35,669 nucleotides of DNA from a virus: positions 1-35,669 of the IMG/VR virus record IMGVR_UViG_3300034200_000391; one strand, 5' to 3'. The notes beneath the pieces were generated by a model. That model was not told where the DNA came from. It saw nothing but the letters and a program-made list of their open reading frames with translations, and searched no databases. Both the position numbers and the translations under genes were made by a program. Below are positions 1 to 35,669 of this stretch, piece by piece. Numbering within the stretch: position 1 is the stretch's first letter; the number at the start of each line of letters is the position of its first letter.

Positions 1-1383
1 TCTTACTACACCCTTGTCTTTAAATGAAAGAAAAGTAGCAATAGATGCAACATGTCTATACTGTCTAACTAGATAGTCTTTAACTTCTTCACGACGTGTA
101 TCCTGAATATCTGTATCAATATCAGGAAAGTCATTACGATCTGGGTTGATAAATCGGAAGAAGAGAAGGTTATGCTTAATTGGATCGATGTCTGTAATTC
201 TTAGTACATAGCATAAAAGTGACCCTGCTGCAGAACCACGACCAGGACCAACCATGATCCCCTCTTTCTTTGCCCATGTAATCATGTTGCGTACAACCAA
301 AAAGTATGGACCGAACTTCTTATCCTTAATTACTTTTAGTTCTTCGTCTAGTCTATCTAGATATACTTGATCACCTTCGTGACCTCGTTCTTTTAATCCT
401 TCTAGCGCTAACTCCTTTAGTTCTTTGTCTGGGTGCTTGTATTGAACAGGTAGTAGATCTAGACCTTCTTGAATTCCATAGTCGCTAACCTTTTCTGCAA
501 TCTTCAACGTATTTGCATAGATATCTGGTCTATCAATTCCTTGAGACTCCATAGCAGATTTCATCTCTTCATAAGATAGAAGGTGAATGTCAAACTTATT
601 AAATGTTATTTGGCGGTCTTCTCCATACAAGTAGTCAAGTCGTTCCATCATGTTTTCTTTTTTCTTTGACTTCTCGTAGGTATGCTCTTTGTCAATCTTG
701 ACATGTGTATTAAGAAGTAACTTAAACTCTTGAATTTCTTTTTGTTCTGCACAACTGTGATGGCAGTCTGGAGTTACAACAACCTCTACAGAAAACTCAT
801 CAGCCAACTGGATTAGTTGCTTATTTATTTCTGCTGGGTTATGTGGCATAACCTCAATATAGTAGTCATCATTAAATACACGCTTAAACCATTCAATGTA
901 TTTCTTTGCGATTGCAAACTCATCATTCTCAAGTGCTTTGACAAGCACACTACTTGGGCATGCAGATGTTACAATAATTCCTTCTGAATACTTCTCAAGG
1001 ATCTCGAAGTCAAACCTTGGCTTTTTAAAGTATCCCTCTGTCCAAGAAATTTCACTAATCTTATTTAAATTCTCTAAACCAATTTGGTTCTTGGCGAGAA
1101 GGACTATATGGTTATAAACTAGATCAAGATCTCCGTCTCTTTCAGACTTGTCTCTTGTATCAAATCTATCTTGACACATATAGCCTTCTACACCAAGTAT
1201 AGGCTTAATACCCTTCGCTTTTGCAATACGGTGCAGTTCCCTATGCCCAGATAAAGTACCGTGGTCAGTGATGGCAATTGCTGGCATCCCTAACTCAACT
1301 GCACGGTCAACGTATTCTTCTGGAGTAGCGATTCCGTCAAAGAGGGAATAGTGGGTATGTACGTGTAAGCCTACGTAAGACAT
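1..1383 (-). CDS. dnaE: DNA polymerase III alpha subunit (DnaE-type, family C), N-terminal part
   Basis: This is the replicative DNA polymerase, which extends primers at the phage fork. I translated 461 codons from the ATG at 1383; the frame stays open to base 1, so the C-terminal part lies outside the window. The N-terminus is a PHP domain with the metal-binding pattern HVHTH (residues 7-11), ITDHG (38-42), a Glu at 66 and a His at 92, which looks intact and could give proofreading activity. Further on come GPGRGSAAGS and, near residue 420, PDIDTD, which carries two of the catalytic aspartates of family C polymerases. The start is 3 bases after the stop of the ssDNA-binding protein gene, so it ends a helicase, primase, SSB, polymerase operon. 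The family is clear; whether the full protein keeps beta-clamp and tau-binding regions cannot be seen. Confidence 0.93.
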   Translation of the reverse strand, partial: MSYVGLHVHTHYSLFDGIATPEEYVDRAVELGMPAIAITDHGTLSGHRELHRIAKAKGIKPILGVEGYMCQDRFDTRDKSERDGDLDLVYNHIVLLAKNQIGLENLNKISEISWTEGYFKKPRFDFEILEKYSEGIIVTSACPSSVLVKALENDEFAIAKKYIEWFKRVFNDDYYIEVMPHNPAEINKQLIQLADEFSVEVVVTPDCHHSCAEQKEIQEFKLLLNTHVKIDKEHTYEKSKKKENMMERLDYLYGEDRQITFNKFDIHLLSYEEMKSAMESQGIDRPDIYANTLKIAEKVSDYGIQEGLDLLPVQYKHPDKELKELALEGLKERGHEGDQVYLDRLDEELKVIKDKKFGPYFLVVRNMITWAKKEGIMVGPGRGSAAGSLLCYVLRITDIDPIKHNLLFFRFINPDRNDFPDIDTDIQDTRREEVKDYLVRQYRHVASIATFLSFKDKGVVR

Positions 1384-1386
1384 CTA

Positions 1387-2040
1387 TTACCAGTCGATGT
1401 TTGTGCTGGTAACAGAAGGTGAATCAAATCCAAAGAAGAATGCTTCTTGCTCTGGATATGGAACCTCACGGACAACCTTTTCTAGGTTGAAGAATTCAAA
1501 ACCAGTCCATGCAAAAGGCTCTGCATCTGGCTTTGATGGTAGAAGTGTGTAATTGGTTTCAGTTCCCTGACCATTACGCTTTAACTTCCACTCTAGGTTT
1601 GAAATGCTACCTGTATCAAGTGCATATTCACGAATGTTGTTAAACGCTGATTGCTTTGAGATACCCTGAGACCATACGGCAATGTATGCATCTTCTGTAC
1701 CATCATTAATTAAAACGTTGCAGTAAAAGCGAAGACGTGCTCGCCAGCCTGACTTTGGTTCCTTCTTTGCCATTTCGCAACCGAAGCAACGACCCTCTGA
1801 GTCCATTGTACAAGCAGCCTTTCGCTTGTAGTCCTTTGGGTTTGTGTGCTCTGCAACAACTACAGAAAGACCACGATCTTCTGAGAAGTTTGCTGAGTCC
1901 TGATCTAGTTCTTCTACGAATCGAACCTTAGCAGATTGTCCATCTGCAAGTTTGACCCAACGAACCTTTTGTCCTGTACCTTCATACTTTGGTTTTTCGA
2001 GCAGGGCGTTGATATCTTTTAATCCCTTAATTACGCTCAT
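1387..2040 (-). CDS. Single-stranded DNA-binding protein with gp32-like zinc site
   Basis: A protein of 217 residues, probably coating single-stranded DNA at the replication fork. Residues His65, Cys77, Cys85 and Cys88 form an H-x11-C-x7-C-x2-C pattern, close to the zinc site of T4 gp32 (His64, Cys77, Cys87, Cys90), and at the same distance from the N-terminus. The region around it has the alternating aromatic and basic residues expected of an OB fold (for example WRARLRFYCNVLI, 99-111). The C-terminus is mildly acidic and ends in Asp-Trp, but lacks the strongly acidic tail of bacterial SSB. The start is supported by AAAGGAGAAACAT directly before the ATG. It sits between primase and DnaE, which fits an SSB. 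The zinc pattern is seen; the gp32 assignment is inference from it and from context. Confidence 0.72.
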   Translation of the reverse strand: MSVIKGLKDINALLEKPKYEGTGQKVRWVKLADGQSAKVRFVEELDQDSANFSEDRGLSVVVAEHTNPKDYKRKAACTMDSEGRCFGCEMAKKEPKSGWRARLRFYCNVLINDGTEDAYIAVWSQGISKQSAFNNIREYALDTGSISNLEWKLKRNGQGTETNYTLLPSKPDAEPFAWTGFEFFNLEKVVREVPYPEQEAFFFGFDSPSVTSTNIDW

Positions 2041-2068
2041 ATGTTTCTCCTTTTATGTTGTGTGTATA

Positions 2069-3013
2069 TTAGTTTAGCATAGACATGATAGATTTGTCAA
2101 ACTGGAAGTCCAACTTCTTTATTTCCTCATCAGTCATATCGCCTATGTCTTTATATTGTTTGTCTAATTTAATAACAGAAACACGAGAACCAAGTTTTTC
2201 AAGTATCTTGCTTTTCATGTTTCCTCCTGCCTCATCATTATCTGCAATAACAATAATATTATTGAAATATTTCTGAAGCAATTCTATTTGTATGTTGGAG
2301 ACATTTGCTCCTAGTGTTGCCACTGCTGGAAATCCTATTTGATCAAGTCTAATTGCATCAAAGGAAGACTCTACAATATACACTTTATCAGCAGTCTTTA
2401 CTCTATTAAGATTAAATAATGTTTTTGATTTTGGTAGTCCAGGTGTATTCTTAAACTCTTTACCCTCGATTGATCTACCAACAAAGCCAACTGGTATTCC
2501 ATCTGGGCTATGAACTGGAACTGTAACCATATCTTGTTTTTCTGAATACCCTAATGCAAACTTTGACCAAGAGGTTGTTTCAAGTTTTCTATATTTAAAA
2601 TAATCCTTTGCTCTATCAGATGATAACAAGTTATTGTATAGACGCTTAAGTATTAGTTCATCAAAGGGGACAAAGTCTGGCTTTTTATATAACTGCTTAT
2701 TTACTTCTTGTTCTAGATTTCCTTCTTGCTCCTTGTTCTTGATAAATCGAACAGACTCAAAATAGGTTCTTCCAGAAACATGCATAACTAACTCAACTAA
2801 ATCTGCAACCTTGTGACATGAGAAACAAAAAAATGTTCCGTTGTTCTTATCTACTTCTCCTGCTGGAGTTCTATTGTTTGCGTGGAAAGGACAGAAAATA
2901 ATATAATCAGAATCAACTTCTGATTCAACGTCTAGACCTGCTCCTGTGATAACTCTTTGGATTTGGTCTTTGGTATAAGTATTGCCTTGTTTACGTCTAT
3001 TCCTGCTATCCAT
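2069..3013 (-). CDS. dnaG: DNA primase (DnaG-type: CHC2 zinc finger plus TOPRIM)
   Basis: Makes RNA primers for DNA synthesis. The protein has 314 residues. A CHC2 zinc-binding domain is marked by Cys41, His44, Cys63 and Cys66 (C-x2-H-x18-C-x2-C). The TOPRIM fold follows: VYIVESSFDAI carries the catalytic Glu at 215, VIADNDEAG carries Asp258 and Asp260, and further acidic residues lie at 289-292. At 314 residues it is about half the length of bacterial DnaG (near 580) and ends soon after TOPRIM, so the C-terminal helicase-binding domain is missing. The N-terminus overlaps the preceding gene by 82 bases, but the start at 3013 has a plausible ribosome site (AGGGAGAAAG). It lies two genes after the helicase and directly before the SSB gene. 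Confidence 0.92.
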   Translation of the reverse strand: MDSRNRRKQGNTYTKDQIQRVITGAGLDVESEVDSDYIIFCPFHANNRTPAGEVDKNNGTFFCFSCHKVADLVELVMHVSGRTYFESVRFIKNKEQEGNLEQEVNKQLYKKPDFVPFDELILKRLYNNLLSSDRAKDYFKYRKLETTSWSKFALGYSEKQDMVTVPVHSPDGIPVGFVGRSIEGKEFKNTPGLPKSKTLFNLNRVKTADKVYIVESSFDAIRLDQIGFPAVATLGANVSNIQIELLQKYFNNIIVIADNDEAGGNMKSKILEKLGSRVSVIKLDKQYKDIGDMTDEEIKKLDFQFDKSIMSMLN

Positions 3014-3258
3014 TCGCTTTTCTTTCTCCCTGTGTATACTCCGTGTATTGATAATTCAAAATTAAAACATTTTTTGTTTTCAACATAGTCTATAGTAAAT
3101 ACTGGCTCAATGTCAAATCTTGGCACATAGCCACATAGTCGCATCTCAGATACGACAAGCCTAATGTACTCCCCTTTAAGCCTACCAATAGCAGAGTCAT
3201 CGTGGATTACCCCATCCAGACTAAACTTTTTAATTGGCTTGTGATGATAATTTGCCAT
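2932..3258 (-). CDS. Small hypothetical protein between helicase and primase
   Basis: A protein of 108 residues that I do not recognise. It is soluble-looking, with basic N- and C-termini (MANYHHKPIKK, and KTKSKELSQEQV at the end) and no clear zinc or nucleotide-binding motif. It lies between the helicase and primase genes, so a replication or DNA-binding role is possible but unproven. Two features are odd. Its last 82 bases overlap the primase gene in another frame. And its ATG has no Shine-Dalgarno sequence; instead a TATAAT box ends exactly 6 bases upstream with TTGAGG 17 bases further, so the mRNA should start at the ATG itself (leaderless). Confidence 0.72.
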   Translation of the reverse strand: MANYHHKPIKKFSLDGVIHDDSAIGRLKGEYIRLVVSEMRLCGYVPRFDIEPVFTIDYVENKKCFNFELSIHGVYTGRKKSEWIAGIDVNKAILIPKTKSKELSQEQV

Positions 3259-3293
3259 ACATTAATTATACCCATATGTTTACTTATCCTCAA
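3259..3293 (-). promoter_or_regulatory. Promoter for a leaderless mRNA (gene starting at 3258)
   Basis: On the minus strand TTGAGG (3293-3288), a 17-base spacer and TATAAT (3270-3265) are followed after exactly 6 bases by the ATG at 3258. A start point 7 bases after the -10 box would coincide with the A of the ATG. There is no ribosome-binding sequence. The -35 box lies within the last codons of the helicase gene. Confidence 0.66.
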
Positions 3294-4500
3294 AGTCTTT
3301 GTATCTGTAGTATCCCTTGTCGAAGTCACACTGGACCAGAAAGTCCCCCATAAACCCGTTTCTGTTCTTTCTAAAGGCACACTCAATAACATCACTGTTG
3401 GTTGCACGACCTAAGGCTAATACCCAGTCTGCATCGTATGCGATTTGTCTAGACCATGCAGTTTGGCCTAGGGTTGGTACAGAACTGAGATCATTGACAT
3501 CGTCTGGAGTTGCAGAAGAAATTGCAATCAGTGGAATCTCTTCTCCAATAGCCATAAGTTTAAGTTCTCGTGAAAGGTTCTTCATTCGTACCGTTTCATT
3601 ATCTGCCTTTTGGTTTGGACTCATTAACTGTAAATAGTCAACAATTACAAAGTCTGGCTTATACTGATCAATCTTTCCACGTAATACTGATGGAGTAATT
3701 TCTCCACCTTGATCATTTGAGATAATGTGGAACTCTGGCTTTCCAGCAAGGTTCTTAGCATGCCAAGACTTTAGCATATCAAGTTCTATTTCTCCGTTAG
3801 AGATCTTTCTGTGTGACCAAAGACCTTCTCCCATAATTGTAAATACACGATTACGAACTTCTGTCTCAGACATTTCTAAAGAAATAATCATTGGAGACTT
3901 TCCCTGCTTCCATGCCTGGACTGCAAAATAAAGTGCAAGCCATGACTTACCAATTCCTGGATATGCAAGGAAGACTCCAAGTTGTCCTGGCATAATTCCA
4001 GCAGGAAGATAGTTATCAAATCCTGGGAGACCAGTTTTAATACCAGATATACCAAGAGCCTTTTGCTCTTTTACATTTTCAAAGTATGCAATTGCAGACT
4101 CTAAATCAGTAACATCGATATCACGAATAGCAGAAGTATTTTTCTTTAATTCTGAAGTTTTTGTAATTAGATTATCTAAAGCCTCATTACCGTTTCCTGA
4201 CTGAACATCTGAAGCAGCAGTCCTGATGATATCTTTTAGACTATCATTTAAATATTCTGTTTGAAGTTCTTCTAGGTGATGCTTGGTTGCACCAATACCT
4301 TGGATTGGCTGGAAGTCTCTAAACTTATCAACGACAAGATCTAGTGGAGGAGTTGCGCTATTGTGCTCAAAATAGTTACGAATAAAAGTCCAGATGTCAT
4401 TATGAGTACGAAGAAGGTTATCAACATTTGCTTGTAGAAGAACGTGCACTTGCTTATCAGTTAATACGGCTGTAATTAATTTTGCCTCTGTATTATTCAC
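3280..4500 (-). CDS. dnaB: Replicative DNA helicase (DnaB-like)
   Basis: Unwinds DNA at the fork as a hexameric RecA-fold motor. The protein has 406 residues. A helical N-terminal region (to about 130) precedes the ATPase core: Walker A AYPGIGKS at 179-186, the DnaB signature SLEMS at 207-211 with the catalytic Glu at 209, Walker B FVIVDYLQLM with Asp288, and a C-terminal sensor or arginine-finger region (FRKNRNGFMGDF). It is a little shorter than bacterial DnaB (about 470) because the N-terminal domain is reduced. The start is a GTG, chosen because AAGGAG lies at the right distance and the preceding gene overlaps it by 8 bases. It heads the helicase, primase, SSB, polymerase run. Confidence 0.93.
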   Translation of the reverse strand: MNNTEAKLITAVLTDKQVHVLLQANVDNLLRTHNDIWTFIRNYFEHNSATPPLDLVVDKFRDFQPIQGIGATKHHLEELQTEYLNDSLKDIIRTAASDVQSGNGNEALDNLITKTSELKKNTSAIRDIDVTDLESAIAYFENVKEQKALGISGIKTGLPGFDNYLPAGIMPGQLGVFLAYPGIGKSWLALYFAVQAWKQGKSPMIISLEMSETEVRNRVFTIMGEGLWSHRKISNGEIELDMLKSWHAKNLAGKPEFHIISNDQGGEITPSVLRGKIDQYKPDFVIVDYLQLMSPNQKADNETVRMKNLSRELKLMAIGEEIPLIAISSATPDDVNDLSSVPTLGQTAWSRQIAYDADWVLALGRATNSDVIECAFRKNRNGFMGDFLVQCDFDKGYYRYKDFEDK

Positions 4501-4801
4501 TTAACCACTCCTTAGCCATTCGTCTACGCTCTGCTCTTTCTTTATCATCATTTTGCTTATCTAGCCTTGCTTGAAATATTTTTTCTGCGTTGTAGGCAAA
4601 ATAGTTCCAAGATGGAGACTGGGACACAGAAAAGTAATACTCAAGTAAATCATAGCAGCCTCCAATACCATAGGACTCTATAAGGGCATCTGAAGCCCAT
4701 TGCTCTACGTTTAAATTAAGTGATGGCTTTTGCTCATACCTTGCAGTATGAAACTTGCTGTAGCGTGAAAGCAAAGCCATTCGGTCTTTGCGTTCTGCCA
4801 T
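4493..4801 (-). CDS. Small hypothetical protein upstream of helicase
   Basis: A protein of 102 residues without a motif I can name. The middle is aromatic-rich and probably helical (SYGIGGCYDLLEYYFSVSQS), and the last 25 residues are strongly charged (KQNDDKERAERRRMAKEW), as in a single long helix. Its stop overlaps the helicase start by 8 bases and its start overlaps the preceding gene as TAATG, so it is probably made together with the helicase. A helicase loader or accessory role is a guess from position only. Confidence 0.7.
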   Translation of the reverse strand: MAERKDRMALLSRYSKFHTARYEQKPSLNLNVEQWASDALIESYGIGGCYDLLEYYFSVSQSPSWNYFAYNAEKIFQARLDKQNDDKERAERRRMAKEWLSE

Positions 4802-5007
4802 TACTCGTTAATTTCAGACTTTGCTTCGTTAATCTTTTCAGTTAACTTGTCTTCTACAAACTTATACACACGCTCAAATGCTTCGTTTGTATTTTCACCA
4901 TCTCGCTTATTGTCAATGATGCCAAGATCAAGTCTTAGTGACTGAAAGTTGCCAAGGTTTAATGTGTATCCAAGTGTTACTGATACCTTTGTATTATCGT
5001 TTTCCAT
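4801..5007 (-). CDS. Small hypothetical protein (68 residues)
   Basis: A short protein beginning MENDNTKVSVTLG, with a beta-rich first half and a charged helical second half rich in Glu and Lys. I do not recognise it. A longer reading frame runs up to 5094, but the ATG at 5007 is preferred because GGGAGGG stands just before it and because the longer form would overlap the HTH gene. The stop overlaps the next start as TAATG. Confidence 0.7.
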   Translation of the reverse strand: MENDNTKVSVTLGYTLNLGNFQSLRLDLGIIDNKRDGENTNEAFERVYKFVEDKLTEKINEAKSEINE

Positions 5008-5020
5008 TTTCCCTCCCAAG
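5008..5020 (-). promoter_or_regulatory. Ribosome-binding site that fixes the start at 5007
   Basis: The minus strand reads TTGGGAGGGAAA immediately before the ATG. It lies in the short gap after the stop of the HTH gene (5024) and rules out the upstream start at 5094, which has nothing comparable. Confidence 0.7.
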
Positions 5021-5023
5021 GGA

Positions 5024-5569
5024 TTAGTTAATAGATTCACTCCAGATTGGAATAAATCTACCATCTTCTGTTCTCGTATATGTAAGTATACCATCCCCCA
5101 TACGACGTGTCAATTCTTGTCGATTGGGTGTAATATCATTTGTAATTAAATTATCTTTTCTTGGTCTACCAATATGCATACTAGCAAGGATATCACGAAT
5201 CTCTTTTACTTGCGACTCAGAGTAATATGATCTTACTTGAAACCCTCTTGCTCCACCCTTTTGAGATCCCGTTGGAAAAGGAATGACTCCTCGTTTCATT
5301 AATGATGGCATATATTTTTTATGTCTATTAACAAGTTCTGCAGTCTGTCCAACCGTGTACGCTCTTTCTCTTTTACTTTTAAAATCACTAATTAAACAAC
5401 TTTCAATCTGATCTTTTGTAATGTTATAAACAGACATTATTCCGTTTGACTTATTGTAATGGTGTATACGTATTAAATCACCATTTAAAAACCACACCTT
5501 TTTATTTCCTGGAATTACAGGTGCGACATTGTATGCTTCGCTCTCAAGATTTCCTTTTCTAGTAGCCAC
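5024..5569 (-). CDS. MerR-like helix-turn-helix DNA-binding protein with AT-hook-like motif
   Basis: A probable DNA-binding regulator of 181 residues. Residues about 70-95 (AYTVGQTAELVNRHKKYMPSLMKRGVIPFP) look like a MerR/excisionase-type helix-turn-helix followed by a wing and by a second helix (YYSESQVKEIRDILASM). Directly after it comes GRPRK (134-138), the core of an AT-hook, which in an AT-rich genome could add minor-groove contacts. The start is a GTG at 5569, supported by AGGAGGGCAA in front. The first 55 bases overlap the zinc-ribbon gene. It stands at the boundary between tail genes and replication genes, a sensible place for a regulator of either module. It could equally be a replication initiator or origin-binding protein. 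Confidence 0.66.
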   Translation of the reverse strand: MATRKGNLESEAYNVAPVIPGNKKVWFLNGDLIRIHHYNKSNGIMSVYNITKDQIESCLISDFKSKRERAYTVGQTAELVNRHKKYMPSLMKRGVIPFPTGSQKGGARGFQVRSYYSESQVKEIRDILASMHIGRPRKDNLITNDITPNRQELTRRMGDGILTYTRTEDGRFIPIWSESIN

Positions 5570-5706
5570 TTGCCCTCCTGAGACTGGTTCGGTGGATTGA
5601 ACATTTTTCTAAATCCACATAAAATACAATAAATTTCTAAAAAACTAGCAGAACTATATTGTCTATCGACAAACATTCTCCCTTTGCATTTAGTACATCT
5701 TAACAT
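5515..5706 (-). CDS. Small zinc-ribbon protein
   Basis: A protein of 63 residues with Cys4, Cys7, Cys27 and Cys30, a C-x2-C-x19-C-x2-C zinc ribbon. Such small proteins often bind nucleic acid or contact RNA polymerase, but the partner here is unknown. It has no clear ribosome site; its ATG overlaps the stop of the last tail gene as TAATG, so it is probably translated by re-initiation. Its 3' end overlaps the HTH gene by 55 bases. Confidence 0.62.
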   Translation of the reverse strand: MLRCTKCKGRMFVDRQYSSASFLEIYCILCGFRKMFNPPNQSQEGKWLLEKEILRAKHTMSHL

Positions 5707-6146
5707 TAATTCGGCAATCCGATAGCAATCAGATTTACACCAATAGTTACATTTCCTCCAGTTTTAAACTTAACTATGCCATCTACTCTAGATGCGGTAA
5801 CTGTTTTTAATACTACGGAGATGTCTGATCCTGCAGTTGTTCCACCAATATTAATAGGTGTTGCAGTTACAATTGGGGCATGCTTAAATCCACTGTATGT
5901 AAGGAAGAATGGTAACTCTCCTCCTACTCCTACTGGAGTATTGTTTGCTACCTCGGCGTAGCCTCCAACCACACGCATTTCAGATGCCCCTAGATCCTTT
6001 TTACCAAAGGAAATTGTGTCAACTGTCACATACTTATTTGATGCAGCAGAAACACTTGTAGTCAAAGAATTAACAGCATCTGCAATTTGATACAGATAAC
6101 TTACATCAATAGGCTGGCCTCTATTAGGCAATGGAATATTTGGCAT
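5706..6146 (-). CDS. Small tail-tip protein with H-type-lectin-like C-terminal half
   Basis: A protein of 146 residues at the end of the tail module. The N-terminal 45 residues look helical (SYLYQIADAVNSLTTSVSAAS). The C-terminal half (about 75-146: FKHAPIVTATPINI, then a repeated strand pattern ending GVNLIAIGLPN) resembles the six-stranded H-type lectin or gp53-like fold found at the ends of phage tail fibres, which usually ends in a similar V-x-W/L-I-A-I-G. It may therefore take part in sugar binding at the cell surface. That is inference from pattern; no database search was done. The start lacks a Shine-Dalgarno sequence and follows a promoter with almost no leader. Confidence 0.6.
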   Translation of the reverse strand: MPNIPLPNRGQPIDVSYLYQIADAVNSLTTSVSAASNKYVTVDTISFGKKDLGASEMRVVGGYAEVANNTPVGVGGELPFFLTYSGFKHAPIVTATPINIGGTTAGSDISVVLKTVTASRVDGIVKFKTGGNVTIGVNLIAIGLPN

Positions 6147-6184
6147 GGTTATTCTATTATACCATTAAACCGTGTGTGGTCCAA
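6147..6184 (-). promoter_or_regulatory. Extended -10 promoter with about 3-base leader (gene starting at 6146)
   Basis: The minus strand has TTGGAC (6184-6179), a 17-base spacer and TGG-TATAAT (-10 at 6161-6156) 9 bases before the ATG. The predicted start point at about 6149 leaves a leader of roughly 3 bases. No ribosome site is present. The TAA stop of the upstream gene lies inside the spacer. Confidence 0.55.
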
Positions 6185-6680
6185 TGACATACCCCTTCAA
6201 GTAACTATACTGTCTTGTTATTGGCGTTCCTTTTAAAAATACCTCAACCGTTACCCGATTTGGTAGTTGATTTTGATTAACATTATTAATAAAATAAGTA
6301 GTTGGTTTAATTAGTGATACAGAGTTACCTGTTATTCTTTGTTTATACTGCCAGTCTCCAGAATCATTCTTATCCCATTTAACCCAAATGTCATATTCTG
6401 ACTCTGTTCCGATTTCATATGTTGTTGACCCAACGACTTTGGTAATCCGTACTGGCTCCCATGTTGCTGTTGCTACATCCCCAACGGCGGAAATGCTTTT
6501 GTTTCCAGGTACATAAGTGTAGTTTGGATCAAGTTCTATTTGAGATGACCAATGTGACGTTCTATTCTTATCTTCTGAAACTATTCTGTATCTAAAATTA
6601 TAACCTTGAGTTTTTGAGTTAATTGGTGGAAGATCTTCTTTTTTAATTCTGATAACCTTGATATCTTTGTCTGCCATCAT
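6165..6680 (-). CDS. Tail-tip protein, beta-sandwich-like
   Basis: A protein of 171 residues. After a basic N-terminus (DKDIKVIRIKKEDLPP) it shows the strand pattern of a fibronectin-III-like or similar beta-sandwich: FRYRIVSEDKNRTSHWSS, ATWEPVRI, EYDIWVKWDKN, VTVEVFLKG. Tail tip and fibre proteins often contain such modules. The two ATGs at 6680 and 6677 both fit; the first overlaps the preceding stop as ATGA, suggesting coupling. It lies between two other small tail-tip genes. The exact role is unknown. Confidence 0.62.
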   Translation of the reverse strand: MMADKDIKVIRIKKEDLPPINSKTQGYNFRYRIVSEDKNRTSHWSSQIELDPNYTYVPGNKSISAVGDVATATWEPVRITKVVGSTTYEIGTESEYDIWVKWDKNDSGDWQYKQRITGNSVSLIKPTTYFINNVNQNQLPNRVTVEVFLKGTPITRQYSYLKGYVIGPHTV

Positions 6681-7828
6681 GACACATCCATTGCAAACCT
6701 AAACTCAATATAGTTGCTTGTATTTCCATTTTTTACAATTGGCATGCCTGCAAGATTTCTAATTACTGAATAACCAGTCAGACCATACAGAGCATTTTCT
6801 GATGTTGTATTTTCTAAACGTAGCGCATCTAAGGCAACATAGTAATCATCATCTGCAGCATTTGCTGATGAGGCACCACTCTTGATTTCTGCATAAACTT
6901 TTACTGTATCTACAGCCTTCCATGGAAAACCACTTGAAGTTTTTAAATCTTCAATTTTTTTATTTACTACGAAATATCTGTTTGTGTTAAAATTATTTAA
7001 ACTTCCTGCGGTGTTATTATGATCTAGATTAATCTGCATCTTTGAAGTAACTCCTGGTGATGTAGAAGAAGAAAACTCAATAATAATTTTAACATTCATA
7101 TAGTTGGGAACTGCTGAAACGGTTCCATCTTTTGATAAAATGCTAAATGCAAACCTTAACTCATCATCCAAAGAGTTTTTAGATAGGTCTGCAGATGTTG
7201 AAGAAAGTTGAATAAAGTTTCCAGTGGCTGTCCATATAGGAGAACTGCTTGAAATCACAGAAGAGTTTCCCCTTAAAATAATCATGTTATTTAAAAATCT
7301 AGACCTTTCATGTCTTGACTCTCTATTGTCAAACGTGAAGATTTGATTATCGGCATTGGTCTGAAATATATCTCTTGCAACTCCTGAGAAAGAGTCTCTA
7401 ATTATATTTGGGAATATTTCGCTATCTAGTCTTTCTGGAATTGCAACCACTGAAGAGGCCCCATTAATCTTCCAGTTTTCATTTGTAGTAAATGCATATA
7501 GATTCTTACTGTCTGTTGTTCCTGCCAAAGAGTTAGACTTTGCAGAAAAAATTCCAACCTCTGTAATCTCATATCTTTCTTCTGTTGGAAGTTCTCCAGT
7601 TAAAACAATTTTTGAAACTCCATTATCATCAATGAATCCTCTAGATGATATCGGAATTCTAAACATTTCAAAATCTAAGGTTTGCTTGGCTGAGTAGTCT
7701 GGGATTGCTCCACTTACGTATGGCTCTAGGGGTTTAGCACCGCAACCTACAGCAATATATGAAGCATACGCTGGGGCCTGCCCCAGTAAGTACTTTCCAA
7801 TAATATCTTTACCCTTATTAGTAATCAT
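6677..7828 (-). CDS. Minor tail / baseplate protein
   Basis: A protein of 383 residues. Its start, TNKGKDIIGKYLLGQAPAYASYIAVGCG, resembles N-terminal segments of phage tail-fibre or baseplate attachment proteins that bind the tail tip. The section EERYEITEVGIFSA (about 82-95) continues that type. The remainder is Ser/Thr/Asn-rich beta structure, possibly a jelly-roll (about 170-330). The start has AGGAG in the leader and a promoter just upstream. It follows the tail hub and a small protein, so a role at the tail tip is likely. The fine function is open. Confidence 0.68.
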   Translation of the reverse strand: MITNKGKDIIGKYLLGQAPAYASYIAVGCGAKPLEPYVSGAIPDYSAKQTLDFEMFRIPISSRGFIDDNGVSKIVLTGELPTEERYEITEVGIFSAKSNSLAGTTDSKNLYAFTTNENWKINGASSVVAIPERLDSEIFPNIIRDSFSGVARDIFQTNADNQIFTFDNRESRHERSRFLNNMIILRGNSSVISSSSPIWTATGNFIQLSSTSADLSKNSLDDELRFAFSILSKDGTVSAVPNYMNVKIIIEFSSSTSPGVTSKMQINLDHNNTAGSLNNFNTNRYFVVNKKIEDLKTSSGFPWKAVDTVKVYAEIKSGASSANAADDDYYVALDALRLENTTSENALYGLTGYSVIRNLAGMPIVKNGNTSNYIEFRFAMDVS

Positions 7829-7841
7829 CTTATTTCTCCTA

Positions 7842-7856
7842 TGTTATATTGTATCA
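7842..7856 (-). promoter_or_regulatory. Extended -10 promoter (gene starting at 7828)
   Basis: TGA-TACAAT on the minus strand (TACAAT at 7853-7848) overlaps the last codons of the upstream gene. A start near 7841 gives a 13-base leader, TAGGAGAAATAAG, which contains the Shine-Dalgarno sequence. No good -35 box was seen. Confidence 0.45.
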
Positions 7857-8320
7857 CGTAGAATGTCCCCAGAAACCATAATACTTACCTCAACCTCTTC
7901 ATCGTCTTGCATATTTACAACTTCAATGATTAGGTCCCCCGTGCTATTTTCAATATAAATGTTAGATCCATTTGTTCCATTTCCAACATTTGGTATTTTA
8001 TCATCAAACTTTATTAGGAAGTTGTCAAAGTATGACTGAGACGTTCCGTATAAGGATAAAAGATTCTGAGAATTATACTTTTGTGCAAGAGATATCATAT
8101 TCTTGATTGGCTGATAAATTAAGTTCTCACCAAAAACAGTATCATTTCTTGAAATACTTAAAACTTCTTCTCCGCCAATGTCTTCAAAAACAAGGCGAGT
8201 CATCATGTATTCGCTTAGTTCCTCATCCTTCAAGTCTATTCTGTACTGTGGACTTGATGACTTGGTTCTAGCAACAGTGGCTGGCTGTGTTCCTGGAGTG
8301 TTTGGGGTTGGACTAGTCAT
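7844..8320 (-). CDS. Small tail-tip protein
   Basis: A protein of 158 residues starting MTSPTPNTPGTQPATVA, a Pro/Thr-rich flexible leader, followed by a compact region with mixed strands and helices and an acidic end (VVNMQDDEEVEVSIMVSGDI). I do not recognise the family. The ATG at 8320 is chosen over the one at 8332 because GTGAGGTT stands 4 bases before it. It overlaps the end of the tail hub gene by 8 bases, so the two are probably translated in a coupled way and meet at the tail tip. Confidence 0.62.
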   Translation of the reverse strand: MTSPTPNTPGTQPATVARTKSSSPQYRIDLKDEELSEYMMTRLVFEDIGGEEVLSISRNDTVFGENLIYQPIKNMISLAQKYNSQNLLSLYGTSQSYFDNFLIKFDDKIPNVGNGTNGSNIYIENSTGDLIIEVVNMQDDEEVEVSIMVSGDILRDTI

Positions 8321-11300
8321 TTGGAACCTCACTTAGATATACCGTCATTGATGGACCTTCACTATTTCTGGAATAGTTGATATTATAAACAACGTACTTT
8401 GTTTCTGTATCAGAAATAATATCCATTCCAGTTTCATCCTTATAGTTTATGTTTAGAATATCTCCTAGTTGAATCATGGGGTTAGAGAATATGTCAAGAC
8501 CAACAGACTTTGTTGGCTTCATGATTTTATTTATAATCCAGCCCATCATGTTCTTTGCAGCATCTTGAGTTTGCACATATGGTAATTCTAGTGAAAATTC
8601 TTTTTTGCCATATGTTGATCTACTTAGATTAATCTTGTTATACTTTTCTAACTCTGTATAAGGAGAACTGACAAGGTTATTGTTAACAAACTTTGGATTT
8701 GAAAAACTTGATTTCTCAGCAAAGTAATCGTCTACTGTTAAAGAATGCTGCGAGTCTTGTGTAAAAGTAACTCCTTGAATTCTTAGATAGTTTCCAGTTG
8801 TTTCATCAAGGCTGAGTGCTGAGTCTGTTGCATTAAAGATTAAGAACTCTGCCCCAAATGGATTTGCTTGGAATCCAGAAATTGCATAACCCTTAATCTT
8901 ATTAAAGGTTGGAGATATTTTTGCATAAAGGGCTGGAAATGCTTTGTCATATTTAATATTAAAGTACTCGCACTCTCTCATGATTGTTCCAAATTCATCA
9001 AAGTACATGGAGTAAGATGGTGGCTGATTAGGACTTATACCTGCTAGGTAGGTTGATTGAACAACACCACTCATGGCATATTTTCTAAATGCCTCATTTG
9101 CATTTATTTCTTGACTGTCAAAAACCTGGTTAAATGGAATATCAACAGCAAAGGTTGTATTTTGAGAATAGTTACCTGCAAGAGCAAAAATATTTTCAAA
9201 CATTAATTTTGATGATCCACGTGTAAATAAGCACATATTATTATAAATTGGCAAAGGGTTTGTGTCTGTTACTGTGGCGACTATCTTATTATTAATATAT
9301 AAATAAAAGTTTCTTACAGTTCCAACATCCATATACTCAACAGCAATATCGTATACTGTTGGATTCTCTTCTCCATTAACTCTATACTGACCAACAAGAG
9401 TTCCATCATCTACAATTACACTACTAAGTCCACCCCAAAGTTTTACTGGTACCGCTTTGTCAGAGGCAGAATCTTTTTGTATTTTATAAAAGAATAGGTT
9501 GTGTGTTTCTGATCCATCGGTATACTTTGATATATTTACATCTGTAAGTGCTGCAATTTCAAAGTAGTATCCAGCATTGGTTGTTGGATTAACCATTACT
9601 CCAAGACCACCAGAACCGCCACCAATACTAATGTTTTGTGAAGGATCTGTTCCAGGTATCACGTAATAGGTCATACTGCCAGAAGGAGTTTGTCCACGTA
9701 CCTCGTTGTTTTCAATCTTTCCAATAATTCTTAGTCTAGTTCCAAAATGCTTAAACTTGTTATCCAGTGGTTTATAAACATAACTAATATTATCAATTGG
9801 TGATTGAGTAGTTGTAAAGTTAGGGCCAGTAAGAACAAGCGCTGAAGACTGAACAGAGCCAGACGTTGTTGATATTTTTTTAGAGTTATCATACTCAGAG
9901 ATATAAGAGTTTGTTAAAAAGTTTCTAATAACTCCAGTTCTCGTCATTTGTTTTGCTAACTCATTACTTACTCCTGCTGCCTCATTCACTGTAGTTCTAG
10001 CATTTGCATTGTTAGAAAATAGATGTTCTGAGTACATGCTGCAGCCACGAACATTGTCATTGTTTGTCCAATAAGAATTTAGCCCAGCAGAGTGACTAGT
10101 GATGGTTGTTCCAAATTGTGCTCTACCGTGCTTCTTTACTTCTCCAGACTTTAATCTTGTAACGCCATTAACAATCTCATAGTCAGGCTCGGAATATATA
10201 CGCAATAGTCCAGTTGGGTAAATCTTACCATTAAATGGTAGAGATGAGAAGTAGTTTTGATATTCTTCAACACTAGAAATCCAAACATTTCCTACTTTAG
10301 AAACATTAAACTGTGCAGCATCATACTTGATGATTTCTCCATTTGCATATAGGTATCCGTTATATCTGGTAAGCCAATATGCATTCTCACCAAGATCAAT
10401 AATGTTATTCGTCAAAACATTGTTTACAACTCTTGGAGCAATATTTGAAAGATCAGAACTTAGTGGCATTGCAGAAAGCATATGCTTTGACATGCTGGCT
10501 ACATTATCATTAACAGATTTTGTATTCTCTGTTCCAGTAACTTCCCAAAGCAAGTAAGGCTTGTATACCCAGTTTTTGTCTTGATCTAGCATAGTAGATT
10601 GCTTAATAGAACCATAAGATCTTTGAATGTATCTAGTAGTATAATCAATCTTTCCATCGTTATAAACATTGTTGTCGATAGAAGATACTGAGATAATGTT
10701 TTCTAAAATACTTGGATCTTCTGCTTGTGATCCGTATAACGTTACATCGACAGGCCTTGATGTTCCTAAAGGAAGAGTATACTCTTTGCTCATAACAATA
10801 AAGTTATTATACTCATCAAAGAACATTGAACTCTGAAATGAGACTGCTAAAGCATTTAAGACTTCTGCAATTGTTTGTGTTGAACTACAAAAGAAATATG
10901 GGATAACCATATCTTTTTGTCCAGTTAAAAACTTAAAAGAATAGTTACTGAACCCAATAGAGTCTAATAGTGTAGAGATAACGAAAGACAGAGATGCATC
11001 TGATAATAAAAGGTCTGGTGCAGATAACGACTCAAAATGGAAGAACATGTCTCTAAGTTCTATAGAGATGGTTCTTTCCTCTAGATTGGTTTTAGGCACT
11101 GATTCTGAGTACAGGGTTTTAATGGGAACATAAAACTCATACCCAGAGTAATTGTCAATTGCATCGTAAAAAGAAAACTTAACATTTTTATTTAAATATT
11201 GCTTAACTATACTGTCTGTATTGTTTTCATTAAATGCTAAATCATAGTCAGTTATTGTTATGCTACCTGTAGACGCTAAGAGTTGACCTACTGGCAATCC

Positions 11301-12572
11301 TGATCCACCTAGATCAGAAGCAACCTTGTTAACCTCAAACTCAACAGTTTTATCAGATACGTCTGCAATCAATCTTGGAGAGATTTCAATCAAGTCAAAG
11401 CATGAGTCAAACTTATTCATTGTCTCCACTGCAACTCTAACTCCAGAGATATAGTCAAACTCTTTATATAGAATATTCTGTGTTTTAGGATCTACATAAG
11501 TATTTGGATTGGTAAAATCAGTAACAAAGTTTGTGTTTTGTCCAACTTCAGAACTTGCAATGTGCCACCCATAGTTTGGAGCAAAAGTTTCATACTGACC
11601 ATTAACCCATATATGAAATGTTCCAAGATCTTCTTCTGTTGATTTAATTAAATAGGCAAATCCAGGGATTGGATTATCTGGCCTTTGTTCCGTAGATATT
11701 AAGTCTCCAGCGTAAATAAAAATCTTTGAATACTTTTCTGGAATTATTAAACCGTAGGATAGTTCTAAATAGCCATCTTCTTGTATGATAGCCGAGCCAT
11801 CTTCTCTTCTTGATAACTGATTAAATGATTGAACATCAACCCAGTTATTATCTTTAAGAACTTGAACTTTCCATTTTACTGGAGTTGTTTTATTTAAATC
11901 ACCAAAAAGAGGATCGCTTAATAATCCTGAACCTGTAGAAAAAGGGCCAAGATCTTTTGTGCCAACATTTGTTTGCATTTTTACAACAAGTCTGTTTGCT
12001 GGAACCTTTTCTTTATAAACAACATACGGACATGCATCATCAATATAAAATTTCCCATTTACAATATTTTTTGCAATACCACGTTCAATATTATTTTCAG
12101 TTCTAAAGGATGACCAGTACTTAAATTTATCTTTGCTGTCAGACATATAGTATCTTGGTCGTTGAGCAAGGAACTGATTTGTGTTGTGAGTAAATCTATT
12201 AGAAAAATATGATAACTTGTTAATTCCAGATCTAGGCCTAAAAGTATTAAAGCAATCCTCTAAAGAATATAACTGTGCAATCTTTTGTTTCTTAGACTGA
12301 AACACCTGAGGCATGTTGTTATCTTTAGAACCACCATCAATAATAATGTCAGCATCAGTGGCATCAGTATAAAACTTACCAGAATCATTTATATCATAAG
12401 ACTGTGTTAATGATCTGTATATAGAGTCTGACTCAAGTGGTCGATACCTATAATTTCCAACAGAGGCAATATTAGTAGAAACATTTAGGTTCCACTCCAT
12501 TGTTACTATGCCTCTAGATTTAAGTGTTGAAAATTTCTCAACCAAATCTTTTAGTTCACTGCTTTGAAACAT
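8313..12572 (-). CDS. Large tail hub / minor tail protein with LamG-like insert
   Basis: A structural protein of 1419 residues, the second largest here. The C-terminal 100 residues (FSNPMIQLGDILNINYKDETG, then YVVYNINYSRNSEGPSMTVYLSEV) look like the closing domain of tail hub proteins of the gp27/Tal type. The middle (about 490-600: LLLSDASLSFVISTLLDSIGFSNY and SSMFFDEYNNFIVMSKEY) resembles large minor tail proteins of actinobacteriophages. About residues 940-1120 read like a concanavalin/LamG jelly-roll (FYLYINNKIVATVTD), which may bind sugar. The start at 12572 is preferred to 12605 because it overlaps the preceding stop as TAATG and has GGAAG in front. It follows the Dit-like gene, the usual place of the hub that receptor-binding proteins attach to. 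Confidence 0.78.
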   Translation of the reverse strand: MFQSSELKDLVEKFSTLKSRGIVTMEWNLNVSTNIASVGNYRYRPLESDSIYRSLTQSYDINDSGKFYTDATDADIIIDGGSKDNNMPQVFQSKKQKIAQLYSLEDCFNTFRPRSGINKLSYFSNRFTHNTNQFLAQRPRYYMSDSKDKFKYWSSFRTENNIERGIAKNIVNGKFYIDDACPYVVYKEKVPANRLVVKMQTNVGTKDLGPFSTGSGLLSDPLFGDLNKTTPVKWKVQVLKDNNWVDVQSFNQLSRREDGSAIIQEDGYLELSYGLIIPEKYSKIFIYAGDLISTEQRPDNPIPGFAYLIKSTEEDLGTFHIWVNGQYETFAPNYGWHIASSEVGQNTNFVTDFTNPNTYVDPKTQNILYKEFDYISGVRVAVETMNKFDSCFDLIEISPRLIADVSDKTVEFEVNKVASDLGGSGLPVGQLLASTGSITITDYDLAFNENNTDSIVKQYLNKNVKFSFYDAIDNYSGYEFYVPIKTLYSESVPKTNLEERTISIELRDMFFHFESLSAPDLLLSDASLSFVISTLLDSIGFSNYSFKFLTGQKDMVIPYFFCSSTQTIAEVLNALAVSFQSSMFFDEYNNFIVMSKEYTLPLGTSRPVDVTLYGSQAEDPSILENIISVSSIDNNVYNDGKIDYTTRYIQRSYGSIKQSTMLDQDKNWVYKPYLLWEVTGTENTKSVNDNVASMSKHMLSAMPLSSDLSNIAPRVVNNVLTNNIIDLGENAYWLTRYNGYLYANGEIIKYDAAQFNVSKVGNVWISSVEEYQNYFSSLPFNGKIYPTGLLRIYSEPDYEIVNGVTRLKSGEVKKHGRAQFGTTITSHSAGLNSYWTNNDNVRGCSMYSEHLFSNNANARTTVNEAAGVSNELAKQMTRTGVIRNFLTNSYISEYDNSKKISTTSGSVQSSALVLTGPNFTTTQSPIDNISYVYKPLDNKFKHFGTRLRIIGKIENNEVRGQTPSGSMTYYVIPGTDPSQNISIGGGSGGLGVMVNPTTNAGYYFEIAALTDVNISKYTDGSETHNLFFYKIQKDSASDKAVPVKLWGGLSSVIVDDGTLVGQYRVNGEENPTVYDIAVEYMDVGTVRNFYLYINNKIVATVTDTNPLPIYNNMCLFTRGSSKLMFENIFALAGNYSQNTTFAVDIPFNQVFDSQEINANEAFRKYAMSGVVQSTYLAGISPNQPPSYSMYFDEFGTIMRECEYFNIKYDKAFPALYAKISPTFNKIKGYAISGFQANPFGAEFLIFNATDSALSLDETTGNYLRIQGVTFTQDSQHSLTVDDYFAEKSSFSNPKFVNNNLVSSPYTELEKYNKINLSRSTYGKKEFSLELPYVQTQDAAKNMMGWIINKIMKPTKSVGLDIFSNPMIQLGDILNINYKDETGMDIISDTETKYVVYNINYSRNSEGPSMTVYLSEVPND

Positions 12573-13213
12573 TATGCTTCTTCCAATGACATAGAGACAT
12601 TCCATAGATCATAGTTTGTCTGGGACCTCTTTGAAATATTAAAAGAAAAGTCTGCTATAAAAACCTCAACAACTTCCTGATATCTTTGTAGACTATTATA
12701 TGCTGCATCTGTACTACCAAAAAGAGGTCTATTATCATAGGCAATATAAGCCCACATAGATCCAACAGATTTCTTATACCACTCAAGCATCTCTGCTCCA
12801 CCAGCACCACCATCTACTGTATGGAATACTACTCCATCTGCTGCCTTTCCGTTCTCATCAAACATAGGCTTTGCAGAAAATGCTCTTGATGGGATATTAT
12901 CCCAAGACAAAGAAAACTTTCTTTTATCTGCAATATGGTAAGATCTCATTCTTCCATTAATTGTTCTTTCACGCTTCTCTAATCTTTCAATAGATACGTC
13001 AATAGGCTGTCTATTATGATCTGACAATATCAAGAAGTCGTCTTGCCTTACTTCACTTGCATCAGAAATATCTTGACCAACCTCATACCCAATTGGATAA
13101 AAATATGGCACCCCATCTTGATCCATGGTTAATCTTCCAGGGTTATTAGATAGCATAATAGCCTGTGGTCTTCCATACTTCTTACGTCCTTGTAGATACT
13201 GTACTGTAGCCAT
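12572..13213 (-). CDS. Distal tail protein-like minor tail protein
   Basis: A protein of 213 residues encoded directly after the tape measure and before the hub, which is the position of the distal tail (Dit) protein that connects the tail tube to the tip. The sequence is beta-rich with several aromatic strands (FSLSWDNIPSRAF, VEVFIADFSFNISKRS, YDLWNVSMSLEEA), in keeping with a tube-like or Dit N-terminal fold. The final strand pattern, ending in a short acidic tail, is typical of these proteins in Gram-positive siphophages. Start and stop both overlap neighbours as TAATG. Assignment is by position and fold impression. Confidence 0.68.
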   Translation of the reverse strand: MATVQYLQGRKKYGRPQAIMLSNNPGRLTMDQDGVPYFYPIGYEVGQDISDASEVRQDDFLILSDHNRQPIDVSIERLEKRERTINGRMRSYHIADKRKFSLSWDNIPSRAFSAKPMFDENGKAADGVVFHTVDGGAGGAEMLEWYKKSVGSMWAYIAYDNRPLFGSTDAAYNSLQRYQEVVEVFIADFSFNISKRSQTNYDLWNVSMSLEEA

Positions 13214-16200
13214 TATAGTCTATTCCCCCGAATTCTTTGTCCCTCAATTTGTTTGATCTGTGATATTACTGTTCTTGCAATATCGTCTGGGCTAGCATCT
13301 GATTTTGCATTAACTGTTAAACTATAATTATACACTGAGTTGCTGTCTGAAGTCTTACTTCCAGCATTAATTGCACGAAGGTTGTCTACTCCATAATTTT
13401 CAACACCATACTTTGTTACTACAAACTCTCCTGGTGTTAGCATCGCAGGAATAATATCTGTACCTATAGGCTTCATTCCAAATCCACCACTTGCTAGATA
13501 ACTTCCGACCATTCCACCCATAGCGTATCTTGAATATCCAGTTCTTCTGTCATATGCAGCGTCTGCTCCACCAGACATAAGAGCCTTAGTTGCTGCTAGG
13601 CGTGCAGCAGCCTCTTCTGCATCCTTAAGGGCTTTAGCCTCTGCTGCTTGCTGGGCTGCCCAAACAAGTGCTTGTCCAGTATACCTTGCGCTAGATAAGA
13701 CTCCTGCGATTCCACCAAGTGCAGCAGTTGCCTCAGTATTAGCAATCAAACTACTAGCCATATTGTTTGCAACCTCTGATATATTTACATCTGATGTTCC
13801 TGCTGTTGTTATATCAGTGATTAGTTTCTTTTGTGCATCTTGTACAGTCTTATTAACTTCATCAATATTTCCAGCATTTACTGGTGCTGGTGCAGGAGGT
13901 GGAGTTCCACCATTGCTACCGCCTGTAGCCCCCATAATTACTTGATAAATTTCATGAATTTCTTTAATGGTAATAGATGTTCCATCTTTTTTAAAGTAAT
14001 CAGCCAACTTGTCATTAATTTCTTTCCATGTTTTGTCAACAATATCTGCAGTAGCAAGTGCTGCTGCAAGTTGTCCAGCCATCAACTTATCATTAGCAAG
14101 TTGAGCAGCATCGACACGCAACTTCATGTCTTCCCACTCTAGTTTTGTTTTTCCAAGAACTGTAAGTTTTTGTTTTTCTGCTTCAAGTGCATCTTGGCTA
14201 GCCTTTAGTGCTGCTTGAGCATCTGTTACTCCTTGCTGCAATGGAATTAATTGATCTTGCTTTGCCTTTAGTATTGCATTTGCAGCATCAACTGATGCTT
14301 GTGCAGTCTTAAGTTCATTTTGCTGAATTGAATATATCTTTTCAGAAATTACGTACTGCTCTTCTTCAATCTGTAAACGGGTCTTTCCTTCATCATTGAC
14401 AAGTCTTGAGAGTTCAAGTTCTCTTACGCTATCAATTGCCTTTGATTGTTCTGCGATTGCATCGCTTGCCTGCTGTTCTCTTAGTTCTTGTGCTGCTTGT
14501 GCTGCTGCTGAAATATCACCCTGAGTAAGAGCATCTGCAAGAGACATTTGTTTCTTTTGCTGATTAGCAATAACAGAGTTAATAGAAGAAATCTTATCAA
14601 GAGCAGCCTTTTGCTTATCATACTTCTCATTAATCGATTGCGCTGCCTTGTCCATTAATTTTAAGTCATGAGATAACTTATCATTTCTTTCATTCTGAAC
14701 AGCAATTAGTTTATTCGCAGCCTCAACACCCTTTTCAGCAATCTCTACATTCTTCTCTTGAGCATCAATCTCTTTTTGCTTTGCTGTTACTAGTGCTTCT
14801 GCACTAACAATTCTAGCCTCATCTGCTGCAAAGATTGCACGGTATTGCTTATCAAGCATTCTTTCCTGAATATCAAATAGTTTCTGTGCTGCATCATATC
14901 CAGGTTGGAAGGCTGCAGACATATCTCCAGAGTTAATGCTTGTAATTGCTTTTTCTGTTTGTGTGTCTTTAATCTTTTTAACTGCTGCAGCAATTCCTTC
15001 TGCACTCATCTTTCCAGATTTAAGTTGATCTGCTAAGCCCTTTGCTAAAGATGGGTCAGAAAGAACTGTGGCAATCATTGACGAATCCATACCCATTCTT
15101 GCTAGGTCCTTAGCAAGACCAGAGAACACCTTTTGATCAGTTAAGGATTTAGTTAATGACTCAAAGTAAGTACGAACTGATTTTAGTTGCTCTTGCTGTT
15201 GTAGTAGGGCTGTTGAATTGTTCTTTGTTGCAGCCATCTGCTTTACCTGGGCTGTAGTAAAATTACCTGTTGCTATCGCTGCTGCAAATTGAGAATCTTC
15301 AACAGCAGCATAGGCATCTTCTAAAGACATTCCTGCTGCCATTAACTTATTTACTGCAGAATTTTGATTCTTAATATTAGTAATAAACTTTTCATTTTCA
15401 TTTTGGAAATTACCAACAGCAATATTGTTTAGCAAAGCATTTAGTTGCTTTGCATTCTTAACTTTAATAGCACCAGTCTTTTTGTCTATCTCAATAAACT
15501 TAGGACCAATCTTCTTATAGTCTTCAACACTTAGTCCAGTCAAGAAGTCAATGGCACCCTGGCCCATGCCCTTCTTTCTTAGGTTATTTTCTAATCCGTT
15601 AAATGGATCTAGTGGTTTACCTTTACTATCTTTACCTGGAACAAGGTTTCTTACTTTACCCTTTGAATCTGTGAATAGTGCATTCATAGCCTTCATAGAA
15701 GACCCCCAGCCAACGGTTAATCCTTGTTGTGCTTTTCTTAAATCTCTAATCTTTTTAATTAATTCATCTAGAGGAGATGCATTTGGACCCTTCTTGTCTC
15801 CTCCGCCAGTGCCAGGACCTTTGTATGGTGTTGTTGCATCCATTGCTGCTGTTTTGATTCCAGCCAGATGTGCTGCGTACATAGCCTTTTGAACTGGGAA
15901 TGATGCATTTTGGTACATCTCTCCGCCACCCTTGCTTGCAGGCTCGCTTAGCCACTTTTGAACATCTGGGTCTCCCTTAAAGACAGTCTCATCTTGAATA
16001 GACATTACTGTAACGATTTCATTCATGTAAACTTGTTTTTGATTTTCAGACAAACCCTTATAGTATTCTTGATCTATTGCACCAAGGTATTCTTCTGGCA
16101 TGAACTTTGTTCTTACCATTACCTCATAGTCTAGGTTTCCAGTCTTTACCTTATCAAATAAGTCTTGTGCTATTTTTGCTGCTTCTGGATTTTCGTTGTA

Positions 16201-19200
16201 GTACTTAATTAGGTAAGCAACATCTAGTTCTCCACCAGTTCTTGCAATCTGTGCATTAAAGTCAATGATCTTCTGTGCTTCTTTTGTTGTCTTTGCTTCA
16301 CTAACCTTAAGCATAAAGTCTGTCTGAAGTTGTGTATTAGGCTTTCCATCTGCTCCAATGAATAGATCTGCAACCTGCTGTGCCTCTGACGCAGCCTTAC
16401 CACCAAACTTTGTGATGATATTCATTGTTGAATCAAACGCTGCTTTGTTAGTTGAGGCAAGGTCCATCAAACTAATTAAGGTAACTGGATCAATATTTCC
16501 AGATGCAACCTCCATCTTAAGCAAATACTTTTGCTCTTGAGTTCCAGCAGAATCTTCAATAGCCTGTTTAGCCATAGGGACAACATCTTCTACTGCAGTT
16601 CCCTTATACTTTTTAGTCATTAACTTATCTGCACTATTCATATATGCTTCTTGGATACCCTTGTCTGCACCCTTGAAGTTTGCCATGATTGTGTCAGTAG
16701 TTACTTTCTGCTTATCTAAAAGTTTTTGTTTATCATCTAAGAAGTCATTTTCAAGTTGTAAAGCCTTTACTGAATCTCCTGCAGCCTTTGCAATGTCAAT
16801 TTTCTTTTGATATTCAAGTTCAAGACCATCAAGCATCTGCTGCTGTTCTTCCAAAGCAATCTTTTGCATAGCAGCATCTGCACCTGTGCTTGCTGCAATT
16901 CTCTTACCTCTATCTTTTCTTCCATTAAAGTATCCTGCAACTCCACCAATAAGTGCACCTGCTCCTGCTCCGATTGCTGCTCCTACTCCAGGTATTGGAA
17001 TAAGCATTTGTCCAGCAACTGCTCCTACTGCTGCACCTGCTAATGCTCCTCCACCAATGTTCTTTCCAAGATTAGCGACATCTCGTCCACGATAACCAAA
17101 AGTTTTTTGTGCTCTATTATTGCTTGCCACTAGGTCTCTATTAGTTGCGTCAACCATTTTTGTTCTTATTGTTAGAGGGTCTTTTATAAAGTTTTCTCCA
17201 TTAGGCCCTAGTAACTCAGTTAGTTTTGCGTTAACTTGAATACCAAACGCTTGATTACCTAATGCGTCTCCAACGTTAAGAGCGATAGATCTTGCTTGTT
17301 CTGTTGACATTGCTCCTGATGTAACACCCATTGCCAACTGTCTGAATAATGCAGTCGATGCACCAGCAGTTCCTCTTTGTGCAATATTTGCTCCAACATC
17401 TTTTACAAGAGCCTTGCCCTTTTCTCCTTCTACAAAACTCTCTCCAAAAGTAGTTTTTCCAGTAACTGTTTGGTATTGCTTTACTTCGTCTTTTCTTCTT
17501 CTATCCATTATCTCAGAAGCAGTCACTTTTCCAGCAGCCTCTGCAAAAACTTGCAGTGCTTGGTTAGATCCATTAACCCTATCAGCAAATGCTATAGCAG
17601 CATCTCCTGCTTTGTCTACCGCCATCCTATTCATGACGTAGGCTCCGATTACAACTCCAATACCTAGCGCCAGAAGTCCAAGAGAACTTCCTGCTAGGGT
17701 TGCAGCCATTGAAAGTAGCATTAGTGGCATCATTGCTTTTTGGAACATTTCTCCAACTGCACCTGGTGCCATAGAGCCCATCATTGTAACCATTGACAAG
17801 CCCATTGCGGCCCCGCCAATTTTTCCACCAACTTGAGACATCTTTGCTTTACGGGCAGCCATTAGTTCTGAATCTGTACGAGACTTAATGGCTCTAAGTT
17901 TTAATCTTTCCATTGCTGCAGTTAGTGAAGACTGCTTGATGACATTTGCTGCTTCTTTTTGTTCAGCCTTTGCTCTTTCTGCTGTTGCTTTTACTAACGC
18001 TCTTTCAGCAGACTGCTGCAGTCTTCTTTGTGTTCGCATTTCCTGCGTAATCTCGCCTGTTGTTCCATACAACTTTTGCTTAGACTGAGAAATCTTTTCA
18101 TCTAACTTTAATTGCTTCTTTGCTTCTGCTAGTTTTCTTTTTTCAACTGCCTCTAATTGTCTGCGAATTGATTTAGCATCGGCATCTACTGGTCCAGTTC
18201 CATAAAGCGCTGCACGGTTACGTGATTGAGATCCAGTTGGCATTGGTCCTGAGACTGCACCAGTTTTAATTGCTGCGCCGATTTGCTGACCTGCTACAGT
18301 TGCATCATCTATCTGCCCCTTAGCACCAAGAACAAGACCTGCTCCAGACTGCTCTCCAACAGTACGCATTTCCTTTGAAGGAGAAGCAACTTTAAGTGCG
18401 CTCTTTGCTCCTTCAGCAATTGCTCTTGTAGCAGCCTTTACAATATCAAATCCTGCACTTCTGTAGAATGGAAGTCTATCTCCACCAGTTCTAATTCTTT
18501 CTTCTCCAACTCTAACAACTGGTTTTGATCCAGCAGTCGGAACCTTAGATAGTCCAAACTTAGCAGCAACTGCTTGTGAAATATTAACTCTTGCTTCTCC
18601 AGCAGTATTTGCTAACTGATTGAATGCTGCAACAACACGGCTATCAGCAGCCATCTTCTTTGTAGAATACTCATATGCTTGCTTTACTGTTTGATCAGTA
18701 ACTGTGGCTCCCTTGTGAACAGAAACCATATACTCTCTAATACCACGATCTAGTTGCGTTAACTCTGCAGATACATCGTCCATCTTTAATCCTGCAGCCT
18801 TTAGAGATGCCTTCCATCTTTGCATTCCCTGCTTATCAAAGTCTGCAACAAATTCTGATTTTGCTACTCCTCCTGGCTTTCCAAGAAGTCCATTAATACT
18901 CTTTCCAGTTGATGTCTGTCCAGTTGTCATACCCAACTTACCATAAACATTTACCATCAATGCATTTCCAAATTGAGCAGCGACTGCATTAATTACTCTG
19001 AGGGCTCTTGCAGTGACAGCCCCCTCCATTTGATTTAGTTGTGCTGCTAGTGTTGCAGCAGGTACTGGTGTCATTGATCCAATATGAGCAAACTCTGTTT
19101 TGCCCTGCTTACCCTTAATGTATCCTGGAATATTGTCAGCAATCATTCCTGAAATAAGTGGTGCATATTTTTCAGACTGCTTGGCTGGAATTACTGACTC

Positions 19201-21270
19201 TCCTGGAGAAAGCATTGCTGGTACAACGTCTCCTGCGCCCTTAGGACCTGGAACTGTAACAATACCTTCAGCAAGTCGCATTGGTGGCTTACCAGGCATA
19301 CCAGGGCGCATAGGAACCATTGAGAACGCCTTCTGTGCCTGAACTGCTTGTAAGTATGCTGCTGTTAACTGAACTACCGCATTCTTTTCAGATGTAAACC
19401 TTTGCTGTAGTCTTTGATGAACCTGATCTAGTGATGCTGCTACTGCTGCATTTTCCATCTGCTGTTGTGTTAGGTAGTTGGTTTGCTCACCCAAACCTAA
19501 GGAAGATTTTCCAACTCCATTAAATATAGACTTAATTCCAACAAACATTTTAATAATATTTGCAACACCGTTTGCCAGCAAACCAAATGACATCAGAAGG
19601 ATTGGACCAATACCAGCAACTACTGTTGTGAAAATAACAACAAACTTTTTAGCACCCTCTGATAAGTCATTAAATCTTTCAAATATTCCACCAAAGAATT
19701 TAATTACTGGAGTAAGTGCTTTTAAGAACTCTCCACCGATTGGTGCAATTGCAACCTTAAGATCTTCTATCTGCTTCTTAAACTTAAACATTGGAGAGTC
19801 TGAAACTTTTGCTAATTCTCGTTCAGACAAAATTGCAAGTTCTTCTGTTGTGGCTTTTGTTAAGCCCAATACTGTTTGTGCTTGTGTTCCTTCTTTAACT
19901 ACATTCTGGAACAGTGTAGAAATACGAGCAAACTGGAACTTACCAAATAGTTGTTCAATTGCACGTGCACGGTTAAGTGGATCTAAAGTATCAAGTGCTT
20001 GTGCAAAGTTAATTACTGTTGACTTAACATCTCCCTGATTTGCTTCAACAATTCCTTTAAGGTTTATGCCAAGGTTTGCAAGAAATGCGCTGGCTTTGGC
20101 AGATGGATTAATCATAGACGCAAGACCAGACTTGAGTGCGTTAGCACCTTCTGAAGCGTTGATTCCACCTTCCTTCATTGCTGCCATGAAGAATGCAAGG
20201 TCTTGTACATCTCCACCAAGTTGCTGAATTACTGGTGCTGCTTTTGGAATTGCAGTTGTTAGGTCATCAATATTTAAAAGCGTCTGGTTTTCTACAGCAT
20301 TTAGAAAGTCAATATTTTTTGCTAAATCATTAGAAGCAATACCAAATGTAGATGTAAGAGAAATAATAGTTTCAAGAGATTTCTCTTGATCAATGTTTCC
20401 AAGAATTGCAAGTTTTGTTGCGCTTGCAACCTGAGACATAAGGTCTGCTCCAACTTTACCAGTTGCTGCAACGTCTGCTGCCATCTTCATTGTATCTGCT
20501 ACGGCTATACCATACTTTGTAAATTCATTAGCAAGCAGTTGAACATCTTTTAGTGCTTTAGCAGCCTCAGAAGATGTAGTAAATAAATCTCCATAAACAC
20601 GTTTAAACTTAATTGCTTGTTCTTCTAGTTGCATAAATACTTTTCCTGCTGCTGCACCAAAGTACATTAGAGGAACTGTAAAACCAACCATCAACTGACG
20701 ACCAGCCCACTGAGTATTCTTACCAAAGTTAAGAAGGTTTGTAGAACCCTGTCTTAAAAGTTGATTTAGTAATGCTTGTTTCTGTGCAGCAATTGCAACC
20801 TGTGTTTGTAGGTTTTTCATGTCCAGTGTTAGTGGACGTACAGACATAGCCTTTAAAGATCCAGATGCATCTCGACCCATCTTAATATACTGAGTCTGAA
20901 GAGTCTTTACATTTTCTCTTGCAACCTTGTTGATTGTTTCATGCTCTTGCTTAAATAGTCTACCGAATGTTTTAGATGCTGCTCCAGCATATCTAAAATA
21001 CTCTTTCATTGAGAGTTGATTTTTAGCAAGTGCTGTGTTAAAGGATTCTGTTGTAGATCTTACACGAACCATTTCGGCATGAAATTTGCCACTGGAGTTA
21101 ATTGTGTTTGCAAGGTTTTGTTGCATATTGGCAGATACGGCAGCGCTTGCAGCGCCACCTTTTGCCATGGTGGAATGAAAGGCTGATATCTGGCGTTGTA
21201 GCGCTTTGAGTTCTGCAAGTGCTGCAGATGTATCAATATTGACTACAATATTGGACTGAATATCAGCCAT
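13213..21270 (-). CDS. Tail tape measure protein (2685 residues)
   Basis: Sets tail length and probably enters the cell envelope during DNA injection. After a coiled-coil start (to about 200), residues about 220-420 match the phage tail tape measure core family (AAATGKVGADLMSQ, AAMKEGGINASEGANALKSG). Hydrophobic segments lie near 545-585 (VIFTTVVAGIGPILLMSFGLL) and 1155-1215 (LMLLSMAATLAGSSLGLLALGIGVVIGAYV). Around 1405-1455 there is a glycine-zipper stretch (ALAGAAVGAVAGQ, GAAIGAGAGALIGG). Long charged helices fill about 2090-2440. The motif PAML[ST]PGE occurs near 690 and again near 2610. At about 0.15 nm per residue the tail would be near 400 nm. The start at 21270 has AGAGG upstream. No peptidase or lytic motif was found. 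Confidence 0.95.
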   Translation of the reverse strand: MADIQSNIVVNIDTSAALAELKALQRQISAFHSTMAKGGAASAAVSANMQQNLANTINSSGKFHAEMVRVRSTTESFNTALAKNQLSMKEYFRYAGAASKTFGRLFKQEHETINKVARENVKTLQTQYIKMGRDASGSLKAMSVRPLTLDMKNLQTQVAIAAQKQALLNQLLRQGSTNLLNFGKNTQWAGRQLMVGFTVPLMYFGAAAGKVFMQLEEQAIKFKRVYGDLFTTSSEAAKALKDVQLLANEFTKYGIAVADTMKMAADVAATGKVGADLMSQVASATKLAILGNIDQEKSLETIISLTSTFGIASNDLAKNIDFLNAVENQTLLNIDDLTTAIPKAAPVIQQLGGDVQDLAFFMAAMKEGGINASEGANALKSGLASMINPSAKASAFLANLGINLKGIVEANQGDVKSTVINFAQALDTLDPLNRARAIEQLFGKFQFARISTLFQNVVKEGTQAQTVLGLTKATTEELAILSERELAKVSDSPMFKFKKQIEDLKVAIAPIGGEFLKALTPVIKFFGGIFERFNDLSEGAKKFVVIFTTVVAGIGPILLMSFGLLANGVANIIKMFVGIKSIFNGVGKSSLGLGEQTNYLTQQQMENAAVAASLDQVHQRLQQRFTSEKNAVVQLTAAYLQAVQAQKAFSMVPMRPGMPGKPPMRLAEGIVTVPGPKGAGDVVPAMLSPGESVIPAKQSEKYAPLISGMIADNIPGYIKGKQGKTEFAHIGSMTPVPAATLAAQLNQMEGAVTARALRVINAVAAQFGNALMVNVYGKLGMTTGQTSTGKSINGLLGKPGGVAKSEFVADFDKQGMQRWKASLKAAGLKMDDVSAELTQLDRGIREYMVSVHKGATVTDQTVKQAYEYSTKKMAADSRVVAAFNQLANTAGEARVNISQAVAAKFGLSKVPTAGSKPVVRVGEERIRTGGDRLPFYRSAGFDIVKAATRAIAEGAKSALKVASPSKEMRTVGEQSGAGLVLGAKGQIDDATVAGQQIGAAIKTGAVSGPMPTGSQSRNRAALYGTGPVDADAKSIRRQLEAVEKRKLAEAKKQLKLDEKISQSKQKLYGTTGEITQEMRTQRRLQQSAERALVKATAERAKAEQKEAANVIKQSSLTAAMERLKLRAIKSRTDSELMAARKAKMSQVGGKIGGAAMGLSMVTMMGSMAPGAVGEMFQKAMMPLMLLSMAATLAGSSLGLLALGIGVVIGAYVMNRMAVDKAGDAAIAFADRVNGSNQALQVFAEAAGKVTASEIMDRRRKDEVKQYQTVTGKTTFGESFVEGEKGKALVKDVGANIAQRGTAGASTALFRQLAMGVTSGAMSTEQARSIALNVGDALGNQAFGIQVNAKLTELLGPNGENFIKDPLTIRTKMVDATNRDLVASNNRAQKTFGYRGRDVANLGKNIGGGALAGAAVGAVAGQMLIPIPGVGAAIGAGAGALIGGVAGYFNGRKDRGKRIAASTGADAAMQKIALEEQQQMLDGLELEYQKKIDIAKAAGDSVKALQLENDFLDDKQKLLDKQKVTTDTIMANFKGADKGIQEAYMNSADKLMTKKYKGTAVEDVVPMAKQAIEDSAGTQEQKYLLKMEVASGNIDPVTLISLMDLASTNKAAFDSTMNIITKFGGKAASEAQQVADLFIGADGKPNTQLQTDFMLKVSEAKTTKEAQKIIDFNAQIARTGGELDVAYLIKYYNENPEAAKIAQDLFDKVKTGNLDYEVMVRTKFMPEEYLGAIDQEYYKGLSENQKQVYMNEIVTVMSIQDETVFKGDPDVQKWLSEPASKGGGEMYQNASFPVQKAMYAAHLAGIKTAAMDATTPYKGPGTGGGDKKGPNASPLDELIKKIRDLRKAQQGLTVGWGSSMKAMNALFTDSKGKVRNLVPGKDSKGKPLDPFNGLENNLRKKGMGQGAIDFLTGLSVEDYKKIGPKFIEIDKKTGAIKVKNAKQLNALLNNIAVGNFQNENEKFITNIKNQNSAVNKLMAAGMSLEDAYAAVEDSQFAAAIATGNFTTAQVKQMAATKNNSTALLQQQEQLKSVRTYFESLTKSLTDQKVFSGLAKDLARMGMDSSMIATVLSDPSLAKGLADQLKSGKMSAEGIAAAVKKIKDTQTEKAITSINSGDMSAAFQPGYDAAQKLFDIQERMLDKQYRAIFAADEARIVSAEALVTAKQKEIDAQEKNVEIAEKGVEAANKLIAVQNERNDKLSHDLKLMDKAAQSINEKYDKQKAALDKISSINSVIANQQKKQMSLADALTQGDISAAAQAAQELREQQASDAIAEQSKAIDSVRELELSRLVNDEGKTRLQIEEEQYVISEKIYSIQQNELKTAQASVDAANAILKAKQDQLIPLQQGVTDAQAALKASQDALEAEKQKLTVLGKTKLEWEDMKLRVDAAQLANDKLMAGQLAAALATADIVDKTWKEINDKLADYFKKDGTSITIKEIHEIYQVIMGATGGSNGGTPPPAPAPVNAGNIDEVNKTVQDAQKKLITDITTAGTSDVNISEVANNMASSLIANTEATAALGGIAGVLSSARYTGQALVWAAQQAAEAKALKDAEEAAARLAATKALMSGGADAAYDRRTGYSRYAMGGMVGSYLASGGFGMKPIGTDIIPAMLTPGEFVVTKYGVENYGVDNLRAINAGSKTSDSNSVYNYSLTVNAKSDASPDDIARTVISQIKQIEGQRIRGNRL

Positions 21271-21296
21271 TCATTATTACCTCTTTATAGTTTTAT

Positions 21297-21617
21297 TTAT
21301 GGAAGAGTATTGAGAACTGGTGTATCTGAAAGGTTAACTCCAGATGCCTCTTCAATAATCTTGTACACAGTTGGGAGATCCATATTATCTTCCAATGCTG
21401 CCAAATCTTCTGCGAGTTCTGGCTTGTACTGCTTCATTGCAATTTGAATACATTCCATCAGAATGTTCATTGACTTTTCGTTATCTTCTGCTACTGCTGC
21501 TACTCCCTCAAACTTCTTCATAAACGGACGAAGTAGAGAGATCTTTAGTGGACGCACCTTGATCTTTGTGCCATCAATTAGCGTTACTGTCTTTTCTTCA
21601 TGGACTGTTGTTGCCAT
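21297..21617 (-). CDS. Tail assembly chaperone, short form (paralogue of the next gene upstream)
   Basis: A protein of 106 residues that should bind the tape measure during tail assembly, the role of lambda gpG. It aligns along its whole length with the first 95 or so residues of the chaperone encoded upstream: DGT near 16, PLKI near 23-26, M-x-x-C-x-x-[IL]-AM-x-QY-x-P-x-L in the middle, and DLP-x-x-YKI near the end. It lacks the C-terminal T domain of the long form. The start follows AAGGAGG at good spacing. It lies directly before the tape measure gene. I saw no heptanucleotide slip site and no downstream T-type frame, so it is not the first half of a frameshift product. Confidence 0.8.
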   Translation of the reverse strand: MATTVHEEKTVTLIDGTKIKVRPLKISLLRPFMKKFEGVAAVAEDNEKSMNILMECIQIAMKQYKPELAEDLAALEDNMDLPTVYKIIEEASGVNLSDTPVLNTLP

Positions 21618-21642
21618 TTTTCCTCCTTGTAAGGTTGTATCA

Positions 21643-21651
21643 ATTATAGCA
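21643..21651 (-). promoter_or_regulatory. Extended -10 promoter (gene starting at 21617)
   Basis: TGC-TATAAT on the minus strand (TATAAT at 21648-21643). The start point would be near 21636, giving a leader of about 19 bases that contains AAGGAGG. No convincing -35 box was found at 16-18 bases, as is common for extended -10 promoters. Confidence 0.55.
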
Positions 21652-21667
21652 TAAACAAGCGTGTTTT

Positions 21668-22345
21668 TTACGCAGTTATTTCTTCGTAGTCTAGACCATT
21701 TCCTATTCCAAATCCAGCCTCCATTGCACGCTTTCCAGATAGATTTGTTATATCATTGCTTCCCTTGCCCTTATACAGAACTCTATTTTTCATTTCTTCC
21801 CATGCATCATCATTTTTGTCCTTGTCTATATCAACACCCTGGATTGCTGCTAAGAACTTTTTCTCCATATGATCTAGTTCTCTTCTCATAGAGATAATCT
21901 GTAATAGTTCTGGCATTGATATAGATAGTTCTAAGTCTTCGTAATTCTTCCATGCCCCAAGTATGAAGGCTTCAGACTCTAGTTTTAGTAAGTCTAGGCT
22001 ATCCCAAGTGTCTCCATTATCTGTTGCCTGATCTTTGACTGGCTCTTCTTTATTTTGATCAATCTTAATACCAGCACCAATATCAAGAATCTTATAAATT
22101 ATTGGCAGGTCTATCTCATCCTCTAACTCTTCAATAGAATGTGAAAGTCGTGGGCAGTACTGCTGCATTGCTAGTCTTGTACATTCTGTCATTACCGCTA
22201 TAGCCTCTAAATCATTTTTGGCTTTTTTAACAGAAAGAAATACCTCCATTACTTGATGTAGATATTTAATCTTTAATGGGGAGATCATTACAGTGGTTCC
22301 ATCAAAAAATGTTATAGGATGCTCTTGATATATTTTAGTAGCCAT
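21668..22345 (-). CDS. Tail assembly chaperone, long form (G-T-like)
   Basis: A protein of 225 residues. Residues 1-95 are the G-like domain shared with the short chaperone. The remainder is the T-like domain seen in fused chaperones of actinobacteriophages: SLDLLKLESEAFILGAW, KNYEDLELSISMPELLQ, RRELDHMEKKFLAAIQGVD, and a basic-then-acidic end GFGIGNGLDYEEI. In most siphophages this long form arises by programmed frameshifting; here it is a continuous reading frame and the short form has its own gene. It has no Shine-Dalgarno sequence: the ATG stands 6 bases after a TATAAT box, predicting a leaderless mRNA. Confidence 0.84.
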   Translation of the reverse strand: MATKIYQEHPITFFDGTTVMISPLKIKYLHQVMEVFLSVKKAKNDLEAIAVMTECTRLAMQQYCPRLSHSIEELEDEIDLPIIYKILDIGAGIKIDQNKEEPVKDQATDNGDTWDSLDLLKLESEAFILGAWKNYEDLELSISMPELLQIISMRRELDHMEKKFLAAIQGVDIDKDKNDDAWEEMKNRVLYKGKGSNDITNLSGKRAMEAGFGIGNGLDYEEITA

Positions 22346-22380
22346 TAAACCATTATAGCAAAAGAAAACTGCCCAATCAA
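22346..22380 (-). promoter_or_regulatory. Promoter for a leaderless mRNA, overlapping a terminator (gene starting at 22345)
   Basis: TTGATT (22380-22375), a 17-base spacer and TGC-TATAAT (-10 at 22357-22352) lie exactly 6 bases before the ATG at 22345. No ribosome site is present. The -35 box is the first half of the terminator loop, and the spacer contains the terminator's second arm and U-tract. Confidence 0.7.
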
Positions 22381-22397
22381 AAGAAAGGGCAGTTCTC
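22360..22397 (-). terminator. Rho-independent terminator after the major tail gene
   Basis: On the minus strand GAGAACTGCCC (22397-22387) pairs with GGGCAGTTTTC (22374-22364), an 11-base stem with one G-U pair, a 12-base loop and TTTT after it. It begins 19 bases past the stop of the major tail gene. Confidence 0.82.
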
Positions 22398-22416
22398 GAT
22401 TAATTAAATAAATTAA

Positions 22417-23064
22417 TTATGCAATTCTGCGGTCAACGATCTTACCATACATACCATTATCCAATGGAAGCATACGGAAAGTTACGTCGAACATAGAAGC
22501 AGCATCACGCTTAGCAGATGCAGTTACGCTCTCGATTGAGAGTGCACGATATCCGATGTAGATACGCTCCTTGTTAATTGCTGGATCTCCAGTTCCTGGT
22601 CCTACTGCAACGATTCCTCGCTCCAATGGAACTTCTCCTAGTTCTCCTGAGTTGATGTCGAAAGACTGACTTCCTGCACCAATTCCTGTTGCTGTTGCTA
22701 GATCTGAAAGATCCTCATCCTGTGCTGCAACTGAAACCAAAAGGTTTTCTAGTGTTGCCTCAGCGAATGAAGTCTTAAGTGATACCTGCATACCTTGCTT
22801 GAAAAGACGAGCAACGTCAAGTACCTGGTCAACCTGAACTTCACCGAAGTCAGGCTGGAATGTAAGTTCAATACCATTGCTGGTATATCCTACGTTTGTA
22901 TAATCAGTATCATCTGCTAGTGTATCCTTATAAGATAGTCCTGCTTCAAATCCTGGGAGAGATCCTGAGACATCTCCGATTTGTCCTGATAATGAATCAC
23001 CGTATGTGAACAGCGCTGCTGCTCCCACGATGATGTTATTGGACGAGCCACGTGTATAAGCCAT
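22417..23064 (-). CDS. Major tail tube protein
   Basis: Forms the stacked rings of the tail tube. The protein has 215 residues, with the beta-rich, Gly/Asp-rich make-up and loop pattern usual for this class (VGAAALFTYGDSLSG, YTSNGIELTFQPDFGEVQVDQVLD, SIESVTASAKRDAASMFDVTFRMLP). The region from VDQVLDVARLFKQGMQ to the end matches the conserved core of such proteins. It has its own promoter, a strong ribosome site (AGAGGTGG) and its own terminator, as suits a protein needed in hundreds of copies. It lies between the tail terminator and the tail chaperones, the normal position. Confidence 0.86.
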   Translation of the reverse strand: MAYTRGSSNNIIVGAAALFTYGDSLSGQIGDVSGSLPGFEAGLSYKDTLADDTDYTNVGYTSNGIELTFQPDFGEVQVDQVLDVARLFKQGMQVSLKTSFAEATLENLLVSVAAQDEDLSDLATATGIGAGSQSFDINSGELGEVPLERGIVAVGPGTGDPAINKERIYIGYRALSIESVTASAKRDAASMFDVTFRMLPLDNGMYGKIVDRRIA

Positions 23065-23119
23065 TTATTCCACCTCTTTTTCTTTAGTTTACTATATGAA
23101 ATTGTAGGCGTGTTTCCTC

Positions 23120-23135
23120 ACTTACAATTATAACA
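23120..23135 (-). promoter_or_regulatory. Extended -10 promoter for the major tail gene
   Basis: TGT-TATAAT on the minus strand (TATAAT at 23132-23127). A start point near 23120 gives a leader of about 55 bases, the longest seen in this window, with AGAGGTGG just before the ATG at 23064. No convincing -35 box was found. Confidence 0.58.
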
Positions 23136-23144
23136 GCCTTTTTG

Positions 23145-23651
23145 CTAGCCTTTGTGCCAGTCAAAATCGACTATGATCTTATTTCCTGCGTAGGTTCTTG
23201 CTGTACCAAAGTCAATAATGTCTCTGGTCTCCTGTAATTGGTATACCTTGAAGTTATGGAACTGAATAGGTAGGGTTGCATCTGACCATAAGCCAGTGTT
23301 TTCTCTTGCCCACTTATTTAGGTCTTCTGCTGACTCATCTCCATTATTAAGAAGATCTTCTACATCTGCCGTAATCTTGACCATGCTATCAATAGAGTTT
23401 TCTCCAAATGCATAAAAATAATATAAAACTTGCTCACATTTGATATGAGGAAACGGCTGTCTACGCATGCGAAGCATTCTGTCATAAACTGCGAAAGTTC
23501 CTCCACCATCTGGGAATGTTTCAGTCAAAGTATCAATAGATGTTGGACTAGTTGGAAAAAACCTTAGAGTCGTTGGTGTATTAAAGTTGGGATTAACCTT
23601 TGCTGCTAAATAGGCATTGATCAATGACGGAGGATGATATATATTAGCCAT
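23145..23651 (-). CDS. Tail terminator protein
   Basis: A protein of 168 residues that should cap the tail tube and join it to the head. It lies just before the major tail gene, the usual position. The sequence has the pattern of this class: an N-terminal helix (LINAYLAAKV), strands with a proline-rich turn (TTLRFFPTSPTSID), a central strand (EQVLYYFYAFGEN), a helix for the hexamer contact (MVKITADVEDLLNNGD) and a terminal strand (NKIIVDFDWHKG). The start overlaps the preceding stop by 8 bases. Assignment is from order and secondary-structure pattern rather than a signature motif. Confidence 0.7.
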   Translation of the reverse strand: MANIYHPPSLINAYLAAKVNPNFNTPTTLRFFPTSPTSIDTLTETFPDGGGTFAVYDRMLRMRRQPFPHIKCEQVLYYFYAFGENSIDSMVKITADVEDLLNNGDESAEDLNKWARENTGLWSDATLPIQFHNFKVYQLQETRDIIDFGTARTYAGNKIIVDFDWHKG

Positions 23652-24318
23652 TTACGACCCCCGCATTTGCAATCCACTTAAACCCTGTTGAATAACCTGC
23701 AGATCTTCCAGACCTTTTGCCTGCTGCCATATTGGTTTTATATACTCTAGGATTTTTTAGATATAGGTCAAGCCCTGTTGTTCTTAGGAGTGCTTGGGAG
23801 AAATACTGACTAAATATGATGTCCATTATTTTTTGAAATCCCCCCTGTGCTTCTACTCCTCCAGGATTATCTACCTTTACTGCATTTTTAGTAAAAATTG
23901 TTTCACCATCTTGTTCAAATACTAATGTCGTGGCAACCTTTGGTCTAATTACAACAGGAATTCCTTCTTCCATAATTCTTGCTTTATTATAAAAAGGCTC
24001 TCGTGATCCATCTTTTATAGTTGAAGATTGCTTAAATGTTGATAGGAAAGACAGCCCAAGATTACTAACAGTATAGTTTATGTCATATAATCTTGCATCT
24101 GGGCTACCAACTTGATACCATTCGTATACATGTGCGAGCATGGCTGGATCTGCCTTTGCGTTTGAATCAACGAACTGCTTAATAACTTCTACGGACTCTT
24201 TGCCAAGGTTATTTAAAAATACCTTCTTACCTGCATGAATGCCATCTAGAAATCCAACAGAGTATTCTATTACATTAGTTAGATCAATCTTAAACTGCTT
24301 TGAGTTAAACTTTATCAT
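23644..24318 (-). CDS. Neck / tail-completion protein (HK97 gp10-like position)
   Basis: A protein of 224 residues in the connector cluster, between head closure and tail terminator, the place of the HK97 gp10-like family. It begins with strands and a long helix (VFLNNLGKESVEVIKQFVDSN), contains an aspartate- and proline-rich middle (EEGIPVVIRPKVATTLVFEQDGE) and ends in a basic, Gly/Ser-rich tail (KRSGRSAGYSTGFKW). These are compatible with gp10-like proteins but no signature is strong. The start overlaps the preceding stop as TAATG and its stop overlaps the next start by 8 bases. Confidence 0.6.
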   Translation of the reverse strand: MIKFNSKQFKIDLTNVIEYSVGFLDGIHAGKKVFLNNLGKESVEVIKQFVDSNAKADPAMLAHVYEWYQVGSPDARLYDINYTVSNLGLSFLSTFKQSSTIKDGSREPFYNKARIMEEGIPVVIRPKVATTLVFEQDGETIFTKNAVKVDNPGGVEAQGGFQKIMDIIFSQYFSQALLRTTGLDLYLKNPRVYKTNMAAGKRSGRSAGYSTGFKWIANAGVVNG

Positions 24319-24767
24319 TATAGGTCTACCGCCTGATTATCAGATCTACGAAGTACGATCTTGTAGTATTCTACTTTTCCAAACAATCCAATGGTTGGTG
24401 CAACAGAGGCTATTTCAAACAGTGTTGACTTTCCAACTCTTTCTCCTGCTGGCTCAACATAAATTGGCACTCCTGAAGAATCACGAATATTTGTAAGAAG
24501 CACATTGTTGCTAGATGTGCTATCTCCTAATTCGGAGAATCTTATGTCTGAGGCTGTTCTTCCAAGCAGTGTGGTGTCCTGAGTAATGGCAACAGTGTTT
24601 GTTCTAAACTCTTCTTTATTCTTTAGCCCTGCATGAGCAAAATAGCATGGAACTGATTTTGAAAACATCCACTGCTTCTTTACATTGCCATAGGTTCCTT
24701 GACTTACACCAGCATAATATATATCAACCAACATTGGGTATATTGCTGATGGTGAATCGCATGACAT
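24318..24767 (-). CDS. Head closure (stopper) protein
   Basis: A protein of 149 residues encoded third after the capsid gene. Such proteins close the connector after DNA packaging and provide the docking surface for the tail. The sequence is beta-rich with a typical alternating pattern (LVDIYYAGVSQGTYG, WMFSKSVPCYFAHA, KVEYYKIVLRRSD) and a loop region in the middle. The start TAATG overlap with the adaptor gene suggests coupled translation in equal amounts. Placement and size support the call; sequence alone would not. Confidence 0.62.
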   Translation of the reverse strand: MSCDSPSAIYPMLVDIYYAGVSQGTYGNVKKQWMFSKSVPCYFAHAGLKNKEEFRTNTVAITQDTTLLGRTASDIRFSELGDSTSSNNVLLTNIRDSSGVPIYVEPAGERVGKSTLFEIASVAPTIGLFGKVEYYKIVLRRSDNQAVDL

Positions 24768-25669
24768 TATATCAACCCTGGTCGTAATATTGTATTTGCA
24801 TACTTATCTAAAATTTTATCAACAATAAGGTTTCCAGTACCGCTAAATAGTTTTTCTGAAAACTCAACCTTAAACTGATCTGTTTGATAGTTCTTGGTAA
24901 ATCTCTTGTAGTAATCTAGATTTCCACACTTGATATCTTCAATCAAGATTCTTGTTGCTTGCTCAATGTCTGCTGGAACTGCCTTATAGCCAGTATCTAA
25001 AACAAATGTGTAGTCTGCTCCTGATGGAAATGCAACTCCACCAAAGCCATAGTAAGCAATGTCTCCTTGTGCAGATGGAACTTGCATTACTGCAGACTCT
25101 GCACGGTTATATCCTCCAGCAAAATCTCTTTGTATTGCTGAGTTATCTAGTGTCAACGAATATAGATATTCATTTGTGTCTAGTGAAGCGTCATAAACCA
25201 AAACGTTATTTTCATAAACCTTTAAAATTTTATTTGTTTCTTTCCACACTGGGAAGTAGTCTGTATTGTTTCCTACACCTTGTAAAATGCTTTTTGTATT
25301 ATAAAAGCCACTAGGGATTATGTTATCAATAATTGATCTTGCTAAAAGTTCTAAAACCTTGTATTCCTGAATCTCTGTTGCTGATGTTCCCAATTTTTTA
25401 GGGTCAATGTAGGGTCTTAGAATGTCTAAGTTTTCTTCAATCTCACTATGTCCATCGCTATCAACAATCTTAACAAAAAACTTTCTATCGTATTGTGCTT
25501 TTTCAATTGGAAAAGTATAGGATACTTGACCAGTTGCTGTAGAGGTCAACTCTAAAACTTCTACTGAGTGATCCACCAGATCCTCAATGTACATTGTGTA
25601 TGGTGAGTTTACTGATGAAACTGTCCATACTGGTACAAGGGGATAAGGTGGAACTCTCAAGACCTCCAT
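24767..25669 (-). CDS. Head-to-tail adaptor protein
   Basis: A protein of 300 residues. The N-terminal third is a small beta domain (YPLVPVWTVSSVNSPYTMYIED, then VSYTFPIEKAQYDRKFFVKI). The rest contains the helices and strands expected of a connector adaptor: EIQEYKVLELLARSIIDNII (about 102-122) and VPADIEQATRILIEDIKCGNLDYYKR (about 232-257), the second resembling the helix of gp6/gp15-type adaptors that binds the portal ring. It follows the capsid genes and precedes the stopper gene, the usual order. It begins 3 bases after the end of the small head-associated protein gene. Confidence 0.66.
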   Translation of the reverse strand: MEVLRVPPYPLVPVWTVSSVNSPYTMYIEDLVDHSVEVLELTSTATGQVSYTFPIEKAQYDRKFFVKIVDSDGHSEIEENLDILRPYIDPKKLGTSATEIQEYKVLELLARSIIDNIIPSGFYNTKSILQGVGNNTDYFPVWKETNKILKVYENNVLVYDASLDTNEYLYSLTLDNSAIQRDFAGGYNRAESAVMQVPSAQGDIAYYGFGGVAFPSGADYTFVLDTGYKAVPADIEQATRILIEDIKCGNLDYYKRFTKNYQTDQFKVEFSEKLFSGTGNLIVDKILDKYANTILRPGLI

Positions 25670-25672
25670 TTT

Positions 25673-26107
25673 TTACTTACCGAATTCCTTCGCAACTTCT
25701 TCTGCTTCTACCTTAGTTACGTGATCACGGGTAAGCCATTCTGCTGCTGCTGCCTCGGAAACAATGTTGATTCCCTTGGCAATCTTGCCTACACCAATCC
25801 AAGTTACATTCTTGGTTGACTTAATGGCTACTGTCTTTTCTTTGTCTTGCTTTGGAGCAGACACCTTTTTTGCTGGCTTGTCTGCTGTTCCTGTTCCAAT
25901 GGCACCGTTAGCAACTGGTGCTAGTGCTGGAACTTGCTCAACTGGTGCAGAGTAGGCAGGTGCCTTAATGACATCCTCAACCTTTTCTTCTACAATTGGC
26001 TCTGGCTTTACTTCTTCCTCAACAACTGTATCTTCTACAACCTCTGGTGCTTTGATTGCAGACTCTTCAGCCTTGGGAGTTTCTTCATTATTGAAATTAT
26101 TTTCCAT
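25673..26107 (-). CDS. Head-associated protein with Glu/Val/Pro-rich linker
   Basis: A protein of 144 residues following the capsid gene. Residues 1-95 are low-complexity: acidic with many Val, Pro and Ala (VVEDTVVEEEVKPEPIVEEKVED), then Ala/Lys-rich. Only the last 50 residues look folded (STKNVTWIGVGKIAKGINIVSEAAAAEWLTRDHVTKVEAEEVAKEFG), a short domain that I recall from proteins in the same place in actinobacteriophages, without an established function. The long tether suggests a surface-displayed or connector-bound part. It has its own promoter and a strong ribosome site, AGGAGGTAA, right after the capsid terminator. Confidence 0.68.
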   Translation of the reverse strand: MENNFNNEETPKAEESAIKAPEVVEDTVVEEEVKPEPIVEEKVEDVIKAPAYSAPVEQVPALAPVANGAIGTGTADKPAKKVSAPKQDKEKTVAIKSTKNVTWIGVGKIAKGINIVSEAAAAEWLTRDHVTKVEAEEVAKEFGK

Positions 26108-26120
26108 TGTATTACCTCCT

Positions 26121-26136
26121 GAATAGTATTATATCA
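26121..26136 (-). promoter_or_regulatory. Extended -10 promoter after the capsid terminator (gene starting at 26107)
   Basis: TGA-TATAAT on the minus strand (TATAAT at 26133-26128), with another TATAAT 8 bases upstream. A start near 26121 gives a 14-base leader containing AGGAGGTAA. The -35 position falls in the terminator arm and has no match to TTGACA. Confidence 0.58.
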
Positions 26137-26140
26137 TTAT

Positions 26141-26180
26141 AAATTATTAAAGGGGGCAGGAGAGTTAACCCCCGCCCCCC
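26141..26180 (-). terminator. Rho-independent terminator after the major capsid gene
   Basis: On the minus strand GGGGGC (from 26179) pairs with GCCCCC (26157-26152) around a 16-base loop, followed by TTTAATAATTT. It begins about 21 bases after the stop of the capsid gene. The stem is short but all G-C. Confidence 0.72.
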
Positions 26181-26200
26181 ATAAAGGTACTGATTACAGA

Positions 26201-27349
26201 TTATGAATCTGATGCAGCGTCAGCGAATGCGATTGCATCCTGCTCTTCCCACTGAATACCGAAGCGAACGAAGACTGTGTATTCTACAGTGTCCTTCTTT
26301 GGCTTGTATTCACGGTTTACAGTGATATCACGCTGGAATCCCCATACACGGTTCTGTGGGAATGTCAAATCGACATATCCTGCAGGATAGTATGGAACTT
26401 CCTGAACATCGACACCTAGAACACGTGTTGTACGTGCTCCACCGAATGTCTGTGCTCCACCGTCAAGGTATGCTTGACGATTTAGCGGTGTTCCGCCAGC
26501 CTGTGATGCGAATGCCTCAGCAACTGCATCTGCAAGAGTTCCGTTATTCTTAACGATTCCCTGGAATGCATCTGTACCAGCATAGAACTTCAAGTTAGAC
26601 TTGATAGCACGATACTTACGTGGCATTGCTGTGATGATGTTCTGCATTACGTCTGTTGTCCAAGCGTCATTAGTGACTGTTACAACTGACTCGTGAGCAT
26701 CTCCGTCTGTCTTTACACGGTTTACGAAGCCTTCCATGATTCCAAGGAATGCGTCGCTACCTGAACCCAAACCATTAATGGCTAGGTCTTCGATATCATT
26801 ACCAAAAGCATTTGTCATCAAACGGACAATGTGATCTTCTAGTGCTGCACCTTCGATGTTATCTTCTAGTGCTTCAGCAGCAACTTCCCAGTCAAGACGA
26901 ATCTTCTTTGTAGTCAATTCAACCTTTGAGAATGTTGCTCCTGCATTTGTGTAATCTCCAACTGCTTGCGCTGCTGCACGAATTACACGCTCTCCGACGT
27001 TTACCTTTTCGAGTTCCATTGTATTGGCTCTCATAGTAACACGACGGCCATCTTGGGCGAGGGTTGTAGCATCCCACACGTAGTCGATAAAACGACGTGC
27101 TTGCTCTGGGCGTAGGATACCTGATCCAGCCTCACCTGAAGGGTTTACTGCGTTTGGACCTGTTGTAACTCCGTTAAGTGAAGTTGGGATATTACCCAAT
27201 ACACCACCGTCAGTGTAGTTACCTGGTACGTTAACTCCTGCATCTGAACCTGATGCAAATGCTCCCTGACCCTGATAGAGTCCTGGTGCTGTTCCGCCAA
27301 GGTTACCTGAGGTACCTGGCTGGTTCTTTTCTATATTTTGTTCCGACAT
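26201..27349 (-). CDS. Major capsid protein (HK97 fold)
   Basis: The protein of 382 residues that builds the head shell. The first 75 residues are Gly/Ser/Asn-rich and probably flexible or removed. The HK97-type body follows: the N-arm (ILRPEQARRFIDYVWDATTLAQDGRRV), E-loop and spine-helix region (VELTTKKIRLDWEVAAEALEDN, IVRLMTNAFGNDIEDLAINGLG), A-domain (NDAWTTDVMQNIITAMPRKYRA, VLGVDVQEVPYYP), and the P-domain end (KPKKDTVEYTVFVRFGIQWEEQDAIAFAD). There is no long delta domain at the N-terminus, which fits a separate scaffold. The ribosome site is AGGAGGTGA, a nine-base match to the 16S rRNA end, and a terminator follows. Confidence 0.93.
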   Translation of the reverse strand: MSEQNIEKNQPGTSGNLGGTAPGLYQGQGAFASGSDAGVNVPGNYTDGGVLGNIPTSLNGVTTGPNAVNPSGEAGSGILRPEQARRFIDYVWDATTLAQDGRRVTMRANTMELEKVNVGERVIRAAAQAVGDYTNAGATFSKVELTTKKIRLDWEVAAEALEDNIEGAALEDHIVRLMTNAFGNDIEDLAINGLGSGSDAFLGIMEGFVNRVKTDGDAHESVVTVTNDAWTTDVMQNIITAMPRKYRAIKSNLKFYAGTDAFQGIVKNNGTLADAVAEAFASQAGGTPLNRQAYLDGGAQTFGGARTTRVLGVDVQEVPYYPAGYVDLTFPQNRVWGFQRDITVNREYKPKKDTVEYTVFVRFGIQWEEQDAIAFADAASDS

Positions 27350-27363
27350 ATTGTCACCTCCTG
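27350..27363 (-). promoter_or_regulatory. Very strong ribosome-binding site of the capsid gene
   Basis: AGGAGGTGA on the minus strand ends 5 bases before the ATG at 27349. It is fully complementary to the usual 16S rRNA 3' end. No promoter box was seen here, so high capsid output appears to depend on translation strength. Confidence 0.75.
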
Positions 27364-27372
27364 TGATTTTTT

Positions 27373-27960
27373 CTAAATGAATAGATCGGCTGTTTTGAGG
27401 AAACTACCGCCCCATAGGGATTTTTCAACCATCTCAGGTTGATCCTGTACAATCTCGCCGAGATCGCCAGACTTTCGGAAAGCAGTGTCTGCTTCAATTG
27501 CATCTACTCGCTTACCAAACTCTTTGAATTCACTTGATGCTGCTGCAATATCTTTTGCTACTGCGTCAAATGAACTTTTTGCTGTTTCAACATCTACCTT
27601 TGAAGACTTTAGAAGTTCTACTTCTGCCTGCAAAGATTTAACTGTTAATACTAGATCGCTAAAGGCTTTTTCAAGACCGTCAGTTGTTTCTGGAACTACT
27701 TCAGTAGTTACATCATCTGACTTAGGAGCCATTGGCTTCTTAGCCTCTGCCTCTTCATCTGCTGGAGTTTCAGCAGTAGTCTCTTCATCAGTTTCTGCCT
27801 CACCAGATGCTGGCATTGCTGCCTTCTCTGTTGAAACTTCTTCTACTGCAGTCTCTACTACATCTGCTTTCGCATCTGCCTCTGGAGCGACCTGTACATC
27901 TTCAACTACGACATCAGTCTTCTCTACGATTTCTTCTGCCTGCTTTGTTGCTTTTGCCAT
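27373..27960 (-). CDS. Nested scaffold protein (in-frame internal start within the protease gene)
   Basis: Predicted 195-residue protein that would be made from the same frame as the C-terminal part of the protease. The ATG at 27960 (MAKATKQAEEIVEKT) is preceded by AAGGAGG with 8 bases between, as good as any start in the window. The protein would be acidic, rich in Val, Ala, Glu and Thr up to about residue 90, then have a long coiled-coil-like helix (DLVLTVKSLQAEVELLKSS, FDAVAKDIAAASSEFKEFGKRVDAIEA). This is the typical make-up of a scaffold, and lambda makes its scaffold Nu3 in the same way. Expression from this start is inference; the ribosome site is seen. Confidence 0.6.
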   Translation of the reverse strand: MAKATKQAEEIVEKTDVVVEDVQVAPEADAKADVVETAVEEVSTEKAAMPASGEAETDEETTAETPADEEAEAKKPMAPKSDDVTTEVVPETTDGLEKAFSDLVLTVKSLQAEVELLKSSKVDVETAKSSFDAVAKDIAAASSEFKEFGKRVDAIEADTAFRKSGDLGEIVQDQPEMVEKSLWGGSFLKTADLFI

Positions 27961-28719
27961 AAGGTTTTCCTCCTTGTTCATCTTAGAAGTATTAATGCCT
28001 TTAGCACTATCAACTAAGAACTTTATCATATTTGTTTTGTCAATATCCGTTTTTTCAACGAACCCTATGTTAGCCATTGGCTCTCCTGTGGTTGGGCTTG
28101 CTTCTGCTTCATTTTCTGAAACCATTACCAGTCCAGACTCTTTATCCCAAAATACATTTTCTAAAACTGTTTCGTCACCCTTTACAACACTTACTCCGTC
28201 TACCTTTTCAACAGATACAATGTTTGCGAACTGATTTGCTGGTGAATCTACAAGACTCAACTCTACCAAATCATATTCCTTAATAACTCTAATTGACTTA
28301 TCTGACTTCTCATCATAAGCGTCATCCCACTTATTCATTCTTCCGCCAATAGAAAAACCTGTATAGGTTCCATCAAGAACCTTTTCCCATGCATCTTGTG
28401 CGCCCTTTGAAATATATGCAGACACAAAAACACCCTTGTACATTGTCTTTGTTTCTGGATCAAAATATTTATCTTCTTTAAATGAGACCATCTTTCCTAC
28501 TGCTGATGGCTGGTGCATTTCTCTGATGTTGCCACGGAAACGAGCAAAGGCATCCATAGAGGCTTCAGCAGTAACAATGTCATCCTGCTTGTCCACATTA
28601 TCTAAAGATGCAAAACCAGAAACGATTCGACGGTCTTTGTCCACTTTTGTAAGTGGCATAGAAAGACGCAAATTCTCCCCATCTGAATTCCAATGGGCTT
28701 TAGTTATATTGCTCACCAT
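27373..28719 (-). CDS. Prohead maturation protease fused to scaffold domain
   Basis: A protein of 448 residues that should cleave scaffold and head proteins during capsid maturation. Residues about 15-175 are an HK97-type (S78) serine protease: His69 in REMHQPSAVGKM, Ser123 in YTGFSIGGRM, and the acidic segment YDLVELSLVDSPAN (149-162), with Glu153 as likely third residue. HK97 protease uses His65, Ser125 and Glu153, a similar spacing. From about 175 on the sequence is acidic and low-complexity, with a coiled coil near 345-410, i.e. a scaffold domain. It lies between portal and capsid. The ATG at 28719 has only a weak and distant AGGGG; an extended -10 box is 24 bases upstream. Confidence 0.88.
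   Translation of the reverse strand: MVSNITKAHWNSDGENLRLSMPLTKVDKDRRIVSGFASLDNVDKQDDIVTAEASMDAFARFRGNIREMHQPSAVGKMVSFKEDKYFDPETKTMYKGVFVSAYISKGAQDAWEKVLDGTYTGFSIGGRMNKWDDAYDEKSDKSIRVIKEYDLVELSLVDSPANQFANIVSVEKVDGVSVVKGDETVLENVFWDKESGLVMVSENEAEASPTTGEPMANIGFVEKTDIDKTNMIKFLVDSAKGINTSKMNKEENLMAKATKQAEEIVEKTDVVVEDVQVAPEADAKADVVETAVEEVSTEKAAMPASGEAETDEETTAETPADEEAEAKKPMAPKSDDVTTEVVPETTDGLEKAFSDLVLTVKSLQAEVELLKSSKVDVETAKSSFDAVAKDIAAASSEFKEFGKRVDAIEADTAFRKSGDLGEIVQDQPEMVEKSLWGGSFLKTADLFI
27961..27975 (-). promoter_or_regulatory. Internal ribosome-binding site inside the protease gene
   Basis: AAGGAGG (27975-27969) stands 8 bases before the in-frame ATG at 27960. The codons that make it read Asn-Lys-Glu-Glu-Asn-Leu in the protease frame, at the junction of the protease-side and scaffold-side sequence. 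It supports separate production of the scaffold domain. Confidence 0.65.
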
Positions 28720-28735
28720 TATATTATAAACCCCT

Positions 28736-28751
28736 TTTTACAATTATATCA
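28736..28751 (-). promoter_or_regulatory. Extended -10 promoter using the portal stop codon (gene starting at 28719)
   Basis: TGA-TATAAT on the minus strand: TGA (28751-28749) is the stop codon of the portal gene and TATAAT is 28748-28743. The start point would be near 28736, leaving a 17-base leader. No -35 match was seen. Confidence 0.5.
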
Positions 28752-30359
28752 CAATATGGACATATCGGGCTCTTCATCAAACTTTCTTCCTTCGCCCTTT
28801 GGATTTCTTCCAGCAACAGTTGATGTGCTATCTGAATTATTATTTGCTCTTTCTGCATCACGTGCACGAGTAGTTGTTGCCTCTGCTGCTTGCTGAGGCT
28901 TCATGTCTAGTGGCTCATCTCCACCTTCTCTTTGTGGCATACCAAGTGCAGAACGAGCCTCATTAGGAAGCATGATCTGATTCTTTACGTATCTTTCAAG
29001 AATTTGTGATTGAGCAATCTCATCTGTCAAGGTTAACTCGTTGAACTTAAACTCAAGGATGTCTGTTCTTTCACGGATAACCTTATTGATCATCTTTTCT
29101 AGTTGTCTTTGAGATGGTCTTGCAACCTGCTCTTTAAATGTTCTATCTTGTGCTAGCGCTGCTGCGATGGATCCTGAATCTCCCCCGCCTAGTTTAGACA
29201 ATGGAACCTGATGTGCAACTAAAATATCATCACGGTTTTGCTTGCGGTATTCCTTAAATGATCCTTCTTGAATTCCATTTTCGATTGGCTCCATCTTAAA
29301 CTCAACCTTGTTTGTATCTGAGTCAGCAGGTAGAGGAATATAGAGTGTTCTATGGTTTTGCCCCTTAAGGCCAGTTTGCAAGAATCTGAACATCTTGTCT
29401 TCTGCATCTGCAGATAACTTTGCACCCTTTAGTGTAACCACATATCTTGGCACAGCCTTATTACTAAAAAAGTCGATATTATATTGTGATGCTAAAGAGT
29501 CTCCATACAAAGAGTTAATAGCAGAAATAATATCAGGAACACCATAAAAAGTGTTTAGTGGAGAGTAAGACTTAAAGTGAATAATTTCATTTGGTCTTCC
29601 ATCTGTTCCAAGTGGGTTATTATTTGTTGCACCAAAATTTCTAAAGTAAACAACCTTATTTCCAATTACTTGAACAAATCCATCTCTCAGTCTTCTGACT
29701 CTAATTGTGGTTGCAGGAATGTGTCCAACGTAGCCAATCTCACCACGAGTAGTTCTTCCAACTTCTAAATATCCATTTCCAGTAGCCTGAAGATCTGTGT
29801 AAACCTTTTCCATCGATGAAGTAAAAGAGTCATCGCTGTTCAAACTTTCTAGCCAATCACGGACTTCAATCTTTGCTCTTTCAATTCTTTTTCTTGCTTT
29901 CTCTGCTGTTCCCTTTTCTGCAGTCTCTAACTTTAGTAATGTTCTTGGGGATATCTCAAAATCATATCCTAGCCCTACAATGTTTTCTACCTTCGCATCA
30001 ATGGCAGCATGGTTTGCAAAAGATGTGTCATAGAAATTTGCAAGTTCGTATAAATTCCATGGTGGTGTGATTACATCAAAAAGACCATAGGCATTATGAT
30101 AGATTACTCCTGGGTTAATTTCTTTTGACTTTGCTCCATTGATTCCAGAACTAACTGCAAGAGAACTATCGATATAGGATTGTGGTGCTTCTGCTTTTAC
30201 AATTCTTGAGGCACGTCTTTTAAAGTTATTGTCCAGTCCGTTAAGATTTTTTAACTCGTCCCAACTTTTAGTAAATGGATCTTGTTTTTGAAATGTGTCG
30301 TCTACCTTTGGCAGATCGTCAATTCTTGCGCCAATTCTATATTCTCTTTCATCGCTCAT
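28749..30359 (-). CDS. Portal protein
   Basis: Forms the ring at the head vertex through which DNA enters and leaves. The protein has 536 residues and follows the PBSX/HK97-like portal pattern: PPWNLYELANFYDTSFANHAAIDAKVENIVG (about 99-129), NGYLEVGRTTRGEIGYVGHIPATTIRVRR (about 193-221), NEIIHFKSYSPLNTFYGVPDIISAINSLYGD (the crown-side conserved block), and FKEYRKQNRDDILVAHQVPLSKLGG, followed by the C-terminal helices. The last 60 residues are charged and low-complexity (TTTRARDAERANNNSDSTSTVAGRN). It starts as a TAATG overlap with the preceding small gene. The terminase that usually precedes the portal is absent from its upstream side. Confidence 0.92.
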   Translation of the reverse strand: MSDEREYRIGARIDDLPKVDDTFQKQDPFTKSWDELKNLNGLDNNFKRRASRIVKAEAPQSYIDSSLAVSSGINGAKSKEINPGVIYHNAYGLFDVITPPWNLYELANFYDTSFANHAAIDAKVENIVGLGYDFEISPRTLLKLETAEKGTAEKARKRIERAKIEVRDWLESLNSDDSFTSSMEKVYTDLQATGNGYLEVGRTTRGEIGYVGHIPATTIRVRRLRDGFVQVIGNKVVYFRNFGATNNNPLGTDGRPNEIIHFKSYSPLNTFYGVPDIISAINSLYGDSLASQYNIDFFSNKAVPRYVVTLKGAKLSADAEDKMFRFLQTGLKGQNHRTLYIPLPADSDTNKVEFKMEPIENGIQEGSFKEYRKQNRDDILVAHQVPLSKLGGGDSGSIAAALAQDRTFKEQVARPSQRQLEKMINKVIRERTDILEFKFNELTLTDEIAQSQILERYVKNQIMLPNEARSALGMPQREGGDEPLDMKPQQAAEATTTRARDAERANNNSDSTSTVAGRNPKGEGRKFDEEPDMSIL

Positions 30360-30763
30360 TAGTCATCACTTCCATATTTCGCTATAGTATCCTTGGCTGC
30401 TTGAACTGCACCAAGGTCATTCATAGAAGGAATAAGACCCTCTGATAATCTTTGCTTTTGCTCAGAGTACTCTTCTTCAGAGATTCTGGTTAATCCTGGA
30501 ACGAAGATGCATTCTCCATCCCCTTCATCTCCATAATACTTTGCAGCCTCTTTAAGTTTTGAAATCTGTAAGATGTCACCCTTCATAGACTCGATATTTA
30601 AGATTGACCCTGTACCGTCAGTAAACCATTTTCCATTAGCCTTTTTGTAAACGTATAGGCCCCACTCATAGTGTTTTTCAATAACTTTTACCTTTGAGTC
30701 GCCAATTTGCCCCTTCATCTTAGGCAATGGCTTGCGCTTTTTCTTTGGATTTTCCATATTCAT
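30359..30763 (-). CDS. Small hypothetical protein before the portal gene
   Basis: A protein of 134 residues, not recognised. It begins MNMENPKKKRKPLPKMKGQ, a basic stretch that probably binds nucleic acid or an acidic partner, followed by a small beta-rich domain (KVIEKHYEWGLYVYKKANGKWFTDG) and an acidic helical end. The frame opens at 30769, but I prefer the second ATG at 30763: the TGG-TATACT box ends 1 base before 30769 and 7 bases before 30763, and neither ATG has a ribosome site, so a leaderless mRNA beginning at 30763 is the simplest reading. The stop overlaps the portal start as TAATG. Confidence 0.66.
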   Translation of the reverse strand: MNMENPKKKRKPLPKMKGQIGDSKVKVIEKHYEWGLYVYKKANGKWFTDGTGSILNIESMKGDILQISKLKEAAKYYGDEGDGECIFVPGLTRISEEEYSEQKQRLSEGLIPSMNDLGAVQAAKDTIAKYGSDD

Positions 30764-30779
30764 AACCATAAGTATACCA
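30764..30779 (-). promoter_or_regulatory. Extended -10 promoter, probably leaderless (gene starting at 30763)
   Basis: TGG-TATACT on the minus strand (TATACT at 30776-30771), 7 bases before the ATG at 30763. The TAA stop of the preceding large gene lies just upstream (30784-30782). No -35 match was found. Confidence 0.5.
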
Positions 30780-30781
30780 TA

Positions 30782-33700
30782 TTAGAGTGGAGAAGCGATA
30801 TACTGCTTCCAAGATGTTCCCGTATATACAGAAACTGGATCATTGGCAAGCCTAAAAGTCTTTTCACTATCAACAATTATCTTATTTGTTCCAATATATG
30901 TTCTATATATGTCTCCTGGTGTAATTCCATATGAAAATGACGATGATCTAACTAAAACAGAGAACCAGATATATCCTGCATTCCAGGTTTCCCACTGATA
31001 CGGTATTGGCGTTGGGTCTCCTGGAACATACTGCTCCATAACTTCGTCCCAAATTCTATAAGAAAAACTTTGCTTTTGCTGTAAACTTGTCATCTGATAG
31101 TAGGAAATATGATTAAATAGCATTGAGCCATTTAGGTTAATGTAGCCAGAATATCCAGAAAATGAAAGTGGCAAACCAAAAGATATACCCAAGAACGCCC
31201 ACTGCTTAATTGTAATTACTGGATAAGAGACTAACTGTCCATTTATGTAATAAGAAATACCATCTTGTATTTTACCTGTTTGTGCATTGACTGCATAAAT
31301 TTTTGCTCTATCTCCAGAAGGACTATTAGCAACCATAAAGAATTTAATAGTAGACTCAGAATCTTTGATTTCAAAGATCTCATATGGAGTTACTGGAAAT
31401 GAATTATTATCATATCGTAAAGCAAGTTGCATAGAGTTTACTCTATACTCTTCTGTCTTATTGGAGTTAATCGGTATACTAATACCCCTGTTGACAAATG
31501 GATCAAAATCACCACGAACCTGCACTCCACTATACCTTGTCAAGTATAGATAGGGAGTACTCTTCTTATAGATGCTGATTGGATTTTTTGACTTGTAGTC
31601 ATAGTAGATTCCAGACTTTGTATATGGGAAAATGTCTGTACCAAACTTAGTTCCAATTGGATTTGCAGATGACTCATTTAATGACTGTGATGCAAATTCT
31701 AAAGATCTTAGTTTTACTTGCTTTCCAAGAATTCCTCTATGCTTAAACTCAAGGTGGGTAACAAGTGCCAAGTCATTAAAGTCAACACTCTTTGGAGGAT
31801 AAACGATTGTGTCATTAACAACCTCATACTTAGTGTTCTGCCACTCAAGGCTATCCTGTATATCTATAATTCCCGCTCTAAGAGCAGGAGCAGTGTTGGT
31901 AAAGTCTGTATAAAATTTGTTTGCACCATTTGCAATAAATTGAAAAGAAATATAAGATCTAACAATAGAATCTGCAGTGTTGTATTCATAGTTTAATAAA
32001 GATCTATTCTTGGCAAGATCATCGTAATCTTGGTATCCAGTATAAAGTGAGTTATCTAGCACCTCATAGGTTTGTTGAACTGGATCAGCAAACTGCTCGT
32101 TCAACTCTCTATAGGTCCAACTGTTAACTTCATTGACTGTTTTAAATACCGATGGAGATGGGTAGTCTATGTTAAACTGAATAAAGTCAAGGTCGTACCT
32201 ATCCTTACCAGAGGCATCTTTAATATATTTTGCAAAATAAGAAAGTGGAATATAGTCTTCCCAATAACCAGAAACTGCAACATCTAAATAAAACTTTTCA
32301 TACTCTAGTGTTGGTATTAGTGTGTAACTTGCAATATGATCTACCATATTCCCATGCTCAAAAACAATTCCATCTAGGCCAAAGTGGTTTGATATTGATG
32401 TAAAGTTTCTTGGAGATGAAAAAGATATTCTGTATAGGTTACCGTTAAACTTTGACTCTAGAGTTTTGTCATTTAAAGCATATAGAGTGATTAGGGAAAG
32501 ATTGCCAAAGAAGGTAGCCACGTCTTGTCCAAAGAACTCAGATATTCCATCTATGTCAAATCCAGCAGCAAAGATGTCATCAGCAATATAAGGAACAGTT
32601 TTTACTATACTCTCTGCACCGTTTACTTTAATCTTATAGACTATGTTTTGGTTGAGCACAGATATCTTGAATGTGTCTAGATTTATTCTGTTTTCAAATA
32701 CAAAAAGAGTCTCTTCTTCTGTAGGAACATCATTTACTTTAAATACTCCAAAAACTCCCTTTAGTCTTTCTGTCAAAATTCCAAGGTTATTAAACTTTAG
32801 GTATCCATTAATACTATTTCCTTCACTCAATGAAATAAAAGTCTTTGTTTCTGATCCATTTGCCTCGCCATTTACTGGCTGAAGATTTTTATTGTTTTCA
32901 TACAAGTCTTCAATAGTTGCATCTACAAAATAGTAATCTGGAAGAGAATATGAAGGAGTTGACAAGAACAGTCCATCAGACACAAGATTGTCGAATGTTC
33001 CCTGGCTCCAAGATCCCATTTGTGGGTACTTATAGTTTGCATCATAATTGGCAAAAGCATAATCTATAAACGCAGAAGTTCCATTGTATTGATTATTAAT
33101 TCTTTCAGTAGAAGTTACTGCCTGACCATAAGTCCATCTTCTTTTTGCTACTACCTCTGGAACATTGTATGGATATATGGCAATACAGTCTACCTCCAGT
33201 GGATAAACATCTTCATAAGAATAAAACCCTAACCAATCTTGATCCTTTCCACTTGAATTTAACTTTGCAGGAAGTTCAAGAGTGGATGTATCTATATTTA
33301 AAGAGATTACAGACTCACCGTTAAGCATTACGCCCATCTTATTATCATAGTAAGTAACCTGAATCAACATTGGTCTTCCCCACTCACCAACATACTTAGA
33401 ATCAAATTGATCACCAATAGAAAGGGTTAGGAAAGCGCCATCAACGTATAGTCCATCGGAACTAGCAATTGGCCCAAATATTCTTTTTGCCTTTGCAGAG
33501 TCTGAGGTTGCTCTTGTCCAAAATTCTACAGTATACTCTTTGTATCTTCCACTTTCATTCATGAATCCAATACCTGGAACAATTAAAGATGGTTTTGGAC
33601 TTCCATCAATATTCACATTTGGAGAAAGCACTGTAGAATTTAATGCTCCATAAACAAGAGGAACTCCAAAGTTTCTTGCTAAAAGAGCATTTGATTTTGA

Positions 33701-34408
33701 TAAATAATAACCGTTGCCAGAAGAAAGTCCATAGGCTTCTGCACTTACAACCTTGCAAGTCTCTAAAGCAATTGAAGATGGCAAGTCAGCCAAGTCTGTC
33801 AAACCAGAAGAACTAGAAATAAACTCCTCTGACCATTGTCCAAGATTAATTCCGTTAAGCAAAAACTTATAATCTTCTGGTCCATCTGGACTTGGAGAAT
33901 ATCCAATTTTAATAACAAGTCTCATAGTAGTGTTTTGATTTGGATTCAAGAATGTCTCAGATAAAAATATCCATTTATCAGATAAGTTTATTGAATAGTC
34001 TTTAAGTCTTTGGATTGTATTACCACTTGAAACTTCATCATACTCATAACCCAAAGACACAGAATATAGGTGTGAACCTGAAGAAAAAATATTGAGACCA
34101 AAAGCAAAAGAGTCTAGAGCATCATTTAACTCTGTCATATTTATAATGTCAGGGCTAATCAAAGTTGTATACTGAATAGTCTCTTCTGATGGAACTCCAG
34201 AAATCTCAAATAAAGAACTTTCTATAAAAGGCTGAGAAGGATCGCTTGATATAACAGATACAGACCCATTAGTTTCTGTCCATGTTGATAAGTCTGATGT
34301 AGAAGAAGTCAATAAAGATAAATAGTCGCAAGTGTCATCCAGGGCCCACAAAAGAGTTGGGTGTTCTGAATAAACTTTTTCAGCATATAGATTAGATGGG
34401 TTTGACAT
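30782..34408 (-). CDS. Large LamG/concanavalin-like structural protein
   Basis: A protein of 1208 residues, likely a virion protein with carbohydrate-binding character. The start NLYAEKVYSEHPTLLWALDD is a form I associate with actinobacteriophage minor tail proteins. About residues 230-430 read as a LamG jelly-roll (YTVEFWTRATSDSAKAKRIFGPI, LIQVTYYDNKMGVMLNGESVISLNID, DCIAIYPYNVP). Further beta-sandwich units follow near 500-700 and 880-1120 (YINGQLVSYPVITIKQWAFLGISFGLP). It is Ser/Tyr/Asn-rich and has no visible enzyme motif. It is placed before the portal, away from the tail genes, so it may be a head decoration, a whisker or a side fibre. The start has AGGAG at good spacing and a promoter upstream. 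Confidence 0.72.
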   Translation of the reverse strand: MSNPSNLYAEKVYSEHPTLLWALDDTCDYLSLLTSSTSDLSTWTETNGSVSVISSDPSQPFIESSLFEISGVPSEETIQYTTLISPDIINMTELNDALDSFAFGLNIFSSGSHLYSVSLGYEYDEVSSGNTIQRLKDYSINLSDKWIFLSETFLNPNQNTTMRLVIKIGYSPSPDGPEDYKFLLNGINLGQWSEEFISSSSGLTDLADLPSSIALETCKVVSAEAYGLSSGNGYYLSKSNALLARNFGVPLVYGALNSTVLSPNVNIDGSPKPSLIVPGIGFMNESGRYKEYTVEFWTRATSDSAKAKRIFGPIASSDGLYVDGAFLTLSIGDQFDSKYVGEWGRPMLIQVTYYDNKMGVMLNGESVISLNIDTSTLELPAKLNSSGKDQDWLGFYSYEDVYPLEVDCIAIYPYNVPEVVAKRRWTYGQAVTSTERINNQYNGTSAFIDYAFANYDANYKYPQMGSWSQGTFDNLVSDGLFLSTPSYSLPDYYFVDATIEDLYENNKNLQPVNGEANGSETKTFISLSEGNSINGYLKFNNLGILTERLKGVFGVFKVNDVPTEEETLFVFENRINLDTFKISVLNQNIVYKIKVNGAESIVKTVPYIADDIFAAGFDIDGISEFFGQDVATFFGNLSLITLYALNDKTLESKFNGNLYRISFSSPRNFTSISNHFGLDGIVFEHGNMVDHIASYTLIPTLEYEKFYLDVAVSGYWEDYIPLSYFAKYIKDASGKDRYDLDFIQFNIDYPSPSVFKTVNEVNSWTYRELNEQFADPVQQTYEVLDNSLYTGYQDYDDLAKNRSLLNYEYNTADSIVRSYISFQFIANGANKFYTDFTNTAPALRAGIIDIQDSLEWQNTKYEVVNDTIVYPPKSVDFNDLALVTHLEFKHRGILGKQVKLRSLEFASQSLNESSANPIGTKFGTDIFPYTKSGIYYDYKSKNPISIYKKSTPYLYLTRYSGVQVRGDFDPFVNRGISIPINSNKTEEYRVNSMQLALRYDNNSFPVTPYEIFEIKDSESTIKFFMVANSPSGDRAKIYAVNAQTGKIQDGISYYINGQLVSYPVITIKQWAFLGISFGLPLSFSGYSGYINLNGSMLFNHISYYQMTSLQQKQSFSYRIWDEVMEQYVPGDPTPIPYQWETWNAGYIWFSVLVRSSSFSYGITPGDIYRTYIGTNKIIVDSEKTFRLANDPVSVYTGTSWKQYIASPL

Positions 34409-34416
34409 AGGTTCTC

Positions 34417-34432
34417 CTAGTCTATTTTATCA
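34417..34432 (-). promoter_or_regulatory. Extended -10 promoter using the oxygenase stop codon (gene starting at 34408)
   Basis: TGA-TAAAAT on the minus strand: TGA (34432-34430) is the stop of the oxygenase gene and TAAAAT is 34429-34424. TTGGTT lies 16 bases upstream. A start near 34417 leaves a leader of 9 bases, GGAGAACCT, which is little more than the Shine-Dalgarno sequence. Confidence 0.5.
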
Positions 34433-34960
34433 CACAATCCGTGTAAACCAACGTGGTGTTGTGTATCTGATCCCGTCCTTGATTTCTTTAACTCCATGCA
34501 CAAAACTAGGATTGTCTGGGAAGCAAAGTAAATCTCCTGGCTCTGGCTTGTATGAAATATCGTAGGCGGGGAAGTATATCTCTCCTCCAATATAGTCATC
34601 ATTGATATAAACTAAAGTAGCAATATCATTTGGCCTATTTGAATCATAGTGCTCATGCATTCCCCAACCTGGCATAAACTTGGCTATGTGAGTTTTTGTT
34701 TCATAAAAATCTTGAAATGGTCCATCATACTTTTCTTTTACAAAGTCATACACTTTGTTAGCGTATTCCTGCATAACCTTCAGTAGTTCTGGATCATTCT
34801 TTTCAATTGCATGATATGTATGAACTGTAAACTCTTTTTCTCCATTACCAAATTCATCAAAAAGCAATGTGTGATCTTTTGCATATGACGAGATTCTATC
34901 TACTACGTCTTTGGGCATAAAGCCTTTTACGTAATGTATTTGACTTGTAAATTCTTCCAT
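34430..34960 (-). CDS. 2-oxoglutarate/Fe(II)-dependent oxygenase (prolyl-hydroxylase-like)
   Basis: A protein of 176 residues of the 2OG-Fe(II) oxygenase superfamily, which uses oxygen and 2-oxoglutarate to hydroxylate a substrate. The iron-binding triad is visible: His104 and Asp106 in HEHYDSN, and His155 in FVHGVKEI. Arg165 (GIRYTTPRWF), ten residues later, is the expected 2-oxoglutarate-binding residue. The GGEIYFP segment (125-131) and PGDLLCFP (141-148) are typical of the double-stranded beta-helix of prolyl-4-hydroxylase-like members, so the enzyme looks intact. The substrate (a phage structural protein, host protein or nucleic acid) is unknown. It follows the reductase gene with a TAATG overlap and precedes the LamG gene. 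The ribosome site is AGGTGAACTA. Confidence 0.87.
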   Translation of the reverse strand: MEEFTSQIHYVKGFMPKDVVDRISSYAKDHTLLFDEFGNGEKEFTVHTYHAIEKNDPELLKVMQEYANKVYDFVKEKYDGPFQDFYETKTHIAKFMPGWGMHEHYDSNRPNDIATLVYINDDYIGGEIYFPAYDISYKPEPGDLLCFPDNPSFVHGVKEIKDGIRYTTPRWFTRIV

Positions 34961-35669
34961 TAGTTCACCTTAATTTCGCAATAGTCTGTTGTGCAGTATG
35001 CCTCACCTTGTGCTTCTAGATTATCTACACCGTCGTAAATTGCTCCAAAGTCAATGTGCTTCAATTTGCCAATATAACTATTATACTCTTCTTCAGTAAT
35101 TTGAGTATATGGCTGCTGCGGATACGTGTGATTTCCCATAGGTAGGAATGACACGGCTTTTAGTTGACCCTCATACATGTGTAAGGCAGGAGCAACATGC
35201 TTTGACTCTGTTTCTTTATCAAATGACAGAGTTACAGAAACACCATTATCTGACCAATACTTTTGAGCAGTGGCAGCAAGAGCAATCTTTTCAAATAGTG
35301 TTACATCCTTTTCAGAACGCTTTTGCCCTGATTTGATTGGGAAGTAAACAACTGAGGTGTTTGCTGATACAAGGTCGTCTTCAATCTTATAGTCTGCTGC
35401 TTTAAATAGATGAAGCATTGGATCTGTATTTCCAAAACGAATAGCACGAAGATAGAATTCTCCACCAGGTCCCCAGTGAACACCAGGTGTTGCGCCAGAA
35501 AGAATTGATACAGAACCTGAAGGCTTAACTGTTGTTACACGAATTGATTCACGAACGCATAACCATTCAGAATACTGATGATCATAATGACGGATCTTGT
35601 TGTAGCCTTCATCCATCCATTCACGAACTGCTGGCAATCCCTTTTGGTCTGCAAATGACGCAATACCAG
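34960..35669 (-). CDS. nrdJ: Class II (cobalamin-dependent) ribonucleotide reductase, C-terminal part
   Basis: Reduces ribonucleotides to deoxynucleotides, supplying DNA precursors. Only the last 235 residues are in the window; the frame is open to the right end (GIASFADQKGLPAVREW and on), so the start lies outside. TVKPSGSVSILSGATPGVHW followed by FYLRAIRF is the signature of monomeric, adenosylcobalamin-dependent reductases of the Lactobacillus leichmannii type. The C-terminus ends CTTDYCEIKVN, a C-x4-C pair close to the end, as expected for the cysteines that re-reduce the active site. Class II needs vitamin B12 but no oxygen and no second subunit. The next gene overlaps as TAATG. Confidence 0.88.
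   Translation of the reverse strand, partial: GIASFADQKGLPAVREWMDEGYNKIRHYDHQYSEWLCVRESIRVTTVKPSGSVSILSGATPGVHWGPGGEFYLRAIRFGNTDPMLHLFKAADYKIEDDLVSANTSVVYFPIKSGQKRSEKDVTLFEKIALAATAQKYWSDNGVSVTLSFDKETESKHVAPALHMYEGQLKAVSFLPMGNHTYPQQPYTQITEEEYNSYIGKLKHIDFGAIYDGVDNLEAQGEAYCTTDYCEIKVN

Follow-up and report, generated by a model that had tools for sequence, protein, structure and literature searches.

In a large group of uncultured aquatic tailed phages, a terminator-type hairpin, an extended −10 element and a start codon are fused between the major tail protein gene and the gene of the long tail-assembly chaperone, and the two chaperone forms that related phages draw from one frameshifted gene are encoded by two genes. 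It is likely that an insulator-and-restart element, a leaderless long chaperone and a short gene led by a Shine–Dalgarno sequence (SD) together replace the frameshift. The analysis concerns an IMG/VR record of 35.7 kb (hereafter the window, the whole stretch of 35,669 nucleotides), whose tail genes are distant relatives of those of the Stanwilliamsviridae (Streptomyces phages) and of a few Rhodococcus phages. It is from these relatives only that an actinobacterial host may be presumed; a host search by scanning genome contigs returned no relative, and neither Rfam (no match) nor a tRNA search (none) gave a result on the window.

Queries for relatives were the chaperone and several major tail proteins; they gave 368 sequences, the window and annotated phages included. 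Junctions between the major tail gene and the chaperone gene were surveyed at two scales, namely in the nearest 80 loci, which reduce to 46 distinct junctions, and clade-wide, anchored on the −10 hexamer, in 102 distinct junctions. A generic promoter scan of the window gave 52 matches where 51.5 are expected from shuffles and did not single out the element; such scoring being uninformative there, relatives were used instead, and their conservation is the decisive support for the element.

All the features discussed lie on the minus strand. The major tail protein gene (22417–23064, 215 amino acids) belongs to PHROG 2175, with a weak match to the major tail protein family PHROG 885, and its homologues are annotated as major tail proteins in Streptomyces and Rhodococcus phages. 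The long chaperone gene (21668–22345), defined by profiles and relatives, has no SD and carries a G domain (residues 1–98) and a T domain (132–195) in one frame. It is followed by a short chaperone gene of 106 amino acids with a G domain only (21297–21617; profiles and G-domain tree), ahead of which stand a second extended −10 sequence, TGCTATAAT (21643–21651), a promoter that would serve the short gene, and the SD AGGAGG (21622–21627). Relatives are alike in this respect, 91 of 94 distinct cases having an SD of 5 nt or more.

The hairpin (22364–22397) has 11 pairs, formed by the 5′ arm GAGAACTGCCC (22397–22387) and the 3′ arm GGGCAGTTTTC (22374–22364) around the 12-base loop TTTCTTTTGATT (22386–22375). 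On its 3′ side come TTTT (22360–22363), the last T of which doubles as the T of the TG motif, then the extended −10 element TGCTATAAT (22360–22352), GGTTTA and the ATG at 22345. This minus-strand reading bears out the initial annotation as to the 11-base stem, TGC-TATAAT and the ATG six bases further on, but the TTGATT hexamer (22380–22375), there placed at the start of the loop, closes it. The stable GC-rich hairpin and the T tract of an intrinsic terminator are both present. The RNA fold of an 81-nt region reaches −26.9 kcal/mol, where shuffles average −10.8 (z −6.2; none of 200 as low), and this is the sole site on either strand of the window that combines a perfect stem of at least eight pairs, at −10 kcal/mol or below, with at least five T in the next eight bases; six shuffled windows contained no site at −14 kcal/mol or below. 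A generic terminator scan, with a loop limit of 8 bases against the actual 12, misses the element.

The sequence of the hairpin turns over among relatives while its form is retained. Hairpin, T-rich tract, extended −10, short spacer and ATG recur in 46/46 distinct junctions of the nearest loci, and a terminator-type hairpin is kept in nearly all of the 102 clade junctions. Stems differ fully among subgroups yet still pair (GAGAACTGCCC, AGCCCACC, GGCCCAGACC, GAGAGGCTCAATCC and others), and the T tract, seen as well in the position profile, comprises 5–7 T within eight bases 3′ of the stem in 91 of 98 junctions. Since the stem picked for each sequence was its best perfect one, the pair counts cannot serve as an independent test of covariation; the independent control for the clade is provided by shuffles, of which 29 in 2000 are as strong as the clade hairpins (median best −17.3 kcal/mol).

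The promoter motif is constant. TGn-TANAMT is found in all 102 distinct clade junctions, with a T five bases before the hexamer in 99% and a T seven bases before it in 84% of the profile, and the window has the TGn-TATAAT of extended −10 promoters, for which a −35 is not needed. TGnTATAAT occurs seven times in the window, always on the coding strand. No conserved TTGACA-like hexamer occurs 16–18 nt upstream: over the 102 junctions the best match averages 1.96 of 6, and other offsets give 2.05–2.75. Because TGn-TANAMT is universal and a −35 signal is absent in these junctions, the promoter is assigned to the extended −10 type. The compound element that had been proposed from the window thus stands as a fusion of terminator-type hairpin, extended −10 and leaderless-type start, kept in every clade member in which it was looked for, and loses the −35 box in its loop.

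The −10 hexamer lies 6–9 nt before the ATG in 94 of the 102 distinct junctions and 14–15 nt before it in the other 8, an extended −10 at 6–9 nt from the ATG being found in 0.3% of shuffles. The long chaperone always starts with ATG and never has an SD (98–102 distinct clade junctions). With a −10 some 6–9 nt upstream and no SD, this is a leaderless-type start, and the 5′ end of the mRNA is probably at the ATG; in the window, transcription would be expected to begin at or adjoining its A (22343–22346), judging from the 6-nt spacing and from the two classes of −10 spacing at other clade genes. The 14–15 nt spacing of the eight subgroup members corresponds to a leader of about 7 nt. In the L128–L207 group of loci (e.g. 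L136, L138, L144 and L195), this spacing goes with GGG or GGGG between the −10 and the ATG, possibly a very short leader carrying G-rich bases for ribosome binding. Leaderless translation is described as less robust than leadered translation in E. coli and as robust in mycobacteria (PMC4633059), so that leaderless need not mean weak and insulation from the tail protein message can be claimed more safely than low translation.

Starts of this type are found at other genes of these phages. In seven long clade records, TGnTATAMT-N6-ATG occurs at 49 sites against one for the reversed motif, and within each record most TGnTATAMT sites share a strand. A spacing survey over 380 kb from five of these records separates a group with the extended −10 at 5–9 nt from the ATG (47 sites, two with SD-like bases) from a group at 15 nt or more, mostly with an SD, and has no site at 10–12 nt. 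The two-group spacing together with the motif excess indicates that these phages use leaderless-type starts routinely. A terminator hairpin abutting such a start is not routine, being found at only 2 of 52 leaderless-type sites.

Several other places in the window, all on the minus strand, bear on start types. At 30769–30763, TATGGTATACTTATGGTTATG is found, and near-identical sequence recurs in relatives (L369, L376 and L386); as the first ATG of gene 30359–30769 is 1 nt after the −10, the true start is probably the second ATG (30763), which would be leaderless. Two further starts are of the leaderless type, with TGGTATAAT (6164–6144) 9 nt before the ATG of gene 5706–6146 and TATAAT (3270–3256) 6 nt before that of gene 2932–3258. 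At 26201–26107, a G/C-rich hairpin-like stretch, GGGCGGGGGTTAACTCTCCTGCCCCC, follows the putative major capsid gene and precedes TGATATAAT and an AGGAGG leader; this junction resembles a terminator/promoter pair, yet has a leader, unlike the chaperone element. At the window end (1–1400), a frame left open there resembles by eye the beginning of a DNA polymerase III alpha subunit of bacterial type, with its PHP domain.

The loci fall cleanly into two classes when sorted by profiles of the chaperone's G and T domains. In 144 loci of the fused class another G gene comes after the G–T gene; in 8 further loci, several of which are short, just one G was detected. The split class (178 loci) has a single G gene and a T domain read in a different frame, the −1 frame in 80/80 distinct members, and 76 of the 80 have the slippery site CCCAAAY (CCCAAAC or CCCAAAT) in register; the site occurs in none of 106 fused-class members. 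The split form is directly visible in Streptomyces phage Faust. The window has a G-only gene beside a G–T gene that is one open reading frame, with neither a T domain in the −1 frame nor the slippery site. Apparent exceptions to the classes (L160, L189, L204 and L012) are loci that end before the T domain. In the fused class the element always precedes the long chaperone gene, with the short-form gene adjoining, whereas split-class genes have SD leaders, a −10 mostly 22–29 nt before a start that is usually TTG, and mostly 16–33 nt between hairpin and −10. The duplication of the short chaperone and the loss of the frameshift had escaped the initial annotation. In Rhodococcus phage Francesca (L126, 2676–2745), whose chaperone is frameshifted, the annotated chaperone start (2716) is inside a strong hairpin, and an in-frame ATG stands just behind the hairpin, 7 nt after TAGTAT. 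This ATG is the likelier start, possibly a leaderless one, although the start is uncertain, and the arrangement suggests that compact starts lacking an SD may exist in unfused chaperone genes too.

As for origin, the fused class is one clade in the tail protein tree (SH-aLRT 99), which amounts to one change, and in the G-domain tree its two G copies are two clades (97 each). As each copy forms one clade, there was one old duplication. The fusion, the second G gene and the leaderless start changed on one branch, so that their association is a single event and not a repeated one.

The proposed working, read from sequence and comparison, is as follows. RNA polymerase on the major tail message would be released at the hairpin and T tract, and the extended −10, with its TG at the end of the T tract, would restart RNA at the ATG, so that the long (G+T) chaperone would be translated from a leaderless mRNA. 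Read-through RNA should yield little long chaperone, because the gene has no SD, and the dose of the long form would then be governed by the gene's own promoter. The second gene, equipped with an extended −10 of its own and an SD leader, would supply the short (G) chaperone, and the two genes would stand in for the −1 frameshift that lets related phages get both forms from one gene. The more specific proposal, that the clade swapped frameshifting for duplication plus two start types, with a scarce, insulated, leaderless long form and an abundant, SD-led short form whose ratio is set by the type of start, has in our judgement an even chance.

The arrangement could also be a product of genome compaction, terminator and promoter being independent signals brought together, and the leaderless start having no dosing role and being simply common. 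The many leaderless-type starts at other genes speak for this, as does the sister class, whose wider hairpin to −10 distance means that the window form could have arisen through deletion of the spacer and the leader. However, no clade member examined has an SD leader at the long gene, the second gene nearly always keeps its SD (the 91 of 94 above), and the abutting terminator is rare at other leaderless-type sites (the 2 of 52 above); compaction alone is rather unlikely. That the hairpin mainly stabilises the 3′ end of the major tail mRNA or serves in its processing, with the chaperone made from processed read-through RNA, is consistent with the protection of mRNA ends that stable hairpins downstream of abundantly expressed genes can give; it leaves the T tract and the fixed distance from extended −10 to ATG unexplained, and the chaperone gene has no SD, which makes this reading very improbable.

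Still harder to credit is the promoter of the initial annotation, in which a −35 in the loop and the downstream −10 form one promoter and hairpin formation is linked to promoter melting. TTGATT-17-TATAAT is indeed present in the window, but the hexamer is peculiar to its closest kin. By the test that the annotation itself had set, loss of TTGATT in near relatives, the −35 fails: with tail proteins 92–97% identical, L003 (TTCGGATT) and L004–L007 (TTAGGATT) lack it and keep both stem and TATAAT, and no −35 signal emerges over the 102 junctions. The preferred reading remains an insulator-and-restart element feeding a two-gene chaperone system.

Each component has precedents: structural-gene terminators, extended −10 promoters, leaderless genes and two-gene chaperones are all known already. 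With lambda-type gpG/gpGT, made by −1 frameshifting and best represented among annotated relatives by the Stanwilliamsviridae Streptomyces phages, the window clade shares the G and T domains and the place between the major tail and tape measure genes, and the nearest annotated frameshifting phages likewise have a terminator-type hairpin after the major tail gene. These phages use one gene with an SD leader and a frame change, whereas the window clade has a fused G–T gene and a separate G gene without CCCAAAY. T4-like phages, of another group, also make their chaperones from two genes, one short and one long fused, without frameshifting (Vladimirov et al. 2022, cited in PMC10885494), and the passage of PMC10885494 concerned mentions no compound terminator and leaderless start. 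The leaderless mRNAs of Actinobacteria (mycobacteria, PMC4633059) likewise have the start codon at the RNA 5′ end, a promoter directly upstream and no SD, but in the window the promoter abuts the terminator-type hairpin of the upstream gene. In T7 and LUZ100, which have local promoters, a strong terminator after the major capsid gene ends an abundant structural mRNA, as that of the window would; there the signals are separate and the polymerase is another one, and the part of PMC10134795 describing them mentions no leaderless restart. A literature search, most subscription papers lying outside it, gave no account of the fused element or of a tie to frameshift loss, and the arrangement was not found described in work on overlapping phage terminators and promoters or on loss of the chaperone frameshift by duplication.

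The element is an example of terminator, promoter and start codon within 55 bases, and gene starts of these phages can be corrected with the help of its pattern. Normally, the ratio between short and long chaperone is tied to a frameshift that many tailed phages conserve. A clade without the frameshift, beside sisters that have it, allows the importance of this ratio, and other ways of setting it, to be tested. If the reading with two types of start is true, the short:long ratio would here be written in promoters and leaders.
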